From the NCBI GenBank assembly GCA_946186575.1, contig CAMHNO010000013.1, forward strand, positions 1 to 59,948: a stretch of 59,948 bases of DNA, written 5' to 3'. The DNA comes from an uncultured Prevotellaceae bacterium. GTDB lineage: Bacteria > Bacteroidota > Bacteroidia > Bacteroidales > Muribaculaceae. Of this stretch, positions 1 to 59,948 are shown in pieces (within the stretch, counting starts at the first letter, position 1; each line of letters begins with the position of its first letter). A program made the translations under genes and the position numbers. Below the pieces are notes generated by a model. It saw nothing but the letters and a program-made list of their open reading frames with translations, searched no databases and was not told the DNA's origin.

Positions 1-24
1 CACAAGAAATAAAAAGATACAAAA

Positions 25-52
25 AGGGTGTGCCAGAATTTTGACACACCCT
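25..52 (-). terminator. Intrinsic terminator of the 397-aa secreted protein gene
   Basis: An 8-bp stem (AGGGTGTG pairing with CACACCCT) lies just past the stop codon of the minus-strand gene at 89. Read on the minus strand it is followed by a T-rich tract. Position and form fit a rho-independent terminator. Confidence 0.75.
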
Positions 53-88
53 CTTGTTTAAGATTTGATTATATAGTATGGGTTATTA

Positions 89-1282
89 TCATTCCTCAAC
101 ACCAAGCAGAATGCTGTAAACCTTGGTGACGTCGGCCGAAGTGATTTCGCCGTCGTTGTCTTGGTCGCCATTTACAATGGTGCTCATGTCGCCTAAGAGC
201 AGGAAGGTGTAGAGGGCGGTAATGTCGGTCGAATTCACATCGCCGTCGGCATTAACGTCGCCGGGCATAGCGGGGCTGGTAAGCGGAGTGACAGTGAGTG
301 TCATGTCGCTGTTGTTGATGGCGAAGGAGAACTTGCCGCCGTGCTCGATGCGGAAGTTAGAACCATCAATCAGTTGTAGAGGTGTGTTCAGCAGGTCATT
401 GTTGATCAAGAAGAAGCCTACTTGGTTCTCGTCCACGCCACCGAGCCATGTCCAGCCGTCGCCGTTGGGAGTGATAACCTTGAACTCAGCACCAGCCTCA
501 AGAGTGCCTTCGGTCTCGAAAACGCCCTCGGTGTCGGTAGCCTCAAAAGCTAAGCGGCCGCCTTCCTCGGTTGTCGCCCACTCATTGAAAGTTCCCACCA
601 GGTAGAACTCCTCGGGAGGAAGAGTGCCGGGAGTGTAGGTGAAAGTGGTCCAGGGGATAAAGTCGCACTGTTGCTTATACAGATAAGTTGTCTCTTGTTC
701 TTCTGCAAGGCCTGCATGCCACATTACGTTCTGTCCGCGCCACAGGAAACGCTTCCAGCCTGCAGTGGTGGTGTTCTCAAATCCAATGAGCAAGTTGCCG
801 CCACGATACTTGTAGGGTGCTGAGAATGTGATGGTCATTTCGCCCCACTCTTGATTGGTTGGGCCCACTCTCTCGACGGTGACTGTGCCTTGGTACACGA
901 TGGTGCAATTAGCTTTTGGTTCACAATTAAAATGACCTTCAGCAGCATCAAATGTAGTATAGTCTACCTCACTCAAATAAACATCGGCAGTAGAAGCCGA
1001 AGTGTAGGGGGTGCTATAACTGGTTGAGTAGAACTTCACTGATGTAATGTCACCGCCTTTCATTTGCGTCAAAAATTGGGCGGGGATAATGATTTGACTT
1101 TTGGTGCCTTGTTTGTTCCATTCGCGAATAAATGCAGGCACCATGTCGTTGGTTTTAAGTGATGATGACACTCCTTCACCTTCGGTAGTACCGTCAAACA
1201 CGGTCAAAGTTTCGGTCTCTTGTGCAAATGCGGGCACGCACATTAACCATGCAAATAAACAAATCAGTAATTTTTTGTTCAT
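89..1282 (-). CDS. Secreted dockerin-like protein with a starch-binding-like beta domain
   Basis: This is a 397-residue exported protein of unknown specific function. Residues 1-20 form a signal peptide ending in PAFA. Residues about 25-205 form a beta-sandwich-like region that resembles the two N-terminal repeats of the 1507-residue protein at 31402 (shared features are 'GG..(T/S)SV/MKFYS' and 'Y(R/T)GGNLLI'). Residues about 225-320 ('FYLVGTFNEWA', 'TPNGDGWTWLGG') resemble SusE/SusF or CBM48-like carbohydrate-binding domains. The last 60 residues contain two calcium-loop segments (GDVNADGDVNSTD and GDQDNDGEITSAD) typical of type I dockerin repeats. ATG start, with a terminator directly downstream. 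It is divergent from the M6 protease gene, which has the same tail, so the two may share a surface location. The sugar-binding role is inferred; no catalytic motif is visible. Confidence 0.8.
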   Translation of the reverse strand: MNKKLLICLFAWLMCVPAFAQETETLTVFDGTTEGEGVSSSLKTNDMVPAFIREWNKQGTKSQIIIPAQFLTQMKGGDITSVKFYSTSYSTPYTSASTADVYLSEVDYTTFDAAEGHFNCEPKANCTIVYQGTVTVERVGPTNQEWGEMTITFSAPYKYRGGNLLIGFENTTTAGWKRFLWRGQNVMWHAGLAEEQETTYLYKQQCDFIPWTTFTYTPGTLPPEEFYLVGTFNEWATTEEGGRLAFEATDTEGVFETEGTLEAGAEFKVITPNGDGWTWLGGVDENQVGFFLINNDLLNTPLQLIDGSNFRIEHGGKFSFAINNSDMTLTVTPLTSPAMPGDVNADGDVNSTDITALYTFLLLGDMSTIVNGDQDNDGEITSADVTKVYSILLGVEE

Positions 1283-1425
1283 AATAAAGATTTTTTAGTT
1301 AATAAAATATGGTAGATTGTGTTAATCAATTTTTGGAAAATCACAGTTTATAATGAAGCTTTGTCGATTTTGTGACTACAAAGGTGCGAATTTTTATTGA
1401 ATAATCAAAAAATAATAAGTTTAAA

Positions 1426-1457
1426 ATTGCGCAAAAGCAAATTATGGTTTAACTTTG
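1426..1457 (+). promoter_or_regulatory. Bacteroidetes-type promoter for the M6 protease gene
   Basis: ATTG at 1426-1429 and TAACTTTG at 1450-1457 are separated by 20 nt, matching the Bacteroidetes -33 TTTG / -7 TAnnTTTG pattern. The start codon lies about 100 nt downstream. Confidence 0.65.
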
Positions 1458-1559
1458 CAAGCTACTGATGAAAATATCAATAAAAGAGCGACAGTGAAAG
1501 CCATGCTCCAGCCATGATGACATGAAACATAATACACAATATAATAAACTATAAAACAC

Positions 1560-3791
1560 ATGAGAAAAATCTTTACATTGATTGCCAGCGCCCTTGTTGC
1601 GCTTGCAGCACTCGCAGTGCCGGCAGTGCCCACACCCATCCAGGTCACTCAGCCCGATGGCACACAGTTGACGATTCGCATCGTTGGCGACGAATTCTTT
1701 AACTATCATACCACGCTCGATGGCTACACCATCGTGCGCAATGAGGCTGGCTATTTTGTCTATGCCCAGAGTAGAGGTGACGATCTGGTGCCAAGCAAGG
1801 TTGTTGCCCACAACGTGGCTGACCGCTCGACAAGCGAGACCCAATTTGTGAGCACCCTTGAGAAAGGCATCATCAGCAGAGTTGACGCCCGCAATGGCAA
1901 GCTCCGTCGCGCTCCAGTCGATGCCTCGACCAAGGCAGCCGGAGCTAAGGCAGCCCAGTATGACTACAACAACTTTCGCGGTATTATTATCCTTGTAGAC
2001 TATTACGATCAGCATTTCACTCGCAGCGATGCTCATGACTTTTACAACCGCATGGCCAACGAGGAAAACTATACTGGTTACACCAACGAGGATGGTTCCC
2101 CTAACTACTATGGTGCCTGCACCGGCAGTGTTCGCGACTACTACACCGACAACAGTCAGGGTCGCTTCAGTCCCACCTTTGACGTTTATGGTCCCGTTAC
2201 ATTGTCGAACTATTCGGTTGATGACCACCTGAAATGGGAAAACACTGGCGATATATGGAAAGCTGCAATGCAGCAGATTGATGGGCAGGTCGACTTCTCA
2301 CAGTATGACGGCGACAACGACGGCAACATCGACATGATATACTTCATTGGAGCCGGCAGTGGCGCAAACAGCGACGGATCCACCACCCACCTGTGGCCTC
2401 ACAAGAGCGACCTTTACTGGAATAATATAGTAGTTGATGGCAAGCGCGCCCGCACTTATGCTTGCTCCACCGAGTATCTTTATAATTCCAGCTATGGCAT
2501 CTTCGATGGCATTGGCACTATCTGCCACGAGTTCAGCCATGTGCTTGGCTTACCCGACCTTTATGACACTGACTATGAGCAGGGTGGAGGCCAGAGCCAG
2601 ATTCCTGGCGATTGGGAAATAATGTCTGGCGGCAGCTATCAGAATTACTCTCGCACCCCTGTTGCCTACAGCCTTTACGACCGCTACTCAATTGGCTTTG
2701 CCAATGCTCAAGTCATCAATTCCAAGGGCGAGTACTCGCTCAACCAGATAGGTGCTACCGGTGAGGGTTACATCATCAAAAGCCCCGAGACTCAAGTGAA
2801 GTTCTATCTTGAGAATCGCCAAAAAACCAGGTGGGACGCTTATGCTCCAGGTCATGGAATGCTCATTTGCCGTGTAGATTCTACCAACACCTCGGTGTGG
2901 GATAGCAACAGCGTTAACAACGATCCTGCCCACAACTACTACGTGCTCCTGCGTGCAGGCAATGGCACTGGCAACGAACAGGCCGACGACGCCTTCCCGA
3001 CAGGATCCACCTTTATCACTAACACCACCACTCCTAACCTTGTGACCTGGAATGGAATTGCATGCCAGTTTAATATCACCAACATTCGCGAGGAGAACGG
3101 CGTGATTCACTTCACAGTGGGCGACGACACATCGCTGCACAGTGTGGTAGAGGACTTTGAGCAAATGGCCGCTGCCACTGCTCCACCAACCGGCGACATG
3201 CAGGGAGTGTACACAAAATGGAGCTTTGTCAATGCCTATCCTGCAGCTCCCGATGCCAGCTACTGCAATGGTGCTCATGCTGCTGCGATGAAGAAACCCT
3301 CGGCCATTACTATGACGCAAAATGTGCGCTACGTGAGCTACATGGTTTCGTTCGACGCTTATAATTCGTCGACTACTGCTGCTAAGTTCATACTTTACAG
3401 TTCGACCGACAATGGCAAGACCTGGAGCGCGATTCCAAATATGGACGGAGAGTCAACTTCAACAGTAGCTGCAGGCGCAAATGCTACGCTGAAGTACCTC
3501 TTCGACATGAACGTGCCTGCCCGTTACCGCATCAGCATGTCGGCCGGTGCATCGACCTATAAGACTTACATCGACGATTTTACCATCTATTACACCGATG
3601 AGATTCCTGTAGAGAATGTTCCAGGCGACGTGAATGGCGATGGAGAGGTGACAGCTGCCGACATTACCGCGCTTTACACGTTCCTCATCAGTGGCGACAT
3701 GACCGACATTGTAAATGGCGATCAAGACGGCGATGGCCAGATTACATCGGGCGATGTCACTACAGTCTACAGCTATCTGCTGGGCAACTGA
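1560..3791 (+). CDS. Secreted M6 family metalloprotease with C-terminal dockerin-like domain
   Basis: This is a 743-residue exported zinc protease of the M6 (immune inhibitor A-like) family. It has a signal peptide at residues 1-20. An M6-type N-terminal segment ('DEFFNYHTTLDGYTI') precedes the catalytic domain, where HEFSHVLGLPD at about residues 323-333 supplies the HExxH zinc ligands and catalytic Glu. A beta-sandwich follows (about 525-680). The last 55 residues hold two calcium-loop repeats (GDVNGDGEVTAAD and GDQDGDGQITSGD) nearly identical to those of the neighbouring 397-aa protein. The promoter at 1426-1457 and the terminator at 3861-3893 suggest a single-gene unit. The natural substrate is unknown. 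A role in degrading host or dietary protein is inference. Confidence 0.9.
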   Translation: MRKIFTLIASALVALAALAVPAVPTPIQVTQPDGTQLTIRIVGDEFFNYHTTLDGYTIVRNEAGYFVYAQSRGDDLVPSKVVAHNVADRSTSETQFVSTLEKGIISRVDARNGKLRRAPVDASTKAAGAKAAQYDYNNFRGIIILVDYYDQHFTRSDAHDFYNRMANEENYTGYTNEDGSPNYYGACTGSVRDYYTDNSQGRFSPTFDVYGPVTLSNYSVDDHLKWENTGDIWKAAMQQIDGQVDFSQYDGDNDGNIDMIYFIGAGSGANSDGSTTHLWPHKSDLYWNNIVVDGKRARTYACSTEYLYNSSYGIFDGIGTICHEFSHVLGLPDLYDTDYEQGGGQSQIPGDWEIMSGGSYQNYSRTPVAYSLYDRYSIGFANAQVINSKGEYSLNQIGATGEGYIIKSPETQVKFYLENRQKTRWDAYAPGHGMLICRVDSTNTSVWDSNSVNNDPAHNYYVLLRAGNGTGNEQADDAFPTGSTFITNTTTPNLVTWNGIACQFNITNIREENGVIHFTVGDDTSLHSVVEDFEQMAAATAPPTGDMQGVYTKWSFVNAYPAAPDASYCNGAHAAAMKKPSAITMTQNVRYVSYMVSFDAYNSSTTAAKFILYSSTDNGKTWSAIPNMDGESTSTVAAGANATLKYLFDMNVPARYRISMSAGASTYKTYIDDFTIYYTDEIPVENVPGDVNGDGEVTAADITALYTFLISGDMTDIVNGDQDGDGQITSGDVTTVYSYLLGN

Positions 3792-3860
3792 TGCTGTTTT
3801 TTGCACTCTATGCTATTTTGGTGATATGCAATAGCTCATGTGCATCGAAAGTAATCAAAG

Positions 3861-3893
3861 GGAGCGTTCCTCAAGAGGGAGCGCTCTTTTTTT
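3861..3893 (+). terminator. Terminator after the M6 protease gene
   Basis: An imperfect GC-rich hairpin (GGAGCGTTCCT pairing with AGGGAGCGCTC) is followed by seven T's, about 70 nt after the stop codon. Confidence 0.7.
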
Positions 3894-3896
3894 AAT

Positions 3897-4135
3897 TTAA
3901 CGTGAGTTCGATGAATTTGTAGTTTGAAAATCATTGCGTTAGCAGCTCCCCCTCTAAGTTAGAGGGGGATACAGGGGGAGTGTGCCAGCCTTTGATGGTA
4001 ATCACACTCCTCAGGGTCGCACTCCCTCTCCTCCGCCCTAAAGGGCACCTCCTCTCAGGCAGAGGAGGAGTACAGCTCCTCTAACTTAGAGGAGCAGCCT
4101 GAAACAGCTATTTATTTTCATCGAACTCACGTTAA
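3897..4135. mobile_element. MITE-like inverted-repeat element, copy A (239 bp)
   Basis: The element is bounded by perfect 19-bp terminal inverted repeats (TTAACGTGAGTTCGATGAA at 3897-3915 and its complement at 4117-4135). It contains no ORF. The interior is a chain of hairpins, including CTCCCCCTCTAA/TTAGAGGGGGA, GCCCT/AGGGC and CTCCTCTAA/TTAGAGGAG. The same core lies in reverse orientation in the larger element at 30595-30967. No transposase is visible in the window and target duplications cannot be settled because the ends are TTAA-like palindromes. Mobility is therefore inferred from two dispersed copies with shared ends. Confidence 0.6.
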
Positions 4136-4255
4136 TTTATGATAGTGTACATTTTTCAAAGTGGACTCACTCTATAATATATTGACGAAGCAGCCCTTAA
4201 TAAATGCTCTATTTGCTCCTGAAAGAGCTCAAATCAACAAAAAATAAGGTTTTTT

Positions 4256-4287
4256 TTTGTGTGTTTATGGTCAAATTGCTATCTTTG
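4256..4287 (+). promoter_or_regulatory. Promoter for the PASTA protein gene
   Basis: TTTG at 4256-4259 and TATCTTTG at 4280-4287 have exactly 20 nt between them, a full match to the Bacteroidetes consensus. The start codon is 40 nt further on. Confidence 0.8.
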
Positions 4288-4327
4288 TGCGTTTAATTTG
4301 GAAACTAATATTTTTAGCAGCTAAAAT

Positions 4328-4996
4328 ATGCTTGGAGATTTTGGAAAAAATCATCCCGTTCTTGTTAATGTTCTGGGAGTTATTATAGTGTTTTTTGCAG
4401 CATGGTATTCGCTCTACCTTCTCATCGATGTCTTTACATTGCATGGACAGGAAGCTAAGGTGCCAAGTGTGCGATTGATGACTTTAGAGAATGCCATCCA
4501 CAAGATTGAGGAAGCAGGATTTGAATGGGAGGTGAGTGACTCGCTCTTTGACGAGAGAGTGAAGCCAGGCATGGTGCTCGAGCAAGAGCCCAGAGCAAAT
4601 GCCATGGTTAAGAAAACCCGCATCATCTATTTGACTATCAATGCCTATAACCCCAAGACTGTGAACCTGCCCATCTTGAGCGACATCTCAGGTCGTGATG
4701 CCAAGAATCGACTGGAATCGATGGGATTCCGATATGTGAGCGTCGACACTGTGCCGAGTGCCGACGAGGGTCTGGTGCTGGCAGTCAAGGTCAATGGCCA
4801 TCCCGTCACTCCAGGCAGCAAGGTTTCGATCAAGGACCAAATCAGCATTGAGGTGGGCGACGGCAAGGTGCCCGAGATGCCCATCGATGTGCTCCCCGAC
4901 GATGTTCAAGACTCGCTCCGGAACAAGCAGCGCCAGCGTGCCGCATCTGAGCCCAAGTCGCAATACAGGCAAGGTCCTTCTTCACGGTCGAAATAA
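4328..4996 (+). CDS. PASTA domain-containing membrane protein
   Basis: This 222-residue protein has one N-terminal membrane segment (about residues 12-34) followed by two PASTA-type repeats (about 42-105 and 108-175). Each has the usual ending in which a 'G..V' turn precedes a beta strand. The C-terminal 40 residues are charged and probably disordered. The topology puts the PASTA repeats in the periplasm, where such repeats bind peptidoglycan or muropeptides in better-studied proteins. No kinase domain is attached. PASTA protein followed by RluD is a common Bacteroidetes gene order. A consensus promoter lies upstream and a terminator-like hairpin downstream at 5056-5095. Confidence 0.88.
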   Translation: MLGDFGKNHPVLVNVLGVIIVFFAAWYSLYLLIDVFTLHGQEAKVPSVRLMTLENAIHKIEEAGFEWEVSDSLFDERVKPGMVLEQEPRANAMVKKTRIIYLTINAYNPKTVNLPILSDISGRDAKNRLESMGFRYVSVDTVPSADEGLVLAVKVNGHPVTPGSKVSIKDQISIEVGDGKVPEMPIDVLPDDVQDSLRNKQRQRAASEPKSQYRQGPSSRSK

Positions 4997-5055
4997 CACA
5001 ATGGTGGAGCACGGGAGCCGTCAAAATCATTACTTCGAATAAGAAAAAATATAAC

Positions 5056-5095
5056 GTGGGAGCTACGACAGTGCGTGTCCAGCTCCCGCCTTTTT
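5056..5095 (+). terminator. Terminator-like hairpin abutting the first rluD ATG
   Basis: A perfect 9-bp stem (GTGGGAGCT pairing with AGCTCCCGC, one G.U allowed) is followed by TTTTT at 5091-5095, one base before the ATG at 5097. It is either the terminator of the PASTA gene or an attenuator that also covers the rluD translation start. Confidence 0.75.
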
Positions 5096-5096
5096 A

Positions 5097-6191
5097 ATGA
5101 GCATGGCAAAAACAAGCGACAATATTACTCTCGACCAAGAGGGGATGGAAATCCAGAACGACTTCAGCGACCCTGATTTCACCGAGAATGGTCGCGACTA
5201 CTGGGAGCACTACCACTATGTGGTGGAGCCAGGGCACGTGCTGCTGCGCATCGACAAGTACTTGGTAGAGCGCATCAAGGGCACGTCGCGCAATCGCATT
5301 CAGAATGCTGCCGAGGCGCAGTGCATCCGTGTGAACGGACGTGCCGTGAAGAGCAACTACCGTGTGCATCCTGGCGACGAGATTTCGGTGGTGATGGACC
5401 GGCCGCGCTACGAGAATGAGATTATCGCTCAAGACATTCCGCTAAACATCGTCTACGAGGACGATGACCTGCTGGTGGTGAACAAGCCTGCTGGGATGTG
5501 TGTTCATCCTGGTCATGGCAACTACGACGGCACACTGGTCAACGCACTGGCATGGCATTTCAAGGACAATCCAAATTATGATGTCACCGACCCGCGCATG
5601 GGGCTGGTGCATCGCATCGACAAGGACACCAGTGGCCTGCTGGTGGTGGCTAAGACACCCGATGCCAAGACCTCGCTGGGACTGCAATTCTTCAACAAGA
5701 CCACCAAGCGCCAGTACATTGCAGTGGTGTGGGGAGTGATGAAGCAGCTCGACGGCACCATCGAGGGCAACATAGGGCGCAGCCTGCGCGACCGCTTGCA
5801 GATGGCAGTTTTCCCCGATGGCGACCAGGGCAAGCATGCCGTCACTCATTATCACACCATCGAGAACCTCAACCACGTGGCAGTGGTGCAGTGCCAACTC
5901 GAGACGGGCCGCACCCACCAGATTAGGGTGCACATGCGGCACATTGGGCATCCGCTCTTCAACGACGAGCGTTATGGTGGCGACAAAATACTGCGTGGCA
6001 ACACCTCGTCGAGCTATGCTCAGTTCATCCAAAACTGCTTTAAGACCTGTCCGCGTCAAGCCTTGCATGCCAAGACGCTTGGCTTCGTCCACCCCCGCAC
6101 TGGCCAGCAAATGGATTTTGACAGCGAGCTACCCGAGGATATGGCAGCCCTAATCAAACGCTGGGAAGCGTTTGTGTTAAGTGGTAAGTAG
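5097..6191 (+). CDS. rluD: RluD-type 23S rRNA pseudouridine synthase
   Basis: This RluD/RluA-family enzyme isomerises specific uridines in 23S rRNA. It has an N-terminal S4 RNA-binding domain (about residues 55-115, 'RIDKYLVERIKG'). The catalytic domain has motif 'HRIDKDTSGLL' (catalytic Asp in RIDKDTSG) and the later 'ETGRTHQIRVHM' motif. At 364 residues it is of usual length. The first ATG (5097) sits against a terminator hairpin, so the ATG at 5145, preceded by AGAGGGG, may be the true start; conserved sequence begins only after that point. The last codons and the stop (…LSGK, TAG at 6189-6191) lie inside a 7-nt tandem array. Confidence 0.9.
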   Translation: MSMAKTSDNITLDQEGMEIQNDFSDPDFTENGRDYWEHYHYVVEPGHVLLRIDKYLVERIKGTSRNRIQNAAEAQCIRVNGRAVKSNYRVHPGDEISVVMDRPRYENEIIAQDIPLNIVYEDDDLLVVNKPAGMCVHPGHGNYDGTLVNALAWHFKDNPNYDVTDPRMGLVHRIDKDTSGLLVVAKTPDAKTSLGLQFFNKTTKRQYIAVVWGVMKQLDGTIEGNIGRSLRDRLQMAVFPDGDQGKHAVTHYHTIENLNHVAVVQCQLETGRTHQIRVHMRHIGHPLFNDERYGGDKILRGNTSSSYAQFIQNCFKTCPRQALHAKTLGFVHPRTGQQMDFDSELPEDMAALIKRWEAFVLSGK

Positions 6192-6281
6192 TAAGTGTTA
6201 AGTAGTAAGTGTTAAGTAGTAAGTGTTAAGTAGTAAGTGTTAAGTAGTAAGTGTTAAGTAGTAAGTAGTAAGTAGTAAGTG
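6174..6281 (+). repeat. 7-nt tandem array, left arm around the four-helix-bundle gene
   Basis: About 15 units of TAAGTNN (NN = GT, AG or GG) run from inside the rluD C-terminus to 6281. The pattern alternates TAAGTAG and TAAGTGT. The first five bases are constant and the last two vary. The mirrored array lies at 6696-6770. Confidence 0.9.
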
Positions 6282-6300
6282 GCGTGAACGCTTTAACCCT

Positions 6301-6660
6301 TTAAGTTTTTCTCATCTTTTCCTTCATTGAGTTGATGATTGATTTTAGAATTTTTATCAACTCAATGCAATCTTCTTGAAGGGAATCATATTGTTGTGTT
6401 GTAATTAAATCAGATCTCCATAATAAGTCCAGCCAGTATTCTGTTTCATTAGCTTCTTTAAGGGCTATTGAAAGTTTGTGAATGAAATCACTGTCACTCT
6501 CAGAGCATTCAGACTCTGCCACATTAGCCCCTATTGAAGTTCCACAACGTAGAATCTGCTTGCCAATATCAAAAGCTTTTTTGTCAATTAAAAAGCGATA
6601 TAATTTAATTATCCTAAGTGCAAAATCTCTTGATTTAATACGCTTGGCATCAAGTTCCAT
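6301..6660 (-). CDS. Four-helix-bundle protein of the 23S rRNA IVP / Avd-like family
   Basis: This 119-residue helical protein has the family signature 'RCGTSIGANVAES', then 'DFIHKLSIALKEANETEYW'. It belongs to the group named after ORFs in 23S rRNA intervening sequences (TIGR02436/PF05635), which also includes the Avd subunit of diversity-generating retroelements. No reverse transcriptase or rRNA is nearby. Known relatives are basic pentamers that bind nucleic acid. The gene is much more AT-rich than its neighbours and sits between oppositely oriented 7-nt arrays in the convergent gap between rluD and the dehydrogenase gene. That suggests it arrived with, or acts on, those repeats. Its cellular role is unknown. 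Confidence 0.88.
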   Translation of the reverse strand: MELDAKRIKSRDFALRIIKLYRFLIDKKAFDIGKQILRCGTSIGANVAESECSESDSDFIHKLSIALKEANETEYWLDLLWRSDLITTQQYDSLQEDCIELIKILKSIINSMKEKMRKT

Positions 6661-6695
6661 GAAATTAAGTCTTAATTATTTTTCGAAGAAAAAAT

Positions 6696-6770
6696 ACTTA
6701 CTACTTAACACTTAACACTTAACACTTAACACTTAACACTTAACACTTAACACTTACAACTTACCACTTA
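6696..6770 (-). repeat. 7-nt tandem array, right arm around the four-helix-bundle gene
   Basis: About ten units run here. On the minus strand they read TAAGTGG, TAAGTTG, TAAGTGT (repeated) and TAAGTAG. The array is inverted relative to 6174-6281 and starts in the TAA stop codon of the minus-strand gene ending at 6768. Confidence 0.9.
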
Positions 6771-8078
6771 TTTCCCGATACAGTAATAGGTGAATCCCAT
6801 CGATTCGAGCTCTGGGCCGTCGTAGATGTTGCGTCCGTCGATTACTAAGGGTGCCTTCATCAGCTCTTTTACCCTGTCCCACGATGGCACGCGGAACTGG
6901 CGCCACTCGGTCACGAGCATCACAGCGTCGGCCTTGGTCACCGCATCATAAATGTCGAGAGCGCAATAGATGTCGTTCCAGCGGAATTTGATGGCATTCA
7001 TGGCCACGGGGTCGTAGACACGCACGTGGCAGCCTGCCTGCAGCAGCAAGTCGATGGTGGTGATTGCCGGCGACTCGCGAATGTCGTCGGTGTTGGGCTT
7101 GAACGACAATCCCCACAGAGCCACAGTCTTGCCCTTGATGTCGCCACCGTAGTAGTCTCTGAATTTCTCGAACAGGCGGTGCTTCTGCCGCTTGTTGACC
7201 TTGTCAACGGCCTTGAGCACCTCCATCGAGTAGCCGTTTTTCTCGCCAATGTTGATGAGGTCGTTGATGTCCTTGGGGAACAACGTTCCGCCATAGCCAC
7301 AGCCCGGATAGATGTACTTGGGACCAATGCGGCTGTCGGTGCCCACACCATGCCGCACGGTGTTGATGTCGGCTCCCACTATCTCACACAGGTTGGCGAT
7401 CTCGTTCATGAAGCTCACGCGCGTGGCAAGCATCGAGGTGGCGGCATATTTTATCATCTCGGCAGTGGTCGAGTCGGTGTAAATCACAGGGAAATACTTG
7501 AACTTGAGCGGATGATACAGTGTGTCCATGGCTTTGCGCGAGCGCTCGTTGTCCACACCCAAGATGATGCGGTCGGGCTTCATGAAGTTCTTTATGGCAT
7601 TGCCCTCGGTCAGGAAGTCGGGGTTCGACACCACATCGAAGTCAAATTCCGCCTGACGCTTGTCGAGTATGTCCTTGATGTGCTCTTTAATTTTTTTTGA
7701 AGTGCCTAATGGGACGGTCGACTTGATGATAAACACTGCATATTTGTTGATGCTTTGAGCAAACTGCGTGGCGGTTTCAACCACTTGGCTCAGGTCGGTG
7801 CCGCCGTCTTGAGCTGGAGGGGTGTCGACCGCGCAAAACACATAGTCAACATTATCAAACACATTGGCAAAGTTGCTGGTGAAATTCAGTCTACCAGCAG
7901 CTACCGAGCGCTTCACCATGTCGTCAAGGCCTTGCTCATAGATGGGCAGTCCGCCATAAAGCAGAAGGTTGATTTTGCGTGCGTCAGAGTCGACGCATGT
8001 CACATTGACTCCCAGGTCGGCAAAGCAAGCGCCTGTCACGAGTCCGGCATATCCTGTTCCAACGATAAGTATATTCAT
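6768..8078 (-). CDS. UDP-glucose 6-dehydrogenase family protein with altered catalytic motif
   Basis: Members of this family oxidise UDP-glucose twice with NAD+ to UDP-glucuronate for capsule and glycan synthesis. The 436-residue protein has the N-terminal NAD-binding motif 'GTGYAGLVTGACFADLG'. It also has the central helical domain ('GVGTDSRIGPKYIYPG') and the C-terminal UDP-binding domain ('GLSFKPNTDDIRESPA'). The nucleophile motif is GYGGTLFPKD where the family normally has GGSCFPKD, so the catalytic Cys is Leu (TTG codon). A Cys five residues earlier (PGCGYGG) is common in relatives and is not the nucleophile. It may stop at an intermediate, act on another substrate, or be inactive. A consensus promoter lies upstream at 8111-8142. 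Confidence 0.85.
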   Translation of the reverse strand: MNILIVGTGYAGLVTGACFADLGVNVTCVDSDARKINLLLYGGLPIYEQGLDDMVKRSVAAGRLNFTSNFANVFDNVDYVFCAVDTPPAQDGGTDLSQVVETATQFAQSINKYAVFIIKSTVPLGTSKKIKEHIKDILDKRQAEFDFDVVSNPDFLTEGNAIKNFMKPDRIILGVDNERSRKAMDTLYHPLKFKYFPVIYTDSTTAEMIKYAATSMLATRVSFMNEIANLCEIVGADINTVRHGVGTDSRIGPKYIYPGCGYGGTLFPKDINDLINIGEKNGYSMEVLKAVDKVNKRQKHRLFEKFRDYYGGDIKGKTVALWGLSFKPNTDDIRESPAITTIDLLLQAGCHVRVYDPVAMNAIKFRWNDIYCALDIYDAVTKADAVMLVTEWRQFRVPSWDRVKELMKAPLVIDGRNIYDGPELESMGFTYYCIGK

Positions 8079-8110
8079 GATTTACTGATAAGGTGATTAT
8101 AGTTTGGTCA

Positions 8111-8142
8111 CAAAAATACCTTTTTTATTTTAATAAGACAAA
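8111..8142 (-). promoter_or_regulatory. Promoter for the UDP-glucose dehydrogenase-like gene
   Basis: On the minus strand, TTTG (8142-8139) and TATTTTTG (8118-8111) are separated by 20 nt, a full Bacteroidetes consensus match about 33 nt before the ATG. Confidence 0.75.
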
Positions 8143-8211
8143 TAAATTTGGTATTTTTTAATGTGTGGCTATAAAAAGGGTTAAAAACGGGTGAGTACAG
8201 TATTTTTGTTG

Positions 8212-8219
8212 TATCTTTG
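8212..8219 (+). promoter_or_regulatory. -7 element upstream of glpA
   Basis: TATCTTTG matches the Bacteroidetes -7 consensus, 54 nt before the glpA ATG. No clear TTTG lies at the expected -33 position, so an activator may be needed. Confidence 0.5.
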
Positions 8220-8273
8220 TAGTTGAGTTCAATTGTATCTCATGATTAACCAAGCTATTCTACTCAACAAATA

Positions 8274-9878
8274 ATGCAAGAAAACTACAACCCTGCAAGT
8301 CATGAATATGACGTAATAATAATAGGCGGCGGCATCACTGGGGCTGGCACGGCACGCGATTGCGCGCTCAGAGGTCTGAAAGTGCTGCTTGTGGAGCGCT
8401 ACGACTTCACCCACGGTGCCACAGGCCGCAATCACGGCTTGATGCACAGTGGTGCTCGCTATGCTGTGACCGACCAGGAGAGCGCTGAAGAGTGCATAGG
8501 CGAGAACATGATACTGCGGCAAATTGCACGTCACTGCATCGAGGAGACCGACGGGCTTTTTGTTACCCTGCCCGACGACGACCTCGATTATCAGACCACC
8601 TTTGTCGACGCTTGCCTGAGGGCGGGAATCAACGCCGAGGTAATCGATCCGGCTTGGGCGCGCGTGATAGAGCCATCGGTCAACCCCACGCTCATTGGAG
8701 CTGTGCGAGTTCCCGACGCCTCGATCGACCCCTTTACTCTCACAACTGCTAATCTGATAGACGCACGCCGTCATGGAGCAGTTGCTCTCACCTATCACGA
8801 GGTGACGGGGCTGATAGTGGAGAATGCATGCGTCATTGGCGTGAAGCTGCGCAACAACCTCAATGGCGAGACAACCGAGGCCTATGCACCTGTCACTGTG
8901 AACGCTGCCGGCATTTGGGGCACGCTCATTGCCAAGCAAGCTGGAATTGTGATCAACATGTTTCCTGCCAAGGGCTCGTTGCTCATCTTTGGCCATCGCA
9001 TCAATAACATGGTGCTCAACCGCTGCCGCAAGCCTGCCAACGGCGACATACTTGTGCCCGATAAAATTGTGAGCATGCTTGGAACCACCAGTGACCGAGT
9101 GCCCATCACTCAAATCGACGACATGCACGTCACACCTGCCGAGGTGGAAATTCTCTTGAACGAGGGAGTGCACCTTGTGCCTGCTCTTGCCAAGACAAAA
9201 ATCATGCGTGCCTATGCTGGCGTGCGGCCTCTGGTGGCGAGCGACGACGATCCCACCGGGCGCAGCATCAGTCGCGGCATTGTGTGCCTTGACCATAAAG
9301 AGCGCGACGGCATGGATGGCTTTGTCACCATCACTGGTGGCAAACTCATGACTTATCGTCTCATGGCCGAGCGAGCCACCGACCTCGTGTGCAAGAAACT
9401 CAACAAGGTTGGGGCTTGCACCACAGCCATCTTGCCACTGCCAGGAAGCGATGAGAAGCTCCCCAAGAAGCGCAGCAACCAGCACGCAGTAACCCAAAAG
9501 GCAGCGCAGGAGCGTCATGGATCGCTCACTAAGGAGATAAAGGAGAAAAGCTCAGAAGACAAAGCCATGGTGTGTGAATGTGAGCACGCCAGCGTGGGCG
9601 AGATGAAATATGCCATCGAGAAGCTGCATGTTAACAATCTCACCAATCTGCGCCGTCGCACACGCATGGGCATGGGCTCGTGTCAGGGCAAGCTGTGTGC
9701 ATGCCGCGCCGCATCGCTGCTATGCAAGGCTGGTATCAACGACCAGAGTGTGCTGGATGACCTGTCCGCGTTCATGAACGAGCGCTGGAAGGGAATGCGC
9801 CCGGTGGCATGGGGCTCGACGCTGAGCGAGGGCCAGCTCATCAATCTGATTTATGAGGGCTTGTGTGGACTGAAATAG
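8274..9878 (+). CDS. glpA: Anaerobic glycerol-3-phosphate dehydrogenase subunit A
   Basis: The product oxidises sn-glycerol-3-phosphate to dihydroxyacetone phosphate with FAD and passes electrons to the membrane through the B/C subunits. The 534-residue protein has the FAD dinucleotide motif GGGITGAG (about residues 18-25) and the GlpA/GlpD signature 'GATGRNHGLMHSGARYAV'. Its C-terminal BFD-like domain has four cysteines (about C434, C436, C470 and C475) in the spacing of a [2Fe-2S] cluster. The domain order matches GlpA rather than aerobic GlpD. The stop codon TAG opens directly into a repeat array that separates it from glpB. Confidence 0.93.
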   Translation: MQENYNPASHEYDVIIIGGGITGAGTARDCALRGLKVLLVERYDFTHGATGRNHGLMHSGARYAVTDQESAEECIGENMILRQIARHCIEETDGLFVTLPDDDLDYQTTFVDACLRAGINAEVIDPAWARVIEPSVNPTLIGAVRVPDASIDPFTLTTANLIDARRHGAVALTYHEVTGLIVENACVIGVKLRNNLNGETTEAYAPVTVNAAGIWGTLIAKQAGIVINMFPAKGSLLIFGHRINNMVLNRCRKPANGDILVPDKIVSMLGTTSDRVPITQIDDMHVTPAEVEILLNEGVHLVPALAKTKIMRAYAGVRPLVASDDDPTGRSISRGIVCLDHKERDGMDGFVTITGGKLMTYRLMAERATDLVCKKLNKVGACTTAILPLPGSDEKLPKKRSNQHAVTQKAAQERHGSLTKEIKEKSSEDKAMVCECEHASVGEMKYAIEKLHVNNLTNLRRRTRMGMGSCQGKLCACRAASLLCKAGINDQSVLDDLSAFMNERWKGMRPVAWGSTLSEGQLINLIYEGLCGLK

Positions 9879-10072
9879 TTAAGAGTTCATAGTTGATAGT
9901 TTATAGTTATGAAAGAGAGACCACAAAACAAAATGACAACAAACTCCTAACTCCTAACTCAAAACTCCTAACTCTTAACTCTTAACTCTTAACTATCAAC
10001 TCATAACTCTTAACTCATAACTCTTAACTCATAACTCAAAACTCTTAACTTTTAACTCTTAGCTCTTAACTA
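9876..10072 (+). repeat. 7-nt tandem array filling the glpA-glpB gap
   Basis: From the glpA stop codon the sequence reads as degenerate AGTTNNT units (TAGTTAAGAGTTCATAGTTG…) to about 9910. After a roughly 40-nt spacer it becomes about 18 units of AACTCNN (NN = CT, TT, AT or AA) from 9951 to the base before the glpB ATG. The first part is roughly the inverse of the second. Both contain TAA or TAG in the sense strand. Confidence 0.85.
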
Positions 10073-11314
10073 ATGAAATTTGACATTATAGTGATAGGAG
10101 GTGGTCTTAGTGCCATCATGTGTGGAATAGCACTCGCCACCAATGGCAAGCGTGTGGCGCTCATGGTCAAAGGGCAGAGCAAACTCAACTTCAACTCTGG
10201 CTCTATCGACTTGCTGGGCTATGACCTGCAAGGCAACGAAGTTGAAAACCCGCTTGAGGTGATACCCTCGCTTGGCGAGAGTCATCCTTACACCAAGATG
10301 GGCATCTCTAACGTGCTTCACAACGTGGCAATGGCACCTGTGATCCTGAATGGCGCAGGGCTAAGCTTCTATGGCGACACGAGCAACAAGAACCACTACC
10401 GCATGACTCCAGTGGGTGTGCTCAAGCCAGCTTGGCTCACACTCGATAACTATTTCACTACCGACCACGACTACACGCTGCCGTGGGAGAGGATTGCCGT
10501 GGTGAGTCTGCAGGGGTTCCTTGACTTCCCCGCCGACTTTGTAGCAGCGGCATTAACCCGACTTGGTGCCGACTGTCACCTGTGTGACATTAAGTTGGGC
10601 ACCATCGACAAGCTCAGCGGCAGCCCCACGGTGATGCGCTCCACGGCAGTGGCAAAACTCATGCAGAACGATGGTGTGCTTCACGACCTGGCGCGCAAGG
10701 TGCGTTCTGCCATGGGTGATGCCCAGGTGGTGGTGATGCCGGCTGTCTTTGGCCTTGACGGTGATGACACTGCCGCAAAGATAGCCCACCATGTTAAGGC
10801 ACCAGTGAAGTTGGTGTCCACTTTGCCACCATGCATCGCCGGTTCGCTCATGCTCTCGAAGTTGCGTCGCCTTTTTGTGCAGAACGGAGGCACTTTCTTG
10901 CTTGGCAGCATGGTCAAGAAAGGCAAGATTGTGGATGGCCGCGTGGTGAGTGTTGAGGCCAAGAATTTCCCCGATCAGGACATTGAGGCCGACCACTTTG
11001 TGCTTGCAACAGGTTCGTTCATGAGCGGAGGATTGATGTCGAGCCCATCAGGAATAAAGGAGCCCATCTTCGATCTTGATGTTGACTGCAGCGGCAAGGT
11101 GGGAGAGTGGAGCCGCGAGAAGCTGTTTGATGCTCAGCCCTACATGGAGTTTGGTGTCAAGACCGACAATGAGTTCCATGCCGTCAAGGACGGAAAGATC
11201 ATTGAGAACCTCTATGCCATAGGCTCAATACTCAGCGGCCACAACAGCATCAAGCTCGCCGACGACACAGGCGTTGCCGTAATGACTGCCCTGCAAGTGG
11301 CAAGGCAGATTTAG
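10073..11314 (+). CDS. glpB: Anaerobic glycerol-3-phosphate dehydrogenase subunit B
   Basis: This 413-residue flavoprotein subunit has an N-terminal FAD motif ('DIIVIGGGLSAIMCGIALA') and the GlpB-typical 'NFNSGSIDLLGYD' stretch. The C-terminal segment 'NLYAIGSILSGHN' is also typical. It works with GlpA and normally with the iron-sulfur membrane subunit GlpC in anaerobic glycerol-3-phosphate oxidation. No glpC follows; the next gene is ispF on the other strand. The start ATG directly follows one repeat array, and the stop TAG opens another at 11312. Confidence 0.92.
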   Translation: MKFDIIVIGGGLSAIMCGIALATNGKRVALMVKGQSKLNFNSGSIDLLGYDLQGNEVENPLEVIPSLGESHPYTKMGISNVLHNVAMAPVILNGAGLSFYGDTSNKNHYRMTPVGVLKPAWLTLDNYFTTDHDYTLPWERIAVVSLQGFLDFPADFVAAALTRLGADCHLCDIKLGTIDKLSGSPTVMRSTAVAKLMQNDGVLHDLARKVRSAMGDAQVVVMPAVFGLDGDDTAAKIAHHVKAPVKLVSTLPPCIAGSLMLSKLRRLFVQNGGTFLLGSMVKKGKIVDGRVVSVEAKNFPDQDIEADHFVLATGSFMSGGLMSSPSGIKEPIFDLDVDCSGKVGEWSREKLFDAQPYMEFGVKTDNEFHAVKDGKIIENLYAIGSILSGHNSIKLADDTGVAVMTALQVARQI

Positions 11315-11432
11315 GATAGGAGTGGATAGGAATAGCTATGAAAAGCTAAGAATAACTAAGAATAACTAAGAATAACTAAGAATAGCTATGAATAACTAAG
11401 AATAACTAAGAATAGGTAGGAATAGCTGAGAG
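11312..11432 (+). repeat. 10-nt tandem array after glpB
   Basis: Units of GAATAACTAA, with variants GAATAGCTAT and GAATAGGTAG, repeat about ten times. They start with degenerate copies in the glpB stop codon (TAGGATAGGAG…). The period is 10, not 7. It lies between convergent glpB and ispF. Confidence 0.9.
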
Positions 11433-11454
11433 TGGCTTTGTGCATTGTCTTTCT

Positions 11455-11925
11455 CTAAATTATTAGTGCCACAGCATGAGCGGCTATGCCTTCGCCTCGG
11501 CCAGTGTAGCCCAAGCGCTCGGTAGTGGTGGCTTTGATTGACACTTGCGATGGGTCGCACTGCATGCACTCAGCCAGTTGCTGTTGCATGGCAGGAATGT
11601 GCGGGTTCATCTTTGGTGCCTCGGCACAGATGGTGATGTCGCAGTTCCCTAATTTATATCCTTTTTGATTGAGCAGTTTCATTACTTCCCTCAACAGCAA
11701 GCGGCTGTCGATGCCCTTGTAGCGTGGGTCGCTGTCGGGGAAGTGGTAGCCTATGTCGCGCAGTGCGGCAGCACCCAGCAAGGCGTCGCACAGGGCATGA
11801 ATTGCCACGTCGGCATCGCTGTGGCCCAGCAGCCCCTTGTTGTTCTCAATCTTAACTCCGCCTATCCATAGCTCTCTGCCCTCTACCAGGCGGTGCACGT
11901 CAAATCCGTATCCAATGCGCATCAT
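11455..11925 (-). CDS. ispF: 2-C-methyl-D-erythritol 2,4-cyclodiphosphate synthase
   Basis: This is the fifth enzyme of the MEP isoprenoid pathway. It cyclises CDP-methylerythritol 2-phosphate to the 2,4-cyclodiphosphate with release of CMP. The 156-residue length is typical of the trimer subunit. Metal ligands are visible in 'GFDVHRL' (Asp, His) and 'GHSDADV' (His). The signatures '[10 protein letters not shown]' and '[20 protein letters not shown]' are intact. Two adjacent ATGs (11925 and 11922) are possible starts. The gene lies downstream of porV on the same strand, an order I recall from Porphyromonas as well. dxr and ispE are elsewhere in the window. Confidence 0.96.
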
Positions 11926-11958
11926 GTTAGTTGTAGTGATGATTTGTGTTTATAAACA

Positions 11959-11982
11959 AGGGACAAGGCTCGCCCTGTCCCT
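11959..11982. terminator. Small hairpin between porV and ispF
   Basis: AGGGACA pairs with TGTCCCT around a GC-rich loop. There is only a weak T tract on the minus strand, so it could be a leaky terminator or processing site between porV and ispF. Confidence 0.35.
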
Positions 11983-12019
11983 ATGATTATTATAAATGTA
12001 ATGTGACAAACAGTGTGTT

Positions 12020-13210
12020 TTACTTGTTAAACAGGTTGCGGATGCCGTCCATGTCGAACGAGAGGGTGAACCTTAGTGTCTGGTCGAGCGGACTGTTCTG
12101 TGCGGTGGCAATCATATAGGCGGCATCGAGCTTGATGACGTTGAGCGCGAAGCCCGCACCCAGACCGAAGTACTTGCGGTTGCCCTTGTACTTGTTCTCG
12201 TTGAAGAAACCGCCGCGCAAGAAAAACTGCTGATTGTAGCTGTATTCAGCACCCACCGAGAATGTGATCTCGCGCAACTCCTCTTTGAAGCCGCCGGGCG
12301 CATCGCTAAACGACTTGAAGATACCAGTAATCGACGACATGTCTTTCCAGTCCTGCAATGCTTGCTGATATTCCTCGTCGTTGTCATAGTTAGTGAGGCG
12401 TGGACGCGCTGGCACGAGCAGCTTGTTGGCCTCGGCACTGATGGTGAGGTTGTGATAGTCGGCAAGGGGGAAAGTGAATGCCGTGCCAAGCTTGATGTTG
12501 GCTGGCAAGAATGCTGGATCGTCGCCGCCATTGTAGCTCACCTTAGAACCGATGTTAGAGATATTGAAACCCAGGTTCCACTGGCACTCGTTGCGGCCAA
12601 TCATGGGATAAGTGTTGAAGTAGCCCGAGATGTCGGCCGAGAAAGCCGAAGCTCCAGTAGTCTGGTCGGTGCCACTATAGCTTGAGTAGCCCAGGTCGCT
12701 ATAGATGTAGCGCAACACAACACCCATCGAGAACTTCTCGCTCAGCTTGCGAGAGTAGCCCACGTCGAAGGCCATCTCAAAGGGGTTGATGCTCGACATG
12801 GCGTTGCCGCCGTCGTCGGTGCTGTTGATCTCTCCCAGTGAGAAATAGCGCATCGAGGCGCTCACCGCCTGATTGTCGTTGCTGCCTATCTTCCAGTAGC
12901 CCGACAGGTTTGCCAGGAAGATGTCGTTGACGAGCTTGCGCAGCCAGGGTGTGTAGCTTATCGAGACGCCAGCTTTGCTATAGGCGAAGGCATACTTCGA
13001 CGGGTTCCAGAACTGTGAGTTCACGTCGGGGTCGGTAGCAGCACCCTGGTCACCCATCGAGGCACCACGAGCATCGGGTGTGATGCTGAGCGAGGTCACA
13101 CCAGTGGTGATGGGGTTGAATTCCTCGTTCTTAATATCATCGTCGGCCATTGCACTAAAGCCACTAAGCATTAATGCCCCAGCCACGAGAATTCTTAATG
13201 ATTTCTTCAT
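12020..13210 (-). CDS. porV: Type IX secretion system outer membrane protein PorV
   Basis: PorV is an FadL-like outer membrane barrel that shuttles T9SS cargo from the SprA translocon to the PorU sortase/attachment complex. The 396-residue protein has a signal peptide (cleavage after FSAMA). It then has the strongly conserved PorV N-terminal region 'TGVTSLSITPDARGASMGD' and 'SQFWNPSKYAF'. The rest is alternating beta strands that end in an aromatic-rich strand. Cargo candidates in this window are the products at 43365 and 31402. The porU gene often found next to porV is absent; the upstream neighbour encodes a Bax-inhibitor-1 protein behind its own terminator. Confidence 0.93.
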   Translation of the reverse strand: MKKSLRILVAGALMLSGFSAMADDDIKNEEFNPITTGVTSLSITPDARGASMGDQGAATDPDVNSQFWNPSKYAFAYSKAGVSISYTPWLRKLVNDIFLANLSGYWKIGSNDNQAVSASMRYFSLGEINSTDDGGNAMSSINPFEMAFDVGYSRKLSEKFSMGVVLRYIYSDLGYSSYSGTDQTTGASAFSADISGYFNTYPMIGRNECQWNLGFNISNIGSKVSYNGGDDPAFLPANIKLGTAFTFPLADYHNLTISAEANKLLVPARPRLTNYDNDEEYQQALQDWKDMSSITGIFKSFSDAPGGFKEELREITFSVGAEYSYNQQFFLRGGFFNENKYKGNRKYFGLGAGFALNVIKLDAAYMIATAQNSPLDQTLRFTLSFDMDGIRNLFNK

Positions 13211-13327
13211 AATCTAAAAAAAGAAATTAGTATTATCTAAAATATAAAACTCTAATTGTGCATTTTTATTGTATTAATGTATGTTTAATTTTAGGTAATA
13301 AAGCGCGGGCAGGCAAGTGAGGCAAAG

Positions 13328-13364
13328 AAAAAAACGCCACATCTCCAAAGAAGGGATGTGGCGC
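13328..13364 (-). terminator. Terminator after the Bax-inhibitor-1 gene
   Basis: On the minus strand, GCGCCACATCC pairs with GGAGATGTGGCG around a short loop and is followed by seven T's. It lies 33 nt past the stop codon and separates this gene from porV. Confidence 0.85.
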
Positions 13365-13396
13365 TTAATGTGTGATGTGATAAGAAACTGTCAGTC

Positions 13397-14134
13397 TTAG
13401 TCGCGGCTACCCAGCAGGCGCAGCAGATACAGGAACAGGTTGATGAAGTCGAGGTAGAGCGACAGCGCACCCAGTGTGGCGAGCTTACCAGCGTTCATCT
13501 CGTCGGTCTCCTGTGCCATCTGCTTGATCTTCTGGGTGTCCCATGCGGTGAGGCCAATGAAGATTATAACGCCGGCAAAGCTGATAATCCAGTCCATGGT
13601 GCTGCTTGCTAAGAAAATGTTGACGATAGAGCACACAACCAGTCCTATCAGTGCCATGAACAAAATCGACCCAATCTTTGTGAGGTCGGCCTTAGTGGTG
13701 TAGCCGTAGATCGACATTGCCAGGAACACGCCAGCTGTGACAAGGAATGTCAAGACAATCGACGACTCGGTGTAGACATAGAAGATGGGAGCCAATGTAA
13801 CACCGTTGAGCACGGCATAAGCATAGAAAAGCAATGTTGCGAGTGCTGGGCTCAGCTTGTTTATTGCCATAGAGATTGCAATAACAAATCCTAACTCAAG
13901 GAACATGAGTCCGAAGAAGACAATGCTGTTGCCCAAGATGAACATGAGAGCGCTCTCGCTGCTCAAGATAAGGAACGAGGTTATAGCCGTTACCAGCAAG
14001 CCAAGGAACATTTTCACATAAACCTTGCGCATCACTTTAGATATGTAAGATGTGAGGTCCCACTCTTGTTGCTGTGGGATGGCCTGAGTCGCGCTCGACT
14101 GTGGCAGTGGTGGTGGAAAGTTGTTGTAGTTCAT
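13397..14134 (-). CDS. Bax inhibitor-1 / YccA family membrane protein
   Basis: This 245-residue integral membrane protein has seven predicted hydrophobic segments from about residue 40. The family landmarks are present: 'LNGVTLAPIFYVYT', 'GYTTKADLTKIGSIL' and a C-terminal 'FIGLTAWDTQKIKQMA' that includes the conserved Asp. The N-terminus is a proline- and glutamine-rich cytoplasmic tail. Bacterial relatives such as YetJ form pH-sensitive calcium leak channels and E. coli YccA modulates FtsH. Which applies here cannot be read from sequence. Confidence 0.92.
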   Translation of the reverse strand: MNYNNFPPPLPQSSATQAIPQQQEWDLTSYISKVMRKVYVKMFLGLLVTAITSFLILSSESALMFILGNSIVFFGLMFLELGFVIAISMAINKLSPALATLLFYAYAVLNGVTLAPIFYVYTESSIVLTFLVTAGVFLAMSIYGYTTKADLTKIGSILFMALIGLVVCSIVNIFLASSTMDWIISFAGVIIFIGLTAWDTQKIKQMAQETDEMNAGKLATLGALSLYLDFINLFLYLLRLLGSRD

Positions 14135-14202
14135 ATCTTTTAATTTAAAGTTATCAGTTCGTTATTTTTTTTAGAGTGAAATTGCAAAAAGCATGCCAAA
14201 CC

Positions 14203-15984
14203 TTACATGCGCTCTGGGACTTCGATGCCAAGCAGCGAGAAAGCGCGCTTAATCACTCCAGCCACAGTGCGTGAAAGCTCCAGGCGGAACACTTTCACAT
14301 TCTCATCTTCTTCTTTGAGGATGCTATAGTCGTGATAGAACTGGTTGAACTCCTTGGCCAAGTCGTAGGCATAATTGGCAATCAGTGCAGGGCTATAGGT
14401 CTTGCCAGCTTCCTCAACCACGCTTGCAAAGTCGGCAATGCGCTGAATTATGGCTATCTCCTTGTCGTTGGGTGTTACTGCTTCAACGTTGAGCGCTGGC
14501 AGTGAGTCGCCAGCCTTGCGCTGAAGCGACTGAATGCGTGCGTAGGTGTACTGGATGAAGGGGCCAGTGTTTCCGTTGAAGTCAATACTTTCCTCAGGGT
14601 TGAAGAGCATGTTCTTGCGTGGGTCAACCTTGAGAATGAAGTACTTGAGTGCGCCCATGCCTATGATGCGGGCCACTTCGTGTTTCTCCTCATCGGTCAT
14701 GCCCTCAAGTCGCTCGCTGGTCATTGCCAGTGCATCGTCTACCATCTTGTCCATGAGGTCATCGGCGTCAACCACGGTGCCTTCGCGCGATTTCATCTTT
14801 CCGTTGGGCAGCTCCACCATACCATATGAGAAGTGTATCAAGTCCTTACCCCACTTGAAGCCCAGGCGGTCGAGCAGCAGCGACAGCACTTGGAAGTGGT
14901 AGTTCTGCTCATTGCCCACCACATATATCATCTTGTCGATAGGGTAGTCCTGGTAGCGGAGTTTCGCAGTGCCAATGTCTTGGGTGATATACACGCTTGT
15001 GCCATCGCTACGTAGCAATATCTTGTGGTCAAGACCATCGGGTGTGAGGTCGGCCCACACGCTGCCGTCGTCCTTGCGGTAGAACACGCCTTTCTCCAGG
15101 CCTTCTTCCACTTTCTCCTTGCCCTCGAGGTAGGTTTGGCTCTCGTAGTAAATCTTGTCGAAGTCAACGCCCATGCGCTTGTAGGTCTCGTCAAAGCCGG
15201 CATACACCCACGAGTTCATCTTCTCCCATAAGGCACGCACTTCGGCATCGCCCTGCTCCCACTTTTTGAGCATAGCTCGGGCCTCGTGCATGAGAGTGCT
15301 TTGCTTCTCGGCCTCTTCTTCGCTGATGCCTTGAGCGTTAGCAATCTCTTTGATTTCAGCTTTGTAGTGCTTGTCGAAGAGGACATAGAAATCGCCAATC
15401 AGGTGGTCGCCCTTCTTGCCGGTGCTCTCGGGTGTGGCGCCATTGCCCCACTTGAGCCATGCAAGCATCGACTTGCAGATGTGGATGCCGCGGTCGTTCA
15501 CGATATTGGTCTTCACCACCTTGTTGCCACATGCCTTCATGATTTGCGCCAGACTGTAGCCCAGCAAATTGTTGCGCACGTGTCCCAGGTGCAAGGGCTT
15601 GTTGGTGTTGGGAGAGCTGTACTCAATCATCACGAGTTGGCTCTCGTCAGTAGCCTCCTTGAAGCCGTAATTCTCATCACGGCTCATCTTGTCGAGCAAC
15701 TGTGCCCAGAACGAAGGCTTGATGCTGATGTTGAGGAATCCTTTAATTACATTGAATTTCTCAACAGCATCGCAGTTAGCAGTAAGGTGCTCACCAATCT
15801 CTTGCGCGGTGGCGTCGGGAGCCTTGCGCGAGGCCCTCAGGAATGGGAACACCACGATGGTGAGGTTGCCCTCAAACTCCTTGCGTGTGGCCTGTGGCAC
15901 AATGCTTTGTGGCTCCACCTCCAAGTTATATAATTCCTTCACCGCCTGTGCGGTGGCTTGCGATAAAATGTTCTCAATCGACAT
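14203..15984 (-). CDS. argS: Arginyl-tRNA synthetase
   Basis: This class I aminoacyl-tRNA synthetase charges tRNA-Arg. From the ATG at 15984 it is 593 residues. It has an N-terminal Arg-tRNA-synthetase additional domain, the HIGH-like motif 'SSPNTNKPLHLGHVRNN' and a KMSKS-equivalent 'GKMKSREGTVV'. The C-terminal DALR anticodon-binding domain includes 'EFNQFYHDYSIL' and ends in 'RAFSLLGIEVPERM'. A longer reading frame reaches an ATG at 16029, but that codon overlaps the promoter -7 element at 16027-16034. Conservation also begins at MSIENIL, so 15984 is preferred. Confidence 0.97.
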   Translation of the reverse strand: MSIENILSQATAQAVKELYNLEVEPQSIVPQATRKEFEGNLTIVVFPFLRASRKAPDATAQEIGEHLTANCDAVEKFNVIKGFLNISIKPSFWAQLLDKMSRDENYGFKEATDESQLVMIEYSSPNTNKPLHLGHVRNNLLGYSLAQIMKACGNKVVKTNIVNDRGIHICKSMLAWLKWGNGATPESTGKKGDHLIGDFYVLFDKHYKAEIKEIANAQGISEEEAEKQSTLMHEARAMLKKWEQGDAEVRALWEKMNSWVYAGFDETYKRMGVDFDKIYYESQTYLEGKEKVEEGLEKGVFYRKDDGSVWADLTPDGLDHKILLRSDGTSVYITQDIGTAKLRYQDYPIDKMIYVVGNEQNYHFQVLSLLLDRLGFKWGKDLIHFSYGMVELPNGKMKSREGTVVDADDLMDKMVDDALAMTSERLEGMTDEEKHEVARIIGMGALKYFILKVDPRKNMLFNPEESIDFNGNTGPFIQYTYARIQSLQRKAGDSLPALNVEAVTPNDKEIAIIQRIADFASVVEEAGKTYSPALIANYAYDLAKEFNQFYHDYSILKEEDENVKVFRLELSRTVAGVIKRAFSLLGIEVPERM

Positions 15985-16026
15985 AGTGGGATCTGATTTT
16001 ATTGTTGTTTTTTTATTTTCAAACTG

Positions 16027-16057
16027 CAAAGTTACTTAAATGCAAGCGAAATACAAA
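16027..16057 (-). promoter_or_regulatory. argS promoter
   Basis: On the minus strand, TTTG (16057-16054) and TAACTTTG (16034-16027) are spaced by 19 nt. The leader before the chosen argS start is about 35 nt. Confidence 0.75.
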
Positions 16058-16128
16058 ATCAACACATAAAGTTTTTGGAGAATATGTTACAAAAAAATGC
16101 AAACCAACAGTCCCACTTTTGGGGGCAA

Positions 16129-17421
16129 TTACTTTCCGATGTTTATCTTGAGTCCCATGTTTATGTCAAAATGTAGTGGGTGCGACAAGTATATATTTTG
16201 GTCGGTACCATTGTCGAAATAATAGGACGCGCCAGGTTCGATGTAGATGCCCAAACGGTCAACTAAGTTGTACTGAAGTCCAAGTTTTGCGTTTGCCGAG
16301 GGTTGCGGTCGTTTGTCACGATAGTCTCTTGTTTCTATCAGCTGGCCATTAGCTAAATCGCGCACTTTGCTCTTGAGGTTGAATTCTATCATGCCTCCCA
16401 CTCCTGCGTAGAGCTTAAAGCGTCTCTTTGACCATAAAATGCGCGACACTTGAATGGGGATACCAATATAATGAGAGGTTGTCTCTCTCTTGTCTTGCAT
16501 CGAAATCTTGTGTTTTGTATAGGTGGTTGTGGCTGTGTGCATCAGGCGTGTGTAAACAATGCCGCTTCCCAACCGCCATTTGTCACCAAGAGGGTACCAT
16601 GCTTCGAGACCAATCCTGATGGGAATCAGCTGCTCTTTCTCATCAACTTTTACCTCTACTTGGTTTTCAAGGATGTTGGGGTCGGGCATGGCATTTTGAG
16701 GGCCTTGCCCCATTGCATAATCTATAAGGTTGGTTTTCCATGCCGATGAGGTGTTTATTCCATTATAGTAGAGTGAAATATCAACAGATCGATGTCGTTT
16801 TATTAATTTGTCGGTTTGTGTCCAGAGTGGTTTTGGTAGTTGCGTCGAATTAAGATTGGCTAAAACTGTCGAGTTGTTCTCCTGAGCATAAGGGGTGAAA
16901 TGAACTCCTTGAGTTGGCCATTGAGCTACGCTCATCGATGTGTTGTCTTTTTGAGTCGTCTTTTCCTCTATCTCGTTATTTGTTGAAGGACTGGCTATTT
17001 CGCAGAATGTTATGGGCATTGCCAACTCTTTTTTTGAGTGTTTAATGCCAGCTATGCCCTGAGATGGTAAAGTGTTATTATGGGCGAGATGTTCTTTCTC
17101 GTTTACATTTGATAATGGTTGAAAACTCTGTCTGGCTTCCACTGTTTCAGGCGGTGTGTGTGAAGCGACAGCATTTTCCTTTGATGGAAGCTCATGATTG
17201 CTGTCGTGGCTGAGTGTGGTCCATATTGCTATTGCAGCAAGCACACTGGCGGCTATACTGGCTGCCACCTTATATAAGGTGTTGCGGCTGGCAATGAGGC
17301 TCTTTTTCTCATCGTAGCTATTATCCATGGCCTCGTTTATATCTTGCCACAGTCCCGATGGCTCTTTCATTTCATGCCGAGTGAGCCTGTCGTGTATTAT
17401 GTCGATAAAGTCATGTTTCAT
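16129..17421 (-). CDS. Anti-sigma-like N-terminus fused to an outer-membrane beta-barrel domain
   Basis: This 430-residue protein is translationally coupled to the ECF sigma factor upstream (ATGA overlap at 17418-17421). Residues 1-45 are a charged cytoplasmic-type segment ('DIIHDRLTRHEMKEPSGLW'), as in Bacteroidetes anti-sigma factors. Residues about 50-69 are a membrane segment (VAASIAASVLAAIAIW). Residues 70-200 are a polar linker. From about 200 onward the sequence resembles a small outer-membrane barrel ('IRIGLEAWYPLGDKWRLGSGIVYTR', shown here only in part as family-like strands, and a final strand 'FDINMGLKINIGK'). No zinc anti-sigma motif is seen. Position and architecture suggest that it senses the envelope and controls the sigma factor; this is inferred. 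Confidence 0.75.
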   Translation of the reverse strand: MKHDFIDIIHDRLTRHEMKEPSGLWQDINEAMDNSYDEKKSLIASRNTLYKVAASIAASVLAAIAIWTTLSHDSNHELPSKENAVASHTPPETVEARQSFQPLSNVNEKEHLAHNNTLPSQGIAGIKHSKKELAMPITFCEIASPSTNNEIEEKTTQKDNTSMSVAQWPTQGVHFTPYAQENNSTVLANLNSTQLPKPLWTQTDKLIKRHRSVDISLYYNGINTSSAWKTNLIDYAMGQGPQNAMPDPNILENQVEVKVDEKEQLIPIRIGLEAWYPLGDKWRLGSGIVYTRLMHTATTTYTKHKISMQDKRETTSHYIGIPIQVSRILWSKRRFKLYAGVGGMIEFNLKSKVRDLANGQLIETRDYRDKRPQPSANAKLGLQYNLVDRLGIYIEPGASYYFDNGTDQNIYLSHPLHFDINMGLKINIGK

Positions 17422-18002
17422 AGCTTCTGGTTTTGATGATCTATTATCAGTTTTGCCAGCAGTTTGCGGGCACGATGATATTGCGAGGCCGATGTGCCTT
17501 CGCTTATCCCCAGCATCGAGGCAATGTCGCTGTGTGGGATTTTTTCTATTGCATGCAAGTTGAAGATGGTGCGATATCCTGCTGGGAGTTGTTGCACCAG
17601 GGCCATTAGCTCTTGTAGGTCGATACTTGCGGTGTAATTGTTGAGCTCAGTTTCGTCGGTTATCACGTCCTGTCCGTCTTCCACGCTGTCGATGCTCACA
17701 AACTGGTTTAGCATTTTCTTGCGTCGGAGCAGTTGCAACGACTCGTTAACAACAATGCGCCTTAGCCATGCCGCAAGCGACCCGTCGCTGCGGGGAGTGA
17801 ATGAACCTATGCCTGAAAAAGCCTTGAGATAACTATCCTGAAGGATGTCCTTGACATCGTCTTGGTTAACTATATAGCGAGAGCATGTGGCTGTCATGTT
17901 GCGAACCGTGAGGCTATAGAATTCCTGCATTGCCGCACGATTTCCCTTCATGATGCCGCGTATGAGTCGTTTGTCATCTTCTACTCCCGCGTTTTTGCTC
18001 AT
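17418..18002 (-). CDS. ECF-type RNA polymerase sigma-70 factor
   Basis: This 194-residue sigma factor has region 2 ('VNQDDVKDILQDSYLKAFSGI', residues about 45-70) and a linker. Region 4 is a helix-turn-helix ('LPAGYRTIFNLHAIEKI', 'SDIASMLGISEGTSASQYHRAR', here quoted in pieces). The size is typical of ECF factors with only sigma-2 and sigma-4. It probably controls envelope functions together with the coupled downstream anti-sigma/barrel gene. The lipoprotein gene at 18192 is divergent and could be a target, but its promoter reads as the housekeeping type. Confidence 0.92.
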   Translation of the reverse strand: MSKNAGVEDDKRLIRGIMKGNRAAMQEFYSLTVRNMTATCSRYIVNQDDVKDILQDSYLKAFSGIGSFTPRSDGSLAAWLRRIVVNESLQLLRRKKMLNQFVSIDSVEDGQDVITDETELNNYTASIDLQELMALVQQLPAGYRTIFNLHAIEKIPHSDIASMLGISEGTSASQYHRARKLLAKLIIDHQNQKL

Positions 18003-18056
18003 AATCTACTATAATAATGAGTAATCATTGAAAACCTTGCATCCTCCAATCCATTT

Positions 18057-18088
18057 TTTGCAAAATTAATGCAAGATTTCTAACTTTG
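18057..18088 (+). promoter_or_regulatory. Promoter for the orphan lipoprotein gene
   Basis: TTTG at 18057-18060 and TAACTTTG at 18081-18088 are spaced by exactly 20 nt. The leader to the ATG at 18192 is about 95 nt. Confidence 0.8.
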
Positions 18089-18191
18089 TGCATTAATATA
18101 TAAAAACAATATCCTCACAATGACTCGAGGTTAATTAGTCTTTGTGACAAATATTATGAGTTATATATTAACATAAATCACTTTTTTGATT

Positions 18192-19055
18192 ATGAAACAA
18201 ATAGTATGCTTTATTATGTTGGCATCGATTGCTGTTTTGTCAACATCATGCAATGACAAAAACGACGAACCTGGTAACCTCAGCGCAACAGAGGTTAAGC
18301 GCGGTACTCCTAATCGTGTGGCTCCATTATTGGTCGATTATTATGAAAAGTATGGCAACGGAGAGCTGATGTGGCCCTCTGAGGTGGTTGATGACAGTGG
18401 ACTAACAGGTGAAGCAGGGGATTATTCTTACTGGCAAGAGCATAAAGGCGAGGCTCACAATTTCGAAGAGTTAATGGCTATGTGCGACATCCCCAGCCAC
18501 AAGCTTCAAGCAATGTCCACTCGCAATCTTGCCCTCACTTGCTATAATCACCCTTACGCTGTAAATTACTTTGCGGTTAATGTGATTTATCAAAATGTCT
18601 TCTATATGGCCCTGGCAAATAGTTATAGAGAGCTTATGCAGCGAAAAACAGGTGCCTTGGAATTACTCAACCTATATTGTGAACTTGAATATGCTGCCGA
18701 GCCAGGTGCTGCTTCTTATAGGCTTAATGCACTATCTCTGTTCCTTATGACAGCTGTTGACTACAATGCACTCAGTCATGAGCAATTGGTGCGTCTTTCG
18801 GCCGAGGTCCTTGCTAAAATTGATAACATATTTTCAGGTGAAGGGGAAACTCACTCTTTTTCCTATAATCTCAGATTCCCTTATTTGCTGGGTGCTTTTA
18901 TCGCTTATCATTATGATGAATCACTTAGCGATTATGATGCTAATTTACTAAAAGGCTTCGTTTATGGCGCTGGCAATAATGGATTCGCCTTATCTCCCGA
19001 TTTCATTTCTCAAGCCTCAACAATAATCACTCAAAGCCTACAGCGCATGGAGTAA
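18192..19055 (+). CDS. Lipoprotein of unknown function
   Basis: The 287-residue product has a lipoprotein signal (MKQIVCFIMLASIAVLSTSC, with Cys20 as the likely lipidated residue). The mature protein is largely alpha-helical by composition. Its stretches 'RVAPLLVDYYEKYGNGELMW' and 'CYNHPYAVNYFAVNVIYQNV' are quoted to allow a search. I recognise no family. The ATG at 18192 is chosen over an in-frame TTG six bases upstream. It is divergent from the sigma factor operon and followed by a strong hairpin. Its lower GC content and lack of familiar domains suggest a lineage-restricted gene. Confidence 0.75.
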   Translation: MKQIVCFIMLASIAVLSTSCNDKNDEPGNLSATEVKRGTPNRVAPLLVDYYEKYGNGELMWPSEVVDDSGLTGEAGDYSYWQEHKGEAHNFEELMAMCDIPSHKLQAMSTRNLALTCYNHPYAVNYFAVNVIYQNVFYMALANSYRELMQRKTGALELLNLYCELEYAAEPGAASYRLNALSLFLMTAVDYNALSHEQLVRLSAEVLAKIDNIFSGEGETHSFSYNLRFPYLLGAFIAYHYDESLSDYDANLLKGFVYGAGNNGFALSPDFISQASTIITQSLQRME

Positions 19056-19106
19056 CTACAACCAACTTAACAGTTACCTGTAGTGTCAGTAACATACAAG
19101 CCTTCT

Positions 19107-19153
19107 ACTTTTCAACTTTGGAACTTCATTTCTACTAAAGTTGAAAAGTTTTG
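19107..19153 (+). terminator. Long hairpin terminator after the lipoprotein gene
   Basis: A perfect 13-bp stem (ACTTTTCAACTTT pairing with AAAGTTGAAAAGT) is followed by TTT, about 50 nt past the stop codon. Confidence 0.7.
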
Positions 19154-19266
19154 GCTATTGGAATAATATTATTTAGGAAATAATATGTATTTTTGCGCCT
19201 TGAAAATGAACGATTCGCTACACTACCTCCCACGGCAGTGTGCAACTATGAAAAAATTAAGACGTA

Positions 19267-20943
19267 ATGAACTGGCTGACTGACATTTTTACTGGAACAG
19301 GAGTAGCACACTCAATTTTTATTTATGCTATGGTTATTGCCCTGGGAGTTATTCTGGGCAAAGTCAAAGTCAAAGGCATCTCGCTGGGAGCTACGTTTGT
19401 GCTCTTTGTGGGCATCCTTGCAGGCCACTTGGGGCTTACCGTAGACATGAATATCCTTAAATTCATTCAGGAGTTTGGTCTCATCTTATTTATCTTCTCA
19501 ATAGGACTTCAGGTGGGTCCGTCGTTCTTTTCTTCGTTCAAGCATGGTGGTGTCACCCTCAATGGTCTGGCAATAGCAATCATTTTGCTGAACATAGTAG
19601 TGGCTTTAGGCATTTACTATGGAGTGGGTAATGTGAAGATTACCGACATGGTGGGAATCCTGTCGGGTGCGGTGACCAACACGCCAGGACTCGGTGCTGC
19701 ACAGCAAACTCTCATCGAAACCCAAGGCGACATAGCAGCAGCGCTCAACGAGTCGATGTCGATGGGTTATGCCGCAGCCTATCCGCTTGGCGTGGTGGGC
19801 ATTATTCTTTCGTTGATAGTAGTGAAAGCTATCTTCAAGATTGGCGTTGACAAGGAAGCAAAAGAGATTGAGGACGAGAAGACCAATTCACAGCTTCAGC
19901 CTCACATTGTTACTTATAAAGTGACCAACAAGTTAATAATTGGCTCGACCATTCATCATCTGCACCAAATTATAGATCACAACTTCGTCATCTCACGCAT
20001 ACGCAAGGGCGACGGTCATGTCTACATCCCAGTGAGCGACACGCTAATCGAGGAAGGCGACCTGCTGCTCGTGGTAATGAGCCAACAGGATGAGGAGATG
20101 TTTGATGCTGTGCTTGGCCCTCACGAGACTATGGATTGGAAAGCCGACCCCGACCCTGTGACCGCACGACGCATTGTGGTGACCAAGAGCGAACTCTCGG
20201 GGCGCAAACTCGGTTCGCTGCGGTTGCGCATGGGCTATAAGGTAAATATCACCCGCGTGCACCGTGCCGGCCTTGACCTGCTTGCCAGCCCCAACCTGTC
20301 GCTGCAGGTGGGCGACCGCCTCACTGTGGTGGGTAACATAAACGATATCAACCGTCTTGCCGACCGTATGGGCAATTCGATGAAGACCCTCGACCATCCC
20401 AATATCTTCACCATGTTTATTGGCATCGTGATGGGAATTTTGCTGGGCAGCATCCCATTGATGCTCCCGGGCATGAGCGTACCCATGAAGCTCGGTCTTG
20501 CTGGTGGCCCCCTCATCGTGGCAATCCTGCTGGGACGTTATGGCTATAAGTTCAAACTCATCACCTACACCAGCAGCAGCTCGAACTTGCTGCTTAGGGA
20601 ATTGGGAATATGTCTTTTCCTTGCCAGTGTGGGCATTGCCGCCGGTGGAAACTTTGCCGAGACTGTGTTCAACGCTCACGGCGCAATGTGGGTGCTCTAT
20701 GGTTTCTTGATAACTTTCATCCCGTTGTTCATTGTCACCCTTGTGGCGCGTGGCAAGTTCAAGCTCAACTACTGCACTATCATGGGCCTTGTGGCTGGTG
20801 CTACTACCGACCCCCCTGCACTGGCTTATGCCAACAAAACTGCAGGCAACGATGCGCCCTCGGTGGCCTATAGTACCGTCTATCCTCTCACTATGTTCCT
20901 GCGTGTGATAACAGCACAGCTCATTATCCTGGCTCTGGCTTAG
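19267..20943 (+). CDS. YidE/AspT-type putative transporter with two TrkA-C domains
   Basis: This 558-residue protein follows the aspartate-alanine antiporter-like layout. An N-terminal membrane block (about residues 10-190) carries 'GLILFIFSIGLQVGPSFF' and 'AVTNTPGLGAAQ'. Two central RCK_C/TrkA-C domains follow (about 210-290 and 297-380). A second membrane block repeats the motif as 'GLVAGATTDPPALAYA'. The two blocks are an internal duplication. The substrate is unknown; AspT itself exchanges aspartate and alanine. A TATTTTTG -7-like box lies at 19188-19195, without a matching -33. Confidence 0.9.
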   Translation: MNWLTDIFTGTGVAHSIFIYAMVIALGVILGKVKVKGISLGATFVLFVGILAGHLGLTVDMNILKFIQEFGLILFIFSIGLQVGPSFFSSFKHGGVTLNGLAIAIILLNIVVALGIYYGVGNVKITDMVGILSGAVTNTPGLGAAQQTLIETQGDIAAALNESMSMGYAAAYPLGVVGIILSLIVVKAIFKIGVDKEAKEIEDEKTNSQLQPHIVTYKVTNKLIIGSTIHHLHQIIDHNFVISRIRKGDGHVYIPVSDTLIEEGDLLLVVMSQQDEEMFDAVLGPHETMDWKADPDPVTARRIVVTKSELSGRKLGSLRLRMGYKVNITRVHRAGLDLLASPNLSLQVGDRLTVVGNINDINRLADRMGNSMKTLDHPNIFTMFIGIVMGILLGSIPLMLPGMSVPMKLGLAGGPLIVAILLGRYGYKFKLITYTSSSSNLLLRELGICLFLASVGIAAGGNFAETVFNAHGAMWVLYGFLITFIPLFIVTLVARGKFKLNYCTIMGLVAGATTDPPALAYANKTAGNDAPSVAYSTVYPLTMFLRVITAQLIILALA

Positions 20944-21028
20944 AAGACTTGAAGAAAAGGGTTGTTCTGTTGTTGGAAATTTCGACTTCGCGAATTGTAG
21001 ATTTCTTGTAAACTCGTTTAGTTAAATC

Positions 21029-21598
21029 ATGAATTTCACACAAATTCTTAGCTCAGCACTGGTGTTGCTCAGCATCATCGATATTGTGGGCTCAGTACCT
21101 ATTATCATGGACTTGCGTGCCAAGGGGCGCGAGGTAAATGCCTGGAAAGCAACCATCTACTCGACCATCGTGATGGTGGGTTTCTACTATGGTGGTTACT
21201 GGATTCTTGAGATTTTCAATTGTAATATCCAGTCGTTTGCGGCTGCTGGTGGTTTTTTGATGTTCCTCATGGCTCTCGAGATGATACTCGATGTGGAGAT
21301 TTTCAAGAACAATGCCCCTGGTGGCGGTGCTACTATTGTGCCCATGGTGTTTCCGTTGATTGCTGGCGCGGGAGTGCTCACCACGTTAATCTCGCTCAAG
21401 GCGATGTATGCCGATGTCAATATACTCATTGGCTTGGCCATCAACATGGTGTGGGTGTTTGTGGTTATTAAGGCTACTGATAAGATACAGAAATTTTTGG
21501 GCGAGAGTGGCATCTTCTTCCTGCGCAAATTTTTTGGGATTATTCTTCTGGCTATGGCTGTGAAATTGTTAAGCGAAAATCTTGCCAAGCTCTTCTGA
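21029..21598 (+). CDS. MarC family membrane protein
   Basis: This 189-residue membrane protein has about six hydrophobic segments. It carries the MarC/NAAT landmarks 'SIIDIVGSVPIIMDL' near the N-terminus and 'PMVFPLIAGAGVLTTLISL' in the middle. The family has been linked to amino-acid transport in archaea, but the function of bacterial members is unsettled. It lies 85 nt behind the transporter gene on the same strand, so co-transcription is possible. Confidence 0.88.
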   Translation: MNFTQILSSALVLLSIIDIVGSVPIIMDLRAKGREVNAWKATIYSTIVMVGFYYGGYWILEIFNCNIQSFAAAGGFLMFLMALEMILDVEIFKNNAPGGGATIVPMVFPLIAGAGVLTTLISLKAMYADVNILIGLAINMVWVFVVIKATDKIQKFLGESGIFFLRKFFGIILLAMAVKLLSENLAKLF

Positions 21599-21644
21599 TT
21601 TCAGCCTTTTAGGTTAATCATTAATAAAAATAGTGGAGCTGTCA

Positions 21645-21675
21645 CTTGAAATAAGGTGATTATTGTTTAACTTTG
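21645..21675 (+). promoter_or_regulatory. Promoter for the FAD-dependent oxidoreductase gene
   Basis: CTTG at 21645-21648 and TAACTTTG at 21668-21675 are spaced by 19 nt, 25 nt before the ATG. Confidence 0.6.
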
Positions 21676-21700
21676 CAAGTTGAACATTTAGAGCTGCTCT

Positions 21701-23263
21701 ATGATAAAAGAACTACAACTTCGGGTGGACCCGCGCACTGCTCATTTCATTGATGCGGTTGAGGAACTGGTGGCTAAGCAAGAGGGTATCATGCGCCGCA
21801 GGTTGCATGGTGTGCGCATAGTCAGGCGTTCGATCGACGCCCGCAAGGAACGGGTGATGGTTAATCTCAAGCTGAGGGCCTACATCGATGAGCCCATGAC
21901 TGCCGACCACCTGGTGCCGCCCATTGTCTATCGCCGAGTGAAGGGCGACCGCCAGGCCATAGTGGTTGGCGCTGGCCCTGGTGGACTCTTTGCCGCACTG
22001 CGACTCATTGAACTGGGTGTGAAACCCATTGTGCTTGAGCGTGGCAAGGATGTGCGCCAAAGGCGGCTCGATGTGGCAGCAATATCACGTCAAGGACTTG
22101 TTGACCCCGACAGTAACTACTGTTTTGGCGAGGGTGGGGCAGGAGCCTACAGCGACGGCAAACTCTACACACGCAGCAAGAAACGTGGCTCGGTTGAGCG
22201 AATCCTGGGCATCTTTCATCAGCATGGGGCCAGCGAGAATATTCTCATCGACGCTCATCCTCACATTGGCAGCGACAAGTTGCCTGGCATCATCGAGAAC
22301 ATGCGCAATACCATCATCGACTGTGGTGGCGAGGTGCACTTTGGCACCCGTGTCACAGAACTGGTGATCAACGACCAGCGCGAGGTCACTGGTGTGAAGA
22401 GTTCCACTGGCCAGCAGTTCAGTGGACCTGTGATTCTTGCCACAGGCCACTCGGCACGCGATGTCTATGAGATGCTCTTCGATGCCGGCCTATCGATGGA
22501 GGAAAAGGGCATAGCTGTGGGGGTGCGCTTGGAGCATCCGCAGCATCTCATCGATCAAATCCAATATCACCGTTCTGGAGGGCGAGGCGACTATCTGCCA
22601 GCTGCCGAGTATAGCTTTGTCACACAAGTGAATGAGCGTGGTGTCTATTCGTTCTGCATGTGTCCGGGTGGCATTGTGGTGCCCGCGGCAAGTGAGCCTG
22701 GGCAACTTGTGGTCAACGGCATGTCGCCCAGCACACGTGGCTCGCATTGGGCCAATAGTGGCATGGTGGTGGAGGTGCGCCCCGACGATGTGCCCAAGCG
22801 ATTTCACCAGCATGGCATCCTGCGCGTGATGCGATTCCAGGAGGCGCTGGAGCAACGGGCCTTCCAGATGGCGGGTAACAGCCAGTGTGCTGGTGCTCAG
22901 CGTATGCTCGACTTTGTGCAAGGCAAACCCTCAAAGCTCATTCCTCCATCGAGTTATGCTGCTGGCTTGCAGCCTTCACGTCTCGACCAGTGGTTGCCAC
23001 AGTTCATTAGTCATCGCTTGACCAAGGGTTTCAAGCTCTTCGACCGCCAGGCACGAGGTTTCTTGACCAACGAGGCTATAATAATAGGTGTGGAGACACG
23101 CACTTCTTCGCCACTGCGCATCACGCGCGATAGCGAGTTGCTCCATCACATCGACGTTAAAGGTCTATATCCCTGTGGCGAGGGTGCCGGCTATGCCGGT
23201 GGCATTGTGTCGAGTGCCATCGACGGTGAGCGCTGTGCCGAAGCCTTGTTTAATGCACTATAG
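21701..23263 (+). CDS. NAD(P)/FAD-dependent oxidoreductase (COG2509-like)
   Basis: This 520-residue flavoprotein is of the poorly characterised COG2509 group. A roughly 85-residue N-terminal alpha/beta domain precedes the FAD motif 'AIVVGAGPGGLFAALRLIE' (about residues 87-105). The family stretches 'NYCFGEGGAGAYSDGKLYTR' and 'GIAVGVRLEHPQHLID' follow. The C-terminal 'GLYPCGEGAGYAGGIVSSA' closes the FAD site. Its substrate and electron partner are not known. It is on the same strand as psuK, which starts 54 nt downstream, but no functional link is evident. Confidence 0.9.
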   Translation: MIKELQLRVDPRTAHFIDAVEELVAKQEGIMRRRLHGVRIVRRSIDARKERVMVNLKLRAYIDEPMTADHLVPPIVYRRVKGDRQAIVVGAGPGGLFAALRLIELGVKPIVLERGKDVRQRRLDVAAISRQGLVDPDSNYCFGEGGAGAYSDGKLYTRSKKRGSVERILGIFHQHGASENILIDAHPHIGSDKLPGIIENMRNTIIDCGGEVHFGTRVTELVINDQREVTGVKSSTGQQFSGPVILATGHSARDVYEMLFDAGLSMEEKGIAVGVRLEHPQHLIDQIQYHRSGGRGDYLPAAEYSFVTQVNERGVYSFCMCPGGIVVPAASEPGQLVVNGMSPSTRGSHWANSGMVVEVRPDDVPKRFHQHGILRVMRFQEALEQRAFQMAGNSQCAGAQRMLDFVQGKPSKLIPPSSYAAGLQPSRLDQWLPQFISHRLTKGFKLFDRQARGFLTNEAIIIGVETRTSSPLRITRDSELLHHIDVKGLYPCGEGAGYAGGIVSSAIDGERCAEALFNAL

Positions 23264-23316
23264 ACAGTGGCCAGAGCATGCTCTGACCCTACAAATTGAC
23301 AATTCATAATTATAAC

Positions 23317-24210
23317 ATGAATATCACTGTAATAGGCGCTGCAAATATAGATGTGACCGCCAGCCCAATTGGGCGATATGTGCCTTGTGACTCCAATCCC
23401 AGTCGCGTGGAGATAAGCTATGGTGGAGTGGGCCGCAACATAGCCCATAACTTATGCCTCTTGGGCGAGCAGGTAAGGCTTTTCACTGTGTTTGGCGATG
23501 ATAGCATTGCACTCGCTTTGCGTGACGACTGCCGTCGTTTGGGGATGAATGTTGACCCTATATTGGAAGTGGCGGGAGCCCGTAGCAATTATTTCATCTG
23601 TGTGAACGACCACAATGGTGAGATGCAGGCTGGAGCTGCCGACATGGAACTGATGCAGCATCTCACGGTTGAGATGGTAGAGGCACACATCAGCAGCATA
23701 AATTCAAGCACAGCGGTTGTGGCCGACTGCAACGTGAGTGAGGCGGTGCTACACTATCTTGCGGAGCATTGCACGACTCCGCTCTATGTTGATGCGACTT
23801 CGGCAGCCAAGGCAATGAAAATCAAGTCGATGCTTGGTGTGGCGCGCTGCTCTCCATTGGTTGTCAAGGTTAATCAAGTGGAGGCGGTGGCGTTGAGTGG
23901 CATCAAGGGCGACGTCGAGGCCATTGCAAGGTGGTTTGTGGATCAAGGTGTGACCCGCATCTACATTACCATGGGCGCTCGCGGAGTGTATTGCCATGAT
24001 GGTGGTAATAGTGTCGCGGTGCCATCGCAAGCGGTAAATGTGGTTAACGCCACAGGTGCTGGCGATGCCTTCATGGCAGCGGTGGTGCATGCCGAGCTGC
24101 ACGGTGCCAGCATGCAAGAGGCTTGCACTATGGGTGTAGAAGCCGCTGCTCTGGCTCTGTTGTCGCCCACAGCCGTTAACACTGAAATCTCTAAACTCAT
24201 AAACCCATAA
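23317..24210 (+). CDS. psuK: Pseudouridine kinase (PfkB family)
   Basis: The protein is predicted to phosphorylate pseudouridine to pseudouridine 5'-phosphate with ATP. From the ATG at 23317 it is 297 residues of PfkB/ribokinase fold. It has an N-terminal 'VIGAANIDVTASPIG', a 'YGGVGRNIAHNLCLLG' substrate region and a C-terminal 'NATGAGDAFMAA' containing the catalytic Asp. The specific assignment rests on the next gene, psuG, 12 nt downstream, because PfkB members are hard to separate by sequence alone. The last codons lie in a short AACTCAT-type repeat tract (24193-24222) that runs to the psuG start. Confidence 0.87.
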   Translation: MNITVIGAANIDVTASPIGRYVPCDSNPSRVEISYGGVGRNIAHNLCLLGEQVRLFTVFGDDSIALALRDDCRRLGMNVDPILEVAGARSNYFICVNDHNGEMQAGAADMELMQHLTVEMVEAHISSINSSTAVVADCNVSEAVLHYLAEHCTTPLYVDATSAAKAMKIKSMLGVARCSPLVVKVNQVEAVALSGIKGDVEAIARWFVDQGVTRIYITMGARGVYCHDGGNSVAVPSQAVNVVNATGAGDAFMAAVVHAELHGASMQEACTMGVEAAALALLSPTAVNTEISKLINP

Positions 24211-24222
24211 ACTCAAAACTCA
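24193..24222 (+). repeat. Short AACTCAN-type repeat tract at the psuK/psuG junction
   Basis: Four degenerate units (AAACTCAT, AAACCCAT, AAACTCAA, AACTCA) span the psuK C-terminus and stop codon and end at the psuG ATG. This is a miniature form of the arrays at 9951-10072 and 29083-29280. Confidence 0.5.
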
Positions 24223-25143
24223 ATGAATAAATATCTATCTATTTCGCAAGAAGTCAAAGAAGCGCTCGATGCCGGACGGCCTGTGGTGGCGCTCGAGTCG
24301 ACTATAATCTCACATGGCATGCCCTATCCCCAAAATGTGGAAACGGCACTCAAAGTAGAGCAAACCATTCGCGACAACGGGGCAGTGCCGGCAACCATTG
24401 CCATCATTGGCGGCAAACTCAAGGCGGGCTGCACACCCGAGGAAATTGAATACTTAGGCAAAAAAGGCCAAGCAGTGACCAAGGCCTCGCGCCGCGACTT
24501 GCCAGTGCTCGTGGCTCGTGGCGAGGATGGCGCCACAACAGTGACCACTACCATGATTATTGCTGCTATGGCCGGCATCAAGGTGTTTGCCACGGGGGGC
24601 ATTGGAGGTGTGCATCGTGGTGCTGAGACTACCATGGACATCAGTGCCGACCTCGAGGAACTGGCGCAGACACCGGTGATGGTGATTTGCGCAGGGGCCA
24701 AGTCGATTCTTGACCTTGGGCTCACGCTTGAGTATCTCGAGACCAAGGGTGTGCCGGTGATAGGCTACGGAACCGAAGAGTTGCCAGCCTTCTACACTCG
24801 CACCAGTGGTTTCAAGGTGGACTATCGCGTCGACACACCTCAGGAGCTTGCGGCCGCTTTTCGCGCTAAGCTCGACATGGGTCTTGCTGGCGGCATGCTC
24901 GTGACTAACCCCATCCCCGAGGAGTACTCACTCGACCCCGACTACATTAATGCCGCCATCGATCGTGCTGTGGCCAAGAGTGTGACATTGGGCATCAAGG
25001 GCAAAGCCACCACTCCCTTCCTGCTTGCTGAGATCAAGGATATCACCGGTGGCAACAGCCTTGATGCCAATATCCAGCTCGTGCTCAATAATGCTCGGCT
25101 CGCAGCGCGCACTGCTGCTGCTTTGGCATCAATGAAAGGTTAA
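24223..25143 (+). CDS. psuG: Pseudouridine-5'-phosphate glycosidase
   Basis: PsuG cleaves the C-C glycosidic bond of pseudouridine 5'-phosphate to uracil and ribose 5-phosphate. The 306-residue length is typical. Conserved segments include 'VALESTIISHGMPYPQN' (catalytic Glu), 'TGGIGGVHRGAE' and 'CAGAKSILDLGLTLEYLET' (Schiff-base Lys). 'GYGTEELPAFYTRTSG' is also present. With psuK just upstream it forms a two-gene pathway for salvaging pseudouridine from RNA turnover or the gut environment. Confidence 0.96.
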   Translation: MNKYLSISQEVKEALDAGRPVVALESTIISHGMPYPQNVETALKVEQTIRDNGAVPATIAIIGGKLKAGCTPEEIEYLGKKGQAVTKASRRDLPVLVARGEDGATTVTTTMIIAAMAGIKVFATGGIGGVHRGAETTMDISADLEELAQTPVMVICAGAKSILDLGLTLEYLETKGVPVIGYGTEELPAFYTRTSGFKVDYRVDTPQELAAAFRAKLDMGLAGGMLVTNPIPEEYSLDPDYINAAIDRAVAKSVTLGIKGKATTPFLLAEIKDITGGNSLDANIQLVLNNARLAARTAAALASMKG

Positions 25144-25168
25144 GATGAGGTTATAAAACCTAATAAAA

Positions 25169-25200
25169 TTTGTCTAAATAGTTTATTTCGCTTATCTTTG
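25169..25200 (+). promoter_or_regulatory. Promoter for the FGE-fold dockerin gene
   Basis: TTTG at 25169-25172 and TATCTTTG at 25193-25200 are spaced by exactly 20 nt, 36 nt before the chosen ATG. Confidence 0.8.
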
Positions 25201-25236
25201 CGCAATAATAAATCAAAACTCAATTTAATGTTAATA

Positions 25237-26193
25237 ATGAAAACCTTCAAGAAATTATCACTTGCAATGGGAGCAATAGTTGCTCTGTTTGCATTCTCTC
25301 AGCCCGCTGCGGCAAGTAAATGGGATGTGAATGGTGATGGTTCAGTCACCTCGACCGATGTTACTGTTCTCTACAATTATCTGCTCAATGGCGATTTGGT
25401 CTATCCCACCAGTGCCTATGATGTGGATGGCGACGGTCACATTACCTCGGTTGATATTACCGAGATTTACAATGTGATGCTCAACGGTATGCCCACTCCA
25501 GTGGTTACCGAGTACACTGTTAACGGTGTTACATTTGCCATGGTTACCGTAGATGGAGGCACATTCAGGATGGGTGCCGCTGACGACGACGAGGGAGCTC
25601 ACAGCAACGAGTATCCTGCACACCAGGTTAAAGTGAGCTCTTACGCAATAGGGCAAACCGAGGTTACACAAGAGTTGTGGCAAGCTGTGATGGGAAACAA
25701 CCCGGCAAGCAACAATGGCGGTGGCACACTTGCTGTTGAGATGGTGAGCTGGGACGACTGCCAGCAGTTTATTGCCAAACTCAATGAGCTGACAGGCAAG
25801 ACCTTCCGTCTGCCAACAGAGGCCGAGTGGGAGTTTGCCGCTCGTGGTGGCAACCTGAGTAAGGGCTACCTGTTCTCGGGCAGCAATAGCGTTGACGACG
25901 TGGCTTGGTATGACCTGAACTCGGGCGAGTCGTCGCATGGTGTGGCTCTTAAGGCTCCCAACGAGCTGGGTCTGTATGACATGAGTGGCAACGTGTGGGA
26001 GTGGGTGAACGACTGGAACGGCACTTATCCTTCGGAGCCTCAAGTTGATCCCACCGGTCCAGCCTCAGAGACCCGTCGCGTGTTCCGCGGTGGTAGCTGG
26101 TTTGGCGAGGGCAACAACTGCCGTGTGTCGCAGCGCTTCAAGATGGAGCCCGACTTTGCCGACGACGACATAGGCTTCCGCCTGGCAATGTAG
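25237..26193 (+). CDS. Secreted SUMF1/FGE-fold protein with N-terminal dockerin-like domain
   Basis: This is a 318-residue exported protein from the ATG at 25237; earlier in-frame starts would put extra residues before the signal peptide MKTFKKLSLAMGAIVALFAF. Directly after cleavage come two calcium-loop repeats (DVNGDGSVTSTD and DVDGDGHITSVD). An FGE-sulfatase domain follows (about residues 95-318), with 'GGTFRMGAADDDE', 'QTEVTQELWQAVMG', 'RLPTEAEWEFAARGG' and 'MSGNVWEWVNDW'. The segment after 'FRGGSW' contains only the second of the two copper-binding cysteines of true formylglycine-generating enzymes, so sulfatase activation is unlikely. A binding or structural role is more probable. It has its own promoter and terminator. 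Confidence 0.85.
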   Translation: MKTFKKLSLAMGAIVALFAFSQPAAASKWDVNGDGSVTSTDVTVLYNYLLNGDLVYPTSAYDVDGDGHITSVDITEIYNVMLNGMPTPVVTEYTVNGVTFAMVTVDGGTFRMGAADDDEGAHSNEYPAHQVKVSSYAIGQTEVTQELWQAVMGNNPASNNGGGTLAVEMVSWDDCQQFIAKLNELTGKTFRLPTEAEWEFAARGGNLSKGYLFSGSNSVDDVAWYDLNSGESSHGVALKAPNELGLYDMSGNVWEWVNDWNGTYPSEPQVDPTGPASETRRVFRGGSWFGEGNNCRVSQRFKMEPDFADDDIGFRLAM

Positions 26194-26235
26194 AGAATGC
26201 ACAGTGCTCAAACTCAATGAGTATAAGTCCGACTT

Positions 26236-26273
26236 AGTCCGACAATGAATGTCTGACTTTGTCGGACTTTTTT
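26236..26273 (+). terminator. Terminator after the FGE-fold gene
   Basis: AGTCCGAC (26236-26243) pairs with GTCGGACT (26261-26268) and is followed by a T tract to 26273. Confidence 0.85.
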
Positions 26274-26325
26274 CGTGGCTTTTTCTATGCAAAAATTGTT
26301 TGAAATCGTTAAAAATCACTATTCC

Positions 26326-26357
26326 TTTCGTTGAGATAATGAAATTGTGTAACTTTG
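26326..26357 (+). promoter_or_regulatory. Probable dxr promoter
   Basis: TAACTTTG at 26350-26357 has an imperfect -33 (TTTC at 26326-26329) at 20-nt spacing. The GTG start of dxr follows 21 nt later, giving a very short leader. Confidence 0.55.
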
Positions 26358-26378
26358 TAAGTTTTTAAAGCAATTCTC

Positions 26379-27536
26379 GTGAAACAAAGGAGAAAAATAG
26401 CTGTACTGGGAAGCACTGGCTCCATTGGGCGTCAGACGCTTGACATCGTTGCCGAGTACCCTCATCTGTTTGAGGTGGAACTGCTTGTGGCCAATCGCAG
26501 CGCACAGCTGCTCGTGGATCAAGCACTGCGCTTCAGGCCACGTCATGTGGTGATAGCCAGCCAGGAGTGTCATAGCCAGGTGGCTCAAGCTCTTGCAGGA
26601 ACAGGCATCGAAGTGCACACGGGCAGCACCGTGGTGGCGCAGCTCGTGGCAGAGCCCGATGTCGACACCGTGGTGACAGCCATGGTGGGTTATAGCGGTC
26701 TGGAGTCGACCATTGCCGCCATCAAGGCTGGCAAGACGATTGCGCTTGCCAACAAAGAGACCCTTGTTGTTGCCGGGGAACTCATCAAGAGCTTGCTCGA
26801 GAGTTCGTCTTCGGTAATTTATCCGGTCGATAGCGAGCATGGCGCCTTCTACCAATGCCTGGTGGGCGAGAAGCATGAGCATGTTTCGAAGCTTATTCTT
26901 ACGGCTTCGGGTGGACCATTCCGCACTCTTAGCAAAGAACAACTCGCAACAGTTACAAAGGACGATGCCCTGCGTCATCCCAACTGGGCGATGGGGGCTA
27001 AAATTACCATCGACAGCGCAACCATGATGAACAAGGGCTTTGAGATGATAGAGGCCAAGTGGCTCTACGACATCGAGCCCGAGCGCATCGAGATAGTAGT
27101 GCATCCACAGTCGATTGTCCACTCGATGGTGGAGTTTGTCGACGGCTCGGTCAAGGCACAGCTTGGCTTGCCCGACATGCACCTGCCCATTCGTTACGCA
27201 CTTGGTTTGCCGGGCCGTTTGGCCACTGATGAGCGCCGCATGACCATTGCCGACTATGCTCAGCTCACCTTTGAGAAACCCGACTTCGACAAGTTTCCGC
27301 TGCTTGCCACGGCCTATGCTGCCGCACGCCGTGGTGGCAATGTGCCCTGTGTGATGAACGCTGCCAACGAGATTGCTGTTGCAGCCTTCCTCTCGGGCAA
27401 GATAGGCTTTAACGACATCTATAGCACAATCGAGAAGACCCTGGCTTGGGCACCATTCATTGCCAAGCCCAGCTATGCCGACTATGTGCAGAGCAATGCC
27501 GAGTCGCGCCGTTATGCTCAGGGGTTGATAAATTAG
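26379..27536 (+). CDS. dxr: 1-deoxy-D-xylulose-5-phosphate reductoisomerase
   Basis: This enzyme makes the committed MEP-pathway step, converting DXP to 2-C-methylerythritol 4-phosphate with NADPH and a divalent metal. The 385-residue protein starts with GTG. It has the NADPH motif 'VLGSTGSIGRQTLDIV', 'ALANKETLVVAG' and the metal-binding 'VDSEHGAFYQCL'. The flexible active-site region 'NWAMGAKITIDSATMMNKG' is intact, and the C-terminal four-helix domain is complete. rseP follows 29 nt later, an order shared with many bacteria. Confidence 0.96.
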   Translation: MKQRRKIAVLGSTGSIGRQTLDIVAEYPHLFEVELLVANRSAQLLVDQALRFRPRHVVIASQECHSQVAQALAGTGIEVHTGSTVVAQLVAEPDVDTVVTAMVGYSGLESTIAAIKAGKTIALANKETLVVAGELIKSLLESSSSVIYPVDSEHGAFYQCLVGEKHEHVSKLILTASGGPFRTLSKEQLATVTKDDALRHPNWAMGAKITIDSATMMNKGFEMIEAKWLYDIEPERIEIVVHPQSIVHSMVEFVDGSVKAQLGLPDMHLPIRYALGLPGRLATDERRMTIADYAQLTFEKPDFDKFPLLATAYAAARRGGNVPCVMNAANEIAVAAFLSGKIGFNDIYSTIEKTLAWAPFIAKPSYADYVQSNAESRRYAQGLIN

Positions 27537-27565
27537 TATTTTTCATTCAATCACATTATTATTTA

Positions 27566-28948
27566 ATGATTTTAGGTCTTTCAATTCTTAACGATTATTT
27601 GTTATCGGCCTCTTTCTGGATGAAGGCGCTTCAGCTCATCGCATCGCTGGGGTTGCTGGTGTTCATTCATGAGCTTGGCCACTTTATGTGGGCAAGACTC
27701 TTTTGCGTGAAAGTGGAGAAATTTTATCTTTTCTTTGATATAGGAATCAGCAAGTGGGACGGAAGCATCTTCAAGTTCAAGCCCAAGAAGAGCGAGACCC
27801 AATATGGTGTGGGCTGGCTGCCGTTGGGCGGTTACTGCAAGATTGCCGGTATGATCGACGAGTCGATGGACACCGAGCAGATGAAGCAGCCCGAGCAACC
27901 CTGGGAGTTCCGTTCCAAGCCAGCATGGAAGCGCTTGCTCATCATGATAGGTGGCGTGCTCAATAATTTCATCCTTGCCATTCTCATCTATGCCGGCATG
28001 GTCTATTACTGGGGCGAGCAGTACATCCCCTACAAAAATGCCACGCTGGGAATGACCTTTAACGAGGCCGCCCACAAGATAGGATTTCAGGAGGGCGACA
28101 TTCCGCTGAGTGCCGATGGCAAGCAGCTCGTGTATCTCAACAATGATGAGTGGCAGCAGATGCTCACCGCCAGCGAGGTGAAGGTGCTGCGCCATGGCAC
28201 CGACACCGTGTCGGTTGCCATACCCAAGAATTTCATCTTGACCTCGGCTAAGGATTTCATCGACTATCGCATGCCTGTGGTGGTGGAGTCGGCAATACCT
28301 GGCGATGCGGCAGCCAAGGCAGGAATAAAGAAGAATGACAGCTTCCTGAAGGTGGACAGTGTAGAGACCACCGACTTCAAGGCTCTCACTGCCGAGCTGC
28401 AACGCAACAAAGGCAAGACAGTTCAGGCCACAATCCTGCGCGATGGCAAGCAGCAGGTTGTGAACATGAGCATAGGCAGTACTGGAAAGATTGGAGTTCA
28501 GTTCCAGGCCATCACCAGCGTCTATAAGGTTGAGACCAAGAAATATGGATTGTTCAGCTCCATACCCCGCGGCATTGAGATGGGCTGCACCCAGATGGTG
28601 AACTATGTGCAGCAGTTCAAGTACATCTTCACCAAGGAGGGCGCTCAGAGCTTGGGCGGCTTTGGTGCCATAGGCAGCATCTTCCCCGACACGTGGAACT
28701 GGTACAGCTTCTGGAACATAACCGCCTTCTTGTCGATAATTCTCGCATTCATGAACATCCTTCCCATTCCCGCACTCGATGGCGGCCATGTGATGTTCCT
28801 GCTCTATGAGATCATCTTCCGCCGCAAGCCAGGCGACAAGTTCATGGAGCGCGCCCAGATTACCGGCATGACCCTGCTCATTGCCTTGCTCTTGTGGGCT
28901 AACGGCAACGATATCTACCGCTGGCTCATAAAGCCCTTCCTGGACTAA
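27566..28948 (+). CDS. rseP: RIP site-2 membrane metalloprotease
   Basis: This intramembrane zinc protease of the M50B/RseP family cleaves anti-sigma factors and signal-peptide remnants within the membrane. From the ATG at 27566 it is 460 residues. HELGH lies in the first membrane segment (about residues 35-39) and the third zinc-ligand motif is 'NILPIPALDGGH' near the C-terminus. Two PDZ-like domains lie between them ('AIPGDAAAKAGIKKNDSFL'). An upstream in-frame extension overlapping dxr is not used here. It could act on the anti-sigma-like protein at 16129, but this is only a possibility. The stop is followed within about 10 nt by a 320-bp repeat region. Confidence 0.94.
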   Translation: MILGLSILNDYLLSASFWMKALQLIASLGLLVFIHELGHFMWARLFCVKVEKFYLFFDIGISKWDGSIFKFKPKKSETQYGVGWLPLGGYCKIAGMIDESMDTEQMKQPEQPWEFRSKPAWKRLLIMIGGVLNNFILAILIYAGMVYYWGEQYIPYKNATLGMTFNEAAHKIGFQEGDIPLSADGKQLVYLNNDEWQQMLTASEVKVLRHGTDTVSVAIPKNFILTSAKDFIDYRMPVVVESAIPGDAAAKAGIKKNDSFLKVDSVETTDFKALTAELQRNKGKTVQATILRDGKQQVVNMSIGSTGKIGVQFQAITSVYKVETKKYGLFSSIPRGIEMGCTQMVNYVQQFKYIFTKEGAQSLGGFGAIGSIFPDTWNWYSFWNITAFLSIILAFMNILPIPALDGGHVMFLLYEIIFRRKPGDKFMERAQITGMTLLIALLLWANGNDIYRWLIKPFLD

Positions 28949-28959
28949 TGTTTTAAGAT

Positions 28960-29280
28960 TTAAGTAGTAAGTAGTAAGTAGTAAGTAGTAAGTGGTAAGT
29001 AGTAAGTGGTAAGTAGTAAGTGGTAAGTGGTAAGTGGTAAGTAGTAAGTAGTAAGTAGTAAGTAGTAAGTAGTAAGTAGTAAGTGAGAGCTCATAACCCA
29101 CAACTCACGACTCATAACTCTTAACTCCTAACTCCTAACTCATAACTCTTAACTCCTAACTCATAACTTTTAACTCATAACTCTTAACTCATAACTCTTA
29201 ACTCATAACTCTTAACTCATAACTCATAACTCATAACTCTTAACTCATAACTCATAACTCATAACTCATAACTCAAAAAC
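28960..29280 (+). repeat. Composite 7-nt tandem array between rseP and the RlmI-like gene
   Basis: The 333-nt gap is almost entirely repeat. From 28960 to about 29083 it is TAAGTNN (NN = AG or GG), the type found next to rluD. From about 29084 to 29276 it is AACTCNN (NN = TT, AT, CT or AA), the type found between glpA and glpB. The array ends within a few bases of the ATG at 29282. No promoter or terminator of normal form is visible, so expression of the downstream gene must pass through it or start inside it. Confidence 0.92.
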
Positions 29281-29281
29281 G

Positions 29282-30466
29282 ATGACCTACAAGAAGATAA
29301 CCCTGCGACGCGGCAAGGAAGAGTCGCTCAAGCGCTTCCATCCCTGGGTGTTCTCGGGGGCGATTGCCAGTGCCGACGACACCATAGAAGAGGGCGACCT
29401 GGTTTCGGTTTTCGCCAGCGATGGCACCCACATGGGCAACGGCCACTTTCAGGTGGGTAGCATCATGGTGCGCGTCCTTGCTTGGGGCGACACTGCCATC
29501 GACGATGCCTTCTACCGCGAGCGTTTGGAACAAGCGTGGCGAGTGCGCCAGGCATTAGGCCTCATGCGCGACGACAACAACTCCTTTCGTCTGGTGCATG
29601 GCGAGGGCGACTTCTTGCCGGGGCTCGTGATTGACGTCTACGGCAGCACTGCCGTTGTCCAGGCCCACTCGCCAGGCATGCACTTTGCCCGCAAGAGCAT
29701 TGCCCAGGCGCTTGTGGAGCTCCCATGCGGGATGATAAAGAATGTTTATTACAAGAGCGAGACCACATTGCCCTATAAGGCTCACCTCGACCCTGAGAAC
29801 CAGTATCTGATAGGCGAGTTTGACACTGATGTGGCTGTGGAGAATGGACTCAAGTTCCATGTCGACTGGCTGCGAGGCCAGAAGACGGGCTTCTTTGTCG
29901 ACCAGCGCGAGAACCGCGCGCTGCTTGAGCGCTACAGCGCCGGCCGCCGCGTGCTCAACATGTTCTGCTACACCGGCGGATTCTCGTTCTATGCCATGCG
30001 TGGCAAGGCGCGGCTGGTGCACTCGGTCGACAGTTCGGGCAAGGCGGTGAGCCTCACCGAGCGCAATGTGGAGCTCAACTATCCTGGCGATGACCGTCAC
30101 AAGGCCTTTGCCCAGGATGCCTTCGATTTTCTTGACAATATCGAGCCCGATGCCTACGATCTCATTATCCTTGACCCTCCAGCCTTTGCCAAGCACAAGA
30201 GTGCTCTGAAAAACGCTCTCGTGGGCTACCGCCGCCTCAATGCCAAGGCATTGAGCAAAATTCAGAGTGGGGGAGTGCTGTTCACCTTCTCGTGCTCTCA
30301 GGCAGTGAGCAAAGAGCAGTTCCGCCTGGCAGTGTTCAGTGCTGCAGCCCAGAGTCGCCGCAAGGTGCGCATCCTGCACCAGCTCACTCAGCCCGCCGAC
30401 CATCCCATCAACATCTACCACCCTGAGGGCGAGTACCTCAAGGGACTGGTGCTGTGGGTAGAATAG
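29282..30466 (+). CDS. Class I SAM-dependent rRNA methyltransferase (RlmI-like)
   Basis: This 394-residue protein has an N-terminal PUA domain (about residues 1-85, 'GKEESLKRFHPWVFSGAI'). A central linker domain follows. The C-terminal Rossmann methyltransferase has SAM motif 'VLNMFCYTGGFSFYAM' and catalytic motif 'LIILDPPAF'. The layout matches RlmI (23S rRNA m5C1962 methyltransferase), and 'DPPAF' is typical of it. A catalytic Cys is likely in 'FTFSCSQAVS'. Exact site specificity is inferred from family. Confidence 0.9.
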   Translation: MTYKKITLRRGKEESLKRFHPWVFSGAIASADDTIEEGDLVSVFASDGTHMGNGHFQVGSIMVRVLAWGDTAIDDAFYRERLEQAWRVRQALGLMRDDNNSFRLVHGEGDFLPGLVIDVYGSTAVVQAHSPGMHFARKSIAQALVELPCGMIKNVYYKSETTLPYKAHLDPENQYLIGEFDTDVAVENGLKFHVDWLRGQKTGFFVDQRENRALLERYSAGRRVLNMFCYTGGFSFYAMRGKARLVHSVDSSGKAVSLTERNVELNYPGDDRHKAFAQDAFDFLDNIEPDAYDLIILDPPAFAKHKSALKNALVGYRRLNAKALSKIQSGGVLFTFSCSQAVSKEQFRLAVFSAAAQSRRKVRILHQLTQPADHPINIYHPEGEYLKGLVLWVE

Positions 30467-30474
30467 TAGGGAAT

Positions 30475-30519
30475 TAGAGCCTCAGGCTCTTTAATTTCCA
30501 CTCCTGGCTAAGGAGTGGC
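30475..30519 (+). terminator. Paired hairpins after the RlmI-like gene
   Basis: Two consecutive stems occur: AGAGCC/GGCTCT (30475-30489) followed by TTAATTT, and CCACTCCT/AGGAGTGG (30499-30519). The first, nine bases after the stop codon, is a likely weak terminator. Confidence 0.6.
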
Positions 30520-30529
30520 AAAAAATCAT

Positions 30530-30590
30530 AGACATGATGTACAAGAGAAACAAGAGCGTTGGTCTCCTGTAACTCTTGTACCTCATGTCT
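30530..30590. repeat. 61-bp palindromic repeat with 18-bp ends
   Basis: AGACATGATGTACAAGAG (30530-30547) is inverted at 30573-30590 with one mismatch. The same 18-mer closes both 64-bp repeats at 36099-36162 and 36218-36281. It ends four bases before the MITE-like element B. Confidence 0.65.
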
Positions 30591-30594
30591 AAAA

Positions 30595-30967
30595 TAACGT
30601 GAGTTCGACGAAAATAAACATCTGTGTATCAGGCTGCTCCTCTAAGATAGAGGAGCAGTACTCCTCCTCTGCCTGAGAGGAGGTGCCCTTTAGGGCGGAG
30701 GAGAGGGAGTGCGACCCTCAGGAGTGTGATTATCATCAAAGGCTGGCACACTCCCCCCCTGCCCCCTCTAACTTAGAGGGGGAGCTGCTAACGCAATGGC
30801 TTTAGATAAAATGCTCACGCTCGCAAGGTTTTTTAGCGAGCTAAAACTTTGTCTCGCTAAATCGCATTTTTGGATAAAATGCTCACGCTCGCAAGGTTTT
30901 GAACAAGTTCAAACTTTGTCTCGCTAAATCGCATTTTTCAGGGAAGAAATTCGTCGAACTCACGTTA
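30595..30967. mobile_element. MITE-like inverted-repeat element, copy B (373 bp)
   Basis: Perfect 18-bp terminal inverted repeats (TAACGTGAGTTCGACGAA at 30595-30612, complement at 30950-30967) match those of copy A except for one base, changed on both ends. The core hairpin chain is that of copy A in reverse orientation. Copy B also holds two roughly 67-bp direct repeats (30805-30871 and 30873-30938). No ORF is present. Confidence 0.65.
30805..30938. repeat. Duplicated hairpin module inside element B
   Basis: Two tandem modules share their flanks (GATAAAATGCTCACGCTCGC… and …CTTTGTCTCGCTAAATCGCA) but differ in the centre. The centres are TTTTAGCGAGCTAAAA and TTTGAACAAGTTCAAA; both fold on themselves. 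The outer AAAATGC/GCATTTT arms also pair. Confidence 0.75.
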
Positions 30968-31401
30968 AACTAAAAATTTTAGAGCCTCAGATCCCACTTT
31001 TTTGGATAAAAAACTCATAAAATTACATATTTTAGTTAAAAAATATTAATTTTGGTGGTGTGGCTGCATTTATATGAGTTAAATTGGATATTGTTTTAAT
31101 TATTTATTATAATTTTGTAACGTGATTTAGCCCAAAGTGTTCTTTATGGACGATGAATAAAAGGATTATTTGATCGATTTGCTCGATGTAACTCCTATGA
31201 CATTGAACTACAGAGGTTTGAATATCTGAAAAACAATCATCTGACCAGGGTCTTATTTCACACCTCCAGTGTGCTGCGCATGCGGCATGCAGTAGGAGTG
31301 TATGATTATGTATCAAGATTGTCGTAACATACACCATAATTGTTTAAAACGTAACGAGACAAATAAATACAGTATTAAAAATTATCTAAAATTACTTTAT
31401 T
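30968..31401. other. AT-rich leader region upstream of the 1507-aa protein gene
   Basis: About 430 nt of low-GC sequence without a credible gene. A TAATTTTG box (31110-31117) fits the -7 pattern but has no good -33. Short ORFs here lack conserved features. A long 5' leader for the next gene is possible. Confidence 0.4.
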
Positions 31402-34400
31402 ATGACACGTATTCTGAGATTATTACTGATCGCCGCTGTCGCCTGGCCCCTGTGCCAGCCCGCAGCGGCACAGGAAGTGAAACCAGAGCAACTTCCTACT
31501 CCTGAAGATGTGAGAATTAAGGAGGTGAGAGATGATGGGGTGCTTAAAAACAATATTGTTGTTCCTAAAACCCAACTCAAAGGCGATGCAAAAGGCAACA
31601 GTAATGGGGATGTTCAGATTAAGGCAATGCCAACTGAGTCCATTACCATGTACCCCAGCGCTACAGGTACGAATAAGTATATACCAGTGTACGGTTGGTA
31701 TCATGATTATGGTTCTACCAGCCAGGTAATTTACACAGCCTCAAATTTGCAGGGACTAAGCTCTGGTGTTAAAATCACCAAGCTGACTTTCTACACCGAT
31801 GATAATGGTATAAAATTCAATGGAGGCCAGCTCACCTTTACGATAGGCGAGACCACCACGAATAAATTTACGTCGGAAGGGCTTCTGACCTTTCCTGGCA
31901 CTACCGTAACAGGTACTGTGGTGCCCACCAAGGGCTCCACTACGCTGTCTGTGACATTTGACACACCTCTTGAATACACAGGCAAAAACCTCTTGGTTCA
32001 GGTGGAGAATACCCAACATGGCACATGCGACGACTCTAATGACCCTACCCTTTGGATTGGCCGATCTGATTTGGAATCCACAAGTGGAGATCCTTGGTAT
32101 GCTTCTTATTGCAATAGAGGATCAGGTGGCCTTCAAGCCTTCAGACCTAAAATGACAATTCACTATCAGCAGCCTGAACCCATTATTGCTGATGGAACGA
32201 CAACTAATGTATATCTACCCGTTTATGGCTATTGGTTTGATGCTTCATCGCAGCGCAATCAGATGATTTATCCTGCTTCGATGTTCGGTGCGCTGGCAGG
32301 AAAGAAGGTAAGGATTACCTCAATGACTTTCTACAGCGAATCTGCCGCATACTTCTCGGGCGGTAAGGTCACCTTTTCGCTAGGAAACACTACTCAGTCT
32401 ACTTTCAGCAGCGCAACGGCGGCAACGTGTAGCGATTTGAAGCAGGTGTATTCGGCAGCAGCTCCTGGTGGAACATTAACAGAATGGACAGTCAATTTTG
32501 ACCAAGACTTTATATATACTGGCGGCAACCTGCTCATTGATGTGAAAACCTCCAAAGGAACTTATAAAGCCGTTAATTTCCTTGGAGTTCAACAGTCGAA
32601 TGCCTCGTGGTACTCATATACCCCCAGCGCTGGTGGCTCCTCCTATTCCGATGTGCAAAACTTCCTGCCTAAGGTTTCATTCTCTTACGAGCCTGTGCTT
32701 GAGACGCGCGACATCACTGTTAAGGACGAGGCATTCTTTGCGGGCAAGGAATACACCTGGACCGATGCAGATGGTACTCACACCAGCTATCTGAATAAGC
32801 CAGCTACCAAGCCCGAACAGATGATTGCAATGCTGCAGAAGATATATACCGACCAAGAAATTCCTGGTAATCTTAAGCGTGGCTTTGCAGCCGACGGATC
32901 CGATGACGACGAGATTAATCAAGCAGTTTATTATCAGGGAGTTGGTGGAGTTAAAAAGACAGGCTCTTATATAGACGATCCCGATAGCTATGAGTGGTAT
33001 GATAGATATGGCTGGGGTATCACCGGCAATATCAGTGATGTTTTGTTATCATCTTATCTGGCAACTGATGAAACAAATTATATAGATTATTATGCCACTT
33101 ATGCAGCTCTTGACCTTGATGAGTATAGGCCTGAGGAAGAAGGATTGACACTGCTGCTGGTGGAAATGAAGGATAACTATGTAGATGGATCGAATAATGC
33201 CATAAGAAACGCTACTTACGATTCCGAGTATGATAGGCTGAAAGCTTTTTTTGCCAACACTGTCAAATCGGTTCGCGTAGTTTCTCAAGCCAAGCGAACT
33301 GGTGAGGGGGCTGAGGCTGGCACACTGTTCAAGATTGACTGCGACAAGATGAACAAGTTCTTCTTGCTTGCCAAGGGACAGTTGCACCTTGACCACAATT
33401 CTAACCACTATATAGAAGAGAATACTGATTATTTCACAGGAACAGAGAACGATGCCAATTGGGATTTCGCACCACAACCTGGTTATATGTATTACTTTAA
33501 ACTCAACTATGAGAACTACGATGACTGGTATAATTCAGAGAATTTCACTTTAAATGGGCAAGGCTATTCCTTATGTGACTACAATACTGGAGAGTTGTTT
33601 TACCACATGTTTGAGCAGTTCAGCCCTTCAATGCCAAGTGACTCGCACGGTGTAATTGACTTGTATCAGAGCATGACTACCAATATGGACTCGTTCTATG
33701 TAATTCACGACTGCTTGGGTATCACCAGGATGAACCACCAGTTCATGATGTACGGTGATAACAGTGATGACTATGACTGTCAGGACGTGCGCGACTTGAT
33801 GTTCTTTGTTCCTGACTATCGTATGCTTAAGGATAATAATCGTGACCCAGGGGCGCACAGTCAGCAGTATCTGAACTATCATCAGGCTCATAAGCCAACG
33901 ATGGGAATGTTCGTTATCAAGCAGTATCCTATCACTGGTGAGCGGATTTCTGGTCAAGATACTTACAAACTGCACTTGACTTGGACATCTAATCTACTTA
34001 AATACTTGCCAAGTGAGCAAGGACAGTACACTCTCTATCGTGTGATAACTAATGCTGATGGTACCAAGACCTATCAGGCAGTGGGTGAGTTTAATCCTAA
34101 CACCTTTGAGTATTATGACGATGTGCCCATGCAGCATACTGGTCAGCAGGTGACCTACGTTGTGCAAGGACAGGATGTGGGTCAATTCTTGAGCCTGCAG
34201 ATGTCGAACGAGGAGAGCTTCATCATTCCAGGTCTCGACCGTGCCGAGCAGATTCGCATTGAGCTTAACAGCGACTACTATTTCAGCCGTTACGATGCAG
34301 CTGAGCAGAAGAACTACTACTCTAACTCACTTATTGCCAACAACAATGTTGGCACTAACGTGAAGCCCGCCTACATCCAGAACGGTAGCCAGTTCAAGTT

Positions 34401-35925
34401 CTGGCGCGCAACTGTCGACGAGCAGACTGGTAATGTTGTTGCTCCCGATGCTCCATTTGTGGTTGCCGAGGTCAGCAACTGGAACGCAACCTCTGGCGGC
34501 ACTCTCACTTACAAGAACTGGAACGACCAAAGCAACTTCAGCTCTAAGCCTTATGGTCATGGCTATCACGCTAATGTGGCAACCTCTACTATCTCGGTAG
34601 ATACTAAAAACACTCAGGCTACCTCCGACGACGAGGTTATATTCAACGGCTTGAAGCTCTACGACAACTTCGGTGTTGATGTATCGGAGAATACTCATCC
34701 AGGACAGTATGTTTACTATGTGACATTGGAGACCGCAGTCGCCTTTGATCTTAATGATGCTGGTACCGAGACCAGCAATCAGGCCCGCAGTAACACCGTG
34801 AGTGTTCCTGTTTACAAGACAGCGATGACCATGAACCCCATCACCGCACAAGATGTGGAGGATGATGTTCTGCACCAGTTCCCCGCTGCCACTAAGTTTG
34901 ACGTTAACACTCGCTACAGCAGCAAGAGTGAGATCCTGGCTTACTACATCTATCGTTGGGCCGATGATGAGACAGCAGCCAGTGACCGCTCAATCTATGA
35001 AGATGATGGTGCTGATTCATCCCCTCAAGGTCAAGCCGGCAACCAGGGTGAGTACTACTCTGTGGCTATGAACACCGATTTTACTGGCAGGACCGAGGAC
35101 TTTGGAGCTAACCTTGCCGATGTTACTGCCTCGTTTGAGGATAACTATGTGGTTAAAGGTGCCGAGAATGGTGATACTTACACCTACGCACCTGTAGTTG
35201 AGCTCTACGCTCCAGTTCAGGCAGTAAACCTCCCAAGTGGTACCGACCGTGTTGACTATAATACCTACGGTGCCCCACAACAGATGACTGCTGGTGGTGT
35301 GGTTAATGTTAAAGTCTTAAAACCTGCTCAAAGTGAATATACTTGGACAGCTAATGGCAAGACTTACACTTACTATAACGTATTCCTTGATATTACTAAA
35401 CTTGACTTGCCTGCTGGTTATGAGGTAGCTAAGGTTCGCGCTTGGCGTAAGATTGACAGCCAGTATCTTGGCGAGCAAAAAGACAAGGGCTATGAGGGAC
35501 GTTTGAATCTCGACGTCAACGGTGAGTACAAGTTCGTTGAGCATGCAACATGTGCTGAGGGCGAGGAACTTGGTAGCACAGGTTCTAACAATGTATTTGA
35601 AGGCACCTTCGGTGCTGTTAAGCTTAACCCCGGCGAGACAATTCCTATGGACTTTGTTGTTCGTGTTTACTTCACCAAGTCGGTAAGTGGCTCTAAGGCT
35701 GCTGATCCTAATGGTGATTACTACATCGCTGAATATACCATTAGCGACGCGCTCACAAGCGACATCCCAACTAGCATCAATGGTGTTGAGTCTTATCGTC
35801 AAGTAGTAAGCGAGAAATACTACAATGCAGCCGGTGCTGAGAGCGACACTCCATTCAAGGGTGTGAACATCGTGGTTACTCGCTACAGCGATGGCTCGAC
35901 GAGCACTGTGAAAGTTCTGAAATAA
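31402..35925 (+). CDS. Very large secreted protein with T9SS-type C-terminal tail
   Basis: This 1507-residue exported protein has no recognised catalytic domain. The signal peptide ends at QPAAAQ (about residue 24). Two homologous beta-rich repeats follow (about residues 90-255 and 270-430). Each begins 'Y(I/L)PVYG', continues with 'ITKLTFYTD' or 'ITSMTFYSE', and ends with a 'Y.TGKNLLVQV'/'YTGGNLLIDV' strand; the 397-aa protein at 89 has a relative of them. Residues 450-1450 contain several Fn3-like stretches with much Tyr, Asn and Asp. The last 40 residues ('KYYNAAGAESDTPFKGVNIV' then a basic 'VKVLK' end) resemble a type A T9SS sorting tail. Surface attachment via PorV is inferred; adhesin or binding function is a guess. 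Confidence 0.8.
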   Translation: MTRILRLLLIAAVAWPLCQPAAAQEVKPEQLPTPEDVRIKEVRDDGVLKNNIVVPKTQLKGDAKGNSNGDVQIKAMPTESITMYPSATGTNKYIPVYGWYHDYGSTSQVIYTASNLQGLSSGVKITKLTFYTDDNGIKFNGGQLTFTIGETTTNKFTSEGLLTFPGTTVTGTVVPTKGSTTLSVTFDTPLEYTGKNLLVQVENTQHGTCDDSNDPTLWIGRSDLESTSGDPWYASYCNRGSGGLQAFRPKMTIHYQQPEPIIADGTTTNVYLPVYGYWFDASSQRNQMIYPASMFGALAGKKVRITSMTFYSESAAYFSGGKVTFSLGNTTQSTFSSATAATCSDLKQVYSAAAPGGTLTEWTVNFDQDFIYTGGNLLIDVKTSKGTYKAVNFLGVQQSNASWYSYTPSAGGSSYSDVQNFLPKVSFSYEPVLETRDITVKDEAFFAGKEYTWTDADGTHTSYLNKPATKPEQMIAMLQKIYTDQEIPGNLKRGFAADGSDDDEINQAVYYQGVGGVKKTGSYIDDPDSYEWYDRYGWGITGNISDVLLSSYLATDETNYIDYYATYAALDLDEYRPEEEGLTLLLVEMKDNYVDGSNNAIRNATYDSEYDRLKAFFANTVKSVRVVSQAKRTGEGAEAGTLFKIDCDKMNKFFLLAKGQLHLDHNSNHYIEENTDYFTGTENDANWDFAPQPGYMYYFKLNYENYDDWYNSENFTLNGQGYSLCDYNTGELFYHMFEQFSPSMPSDSHGVIDLYQSMTTNMDSFYVIHDCLGITRMNHQFMMYGDNSDDYDCQDVRDLMFFVPDYRMLKDNNRDPGAHSQQYLNYHQAHKPTMGMFVIKQYPITGERISGQDTYKLHLTWTSNLLKYLPSEQGQYTLYRVITNADGTKTYQAVGEFNPNTFEYYDDVPMQHTGQQVTYVVQGQDVGQFLSLQMSNEESFIIPGLDRAEQIRIELNSDYYFSRYDAAEQKNYYSNSLIANNNVGTNVKPAYIQNGSQFKFWRATVDEQTGNVVAPDAPFVVAEVSNWNATSGGTLTYKNWNDQSNFSSKPYGHGYHANVATSTISVDTKNTQATSDDEVIFNGLKLYDNFGVDVSENTHPGQYVYYVTLETAVAFDLNDAGTETSNQARSNTVSVPVYKTAMTMNPITAQDVEDDVLHQFPAATKFDVNTRYSSKSEILAYYIYRWADDETAASDRSIYEDDGADSSPQGQAGNQGEYYSVAMNTDFTGRTEDFGANLADVTASFEDNYVVKGAENGDTYTYAPVVELYAPVQAVNLPSGTDRVDYNTYGAPQQMTAGGVVNVKVLKPAQSEYTWTANGKTYTYYNVFLDITKLDLPAGYEVAKVRAWRKIDSQYLGEQKDKGYEGRLNLDVNGEYKFVEHATCAEGEELGSTGSNNVFEGTFGAVKLNPGETIPMDFVVRVYFTKSVSGSKAADPNGDYYIAEYTISDALTSDIPTSINGVESYRQVVSEKYYNAAGAESDTPFKGVNIVVTRYSDGSTSTVKVLK

Positions 35926-35955
35926 ATAGTTTTAGATAATATTTCATACGTATGA

Positions 35956-35997
35956 GTCTGGGGGACGGCGCAGAGCTGCTCCCCCAGATTCTTTTCT
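35956..35997 (+). terminator. Terminator after the 1507-aa protein gene
   Basis: GTCTGGGGG pairs with CCCCCAGAT around a loop that includes GCAGAGCTGC and is followed by TTCTTTTCTATT. Confidence 0.85.
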
Positions 35998-36023
35998 ATT
36001 ATTGTCCGATAAAGTAAGGGTGT

Positions 36024-36070
36024 GCGCCTTGAGGGCGAAATTAAAGCACTACGCACTAAAGGCGCTTTTT
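36024..36070 (+). terminator. Second terminator-like stem
   Basis: GCGCCTT (36024-36030) pairs with AAGGCGC (36059-36065) and is followed by five T's. The loop is long, so confidence is moderate. Confidence 0.4.
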
Positions 36071-36071
36071 A

Positions 36072-36281
36072 GACAGGAGAGACAGGAGTAACAGGAGACA
36101 GGAGAAACAGGATTTTTTTGCGACCTGTGCTTGCGCTCCTGTCGCTCTTGTACATCATGTCTATTTTAGACGCTCCCTCTCCCCCTTTATCCCCCTCTCG
36201 GGCAGAGGGGGAACCCACAGGAGGAACAGGATTTTTTTGCGACCTGCGCTTGCGCTCTTGTTGCTCTTGTACATCATGTCT
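36072..36281 (+). repeat. ACAGGAG tract and two 64-bp direct repeats
   Basis: After four ACAGGAGA-like units (36072-36110) come two 64-bp copies (36099-36162 and 36218-36281) differing at four positions. Each ends in CTCTTGTACATCATGTCT, the same 18-mer that forms the arms of the palindrome at 30530-30590. Between them lies a CCCCCTCT/AGAGGGGG hairpin like those inside the MITE-like elements. Confidence 0.8.
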
Positions 36282-36356
36282 TTGGTTTTTTTCTTGGGCA
36301 GGGTCGGCTGGCGAAAAAACTTGGTGCGCAATGGCCTTGAAGTGAAAAGTATTCAC

Positions 36357-36364
36357 TATCTTTG
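36357..36364 (+). promoter_or_regulatory. -7 element very close to ispE
   Basis: TATCTTTG lies only 11 nt before the ispE ATG at 36376, implying a 5' leader of a few bases. CTTG at 36336-36339 is a possible -33 with a short 17-nt spacer. Confidence 0.5.
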
Positions 36365-36375
36365 CATTCATTTTC

Positions 36376-37203
36376 ATGGCTATGATAACATTTCCTAACG
36401 CAAAAATTAATCTTGGGCTCAACATTGTGGAACGCCGCAGCGACGGGTATCACAACCTTGAGACGGTGTTCTATCCCATAGCGCTGACCGATGTGCTCGA
36501 GATTGTGCCGGCTTGCGGCCAGGTGTCGACGCTCACCACTAGCGGCAACCCTGTGGACTGTCCTGTGGAGAAAAATCTGGTGATGAGGGCGCTGAGGCTG
36601 ATGCAGGAGCGCTACCATGTGCCAGAAGTAGACATCTACCTGTATAAGCACATACCCGATGGTGCCGGCCTGGGCGGTGGCTCGAGCGACGCGTCGGGCA
36701 CGTTGCTCATGCTCAACGAGATGTTTGAGCTGGGCATAGCGTGTGAGGAGCTTGCTCGCCTGGCCTCGACGTTGGGTGCCGACTGCCCGTTCTTCGTCTA
36801 CAACCGCGCGATGCTGGCCACGGGCATTGGCGACGTGCTGTCGCCCATAGATGTTGACTTGAGTGGATTGCACTTGCTTCTTGTTAAGCCCGACGTGAGT
36901 GTCCCCACCAGAGTTGCCTACTCACGCGTGGTGCCGGCGGCGAGCACGTCGGCCCTTGAGCGCGATGTGGCGGCACCGGTGGCGCAGTGGCGCGGAGTGG
37001 TGAAGAACGACTTTGAGCCGAGCGTGTTTGCCCATTATCCTGAACTATCGGCTATTAAGGGTACTATTGAAAAAGGTGGTGCTCTGTACGCGTCGATGTC
37101 GGGTTCTGGTTCGTCTATATTTGGCATCTTTGATGATGTCAATATGGCAGAAAATGTGGGCCGAGAGTTAGCCGGAAACACAACTTTTGTCATTCCATTA
37201 TAA
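36376..37203 (+). CDS. ispE: 4-diphosphocytidyl-2-C-methyl-D-erythritol kinase
   Basis: This GHMP-family kinase is of the MEP pathway and phosphorylates CDP-methylerythritol at the 2-position. It is 275 residues. The N-terminal 'PNAKINLGLNI' contains the catalytic Lys and the ATP loop is 'GAGLGGGSSDAS'. The catalytic Asp lies in 'LGADCPFFV', and the C-terminal 'SMSGSGSSIFGIF' completes the GHMP set. An alternative ATG lies six bases downstream. It supplies the substrate of IspF. Confidence 0.96.
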   Translation: MAMITFPNAKINLGLNIVERRSDGYHNLETVFYPIALTDVLEIVPACGQVSTLTTSGNPVDCPVEKNLVMRALRLMQERYHVPEVDIYLYKHIPDGAGLGGGSSDASGTLLMLNEMFELGIACEELARLASTLGADCPFFVYNRAMLATGIGDVLSPIDVDLSGLHLLLVKPDVSVPTRVAYSRVVPAASTSALERDVAAPVAQWRGVVKNDFEPSVFAHYPELSAIKGTIEKGGALYASMSGSGSSIFGIFDDVNMAENVGRELAGNTTFVIPL

Positions 37204-37278
37204 AATAATGTGTGTGGCAAGGTTTTTGCAGGTGAGAAAGGTTGGAACAAACACTAATGAAGAAACTTAAAAAAAGAT

Positions 37279-37893
37279 ATGGGAAAAAAGAATAAAAAGC
37301 AGAATAAAGAGCAGGCTCAAGAGCCTGAGGTAGACCAGCAGCAAGCCGAGGCAACAACTCAGCAAGCCGATGTTCAAGATGAGGCTGCGGCACAAGATGC
37401 TCAAGCCCAGGAACTGGAGGTGGAGGTTGAAGTAGACCCCGAAGAGCAAGTGAAGTTGCTCCAGGAGCAGCTCGAGAAGGAGAAGAAAGAGTATCTGTTC
37501 TTGATGGCCGACTTTGAGAATTACCGCCGCCGCACCCTGCAAGAGAAGCAGGACTTGGTGAAGAATGGCGGGCAGAAGGTGCTTGAGGGCATACTGCCAG
37601 TGGTCGACGACATTGAGCGAGCCATCGATGCCATAGGCCAAGGCGGCGACCTCGACAGCCTGAAGGAGGGTGTAGACCTGATTCACAACAAGCTGCTGTC
37701 GTTCCTCAAGAGCAACCATGTGGAGCCCATTGAGTCGACCGGCGAGCTTTTCGACACCGACTTGCATGAGGCCGTGACCACCTTCCCGGCTCCCACCGAT
37801 GACCAGAAGGGCAAGGTGATAGACACAGTGCTCAAGGGCTACAAGCTCAACGACAAGGTGCTGCGTCACGCCAAGGTGGTGGTGGGGCAATAG
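37279..37893 (+). CDS. grpE: Nucleotide exchange factor GrpE
   Basis: GrpE releases ADP from DnaK. The 204-residue protein starts with an acidic, glutamine-rich disordered tail (residues 1-60). A long coiled coil follows (about 60-95, 'EQVKLLQEQLEKEKKEYLFL'), with the family core 'DFENYRRRTLQEKQDLVKNG'. The C-terminal beta domain ends in 'GYKLNDKVLRHAKVVVGQ'. dnaJ lies 104 nt downstream on the same strand, so heat-shock co-expression is likely. dnaK is not in this window. Confidence 0.96.
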   Translation: MGKKNKKQNKEQAQEPEVDQQQAEATTQQADVQDEAAAQDAQAQELEVEVEVDPEEQVKLLQEQLEKEKKEYLFLMADFENYRRRTLQEKQDLVKNGGQKVLEGILPVVDDIERAIDAIGQGGDLDSLKEGVDLIHNKLLSFLKSNHVEPIESTGELFDTDLHEAVTTFPAPTDDQKGKVIDTVLKGYKLNDKVLRHAKVVVGQ

Positions 37894-37997
37894 TGCTCCC
37901 AAGCTAATTGACTGGAGAGAATTTCAAGTTACGTTAAAAGAAAAAGAGTAATGTGCATTGTGCAATAGGCATTGCGCATTTTTAAAAATAAAAAATC

Positions 37998-39164
37998 ATG
38001 GCAAAGAGAGATTTTTATGAGGTGCTGGGCGTTGACCGCAACGCCGATGCCGACGCGCTCAAGAAGGCTTATCGCAAGCTCGCCATCAAGTATCACCCCG
38101 ACCGTCAGCAAGGCAAGAGTGACGCTGAGAAAAAGGAGGCCGAGGAGAAATTCAAGGAGGCCGCCGAGGCTTATGATGTGCTGAGCAACCCCGACAAGCG
38201 GGCACGCTACGACCAGCTGGGGCCCGAGGGCTATGACCAGATGGGCGGTGGCGGCTTCCAGGGCGGCGGCATGTCGATGGAAGACATCTTCCGTCAGTTT
38301 GGCGACCTCTTTGGCGGTTTTGGCGGTTTTGGCGGCTTCGGCGGTTTTGGCGGCGGAGGCGGCGGCAGTGCCGTGAGTCATGGCACCAATCTGCGCGTTC
38401 GCGTCAAGGTTAGTCTTCAAGATGTTGCCAATGGCACTGAGCGCAAGATCAAGATACCGCGTCAGGTGTCGTGCCAAGCATGCAATGGCACCGGAGCCAA
38501 GAACGGCACCGCTCTCGAGACCTGCTCAACGTGCCACGGCTCGGGCGTGGAAGTGCGCATCAGGCGCACCATCTTGGGCCAGATGCAGACCCAAAGCTCG
38601 TGCAGTGCCTGTGGTGGCTCGGGCAAGCACATCAAGGAGCGTTGCCCCAACTGCAACGGTCAGGGTCTCGTGCGCCACGACGAGGTGGTGAACATCAACA
38701 TTCCGGCTGGCGTTAAGGAGGGCATGATGCTCAACATGCGCGGCAAGGGCAACGACGCTCCTGGCGGTGGTGTGCCCGGTGACCTGCAGATTGTTATTGA
38801 GGAGCAGCAAGATGCTCAACTCATGCGCGACGATCAGGATCTTATCTACAACCTGATGATCGACTTTCCCACAGCGGCATTGGGCGGCAAGGTAGAGATT
38901 CCCACCGTTGAGGGTCGTGCAAGAGTTACCATCGAGCCTGGCACACAGCCAGGCAAGGTGCTCAGGCTCAGGGGTAAGGGCTTGCCATCGATAAACGGCT
39001 ACGGCAAGGGCGATCTGCTGGTGAACGTGATGGTGTATGTGCCCGAGAAGCTTAGCGGCACCGAGAAGAAGATGCTTGAGGACATGCGCAACTCGCAGTC
39101 GTTCAAGCCTTCGGTGTCGACCAAGGAGCGCATCTTCAGCCGTCTGCGTCACATGTTTGATTGA
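37998..39164 (+). CDS. dnaJ: Chaperone protein DnaJ
   Basis: This type I J-protein delivers clients to DnaK and stimulates its ATPase. The 388 residues contain the J domain with HPD (residues 33-35). A glycine/phenylalanine linker follows, with four tandem GGFGGF units encoded by a GGCGGTTTT repeat. Four zinc-binding motifs come next ([32 protein letters not shown]). The C-terminal beta domains ('[19 protein letters not shown]') close the protein. All elements are intact and the operon partner is grpE. Confidence 0.97.
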
Positions 39165-39266
39165 AAAAGTTCGACAGAAGTCGGATTTCGGACTTGGTAA
39201 TTGTGCTGTGGGCTTTTGTCTTAGCACTTGCCACATCGTAGTTTTGAATCTATTATCAATGAGGTT

Positions 39267-40202
39267 ATGAGAAATAAACGTTTTATGTTCAACGGGCCTC
39301 GCGTGCCACGTAGCCAGATGAAAGTGACCACTTTCCTCGCCGATGAGGAGATGGGGCTGTTCGACTTTATCCTGAAAAAACTCGACGGCATCAGCCGCAA
39401 CAAGGTTAAAGGTCTGCTTAGCCATGAGATGGTGAAGGTGGATGGCAACGTTGAGAAACAGTACAACTTTGCCGTCAAGCCCGGCATGGTGATAGAGGTG
39501 ACCAAGAATCCTCGCTTCATGCCCATGAAGAACTTCGACCGCTTCTTTGCAGTGCTCTATGAGGACGAGCATCTGATAGTGGTGGACAAGGCCGACGGAG
39601 TGCTGTCGATGGGAGTGGGGCGTGGCAGCCTGAACATGAAAATCCTGCTCGACCAGTATTTTGCCTACACCAAACAGCACTGCACGGCTCATGTGGTGCA
39701 CCGCCTTGACACTCGCACGTCGGGGGTGATGGTCTACGCCAAGAGCGTTGAGGTGCAGCAGTTGCTTGTTCACAACTGGCATGCCCACGTGCGCGACCGG
39801 CGTTATGTTGCGGTGGTTGAGGGCGCTATGGAGAGCGACCATGGCCACATCGAGAGTTGGCTGCGCGACACACCCTCGCGCAAGGTTGTGAGCAGTCCGT
39901 TCAACAATGGCGGCAAATGGGCGAGTACCGACTGGTGGCTACTCGATAGTAACGATGACTTCTCGCTCATAGAGCTTCACCTGAACACCGGCCGCAAAAA
40001 CCAGATCAGAGTTCACATGGAGGTGCTTGGTCATCCCATAGTGGGCGACTACAAGTATGGCAGCATCGAGGACTCGCTTGGCCGGCTTGGGCTGCATGCC
40101 TTCCGACTTGCGTTTGTCCACCCCATCACAGGCGAGGAGCTGGAGTTTGAGACGCCATTCCCCACCTGCTTCCTCGATCTTTTCCCCGAACCCATGATAT
40201 GA
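39267..40202 (+). CDS. RluA-family pseudouridine synthase with S4 domain
   Basis: This second RluA-family enzyme has 311 residues from the ATG at 39267; an upstream TTG at 39228 is less likely. An N-terminal S4 RNA-binding domain ('LFDFILKKLDGISRNKVKGL', residues about 25-85) precedes the catalytic motif 'HRLDTRTSGVMVYAK' with the conserved Asp. The later 'NTGRKNQIRVHME' motif is also present. The substrate uridine (rRNA or tRNA) cannot be named from sequence. It sits 63 nt or more behind dnaJ. Confidence 0.9.
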   Translation: MRNKRFMFNGPRVPRSQMKVTTFLADEEMGLFDFILKKLDGISRNKVKGLLSHEMVKVDGNVEKQYNFAVKPGMVIEVTKNPRFMPMKNFDRFFAVLYEDEHLIVVDKADGVLSMGVGRGSLNMKILLDQYFAYTKQHCTAHVVHRLDTRTSGVMVYAKSVEVQQLLVHNWHAHVRDRRYVAVVEGAMESDHGHIESWLRDTPSRKVVSSPFNNGGKWASTDWWLLDSNDDFSLIELHLNTGRKNQIRVHMEVLGHPIVGDYKYGSIEDSLGRLGLHAFRLAFVHPITGEELEFETPFPTCFLDLFPEPMI

Positions 40203-40328
40203 TTCCAGGTGAGATAAGCCGTTGAGAAATGGTGAGTTGATGAAGCTGGTATTATTTTTTAGTTGAGAAAAAAAGTGCTGATTTAGATTAATTAACTTAT
40301 GTTTCGCTATTAGTTGTTGCCTTTTTTC

Positions 40329-40336
40329 TATTTTTG
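40329..40336 (+). promoter_or_regulatory. -7-like element upstream of the PepSY-like gene pair
   Basis: TATTTTTG matches TAnnTTTG, 31 nt before the ATG at 40368. The nearest -33 candidate (TTTC, 40302-40305) is spaced by 23 nt. Confidence 0.4.
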
Positions 40337-40367
40337 GCAACAATTTTTTTAAAATACCAGTGTTAAT

Positions 40368-40799
40368 ATGAAAAAGATTAAGTATCTCTTGGCGTTAGCA
40401 ATCATGCTGACAGTGGGTCTTGCCGCGCAGGCCGACAATGACCGCGTTATCACATTCCAGGAGTTGCCGGATCCAGCTCAAGAACTCATCAAGGCGCACT
40501 TTGGCGACAAGGTGCCCATGGTTGTGACTATGGACATGGACGACTATGAAGTGTACTTCGAGAGCGGCGAGAAGATAGAGTTCCGCAAAAATGGCGACTG
40601 GAAAGAGATTGTGTGCAAGACATCGAATGTGCCCTCGATGCTCATTCCTGATGCAATCAAGGGAAAGGTGAAAGCGTCTTATCCCGCAGCTGTGATCGTG
40701 AAAATTGAGCGCGACCGCCGCGGTTATGACGTGAAGCTCAACAATGGCGTTGAGATTGAGATGGATAATTCGTTTAATGTGATTAGCATTGATCGGTAG
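40368..40799 (+). CDS. Exported PepSY-like domain protein
   Basis: This 143-residue secreted protein has a signal peptide (cleavage near LAAQA) and two PepSY-like/beta-lactamase-inhibitor-like repeats (about 25-80 and 90-143). The repeats follow the pattern 'ELPDPAQELIKAHFG' then 'YEVYFESGEKIEFRKNG', and 'IPDAIKGKVKASYP' then 'YDVKLNNGVEIEMD'. Such Bacteroidetes proteins are of unknown function; PepSY folds often inhibit proteases or sit in the periplasm. It is a paralogue of the next gene, 36 nt downstream, and they probably form an operon. Confidence 0.82.
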   Translation: MKKIKYLLALAIMLTVGLAAQADNDRVITFQELPDPAQELIKAHFGDKVPMVVTMDMDDYEVYFESGEKIEFRKNGDWKEIVCKTSNVPSMLIPDAIKGKVKASYPAAVIVKIERDRRGYDVKLNNGVEIEMDNSFNVISIDR

Positions 40800-40835
40800 A
40801 ATCCAATTTTTTTAATAAATCATTGTTATAAAAAG

Positions 40836-41366
40836 ATGAAAATGAAAAATTTGGTATTAATGGCATGTGCAGCAATGTGCTGCGCTGCAATTTTCGTTGC
40901 TTGCAACCAGGGGCAGAATGGCCAGCAATCGTCCAGTGCCTTGACCCAGCAAGAGCAAACCCTGACTCGTCCTGACAGCGCCGCTCTGGCAGTAGCAGGC
41001 GACGATGCTAAAAAGGCGAACCTTGATCAGCTGCCCGAAGCCGCAAAGGCAGTGCTCGAAAAGACCTTTGCCGGCAAAGAGGTGGCCAGGGTGTCGAGCG
41101 ATAACGACGACTTTACAGTCTATTACAACACAGGCGAGAAGGTGGAGTTTGACAAGCAAGGCGGCTTCAAGGAAGTGGAGTTTGCCGGAGGTGTGCCCGC
41201 CAGCCTCGTGCCCGAAAAGATTAAGACTGCAGTAGAGGCTGCTTTTGCTGGAGCTACCATAGTCAAGCTCGACAAGAACGATGATGGTGGCTATGAGGTG
41301 AAACTCAACAATGGCAAGGAAATTGATTTTGACAGTGCCTTCAAGCAACTTAAAGTGAGTGACTAA
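40836..41366 (+). CDS. PepSY-like domain lipoprotein
   Basis: This 176-residue paralogue of the preceding protein has a lipoprotein signal ('CAAIFVAC', lipidated Cys about residue 23) and a Gln/Ser-rich linker. It has the same two-repeat domain ('QLPEAAKAVLEKTFAGK', 'FTVYYNTGEKVEFDKQGG', 'YEVKLNNGKEIDFD'). The pair gives one periplasmic and one membrane-anchored version of the same fold. The second ATG at 40842 is an equally possible start. Confidence 0.82.
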   Translation: MKMKNLVLMACAAMCCAAIFVACNQGQNGQQSSSALTQQEQTLTRPDSAALAVAGDDAKKANLDQLPEAAKAVLEKTFAGKEVARVSSDNDDFTVYYNTGEKVEFDKQGGFKEVEFAGGVPASLVPEKIKTAVEAAFAGATIVKLDKNDDGGYEVKLNNGKEIDFDSAFKQLKVSD

Positions 41367-41430
41367 GCATGGTTGTCAGGGCGCTTCATCGCGCTGCGTA
41401 CTGTAGCTTAAACTCATTCAGAAAAACATT

Positions 41431-41466
41431 CAAGCGGTGGCTTCTCATTGAGAAAGTCGCCGCTTG
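41431..41466 (+). terminator. Hairpin after the PepSY-like pair
   Basis: CAAGCGGTGGCTTC (41431-41444) pairs with AAAGTCGCCGCTTG (41453-41466), allowing G.U pairs. The following T content is low. Confidence 0.55.
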
Positions 41467-41550
41467 CTGTTCTGCTCGAACAGACAGCAAAAACAGCGAA
41501 GGTTACATTTTTTTAAGTATTTATATAATGAGTAATTAAATAAATCTTTA

Positions 41551-41558
41551 TATCTTTG
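41551..41558 (+). promoter_or_regulatory. -7 element for the radical SAM gene
   Basis: TATCTTTG lies 36 nt before the ATG at 41595. No TTTG is at the expected -33 position. Confidence 0.5.
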
Positions 41559-41594
41559 TTAGTTTAAAATAGTTGTCATCAAATAAGGCGCACA

Positions 41595-42665
41595 ATGAAT
41601 GAGCGGCAGCAAATAGGACTTGAACTGAACCGACTTGACCTTGACAGGCTAAGCCGGGAGCACCCACTGCAGCAGTTGTTCTGGGAATGCACCTTGCAAT
41701 GCAACCTGTCGTGCCGTCACTGTGGCAGCGATTGCGCCAAGGATGTTGCCGCCAGCGAGATGCCCCTTGAGGACTTTCTGCCAGTGCTCGACGAGATAGC
41801 TCAGCACAAGGACGTGTCGCAGGTGATGGTGTCGACAGTGGGTGGCGAGCCCTTAGTGAGGCATGACATTGTGGATTGCGGCCGCGAGATCAAGCGCCGT
41901 GGCTTCCAGTGGGGGCTGGTGACAAATGGCTACTTGCTCGACGAGAAGATGATGCGCTCCTTGACGGATGCTGGCATCGACTCGATATCGGTGGATGTGG
42001 ATGGCATCAGCACCGACCACACCTGGCTGCGTCGCAATCCTCATAGCTACGCTAACGTCATGCGAGCCATAGAAATGATGGGCCACTGCAAGGACTTGGA
42101 GTGGGACGTGATAACCTGTGTGAACTCGCACAATATCAATCATCTTGACCAAGTGAAACAACAGCTCATTGATGCAGGCGTGAAATACTGGCGCATATTC
42201 ACCATCGTGCCTATGGGCCGTGCTGCTGGCCTTGAAGAACTCCAAATCGGCGACTCACAATTTCGAGATTTGCTCAATTTCATAGTCAAGACCCGGCAAG
42301 AGAAAAAAATAGACTTGAACTATGCGTGCGAGGGATTCCTGGGGGCCTATGAGGGTCTGGTGCGCGATTATTTCTACTCGTGCGAGGCGGGACTGACGGT
42401 GGCAAGTGTGCGTAGTGACGGTGCAATCTCGGGTTGCCTGAGCATACGCAGCGACTATAATCAGGGCAATATCTACCACGACAGCTTCTGGCAAGTTTGG
42501 AACCAGCGCTTTGAGCCCTATCGCAACCGCGAGTGGATGAGGCGAGGTGCGTGTGCCAGCTGTGACATGTTTCGCTATTGCCAGGGCAATGGTTTTCATC
42601 TTCGCGACAACAATGGAGAACTGATGACTTGCCATTACCATAGGCTTAAGAATGTAAAACTCTAA
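41595..42665 (+). CDS. Radical SAM/SPASM enzyme of the rSAM/lipoprotein system
   Basis: This 356-residue radical SAM enzyme has the cluster motif C36-x3-C40-x2-C43 ('CTLQCNLSCRHC'). The SAM-binding 'VGGEPLVRHDIVDCGREIK' comes next, and the C-terminal SPASM-type cysteines are in 'CASCDMFRYCQGNG' with further Cys at 'YSCEAGL', 'SGCLS' and 'TCHYH'. SPASM proteins modify peptides or proteins using auxiliary iron-sulfur clusters. The neighbouring lipoprotein gene 18 nt downstream matches the Bacteroidetes pair I know as TIGR04133/TIGR04134, which makes the lipoprotein the likely substrate or partner. The chemistry is not known. Confidence 0.87.
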   Translation: MNERQQIGLELNRLDLDRLSREHPLQQLFWECTLQCNLSCRHCGSDCAKDVAASEMPLEDFLPVLDEIAQHKDVSQVMVSTVGGEPLVRHDIVDCGREIKRRGFQWGLVTNGYLLDEKMMRSLTDAGIDSISVDVDGISTDHTWLRRNPHSYANVMRAIEMMGHCKDLEWDVITCVNSHNINHLDQVKQQLIDAGVKYWRIFTIVPMGRAAGLEELQIGDSQFRDLLNFIVKTRQEKKIDLNYACEGFLGAYEGLVRDYFYSCEAGLTVASVRSDGAISGCLSIRSDYNQGNIYHDSFWQVWNQRFEPYRNREWMRRGACASCDMFRYCQGNGFHLRDNNGELMTCHYHRLKNVKL

Positions 42666-42683
42666 TAAGTATCGATATAAATT

Positions 42684-43253
42684 ATGAAGAAAGACAACAA
42701 TAACCGACGCAAGCTCGCTATGGGAGCTGTGCTTGCCGCGGGAGTGACCACAGGAGCGATGAGTGCCTGCACTGGGACCGAGGCTGGCACTACAATGACC
42801 AGCGCTAATGGCGACAATGTTGAGATGACTGCTGCCGACAAGGTGGTGGTCGATGGTCAAGAAGTGGAATTTGACAGCTCGGCTACAAGGCGCGACACCG
42901 ACCAGAGGGCTATGCCCATGTATGGCCCCAGGCGGGGTCAGATAAGGCTGATGTATGGTCCTCGTCCCAGGCCACGCATGGAAATTCAGCCAGGCGACGA
43001 TGCTCAACAACAAGATGTTGAGACACAGGTGATTAATATAGTTGCGTCGGCTCTTGGAATAAATCCGTCGCAGGTTAGCACCTCGTCGCGCATTGCCGCC
43101 GACCTGAACGCCAGCGCCGCACAGCGCCAGCTCATCAAGCAGATGCTTGAGGAAAGGTTCGAAATCACAATATCAAAGGAAACTTATGGCGTGATGCTCA
43201 CCGTGGGCGACCTGGTTGATTGTGTCAATATCTTGAAAGGAAATGACAAGTGA
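42684..43253 (+). CDS. Partner lipoprotein of the radical SAM enzyme, with ACP-like C-terminus
   Basis: This 189-residue protein has a basic N-terminus ('NNNRRKLAMGAVLAAG') and a lipobox-like 'AMSAC' (Cys29). A polar region contains the MYGPR motif twice (about residues 75-95). The C-terminal domain (about 112-187) resembles acyl carrier proteins: 'INIVASALGINPSQVSTSSR', 'IAADLNAS', 'LEERFEITI', 'LTVGDLVDCVNIL'. In ACPs the DSL serine carries phosphopantetheine; the matching position here is Ala (DLNASAA). The gene directly follows the radical SAM gene and belongs to the known but uncharacterised rSAM/lipoprotein pair. The ACP-like reading is mine. Confidence 0.8.
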   Translation: MKKDNNNRRKLAMGAVLAAGVTTGAMSACTGTEAGTTMTSANGDNVEMTAADKVVVDGQEVEFDSSATRRDTDQRAMPMYGPRRGQIRLMYGPRPRPRMEIQPGDDAQQQDVETQVINIVASALGINPSQVSTSSRIAADLNASAAQRQLIKQMLEERFEITISKETYGVMLTVGDLVDCVNILKGNDK

Positions 43254-43364
43254 AGAATGCTGCTGACAAGAGTCGGTGTTCTAAGTGCTGATTAGTGAGG
43301 GTGAAACAATTTTACCGCCCTCTCATGCGTTATATATAATATATAATGTGAAAATTTTATATCT

Positions 43365-44714
43365 ATGAGATACGCTAAATACTGCATGCTTGCTGCGGGA
43401 GTCGTGGCTGCAATGTTCACTGCCACGGCGCAGGTCAGCTTTGTGGGTAACGACAGGCCCGTGTATCAAGAAGGTCAATCGTCGCACACGGGGTCGATGG
43501 CAATCTATGTGCTACATTCGGCCCAGGGAGTGTCGATGACCTACGAGGCATCGTCAACCGATGATGTCACTTGGTATAAATTTGGAGCGCAAGGAGCTAT
43601 CGACATGATAGAGCTTGGAGGAATCGTCAAGAACGGAACCACCACGACTATGCCACAAGTTGAGGCTAATCAAGGCTATGTGATAATGGAAGGCGTGAAT
43701 CCCACCTATGTGTGGGTAGCCGACTACAGCACATCGCCATTGCAACTGGTGAGCGCCACGGTCGATCCCGAGAGCGATTGTGGAACAGCACTAATCAATG
43801 TCGAAGGCTCGGGGAACCCTATCAAGTATTGCGACATCAATGGTGTGGAAAAAACTCTTGACCGAGACATTAAAGTGACCTACAACACTCGAGAATGGAT
43901 AGCTGACGATTACCATTGGGCAGAGACGCAGGTGATAGAGAGCGAATCGCAGTTCAAGAGCGTAATAGCCGTGCCGGCGCCTTATTGCGGCACCACGTTC
44001 ACAGTGAGCGGCGACAAGTTCCTGAGGTTCTGGAAAGAGGAGAAAAGCGTATCTACTCTCAACTATTCGCCCCGTGCCATCAATGTCATGGTCAGGGCAG
44101 AGCAAGAAGAGCGCAACAATGATAATGAACAGACGACCGGTGGGGGAGTGCTTGGAGGTTCGGCTCCGGCCAAGATAACCTTTACTGCCTATTGTACCGA
44201 TGCTGTTACCTTCAAAGAGTGGCAAGTGAGCGACAATCAGGAGTTTACCAATATCTTGATGAACTTCTCACAGGATGAGGTGGAGTATACTTTTGAAGAT
44301 GCAGGAACCACCTATTGGCGATTCTATGGAGCCAATAGCGATGGCTCGTGCGAGTATTATGGCGACCCCATTACCGTGTCGATAGGAGAGAGCGTGCTTG
44401 TGTGCCCAAACATCTTCTCACCAGGAACTACTCCAGAAGTGAACGATGTGTGGAAGGTGTCGTATAAATCGATTATTGATTTCCATTGCTGGATTTACAA
44501 CCGCTGGGGCAATCTGATAAAAGAGTTTACCGACCCATCGGATGGATGGGATGGCACCTACAACGGAAAACAGGTGAGTGCCGGTGTTTATTTCTATGTC
44601 ATTCAGGCAACGGGCAGTGATGGCAAGAAATACAAGCTCAGTGGCGACATCAACATCTTGCGCTACGAGAGGCGTGATTATGGAGGTGGCACTGTTCCCG
44701 AGGAACCGCGCTGA
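43365..44714 (+). CDS. T9SS type B sorting-domain (gliding-associated C-terminal) protein
   Basis: This 449-residue exported protein has a signal peptide that ends near FTATAQ. It has beta-rich domains without recognised catalytic residues. The C-terminal CHU_C-type domain (about residues 345-435: 'CPNIFSPGTTPEVNDVWKV', 'CWIYNRWGNLIKEF', 'WDGTYNGKQVSAGVYFYVI') is the type B signal for export by the type IX secretion system. It lies 111 nt behind the radical SAM/lipoprotein pair in the same orientation. A functional link to that pair is possible, since rSAM systems may modify exported proteins, but is not shown. Confidence 0.88.
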   Translation: MRYAKYCMLAAGVVAAMFTATAQVSFVGNDRPVYQEGQSSHTGSMAIYVLHSAQGVSMTYEASSTDDVTWYKFGAQGAIDMIELGGIVKNGTTTTMPQVEANQGYVIMEGVNPTYVWVADYSTSPLQLVSATVDPESDCGTALINVEGSGNPIKYCDINGVEKTLDRDIKVTYNTREWIADDYHWAETQVIESESQFKSVIAVPAPYCGTTFTVSGDKFLRFWKEEKSVSTLNYSPRAINVMVRAEQEERNNDNEQTTGGGVLGGSAPAKITFTAYCTDAVTFKEWQVSDNQEFTNILMNFSQDEVEYTFEDAGTTYWRFYGANSDGSCEYYGDPITVSIGESVLVCPNIFSPGTTPEVNDVWKVSYKSIIDFHCWIYNRWGNLIKEFTDPSDGWDGTYNGKQVSAGVYFYVIQATGSDGKKYKLSGDINILRYERRDYGGGTVPEEPR

Positions 44715-44775
44715 TGAGAAAAAATGAATTCTATGTACACAATTAAAAATCTATAACAACAATCTTTTTTTGAAA

Positions 44776-45717
44776 ATGAAATTCTTGAAACTTGCTTTAG
44801 TGATAGTGGTATTGTGCTTCAATTCTATTTCAATTTGGGCCGATGATGACCGATACATGACCTTTGGGAATGTGGCAGCCCCAGAGATTCCAATGTCAAT
44901 CAGCTTTTGCGGCGACAAGGTGAGCTTCGACCGCATAGACATGGCCGAGCGGTTGGATCGTGAGCTCACAGCCACCGTCTATGCCCAGACCATGACTTCG
45001 CTCATCATCAAGAGAGCCAACCGATATTTTCCACGTCTAATCGAGATATTGAAACAGAACAACATGCCCGAGGACCTTATCTATCTGGCAGTGGCCGAGA
45101 GTGCTCTCGACCCCACAGCTCTGTCGCCAGCTAAAGCTGCCGGAATATGGCAGTTTATGCCAGCCACAGGACGGCAGTATGGCTTGGAAATAAACGATGA
45201 TGTGGATGAGCGTTACGATATTGAGAAAGAAACCGTTGCCGCCTGCAAATATTTGAGGAACGCCCATTCCAAGTATGGCAACTGGGCCACCGTGTGTGCC
45301 AGCTACAATGCTGGCACTGGAAAAATCTCGCAGGAGCTGCAAGCTCAGCAGGCAAACAACTCGTTTGACTTGCGCCTGGTGAGTGAGACCTCGCGCTATG
45401 TGTTCCGCATCATTGCCTATAAGATATTTTTTGAGAATCCTAAGAAATATGGCTATCGCATCACGAGTGAGCAGCTCTATCAGCCTATCGACTGTGATAT
45501 TGTAGAGGTGAAGACATCGGTGCCCAGCTGGGTGTCGTGGGCTAAGAGCCACGGCTTGACCTATGCCCAACTGCGTGATGCCAACCCGTGGATTCGCAAT
45601 TCAAAATTGTCGAACGCATCGGGCAAAGTTTATAAGGTGAAAGTTCCTAAGAACGAGTCGCTCTATCGCAGCAAGACAAAAAAGACAGTTTACAACAAGA
45701 ACTGGGTGGTAGATTGA
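44776..45717 (+). CDS. Exported lytic murein transglycosylase (SLT family)
   Basis: The enzyme cleaves peptidoglycan between MurNAc and GlcNAc with formation of 1,6-anhydro-MurNAc. It is 313 residues from the ATG at 44776. It has a signal peptide, then an SLT domain with the catalytic Glu in 'LAVAESALDPTALSPAKAAG', 'IWQFMPATGRQYGLEIND' and 'CASYNAGTGKIS'. A C-terminal LysM-like segment follows ('VSWAKSHGLTYAQLRDANPW'). The next gene is a close tandem duplicate. Confidence 0.93.
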   Translation: MKFLKLALVIVVLCFNSISIWADDDRYMTFGNVAAPEIPMSISFCGDKVSFDRIDMAERLDRELTATVYAQTMTSLIIKRANRYFPRLIEILKQNNMPEDLIYLAVAESALDPTALSPAKAAGIWQFMPATGRQYGLEINDDVDERYDIEKETVAACKYLRNAHSKYGNWATVCASYNAGTGKISQELQAQQANNSFDLRLVSETSRYVFRIIAYKIFFENPKKYGYRITSEQLYQPIDCDIVEVKTSVPSWVSWAKSHGLTYAQLRDANPWIRNSKLSNASGKVYKVKVPKNESLYRSKTKKTVYNKNWVVD

Positions 45718-45757
45718 TTTCCATTTTTAGAATGCTATCATGAACTAATTGTTAGTT

Positions 45758-46873
45758 ATGGAGCAAAAAAAATGCCCAGCTTGTGGAAAGAATGTGGCTG
45801 ACGGTGATAAAACTTGTCGGCATTGCGGTCATGCCATAGCAGTAGAGCCCGGAGACAAAAATCCATTGTTTGGTGGTAAGAAGACAGGGACAGTTGTGAT
45901 GGCATTGATGACTTTCTTGATTGTCGTTCAGTTGATTGCTATCATATTGATGTCGTCAAGATGCTGCACGAGAAGTGAAGAAGGTGACAGCACCGACCCC
46001 AAGGCAAGAAACGGAAAATACACTCACGTGATTTCGCCCGAAGTGCCAGCCAGCCTTGAGTTTTGTGGCGAAAAAATAGACCTGGACCGCATTGACATGG
46101 CCGAAAGACTTGACCGCGAACTCACAACCACAGTCTACAATCACGGGCAGACATCTATAATAATAAAGCGAGCCAATCGCTACTTCCCCATGCTGTCGAA
46201 ACTTCTCAAGGCGAACAAGGTGCCCGAAGATATGCTATATCTTGCGGTTGCCGAGAGTTCACTCAACTTTAACTCGGTGTCGGCGGCTAATGCCGTTGGC
46301 ATCTGGCAGTTCATGCCAGCCACAGGCAAAGAGTATGGCCTTGAAATAAACGATGAGGTTGATGAGAGGTATGACCCAGAGAAGGAGACCATTGCGGCAT
46401 GCAAGTTCTTGAAGAAAGCCTATTCGGAATATCGCAACTGGTCAACTGTGTGCGCCAGCTATAATGCAGGAATGGGAAAGATATCTAAAGAACTCTCGGA
46501 GCAGCAAGCAGGCAATTCGTTCGACTTGAAGCTCGTGAGCGAGACTTCGCGCTATGTGTTCCGCATCATGGCATATAAAATATTCTTTGCCGACCCTAAG
46601 AAATATGGCTATCGCATTACGAGCGACCAGCTCTATCAGCCCATCGAGTGTGATGAGGTGGAAGTGAGCACCGGGGTCGAGAGCTGGCCTTCGTGGGCCA
46701 AGAGTCACGGTGTGACCTACGCTCAACTGCGAGATGCCAATCCCTGGATTCGCAAGACTATGCTCACAAATGCTGAAGGCAAGGTCTATAGGGTGAAGGT
46801 TCCCAAGAAAGAATCCCTCTCTCGCAGCAAGGCCAAGAAGACAGTTTACAACAAAACCTGGGTGGTTGATTAA
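45758..46873 (+). CDS. Membrane-anchored lytic transglycosylase with N-terminal zinc ribbon
   Basis: This is a 371-residue duplicate of the preceding protein with a different N-terminus. It starts with a four-cysteine zinc ribbon ('KKCPACGKNVADGDKTCRHC', residues about 3-25) and then a single membrane segment (about 47-70). A short polar stretch leads into the SLT domain with the catalytic Glu in 'LAVAESSLNFNSVSAANAVG'. The C-terminal LysM-like segment is the same. The topology puts the ribbon in the cytoplasm and the enzyme in the periplasm. The ATG at 45758 is preferred to a TTG at 45749. uvrA begins two bases after the stop. Confidence 0.92.
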   Translation: MEQKKCPACGKNVADGDKTCRHCGHAIAVEPGDKNPLFGGKKTGTVVMALMTFLIVVQLIAIILMSSRCCTRSEEGDSTDPKARNGKYTHVISPEVPASLEFCGEKIDLDRIDMAERLDRELTTTVYNHGQTSIIIKRANRYFPMLSKLLKANKVPEDMLYLAVAESSLNFNSVSAANAVGIWQFMPATGKEYGLEINDEVDERYDPEKETIAACKFLKKAYSEYRNWSTVCASYNAGMGKISKELSEQQAGNSFDLKLVSETSRYVFRIMAYKIFFADPKKYGYRITSDQLYQPIECDEVEVSTGVESWPSWAKSHGVTYAQLRDANPWIRKTMLTNAEGKVYRVKVPKKESLSRSKAKKTVYNKTWVVD

Positions 46874-46875
46874 AA

Positions 46876-49710
46876 ATGAAATTTAAAGGTAATGAAGTCG
46901 ATTGTGTGTCGGTTCAAGGAGCCAGAGTTCACAATCTCAAGAATATTGATGTAGACTTGCCGCACTATAGCCTGAGTGTTATCACAGGCTTGAGCGGCAG
47001 TGGCAAGTCGTCGCTTGCTTTCGACACTATCTTTGCCGAGGGGCAGCGACGGTATCTCGAGACCTTCTCGTCCTATGCCCGTAACATGCTTGGCGTGCTC
47101 GAGCGTCCCGACGTGGACAAAATATCGGGACTGAATCCTGTTATATCGATAGGGCAGAAGACTACCAACAAGAATCCTCGATCTACTGTGGGAACGGTGA
47201 CCGAGGTTTATGACTATCTGCGCCTGCTCTTTGCAAGGGCAAGCGATGCTTACAGTTATCTCTCGGGCGAAAAGATGGTCAAGTATTCCATCGACAAGAT
47301 TCTTGCTCTCATCCTTGAGCGGTTCGACGGAAAGAAAATCTATCTTCTTGCCCCTCTTGTGAAGAACCGTAAAGGACACTATAAGGACCTCTTTGAGCAA
47401 TTGCGAAAGAAGGGTTATCTTCATGTGAGGGTCGATGGTGAGATGCGAGAGATAACTTTTGGCATGAAGCTTGACCGCTATCGCAATCACGATGTGGAAC
47501 TAATAGTTGACAGGCTGAAAGTGGCGAGTAAAGACCAAAACAGGCTGCGCGATACCATCAACACTTGCTTCAAGCAAGGCGATGGCCAGCTCATGGTCAT
47601 GGATGCCACCACTGGCACCATCGAGCACTACAGCCGTTCGCTCATGGATCCGGCAACAGGATTGTCTTATCCCGAACCTGCGCCACACTCATTCTCATTC
47701 AACTCTCCTCAGGGAGCTTGCCCCAAGTGCAAGGGCCTGGGTTTTGTCAACATCATCGACAGGGAGAAAATCATCCCCGATCCATCGCTTTCTATTAGGC
47801 AGGGAGGAATCTCTACGCTGGGAAAATATAAGAACTCGCTCATCTTTTGGCAGATTCAAGCCATCTGCGAGAAACACGGGGCTTCGCTCGACACTCCTAT
47901 CGAGCAGTTGCCCGAGGAGGCCATCGACGATATTATGAACGGAACCGACGAGCGGTTGAACATAAAAAACGAGACGATGAGCACCAGCAATTATTTCCTC
48001 TCTTACGATGGACTGGTAAAGTATATCGAAATGCAGCAAAGTGAGAATGCCTCATCCAAGGCTCAGAAATGGGCTGGGCAGTTCTTCTCGCGTTGCGTGT
48101 GTCCTGAGTGCAAAGGTAGCAGGCTCAACAAGGTGGCACTGCACTTTCGCATTGGAGGCAAAAACATCGCCCAACTGGCAACGATGGATATCGCAGAACT
48201 GCGCAATTGGCTTCAGGAATTGCCCAAGCACATTCCCGAGAGGCAGTGGGCAATAGCGCAGGAGGTGGTGAAGGAAATAACAAGCAGGCTCAATTTCATG
48301 CTTGATGTGGGCCTCGACTACGTGTCGCTCAACCGCAGCAGCGCTTCGCTCTCGGGTGGCGAGAGTCAGCGCATCAGGCTCGCCACTCAGATTGGCTCCC
48401 AACTGGTGAATGTGCTCTATATCCTTGATGAGCCCAGCATAGGCCTGCATCAGCGCGACAATCAGCGCTTGATCGACTCGCTCAAGCACCTGCGCGACGA
48501 GGGCAACACTATCCTGGTTGTAGAGCATGACCGCGACATGATGCTTGAGGCCGACTATGTGGTTGACATTGGTCCCAAAGCAGGGCGGCGTGGCGGCAAC
48601 GTGGTGTTTGCTGGTACGCCCCAGCAACTGCTGGAATCACACACCATCACGGCAAGCTATCTCAATGGTGAGGCACAAATCGAAGTGCCTTCGCAACGCC
48701 GTGCAGGCTCTGGCAAGAAAATCGTGCTTCGTGGCTGCCGTGGCAACAACCTCAAGCATGTGGATGTGGAAATTCCACTGGGGATGATGATATGTGTCAC
48801 AGGGGTGAGCGGCAGCGGTAAGTCGTCGCTCATCAATGCAACCCTGCAACCCATCTTAAGCCAGCGGTTCTACCGCTCACTCACAGAGCCGCTGCCCTAT
48901 GACACTATCAATGGTCTTGAAAATATCGACAAGGTGGTCACTGTCGACCAGTCGCCTCTGGGCCGAACACCACGCTCCAATGCTGTGACCTACACTAACA
49001 TCTTTACCGACATTCGCAGCCTCTTTGTCAATCTTCCCGAAGCTAAGATTAGAGGTTACAAACCTGGGCGATTCTCGTTCAACACCAGCGGTGGACGCTG
49101 TGAGGTGTGCAAAGGCAATGGCTACAAGACGGTGGAGATGAACTTCCTGCCCGATGTGCTCGTGCCTTGCGAGGCATGTGGTGGCAAGCGATACAACCGT
49201 GAGACCCTCGAGGTGAAGTTCAAGGGAAAGTCCATTGCCGATGTTCTGGACATGACAATCAACCAGGCAGTAGAATTTTTTGAGGCTGTGCCTAACATTC
49301 TGCACAAAATCAAGGTGCTGCAAGATGTGGGATTGGGATATATAAAACTGGGGCAACCATCGAGCACGCTCTCGGGTGGAGAGAGCCAGCGAGTGAAGCT
49401 CGCAGCCGAGTTGTCGAAAAAGGACACAGGCAAAACGCTCTACATCCTTGATGAACCCACCACGGGGTTGCACTTCGAGGACATCAAAATACTGCTAAAG
49501 GTGTTGAACCGCCTTGTTGATAAGGGCAACACTGTCATCGTTATCGAGCACAACATGGACGTCATCAAGAGTGCCGACTATATCATCGACATGGGTCCCG
49601 AAGGTGGCAGAGGGGGCGGTGAGGTGGTCGCCACCGGCACCCCAGAGCAAGTTGCGCAGAGCAAGGTCTCGATCACCGCTCGCTATCTCAAGCAGGAACT
49701 CAAGCGATAA
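46876..49710 (+). CDS. uvrA: Excinuclease ABC subunit A
   Basis: This damage-recognition ATPase of nucleotide excision repair has 944 residues. The first Walker A is 'GLSGSGKSSLAFDT' (about 38-51) and the second 'GVSGSGKSSLINAT' (about 643). The ABC signatures are 'LSGGESQRIRLATQIGS' and 'LSGGESQRVKLAAELSK'. Zinc-finger cysteines lie in 'CPKCKGLGF', 'CPECKGSRL', 'CEVCKGNGYK' and 'CEACGGKRY'. Complete. The two-base gap to the transglycosylase gene suggests read-through. Many Bacteroidetes carry two uvrA paralogues, and I cannot tell which this is. Confidence 0.96.
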   Translation: MKFKGNEVDCVSVQGARVHNLKNIDVDLPHYSLSVITGLSGSGKSSLAFDTIFAEGQRRYLETFSSYARNMLGVLERPDVDKISGLNPVISIGQKTTNKNPRSTVGTVTEVYDYLRLLFARASDAYSYLSGEKMVKYSIDKILALILERFDGKKIYLLAPLVKNRKGHYKDLFEQLRKKGYLHVRVDGEMREITFGMKLDRYRNHDVELIVDRLKVASKDQNRLRDTINTCFKQGDGQLMVMDATTGTIEHYSRSLMDPATGLSYPEPAPHSFSFNSPQGACPKCKGLGFVNIIDREKIIPDPSLSIRQGGISTLGKYKNSLIFWQIQAICEKHGASLDTPIEQLPEEAIDDIMNGTDERLNIKNETMSTSNYFLSYDGLVKYIEMQQSENASSKAQKWAGQFFSRCVCPECKGSRLNKVALHFRIGGKNIAQLATMDIAELRNWLQELPKHIPERQWAIAQEVVKEITSRLNFMLDVGLDYVSLNRSSASLSGGESQRIRLATQIGSQLVNVLYILDEPSIGLHQRDNQRLIDSLKHLRDEGNTILVVEHDRDMMLEADYVVDIGPKAGRRGGNVVFAGTPQQLLESHTITASYLNGEAQIEVPSQRRAGSGKKIVLRGCRGNNLKHVDVEIPLGMMICVTGVSGSGKSSLINATLQPILSQRFYRSLTEPLPYDTINGLENIDKVVTVDQSPLGRTPRSNAVTYTNIFTDIRSLFVNLPEAKIRGYKPGRFSFNTSGGRCEVCKGNGYKTVEMNFLPDVLVPCEACGGKRYNRETLEVKFKGKSIADVLDMTINQAVEFFEAVPNILHKIKVLQDVGLGYIKLGQPSSTLSGGESQRVKLAAELSKKDTGKTLYILDEPTTGLHFEDIKILLKVLNRLVDKGNTVIVIEHNMDVIKSADYIIDMGPEGGRGGGEVVATGTPEQVAQSKVSITARYLKQELKR

Positions 49711-50905
49711 ATCCTCACCACCGTGCTGCGAGAGTGTGGGTTGTTTGCAGAAAATAATTCCCCCTAAAAAATCTAATGGCCGATTTGGGTTAAAGTGGCT
49801 GCCAGAGGTCTTCTGGTAGCCACTATTGTTATGGTGCTTGTGGCAGTCGGTAATGAGAGCTGTTGATTGGGAAAAAAGTGTGATCATGTTCCAGAGGGTG
49901 GGGGTGGGGCATGCTGGCTTGAGGCGATGTGCTACTGTTTTGGAGTGGTCTAAATTTCCTGTAGTTTGTTTCTCTTGATTATTTTTAACCTTGCGAGAAT
50001 GTAATCTTTCTCACTGATGCTTCAGGCGGGTTTAGAAAATGGAGTGGGATAGGGCGGTAGTGATTGAGTTAAAAAGAGAGGGTGAGATAGAAGCCTTCGT
50101 GGTGTACTAAAAAAGTGTGGCCATGATGCAGCGTTTTGGTTGTTTATTTGCATTGCTATTATGTATGTAGTCAAGAAAGATGCAAAAAATGATGTAGTAG
50201 CTCTCTTTTTGCGGTGTTTTTCGTGTAATGGTATGCGAATTTACGTCATTGAACAATGCAAAAAGCTGATATTTTCAGTTTTTCTGGGCCATGATTAGTG
50301 GTGCGTAATGATAATTTGTAATGAGATGTAAACTCGCTGATAATCGAGGGTTTGCAGTGATGGATTGGGCCAATGGAAGCGGTTTTAAATGGGTTGAGAT
50401 TTTAAAATTTGAGCACCAGTGCGAGCGGTTGTGATTTTGTCGCAGAGAATTGGGATTATTCATAAAAATGGTAAGATTACCACTACCTGTTTACCAAAGT
50501 TAACTGCGATGGTTGGAGCTTGTTTTGCAAACCTAAACTGGTAATTTGCTAATTTGAAATGTGAATTCAGGCTTCGATTCACGATGTTAATTTCAAAATT
50601 TACGTTTATAAAATTTGCAATTGCGAACAAATAGACATTTAACAGATGTTTACAATTGATATAATTCTCTGATAATCAGAATTATAAATATGGCAATGTT
50701 TAGTGATTCCTTACAAAAAACACCAATTTTAGGCCATAGGGCGAAAAATTAAGCATTTTGGGTTGTGTAATATTTTGGTGTATAGTGTAATAACCGCAAA
50801 CTATTCAAGCTTTTATTTAATGTAATTCTTGTTAGTTTAGAAATTCAAAAATAAACTCCATTTTTTGGAATAAAAAATGCAAACTTAAAGATTTATGATT
50901 AAAAA
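49711..50905. other. 1.2-kb gene desert, increasingly AT-rich
   Basis: No ORF with conserved features is found on either strand; the longest frames are below 70 codons with no recognisable motif. A hairpin at 49794-49824 (AGTGGCTGCCAGA pairing with TCTGGTAGCCACT) may end the uvrA transcript, although its T tract is weak. From about 50,550 the DNA is strongly AT-rich. It could be a decayed gene, an unrecognised RNA, or regulatory DNA for the XRE gene. Confidence 0.6.
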
Positions 50906-50937
50906 TTTGGATTTTTCAATAAGCTGACGTAAATTTG
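50906..50937 (+). promoter_or_regulatory. Promoter of the XRE regulator gene
   Basis: TTTG at 50906-50909 and TAAATTTG at 50930-50937 are spaced by exactly 20 nt. The ATG follows 33 nt later. Confidence 0.8.
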
Positions 50938-50969
50938 CAAACGAAAAATTTATAATTGTTAATAGCATT

Positions 50970-51518
50970 ATGGACATTATTACGCGTCTAAAATTGTTTT
51001 TAGAGCAAAATGGCATCTCCAACTCGCAGTTTGCCGACACATGTGAGATTCCACGTCCCACCTTGTCGCAGCTTCTTAATGGTAGAAATAAAAAAGTGAG
51101 CGATGAGGTGATATCAAAAATTCATGCTGCTTATCCTGCTCTTAATATAATGTGGCTGATGTTTGGCGACGGCGATATGTTTGTTGCAAGCGATCCAGTT
51201 GCCTCGGCTTTAGAGCAATCTCAAAACTTGTCCAAAACTCCACAGTCGTCAGGGGGCTTTATGGGCTCTGCAGTTAATAGTCCTTCGCCCAGAGCTGGTG
51301 GAAAAATGCAACCCACAATCAACTTTGGTGACGAACAAAAGGAGTCGAAAAATGCTCAAGGATCGTCGCTGAGCGATACCATTCAGAATCTGGCGATGGC
51401 TGCCGGTGGTGCTCGCTCGTTGTCGTCGTCGGGCAGTGCTCGTGGTCGCCGCATAACAAGTATCCTGATTTTCTATGACGACAATTCTTTTGAGGCGATA
51501 ACTCCTGCAGCACGCTGA
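50970..51518 (+). CDS. XRE-like helix-turn-helix protein
   Basis: This 182-residue predicted DNA-binding protein has an N-terminal Cro/C1-type HTH (residues about 5-65: 'RLKLFLEQNGISNSQFADTC', 'RPTLSQLLNGRNKKVSDEVI', then 'WLMFGDGDMF'). Residues 70-150 are low-complexity, rich in Ser, Gly, Asn and Gln. The last 25 residues form a short hydrophobic strand ('RRITSILIFYDDNSFEAITP'). It matches the 'helix-turn-helix domain-containing protein' type frequent in Bacteroidales; targets are unknown. Its position after a long desert, with a consensus promoter, suggests autoregulation, which is inference. Confidence 0.85.
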   Translation: MDIITRLKLFLEQNGISNSQFADTCEIPRPTLSQLLNGRNKKVSDEVISKIHAAYPALNIMWLMFGDGDMFVASDPVASALEQSQNLSKTPQSSGGFMGSAVNSPSPRAGGKMQPTINFGDEQKESKNAQGSSLSDTIQNLAMAAGGARSLSSSGSARGRRITSILIFYDDNSFEAITPAAR

Positions 51519-51607
51519 ATGTCGTGCCCTCTCAATGAGTGTAGTGAAGATTAATTAGATTTTTTTCATTTCGCAACCGCAATATTTTTTTCTTACGTTG
51601 AAACATG

Positions 51608-51645
51608 GCGCAAGCAATTAGAGAAGTTGCTTGCGCTACTTTTTT
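51608..51645 (+). terminator. Terminator after the XRE gene
   Basis: GCGCAAGCAA (51608-51617) pairs perfectly with TTGCTTGCGC (51627-51636) and is followed by a T tract to 51645. Confidence 0.88.
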
Positions 51646-51714
51646 GAGCTGACACAGTGCTACACTAACTTGAGCATTAAAAAACTGTTGCCACGATTTT
51701 TTTTGTTGTAATCT

Positions 51715-51748
51715 TTGATGCAAATCTCCAAAAGTTGAATTATCTTTG
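51715..51748 (+). promoter_or_regulatory. Promoter of the M13 peptidase gene
   Basis: TTTG at 51715-51718 and TATCTTTG at 51741-51748 are spaced by 22 nt. The ATG follows at 51794. Confidence 0.65.
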
Positions 51749-51793
51749 CACAACCTAAGAAATACACATTAATTATTATAATAAACACAAACA

Positions 51794-53812
51794 ATGAAAA
51801 CCAAGAAACTTTTATTACTTTCGTTTGCTATGGCAGCAATGACAATTACTGCTGGCAACCTTGCCAGAGGTGTTGACCGCAGCAATCTTGACCTGGCAAC
51901 TAAGCCTGGTGAGAATTTCTATCAGTATGCCTGTGGCGGCTGGATGAAAGCTAACCCACTCGACCCCCAGTATGCACGTTTTGGAACTTTTGATGAGCTT
52001 GGCGAGAACAACCGCGCGCAACTCAAGGACCTCATCCTTAATTTGGGTAACAACAACCCCAAGGGCAGTTTGGCCCAGAAGGTTAGTGACCTGTATCAGC
52101 AGGGCATGGACAGCACTCTGCGCAATCAGCAGGGCAACTTGCCAATTGAAGCCGACTTGGCAAGAATAAAGGCTGCAACCAGCGCCGACATACCATCGCT
52201 CATGGGCTGGATGGCTCGTGGCATAGCATCGCCATTCTATGACAGTGGTGTGATGGCCGACCTCAAGAGCAGCGATCAAAACATGCTTTACATCACTCCA
52301 GGTTCTCTGGGCATGGGCGACCGTGACTACTATCTGGAAAATGACGCAAGCACTGTGAATGTGCGCAATGCTTATCAAGCCTACATTGAGAAGTTGCTCA
52401 CTCTGGCAGGCTATAAGAAGAAGGCTGCTCAAAAGGCAGCCAAGAGCATCCTTGCCATTGAGACCGAACTCGCCAAGGCCAACATGACCCGCGAGGAGAG
52501 CCGTGACTACAGCAAGCAATACAACCTGCGCACGCTGTCTCAACTCAAGGCCGACTACCCCAATGTGAACTGGGACGCCTATTTCGCTGCAGTGGGTCTC
52601 AAGAACGTTGACAAAGCCTGCGTGATGCAACTCAATGCTATGGCAAAGGCCAATGAGCTGCTTGGCACCTTGAAGCTGGAGGAAATCAAGGACTATTTCA
52701 CATTCAAATATATTGATGCTGCGTCAAACTACCTGACCGATGAATATGAGCAAGCCAACTTCGACATGTACAGCCGTGCCATGAGTGGCAAGACTGTAAT
52801 GCAGCCACGCTGGAAGCGCTCATTGAACGTGCCCAACAGCGTGCTCGGTGAGGCTGTGGGCGAGCTCTACGTCAAGAAATATTTCCCCGAGGAGTCAAAG
52901 CAAAAGATGATTAAGCTCATCAACAACCTGCGATTGGCTCTTGGTGAGCACATCAAGAACTTGACATGGATGAGCCCCAAGACTAAGGTGAACGCTCTTG
53001 TCAAGCTCAACAGCTTTACTGTAAAGGTGGGATATCCCGATCAGTGGCGAGACTACAGCGGCATTACGATTGATCGCAATGCCTACTATTGGACTAACGT
53101 GATGAACGCCCGCCGTTTTGAGGCCGACTATCAGTACTCACAACTGGGCAAGCCAGTTGACAAGGATCGCTGGCAGATGACTCCACAAACAGTAAATGCC
53201 TATTACGATCCATCGACCAACGAGATTTGCTTCCCTGCAGGAATCCTGCAGAAGCCATACTTCGACCCCGATGCCGACGATGCCAGCAACTATGGCGCAA
53301 TAGGTGTTGTTATTGGCCATGAGATGACTCACGGCTTTGACGACCAGGGACGCAACTTTGACCACCACGGCAACATGGTTGACTGGTGGACCGAGGAGGA
53401 TGCAGCCAAGTTCCAGGAGCTTGCCGACAAGCTTGGAGCTCAATATAGTGCCGAGATTGTTGCCGACGATGTGCATGCCAACGGCACCTTCACCATGGGG
53501 GAGAACATTGCCGATCATGGGGGCTTGAGAGTTGCTTACAGCGCATTCAAGAAAACCGAGCAGGGCGCCGGCACCGAACTCATCGACGGCTTCACTCCCG
53601 ACCAGCGCTTCTTCCTGAGCTATGCCAACGTGTGGGCTGCCAATATCACCAAGGAGGAAATTCTGCGTCGCACCAAGGTTGACCCACACTCATTAGGCAT
53701 CAACCGCGTGAACGTTGCCATCCGAAACCTTGACTATTTCTTCAAGGCCTTTGACATCAAGCCAGGCGAGAAGATGTGGCGTGCCCCAGAGGATCGCGTC
53801 ATCATTTGGTAA
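51794..53812 (+). CDS. M13 (neprilysin/PepO-like) metallopeptidase
   Basis: This 672-residue exported zinc endopeptidase cleaves oligopeptides. The signal peptide is residues 1-20 (…AAMTITAG). The M13 N-terminal domain 'GENFYQYACGGWMKANPLD' precedes the catalytic domain. Zinc ligands are in HEMTH (about residues 509-513) and in 'GENIADHGGLRVAYSAF' (Glu about 570). The substrate-binding 'NAYYDPSTNEICFPAGILQ' and the C-terminal 'RAPEDRVIIW' are intact. Location is periplasmic or surface; no lipobox is seen. The terminator at 53837-53883 closes the gene. Confidence 0.95.
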   Translation: MKTKKLLLLSFAMAAMTITAGNLARGVDRSNLDLATKPGENFYQYACGGWMKANPLDPQYARFGTFDELGENNRAQLKDLILNLGNNNPKGSLAQKVSDLYQQGMDSTLRNQQGNLPIEADLARIKAATSADIPSLMGWMARGIASPFYDSGVMADLKSSDQNMLYITPGSLGMGDRDYYLENDASTVNVRNAYQAYIEKLLTLAGYKKKAAQKAAKSILAIETELAKANMTREESRDYSKQYNLRTLSQLKADYPNVNWDAYFAAVGLKNVDKACVMQLNAMAKANELLGTLKLEEIKDYFTFKYIDAASNYLTDEYEQANFDMYSRAMSGKTVMQPRWKRSLNVPNSVLGEAVGELYVKKYFPEESKQKMIKLINNLRLALGEHIKNLTWMSPKTKVNALVKLNSFTVKVGYPDQWRDYSGITIDRNAYYWTNVMNARRFEADYQYSQLGKPVDKDRWQMTPQTVNAYYDPSTNEICFPAGILQKPYFDPDADDASNYGAIGVVIGHEMTHGFDDQGRNFDHHGNMVDWWTEEDAAKFQELADKLGAQYSAEIVADDVHANGTFTMGENIADHGGLRVAYSAFKKTEQGAGTELIDGFTPDQRFFLSYANVWAANITKEEILRRTKVDPHSLGINRVNVAIRNLDYFFKAFDIKPGEKMWRAPEDRVIIW

Positions 53813-53836
53813 AAAACAGTATTGGTAAGATAAATT

Positions 53837-53883
53837 CAAGTCGACCATCAGATCAACGCAAAGTTGATTTAATGGTCGACTTG
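53837..53883. terminator. Bidirectional terminator between the M13 gene and rlmB
   Basis: CAAGTCGACCAT pairs perfectly with ATGGTCGACTTG, with an inner ATCAAC/GTTGAT stem in the loop. It lies between convergent genes and can serve both. Confidence 0.85.
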
Positions 53884-53918
53884 AGTTTATAGAACTATAG
53901 TGAAATGGAGGAGGGCGT

Positions 53919-54665
53919 TTATTCAACACCTTGCCCGTCGGCGAGGCGTTGTCGCACTACCTCATACATCATTATGCCTCCTGCAACCGAGACATTGAGT
54001 GAGCTGATGTTTCCGAATTCAGGAATCTTGACAAAAGCATCGCACAAACGCATAATCTCGTTAGAGATGCCTTTACCCTCTGAACCGAGCACGAGTGCCA
54101 CTGGGCCAGTGTAGTTCTGCTGAGTGTAGTTGACCGAGTTCTTGTCGCTGGTGCCAATGATTGTGCATCCGCTCTGCCTCAGGTACTCAATGGCAGCCTT
54201 GAGGCTGTGCTCGCGGCACACGGGCAGGTAGTTGAGTGCTCCAGCCGATGTCTTGACGGCATCGCCGTTGACGCTCACACTGCCTTTCTCGGGGATGACG
54301 ATTGCGCTCACCCCAGCGCAGTCGCAAGTGCGGGCAATGGCTCCAAAGTTGCGCACGTCGGTTACGCCATCGAGGATGACGAAGAACGGGTTCATTCCCT
54401 CGTCATAGACGGCAGGCAGCACCTGCTCCACCTTGTAATAGTTGATGGCGGCGAGCATTGCGATAGCTCCCTGGTGATTTTTGCGTGTGATGCGGTTGAG
54501 TTTCTCGATGGGCACCCGCTGCACCATTATTCCCCGCTCACGAGCCAGGTTGATTAATGTGCGTGCGAGTTCTCCGCTCAGGTCTTTCTTGAGCAGTAGT
54601 TTGTCGATAGTCTTGCCGGCTTCGATAGCCTCAATTATAGCGTGAAGTCCAAAGATAGTATCCAT
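53919..54665 (-). CDS. rlmB: 23S rRNA (guanosine-2'-O-)-methyltransferase RlmB
   Basis: This SPOUT-family (TrmH/SpoU) 2'-O-methyltransferase acts at G2251 in E. coli numbering. It is 248 residues. An N-terminal L30e-like RNA-binding domain ('FGLHAIIEAIEAGKTIDKLL') is followed by the knotted domain with motif 1 'VTDVRNFGAIARTCD', motif 2 'ALVLGSEGKGISNEIMRLCD' and motif 3 'SLNVSVAGGIMMYEV'. recN lies upstream on the same strand. A short degenerate TAAGTGT-like tract (54671-54690) lies just before the start codon. Confidence 0.94.
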   Translation of the reverse strand: MDTIFGLHAIIEAIEAGKTIDKLLLKKDLSGELARTLINLARERGIMVQRVPIEKLNRITRKNHQGAIAMLAAINYYKVEQVLPAVYDEGMNPFFVILDGVTDVRNFGAIARTCDCAGVSAIVIPEKGSVSVNGDAVKTSAGALNYLPVCREHSLKAAIEYLRQSGCTIIGTSDKNSVNYTQQNYTGPVALVLGSEGKGISNEIMRLCDAFVKIPEFGNISSLNVSVAGGIMMYEVVRQRLADGQGVE

Positions 54666-54733
54666 TATTCTTAGTGTTAAGTGTCAAGTGATAAACCAGG
54701 GGTGATTGCTGCACACCGACAGGGTGTGGCAGC

Positions 54734-56398
54734 TTAACGCTGTGTGCTTTTTATTAGCTCACGAGCGTTGTTGATGGCCGCCTCGTTGACTTCGCTGCCG
54801 CTGAGCATGCGTGCAATCTCATTGATGTGTTCCTCTTTTGAGAGTTGTTGCACGGCAGTCACAGTCTGTGTGGTGGTGTCGGTCTTGTAAACCCTCAAGT
54901 GGCTTGTGCCATGAGCGGCTACCTGTGGCAGATGTGTGATGGCTATGACCTGAATGTGCCCCGCGATGTCGCCCATCATGTTGCCAATGCGATTGGCAAT
55001 TTCGCCCGAGACTCCGGTGTCGACCTCGTCGAAGATGATTGTGGGCAGATTCATAGAGCGAGCAATCAAAGCCTTAATGCATAGCATGAGCCTTGAGATT
55101 TCGCCCCCCGATGCCGTGTCCTTAACGGGCATGAGCGGCTGGTTTTTGTTGAAAGCAAAAAGAAACTCAATGTTGTCGCATCCAGTAGTGTTGAGTTCTC
55201 CCTGAGTCAACTTAATGTTGAAAAGAAGGTTTTTCATTCCCAGCGATTGTGCAAGTGGCTGCAGAGCAGTTGCAAATTGTGCCGCTGCCTCCTTGCGATT
55301 GTCGCTAATGATTTGGGCCAAGCCTGCTGCCTGCTCACGTTGTTCTTTTAGCAGCTGCTTCATGGCTTGGATGCGCTCCTCGCTGCAGTCGATAGCCTCA
55401 AGTCGTTGTTCATATTGAGCCTGTAGCTCGATGAGCTGGTCAACGCTCTTGACATTGTGCTTGCGCTCGAGTGAGTAGATGGTGTTGAGCCTATCTTCCA
55501 CTTGCTGCAGCATAGCCGGGTCGTCGGTAATCCCCTCTTCGATGGCCGACAGGCTTTGTGCAATGTCCTTTAGGTCGATGATTGCGTTGCTTAGCCTCTC
55601 GCTCATGCCCTGCACCTCGCTCAAGTTCTCTTCAACCGATTCAAGAGTTGACTGCACTGTGGTCATTTGGTCGATGAGCGAGTTTTCCTCGCTGTTGAGT
55701 ATGGAGTTCACCCTCCACAAGTCTTGCTTGATGCTTGTGGCATTGGCAAGTCGACGCTGTTGCTGCTCCAAATCGATGTCCTCGCCAGGCTTGAGTGCCG
55801 TTTCTTGGAGTTGCACGAGCTGGAATCGCAAGTAATCTTCCTCACTACGGTTTCGCTCGAGATTGGAGTTAAGTTCATTGAGTTGCCTCTCGGTTTGCTT
55901 GAAGCATGAGTAGGCGGCCTGATAATCGTTGAGCATGGCTTCGTGGTGTGCAATGCTGTCGAGAATCGATAGTTGGAAACTTGCTCGTGAAAGCAGCATG
56001 TTGCTGTGCTGCGAGTGAATGTCGACCAGCCGTGTCATGAGTTCCTTGAGTGTTGCGAGTGCCACCACTCCATCGTTGACAAATGCTCTTGAGCGACCGT
56101 TAGGGTTAATTTCGCGACGTGCAATTAGTTCGCCGTCGTAGTAGTCAAGGTTGTTGTCGTCGAAGAACTGCTTGAGGTTATGGTCAGCAATGTTGAACGA
56201 GGCTTCAACAACAGTTTTACGTTCTCGGTTTCTGATAGACGACGAGTCGGCCCTGTCGCCCAGGATGAGAGCCAGTGCGCCCATTATGATCGACTTTCCG
56301 GCACCTGTTTCTCCAGTGATGATGGTGAGACCTTTGTCAAAGTCGATGTGTAGATTCTCGATTAACGCATAGTTGGCTATAGATAAACTCCGGAGCAT
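54734..56398 (-). CDS. recN: DNA repair protein RecN
   Basis: This SMC-like ATPase acts in double-strand break repair. It is 554 residues. Walker A is 'ITGETGAGKSIIMGAL' near the N-terminus. Long coiled-coil arms lie at about residues 160-375. The ABC signature is 'ASGGEISRLMLCIKALIA' and Walker B is 'PTIIFDEVDTGVSGEIA'. The His-containing switch lies in 'QVIAITHLPQVAAHG'. It lies downstream of the DUF4835/PorD gene and upstream of rlmB, an order I recall from other Bacteroidales. Confidence 0.96.
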   Translation of the reverse strand: MLRSLSIANYALIENLHIDFDKGLTIITGETGAGKSIIMGALALILGDRADSSSIRNRERKTVVEASFNIADHNLKQFFDDNNLDYYDGELIARREINPNGRSRAFVNDGVVALATLKELMTRLVDIHSQHSNMLLSRASFQLSILDSIAHHEAMLNDYQAAYSCFKQTERQLNELNSNLERNRSEEDYLRFQLVQLQETALKPGEDIDLEQQQRRLANATSIKQDLWRVNSILNSEENSLIDQMTTVQSTLESVEENLSEVQGMSERLSNAIIDLKDIAQSLSAIEEGITDDPAMLQQVEDRLNTIYSLERKHNVKSVDQLIELQAQYEQRLEAIDCSEERIQAMKQLLKEQREQAAGLAQIISDNRKEAAAQFATALQPLAQSLGMKNLLFNIKLTQGELNTTGCDNIEFLFAFNKNQPLMPVKDTASGGEISRLMLCIKALIARSMNLPTIIFDEVDTGVSGEIANRIGNMMGDIAGHIQVIAITHLPQVAAHGTSHLRVYKTDTTTQTVTAVQQLSKEEHINEIARMLSGSEVNEAAINNARELIKSTQR

Positions 56399-56465
56399 GA
56401 AATGCTAAAGTGAAAAAAGCGATTTTAGAATAGAGAATTAATGTGAGTCAACGAGAGGCTTCTCA

Positions 56466-57383
56466 TTACTTGTTCTCGGTGCTCTTGATGCGGTTAAGGC
56501 GGTCGGTCTCGGTGGGGTAGAGGGGGTAGAGCAGCTCGTAGACCGATTCCTTCTCGGTCATGCCGGCTTTAGAGTAGATATTGACAAGTTCATCCATCTT
56601 GGCGTCCTTAAACATAGAGAGGCACACCGACATGGGGGCCACATCATAGATCTTCTTGAGAGTTTCGAGCTGTTGGGTGATGGTAGCGCGACCTTTGTCT
56701 ACACTCGTCATCATCTGGTCGAGACCCAGGCGGTGGTAGTTGTAGATAATCTCTCTTATGCCAGCCGTCTGCTTGTCGGTAAACGCACTGAGCACAGCAC
56801 TGCGGTTCTTAGAGTCTTCAAAGGCCTTCCACCCTCCTTCGCCAGAGCTTTGTGCCATGCGCACCACATTTGCCACCTTTTCATAATATGGGTCGCCGCC
56901 ATTGGGTGCGAATGAGTCGAAATCGACAGCGATAATGAAAAGAGCGTAGAAGTTGAGAATCGCTGTGAGGTTGCTCTGCATCTCATTCTCGTTGTAAACG
57001 AGCTGCTCGTTGTTGTCGTAGACAAATTCGATTTTAGTGTCTTTAAAGTTGATGAGAGTAGTAGTGTAAGCACTATTGTAGACAGGCCTTGAGCTTTGAA
57101 TCTGCAAGTCTCCCTTCATCTTACCTGACGACTCATCATACTCGGCCACCGTGAGATACATCTTGCATTGAATCTTCTCGTTGGCGGCAAATTGGGCATC
57201 GGTCCAGACTGTAGTGTTGAGATACTCGTTGACAGCTTCTTTAAGAGTATTGAAAATGTCCTTATTGGCATTCGCAACCTTTTTCGAGTCGATCTCAAAG
57301 GTGCAATTAAGCTCCTGCGCTGTGGCTACAAGGCAAGCTAACGATGCCATGGCAAGTAGTAATATTCTTCTAATACTTCTCAT
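56466..57383 (-). CDS. DUF4835 / type IX secretion-associated PorD-like protein
   Basis: This 305-residue exported protein begins at the ATG at 57383, preferred over one three codons earlier. It has a signal peptide (cleavage near LVATAQ). It matches the DUF4835 family by 'FEIDSKKVANANKDIFNTL', 'FYALFIIAVDFDSFAPNGGD' and 'VYELLYPLYPTETDRLN'. I recall this family being named PorD in T9SS annotation, but its mechanism is not known. It is followed by recN. The coaBC gene often found next to it is replaced here by a TonB-receptor-like gene. Confidence 0.85.
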   Translation of the reverse strand: MRSIRRILLLAMASLACLVATAQELNCTFEIDSKKVANANKDIFNTLKEAVNEYLNTTVWTDAQFAANEKIQCKMYLTVAEYDESSGKMKGDLQIQSSRPVYNSAYTTTLINFKDTKIEFVYDNNEQLVYNENEMQSNLTAILNFYALFIIAVDFDSFAPNGGDPYYEKVANVVRMAQSSGEGGWKAFEDSKNRSAVLSAFTDKQTAGIREIIYNYHRLGLDQMMTSVDKGRATITQQLETLKKIYDVAPMSVCLSMFKDAKMDELVNIYSKAGMTEKESVYELLYPLYPTETDRLNRIKSTENK

Positions 57384-57583
57384 TACAAGCAATTTAGTCG
57401 TTTTCTCCTAATAATAAATATATTATACATTATATATAATAACGTATTGGACAATAAAAAATTGTACTACAATTTAAATGATTAAGAAAATCGCGCTTCA
57501 CAACAGTGCAGCACGTTTTTTCAAGGATTAAGCAGGGTGATGGATGTGTTGTTGATAGGAGCGAGAATATTTGGGAACGCTAT

Positions 57584-59791
57584 TTATTTCCCACGGTTGA
57601 TGCCACCCTCGAGGTCGTTGTTCTCGATTGTGACATCGGTGGTTTTTACCTTTTTTTTGAACGTGCCAAAGCGATAGGTGACGGTTATCCTGAAGTAGCG
57701 GCCGTTGCTGGCGTTGCAGCTGTCGCCCCATCCCAGGATGTCGCCCTGGGTGGTGCGAGTCTTGTAGTGTTGGTTTTTATGAAATGGTGAGTTGGCAGTG
57801 AGGCGCACGGTGAGGCGGTCATCGCTCAAGAAAGAACGTTGCAATGTGAAGGCATAGCGGTTCCATGGTTCAACAACCGAATAGATGTTTTCGCTTGAGC
57901 GCCCAATGTTTCCAAATGTGTAGGCTGTTACTTGGAGTTTCCATGGCAGTTTTTGTGCCACATAGAGGTAATAGTACATTGAAGTTTGGTTCTGTTCTAG
58001 TCCTAGTACGTCACTCTTGTAGTTGCTGTGGCTGAGGTTGAGATTGGCGACAAATGTGGTGTTCTCCAGTGGCTTCCACTGGATGTAGCTCTCCAGTTGC
58101 CAACGATGCTGGCGAATCACGTTGCCGTAGGTTTGCACACGCGTGTCGCCACGGGCATAGATGATTGACCCCAATGCGTTGCTCACGAAGCGGTATTGAG
58201 GCCATAGCTGGATAGTGAGCTTGGAGCTTGTGTACATGTAGGATAAACCTATCGAATGGGTGCGCACACTGCCTAGCTGGGCATTGCCAAATTGCTCTCC
58301 TCCAGGATAAATGCGCACTGCTGGGTTGAGGTAAGTAATACCTGGACGATTGATACTAGTGGTATAGACCAAACGAATTGACTGTTGGTCGTTGATTTGG
58401 TACTTGATGCTGGCTTGCGGCACCCAATCGCTCAGGTGCTTGTCGAAGTCGGCGTTCTTGCCATCGGGGTAGTGTCCTTTCATGTAGCTGTACTCATAGC
58501 GCAATCCAGCTCGGGTGCTCCAGCTGCCGTGGGTCCATGAGTAGTCGGCATAGAGGGCTGCAATGCGCATGGTGTGGTTGAAGTCGTCGCTTGTTGATGT
58601 GAGAGCATTATCGTAGAAAAGCTGTTCGCTCAGGCTGCTGTTGTGGCGGTCGATGTACTTGGCACCAACTTCCAGTTTGTGCTCCTCCCACAATGGGCGC
58701 ACGTAGTCAAGCTGCAACGTGTGCTCAGTAAATCGCTCACGCGACTTCTGTAAAAAGCCGTCGTAAGGGTAAGGAAAGTCCACTTGGTTGCTATAGGTGG
58801 TTTCTTGGTCGGAGTGCTGGCGAGTGAGGGCGAGCATGTAGGAGAAAGTGATTTTCTCATTCTTGCGGTGAGTGCGATGCTCATAGTCTAGTCGTCCGTT
58901 CCATGAATGATGACTGTAGCTAGGCATGTGAAAAGTCTCGGTGAAGCTATAGATGTGGTTGCCCATTGGGTCGAGCTTGGTGACATCGGCACAGCCCTGT
59001 ACATTTATCTTATAGTAATAACCGCTCAGCGATGCTGATAGCAGGTTGAGGGTGTCGATGTCGAAGCTGGCGTTGATGTCGGCATAGTGCATGGGTCCGG
59101 GATTGGAACCGCGGTTGTGCACGACTTCGCTGTTTCCCGACTCCAAGAATGTGCGCTCAATGTAGCCATTGTTAGTTGTGATTTTCTTCGACATGTAATG
59201 CCAGCCATAGTTCACGCTCACAATAGCTTTGCCCAATTGTGCTGCTAGATAGGCGCTGAGCGAGGGCATATTGCTTGTGTCGTAGCTGCCATAGAGCGAG
59301 CCGCTGATGCCCTCCATGCTGTTGTTGTCCATCATCACGATGTTGAGGATGGCGTTCACGCCTTCGGCATCCTCGCGGGCGCCAGGTTCGGTTATTACCT
59401 CGATGCGCTTGATTGTTGAGGCTGGTATCGCCTTGAGTGCGTCCTTGGCATTCTTTGTTAAGCTGGGGTCAAGGTGCCCGTTCTTATAAATCTTGAAATT
59501 GCTATTGCCGCGCACGAGGATATTCTCCTCGCCGTCAACCGTCACCATTGGCACCTTGCGCAGCATGTCCATTGCTGTTTGCGTCTTTGAGTCATTATCG
59601 GCCTGCACATCATAGGTGGTGCGGTCCACTTCCTGCTTGATAAGTTGGCGTTGAGCCGTCACAGTCACTCCTTCGAGCAGGTTGTCCCAGGCGGTGGTGT
59701 CGGTTGGCGCAGTAGAGGTTGTGTCACTCGGCGTTTGAGCATGACCCATTGAAAAAACTATTACAAACAATAAGATAAAAAGCTGTCTCAT
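57584..59791 (-). CDS. Outer-membrane TonB-dependent receptor-like beta-barrel protein
   Basis: This 735-residue outer-membrane protein has a signal peptide (cleavage near SMGHA). A plug-like domain follows (about residues 35-160): 'MLRKVPMVTVDGEENILVRG', 'IKRIEVITEPGAREDAEGVN' and 'AILNIVMMD'. The rest is a long beta-barrel ('QASIKYQINDQQSIRLVYTT', 'INRPGITYLNPAV'). It corresponds to the OMP_b-brl_3 (CarboxypepD-less, SusC-unrelated) receptor type. There is no obvious TonB box and no N-terminal carboxypeptidase-regulatory domain. No SusD partner is present. The ligand is unknown. Confidence 0.9.
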   Translation of the reverse strand: MRQLFILLFVIVFSMGHAQTPSDTTSTAPTDTTAWDNLLEGVTVTAQRQLIKQEVDRTTYDVQADNDSKTQTAMDMLRKVPMVTVDGEENILVRGNSNFKIYKNGHLDPSLTKNAKDALKAIPASTIKRIEVITEPGAREDAEGVNAILNIVMMDNNSMEGISGSLYGSYDTSNMPSLSAYLAAQLGKAIVSVNYGWHYMSKKITTNNGYIERTFLESGNSEVVHNRGSNPGPMHYADINASFDIDTLNLLSASLSGYYYKINVQGCADVTKLDPMGNHIYSFTETFHMPSYSHHSWNGRLDYEHRTHRKNEKITFSYMLALTRQHSDQETTYSNQVDFPYPYDGFLQKSRERFTEHTLQLDYVRPLWEEHKLEVGAKYIDRHNSSLSEQLFYDNALTSTSDDFNHTMRIAALYADYSWTHGSWSTRAGLRYEYSYMKGHYPDGKNADFDKHLSDWVPQASIKYQINDQQSIRLVYTTSINRPGITYLNPAVRIYPGGEQFGNAQLGSVRTHSIGLSYMYTSSKLTIQLWPQYRFVSNALGSIIYARGDTRVQTYGNVIRQHRWQLESYIQWKPLENTTFVANLNLSHSNYKSDVLGLEQNQTSMYYYLYVAQKLPWKLQVTAYTFGNIGRSSENIYSVVEPWNRYAFTLQRSFLSDDRLTVRLTANSPFHKNQHYKTRTTQGDILGWGDSCNASNGRYFRITVTYRFGTFKKKVKTTDVTIENNDLEGGINRGK

Positions 59792-59896
59792 ATTTTACAC
59801 ATTTATAATAGGAAGACGCAAACTTCCTCTAAATGCGGCAGCAAAACACGTCTTTTTTCAAAAATCTTGACTTGGGTCAAGGTTTTGGCACAAAAT

Positions 59897-59932
59897 GAGG
59901 GTGTGTCATAATATGCTTATGTCACATCCTCT
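59897..59932. terminator. Terminator-like hairpin at the window edge
   Basis: GAGGGTGTGTCATAA pairs with TTATGTCACATCCTC, one G.T pair excepted, followed by TTT on the plus strand. It probably belongs to a minus-strand gene beyond the right edge. Its GAGGGTGTGTCA arm is the same sequence as the arm of the terminator at 25-52. Confidence 0.6.
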
Positions 59933-59948
59933 TTAAAAATAAACCGCC

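What the first reader, a model, noticed from the sequence alone, without database searches (positions are those of the whole stretch)
6174..6770. Four-helix-bundle gene enclosed by inverted arrays of a 7-nt repeat
The AT-rich gene at 6301-6660 (23S rRNA IVP/Avd-like family) is flanked by TAAGTNN arrays facing each other: plus-strand units at 6174-6281 and minus-strand units at 6696-6770. The unit is far simpler than a transposon end, yet the layout is that of a cassette with inverted termini inserted between two convergent genes. Relatives bind nucleic acid and occur in rRNA insertions and diversity-generating retroelements. A protein that recognises, spreads or maintains the arrays seen elsewhere in this window would be a new kind of repeat-associated element.
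Basis: partly seen in the sequence, partly recalled or inferred. Interest (0 to 1): 0.78.

Follow-up and report, generated by a model that had tools for sequence, protein, structure and literature searches.

The report
Gene cassettes bounded by inverted micro-repeats
A small bacterial gene of unknown role lies between two mirror-image runs of a seven-letter repeat, and comparisons across many bacteria indicate that gene and repeats move together as one jumping unit, which could explain where such repeats come from.

Summary
The window's TIGR02436/PF05635 four-helix-bundle (FHB) gene sits between inverted TAAGTNN arrays, between convergent rluD-like and ugd genes. Of 70 FHB genes of the genus, 30 have 7-nt arrays on both sides, against 1 of 252 control genes. 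Pairing inverted arms recur in other Bacteroidota, cyanobacterial plasmids and about nine further phyla by record title. Units differ between elements, but the two arms of one element match.

Gene and arrays behave as one insertion. On cyanobacterial plasmids about 97% identical, empty sites carry neither gene nor unit; the occupied site carries both, with a 5-bp duplication, GTAAT, over the stop codon. The same element occurs at unrelated sites with its own unit. FHB is under purifying selection in most pairs tested. A second single-gene cassette, GxxExxY (PD-(D/E)XK nuclease family), occupies the same hotspot with inverted arms.

Inferred: FHB recognises its arms and a nuclease in trans cuts. 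A reverse transcriptase seems unnecessary. Most arrays in the host genome are solo (42 of 50), unexplained. My searches listed no description of this class.

The parts
6178..6281 (+). Left array: about 15 units of TAAGTNN reading inward (14-nt register TAAGTGTTAAGTAG); outer end overlaps the stop of the rluD-like gene
   Evidence: Sequence; TRF score 187; own array finder score 80
6301..6660 (-). Four-helix-bundle protein gene, 119 aa, TIGR02436 / PF05635
   Evidence: dN/dS 0.04 against its same-site relative in G051
6696..6770 (-). Right array: about 10 units of the same repeat on the minus strand (ACTTANN on plus); outer end overlaps the ugd stop codon
   Evidence: Sequence; TRF score 115; pairs with the left array in the RNA fold
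5097..6191 (+). Neighbour: RluD-like pseudouridine synthase (S4 + PseudoU_synth_2), convergent
   Evidence: used to find empty and occupied versions of the site
6768..8078 (-). Neighbour: UDP-glucose/GDP-mannose dehydrogenase (ugd-like), convergent
9874..10071 (.). Gene-less pair: short plus-strand AGTT-type array (9874-9909), about 30-nt spacer, then minus-strand AACTCTT array (9942-10071); possible gene-less relative, by inspection only
   Evidence: not called as a pair by the automatic scan
28961..29275 (.). Gene-less back-to-back arrays: TAAGTAG (28961-29084) then AACTCAT-type on the other strand (29090-29275), different units; relation to the element uncertain
   Evidence: not called as a pair by the automatic scan

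Best explanation
The block at about 6174-6770 is a discrete mobile insertion unit: inverted arrays of a 7-nt unit form its two ends and a single FHB gene lies between them. Shown by comparison: such units insert whole, with their arrays; they tend to sit at the stop codon of the gene upstream of the FHB gene; in one clean case they leave a 5-bp target duplication; they occur at unrelated sites with the same unit; and relics and gene-less array pairs occur at the same sites. Inferred: the two arms pair (cruciform DNA or RNA hairpin), the FHB protein, a pentameric ring in its solved relative, recognises the paired arms of its own element and delivers them to a cutting enzyme supplied in trans. 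The best candidate for that enzyme is the PD-(D/E)XK protein GxxExxY, which forms its own cassettes; a host enzyme is possible. After insertion the arms lengthen and shorten by unit gain and loss. My confidence is about 0.85 for the mobile unit and about 0.3 for the stated division of labour.
For: Enrichment 30/70 versus 1/252. Arm pairing score >=16 after removing identical proteins (250-bp flanks): genus 59/71, FHB genes in the 80 named loci 54/89 (48 of 79 scored loci), Bacteroidota families 12/30, plasmids 5/10; control genes 7/253 with 300-bp flanks. Matched arms beat mismatched arms: genus MWU p 1e-36, named p 1e-40, phylum p 2e-11, plasmids p 1.5e-3. Best period 7 in 96 and 8 in 14 of 130 FHB elements, unclear in 15. 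Clean empty/occupied pair with 5-bp duplication GTAAT; other empty sites without such an array, by inspection, at cas10|cmr3 and at rluD|ugd (5 of the 12 loci where ugd adjoins). Same element, 82% over 416 nt covering arrays plus gene, between different genes on two plasmids. Different-site pairs with protein identity >=0.70 share units (mean 0.41, n=47) more than pairs below 0.45 (0.20-0.22). dN/dS 0.04-0.154 in eight of the 13 pairs computed. FHB copy number is higher in genomes with GxxExxY, 7.3 versus 3.1, p 2e-10; within-family permutation 10 of 5000. Outer end of the upstream arm within 25 nt of a stop codon of an ORF running toward it in 51 of 59 deduplicated genus elements, against 62 of 229 random intergenic points.
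Against: The target duplication is clean at one site and in one comparison only (L213 with L308); with L307, L309 and L317 single-base differences in the flank break the exact count. At TraM|hyp the ends do not align cleanly and at cas10|cmr3 and cas6|cas4 the one empty relative each is too diverged to read it. 42 of 50 intergenic arrays in 1.20 Mb of the host genome are solo. I recognised no catalytic motif in FHB (not tested), and its charge is near neutral. Three FHB-rich genomes (G142, G197, G243; 8-9 matches) have neither GxxExxY nor RVT_1, so GxxExxY is not strictly needed. Copy numbers count every family match at E <= 0.001; in the own genome four of six PF05635 matches are weak ones without 7-nt arrays. 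Retention of the window-site gene under purifying selection (dN/dS 0.04, dS 1.45) is more than expected of a mere relic and may mean host benefit. In the wider Bacteroidota sample only 12 of 30 reach the arm threshold, and 31 of 79 scored named loci do not.
Confidence: 0.72

Rival explanations
1. Arrays are local slippage expansions or intergenic hairpins that exist first, and the FHB gene homes into them; the arrays are the target, not part of the element.
For: Arrays without a gene are common (42 solo of 50). The window unit TAAGT coincides with the stop codons of both neighbours in relatives such as G049. Gene-less inverted pairs occur at the same sites as cassettes (L315, L316; L223). The empty relative of the cas6|cas4 site has a short repeat of its own.
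Against: Insertion into an ordinary array would leave both sides in the same orientation, not inverted. Empty sites at about 97% identity contain no unit. The same unit travels with the same protein to different sites.
Confidence: 0.12
2. Retro-mobility: FHB acts like the DGR protein Avd, bringing the hairpin RNA to a reverse transcriptase that acts in trans.
For: PF05635 resembles Avd (passages of PMC10053308); the element RNA folds to a long stem.
Against: RVT_1 (PF00078) was not found in 23 of 43 genomes with 8 or more FHB matches nor in the window's own genome (94.8% complete); mean FHB copies are 5.6 with and 5.6 without RVT_1. A reverse transcriptase outside RVT_1, or one lost since, is not excluded.
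Confidence: 0.07
3. A host-serving locus: the arms are terminators or RNase III substrates between genes and FHB has a cellular role; apparent mobility is rare recombination.
For: Purifying selection on same-site relatives (dN/dS 0.04, dS 1.45); insertion at gene ends; long stem.
Against: Patchy presence with empty sites, relics and replacement by a GxxExxY cassette at the pyrG|yidC site; up to 16 family matches per genome; clean insertion with a target duplication.
Confidence: 0.15

Closest known systems
23S rRNA intervening sequence (IVS) encoding S23p, as in Coxiella burnetii
   Same: Same protein family inside terminal inverted repeats; the Coxiella IVS also carries tandem heptamers (GACAGAT) before the ORF and a 28-bp terminal stem, and is called a selfish element (passages of PMC4990558)
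   Different: IVS lies in rRNA; the window element lies between protein genes, and Rfam found no rRNA in the 20 of 80 named loci tested. Here arms on both sides are built of tandem units and units differ between elements
REP sequences with RAYT transposases
   Same: Dispersed short intergenic repeats plus a few source genes flanked by inverted copies (RAYT architecture recalled, not tested)
   Different: The gene family is FHB, not a Y1 transposase; ends are multi-unit arrays
Heptamer repeats without known mechanism: TAACTGA in Beggiatoaceae, Cyanobacteria and Bacteroidetes; GGGAATC in Xanthomonas and Nostoc
   Same: Period 7, largely intergenic, sometimes in convergent inverted pairs (70 pairs in X. 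campestris; PMC4692102 passages); TAACTGA is one of the units seen here, as TCAGTTA. PMC4679880: abstract, section 10 and passages read
   Different: Neither paper's main text mentions helix bundle or S23 (find counts 0); neither gives a mechanism of spread in what I read
[quoted passage not shown]
   Same: Gene-less inverted pairs at cassette sites (L315, L316) look like non-autonomous derivatives
   Different: No parental transposase found; the coding versions encode FHB or GxxExxY
Avd of diversity-generating retroelements
   Same: Related four-helix-bundle protein, reported in PMC10053308 (passages)
   Different: Reverse transcriptase of the RVT_1 family not required by copy-number and absence data

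Membership tests
TIGR02436 / PF05635 protein family | Score above the curated cut-off | tested here: met
   TIGR02436 114.4 bits (cut-off 24), PF05635 99.4 (cut-off 33.8); solved relatives 2gsc and 2rld
23S rRNA IVS | S23p-family ORF enclosed by terminal inverted repeats | tested here: met
23S rRNA IVS | Located inside a ribosomal RNA gene | tested here: not met
   Window copy lies between rluD-like and ugd genes; no rRNA match in 20 of 80 named loci tested
23S rRNA IVS | Excised from the transcript by RNase III | not testable with these tools
   A long stem is predicted, cleavage not tested
Classical insertion sequence | Encodes a transposase | tested here: not met
   Only ORF of 80 aa or more between the arrays is FHB
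Classical insertion sequence | Terminal inverted repeats and short target duplication | tested here: met
   Inverted arms; 5-bp GTAAT at one plasmid site, not readable at the window site
MITE | No coding capacity and a related autonomous element | tested here: inconclusive
   Gene-less pairs at two sites; mobilising enzyme unknown
RAYT/REP | RAYT-type (Y1) transposase flanked by REPs | tested here: not met
   Enclosed gene matches only FHB-type families
DGR (Avd) | Reverse transcriptase and template/variable repeats | tested here: not met
   No RVT_1 match in the window's genome; template and variable repeats not searched

The most novel reading that the evidence does not exclude
A new class of mobile element in about ten bacterial phyla: ends made of inverted arrays of a 6-9 nt unit that is private to each element lineage, moved by a ring-shaped non-catalytic FHB recognition protein working with a separately encoded PD-(D/E)XK nuclease (GxxExxY), and the source of the dispersed heptamer arrays in Bacteroidota, cyanobacteria and others whose origin is unexplained in the papers read; rRNA intervening sequences would be its rRNA-resident branch.
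Probability: 0.4. Interest if true: 0.93.

Novelty: categorically new. Interest (0 to 1): 0.84.

Why it matters
It gives a widespread family of proteins of unknown function (matched in 153 of 198 Bacteroidota genomes sampled) a concrete setting: the gene of a mobile element. It offers a testable source for short heptamer arrays that earlier papers described without finding a mechanism, and connects them with rRNA intervening sequences. If FHB recognises a unit that changes from element to element, it would be a small, naturally varied repeat-recognition system, and the enzyme that moves the element would be a new one to find.

Tried and rejected
XisH lead: MacGregor (PMC4679880) noted that TAACTGA repeats and XisH/XisI have similar distributions. 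XisH (PF08814) was sought in 18 plasmid records: 2 hits, neither flanked by arrays. Dropped.

Reverse transcriptase in trans: tested and disfavoured.

GxxExxY as an absolute requirement: rejected, since 60 of 152 FHB-positive genomes lack a match, although copy number correlates. The correlation may reflect genomes permissive to both.

Unit copied from the target: suggested by the TAAGT at both stop codons of the window site, rejected as a general rule by the plasmid empty sites, which lack the unit.

Phages as carriers: no match to one FHB query in 50,697 phage records at E 1e-3.

Weak PF05635 matches L003-L006 (below cut-off) show no 7-nt flanking arrays (L004-L006 have arrays of 8-10 nt on one side) and were left out of the array counts. 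In one search the copy L001 (duplicate of the window) and two loci with short flanks (L046, L062) were dropped. One search removed FHB genes with identical protein. In one search stretch L408 was left out because it overlaps L381. In one search two further pairs could not be computed; the five computed pairs outside 0.04-0.154 gave 0 (twice), 0.25, 0.86 and undefined, on 1-6 changes each.

Caveats for GxxExxY: only 4 of 28 (mostly loci) and 1 of 10 (pyrG-site loci, listed) matched pairs exceed the 95th percentile of mismatched pairs, because copies share arms, although medians differ; tandem period was unclear in 22 of 34; none of the 4 own-genome copies inside the scanned stretches was called as an array pair.

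No structure was predicted: solved relatives exist.

Full report
What is there. The window holds, between a RluD-like pseudouridine synthase gene (5097-6191, +) and a ugd-like gene (6768-8078, -), a 119-aa gene on the minus strand at 6301-6660. It is a clear member of TIGR02436/PF05635. To its left lie about 15 plus-strand units TAAGTNN, to its right about 10 units on the opposite strand. The outer edges of both arrays overlap the stop codons of the neighbours. As RNA the two arrays pair into one long stem that encloses the gene (z -12.3).

More than chance. The window's genome has two FHB genes above the PF05635 cut-off; the second, on contig C56, has the same layout with another unit, GAAGTAG. 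In the genus, 91 of 101 genomes have a match to TIGR02436. I took 70 FHB genes, mostly the best-scoring hits, and compared them with 252 ORFs of at least 100 codons from 20 stretches of genomes of the same genus. Period-7/14 arrays of score 16 or more on both sides: 30 of 70 against 1 of 252; on at least one side of the FHB genes 48 of 70. One control stretch holds a GxxExxY gene, which makes the control slightly conservative. Reading the flanks (partial print) shows that several FHB genes scored zero by this rule have inverted arrays of 6 or 8 nt.

Two arms of one element match. I aligned the upstream flank with the reverse complement of the downstream flank. With 300-bp flanks, 7 of 253 control genes reach a score of 16. 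After removing identical proteins, and with 250-bp flanks, 59 of 71 genus FHB genes do, 54 of 89 FHB genes in the 80 loci from the named genome collection, 12 of 30 in other Bacteroidota families and 5 of 10 on plasmids. Matched arms exceed arms paired at random between elements in every group. The unit is therefore largely private to each element. The best period is 7 in 96 and 8 in 14 of 130 elements, unclear in 15, and the upstream arm is richer in G than C in 116 of 130. Arrays were seen on Nostoc, Pseudanabaena and Picosynechococcus plasmids. Of 79 named loci scored, 48 reach the threshold; by their record titles these include Bacteroidota, Verrucomicrobia, Planctomycetota, Acidobacteria, Clostridia and Selenomonadales, Betaproteobacteria and Paludibacterium, Chloroploca, Cloacimonadota, Omnitrophota and candidate-phyla bacteria, some of these groups by one locus only. 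31 of 79 do not reach it.

Gene and arrays insert together. Plasmids give clean comparisons. Next to a TrbI/VirB10 gene, four plasmids (L307, L308, L309, L317) have a 13-bp gap with no repeat; two (L213, L310) have 428 and 414 bp more, consisting of arrays plus FHB. L213 against L308 matches over 41 bases on the left and 48 on the right of an 84-base empty site, so 5 bp, GTAAT, are present on both sides of the insertion; they include the stop codon. With the other three empty sites single-base differences break the exact count. The repeat unit does not occur in the empty site, so it came with the element. A relic with one array and the 5' part of FHB lies at the same place in a Nostoc plasmid (L311). 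At a second plasmid site (TraM) there are empty copies, FHB copies, and two kinds of gene-less inverted pair; there the ends cannot be aligned cleanly. The single empty relatives found for FHB insertions between cas10 and cmr3 and between cas6 and cas4 are more diverged; the cas6|cas4 one has a short repeat of its own.

The window's own site. Among 30 rluD loci of the genus (the window's included), ugd was found next to rluD in 12 (what follows is by inspection). Three carry FHB with TAAGTNN arrays: the window, G051 and G071, with visibly different array lengths. Five have neither (one, G090, with only 4 bp between the genes at 95% RluD identity). The other four are a relic that keeps fragments (G031), a minimal inverted pair of one or two units (G049), degenerate heptamer-like sequence (G019), and a 10-nt-like repeat (G063). 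Cassette and arrays thus come and go largely together, but short array remnants without a gene exist.

Movement. A FHB element related to L213 lies between different genes on Aulosira laxa plasmid2: 82% identical over 416 nt that cover the arrays and the gene and stop there. In the genus, FHB genes at different sites (no blastn hit at 1e-8 between outer flanks) with protein identity of 0.70 or more have more similar units (mean 0.41, n=47) than pairs below 0.45 (0.20-0.22); at the same site the figures are 0.72 (n=73) for identity of 0.70 or more and 0.31 (n=86) for 0.55-0.70. Unit and protein therefore travel and diverge together. dN/dS was 0.04-0.154 in eight of the 13 pairs computed; the other five rest on 1-6 changes each. 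The outer end of the upstream arm lies within 25 nt of a stop codon of an ORF running toward it in 51 of 59 deduplicated genus elements, against 62 of 229 random intergenic points in the control stretches.

A second cassette. At the pyrG|yidC site of the genus (30 loci, by inspection), 5 carry FHB, 11 an ORF of another family, 1 a remnant of that, 6 are empty without evident arrays (gaps of 1-37 bp), and 7 hold short or unclear repeat remnants. Two of the other ORFs were tested and are GxxExxY (TIGR04256; PF13366, PD-(D/E)XK nuclease superfamily); our own profile found GxxExxY in 10 of the 11. GxxExxY genes of the genus have pairing arms in 34 of 38, but their tandem structure is weaker: 8-9 nt in 10, unclear in 22 of 34. 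In 197 Bacteroidota genomes matches to both families occur in 92, FHB alone in 60, GxxExxY alone in 8, neither in 37 (p 2.8e-7). FHB matches average 7.3 with GxxExxY and 3.1 without, also within families (10 of 5000 permutations). These counts take every match at E <= 0.001, weak ones included. The correlation fits co-operation but could reflect permissive genomes.

How it may work. Shown: an insertion of fixed content with inverted array ends, target duplication in one case, dispersal, decay, selection on the protein. Inferred: the arms pair; FHB, whose relative XCC0516 (2gsc) is described as a homopentameric ring (passages of PMC4990558 and PMC10053308), recognises them; a nuclease in trans cuts. 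FHB has near-neutral charge, which is against simple electrostatic binding. A reverse transcriptase of the RVT_1 family seems unnecessary: none was found in 23 of 43 genomes with 8 or more FHB matches, nor in the window's genome. GxxExxY is not strictly needed either: three of those 43 have neither.

What does not fit. In 1.20 Mb of the window's genome I found 50 intergenic arrays of period 6-10; 4 inverted pairs (2 with FHB, 2 gene-less) and 42 solo arrays, several of period 10. Some solo arrays are long and regular. Either they are products of the same system acting in trans, or short tandem arrays have another source in this genome.

What is known. The papers I could search contain the pieces but not the link. 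The Coxiella rRNA IVS has an S23p ORF, 28-bp terminal inverted repeats and tandem heptamers (PMC4990558, passages). TAACTGA arrays (PMC4679880; abstract, section 10 and passages) and GGGAATC arrays (PMC4692102; passages) were described without mention of helix bundle or S23. Heptamer families are also noted in Geobacter and in a survey of prokaryotic satellites (PMC2700814, PMC6749651; passages). Searches with the family accessions, with GxxExxY, with S23 and with heptamer terms (several lists were capped) listed no paper describing array-bounded FHB or GxxExxY elements; the library lacks most subscription journals and holds no preprints.

Verdict. The finding is real, and larger than its coordinates: a class of small mobile units whose ends are inverted short tandem arrays. 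It fails defining tests of the known kinds considered (no transposase, not in rRNA, no reverse transcriptase), so I rate it categorically new, with the rRNA IVS as its nearest relative and possibly a branch of it.

Noticed in passing
window 11314-11431: A 10-nt tandem array (GAATAACTAA) next to an ispF gene (11455-11925); 10-nt arrays such as TAGTNATTCA recur as solo arrays elsewhere in this genome.
   Followed up: partly
window 30801-30938: Two copies of a 67-nt repeat, 90% matching.
   Followed up: no
L216 and L208: FHB cassettes sit inside CRISPR operons, between cas10 and cmr3 (Picosynechococcus) and between cas6 and cas4 (Pseudanabaena), and are absent from the one relative plasmid found for each.
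   Followed up: partly
L058, L064, L065, L066, L069, L071, L075: FHB elements with TTTAGAG/TTTAGGG units lie next to a tRNA-Met (cat) gene in all seven loci, apparently a second insertion hotspot.
   Followed up: partly
L202 (Planctomycetota): Very long GC-rich arms around FHB, CGGTGGA (about 180 bp) and ACCGTCC (about 240 bp).
   Followed up: no
L137 (Muribaculaceae): FHB gene with 9-nt rather than 7-nt arrays on both sides.
   Followed up: no
L315 and L316 (Nostoc plasmids): Gene-less inverted array pairs at the site that carries FHB in other plasmids; possible non-autonomous forms.
   Followed up: partly
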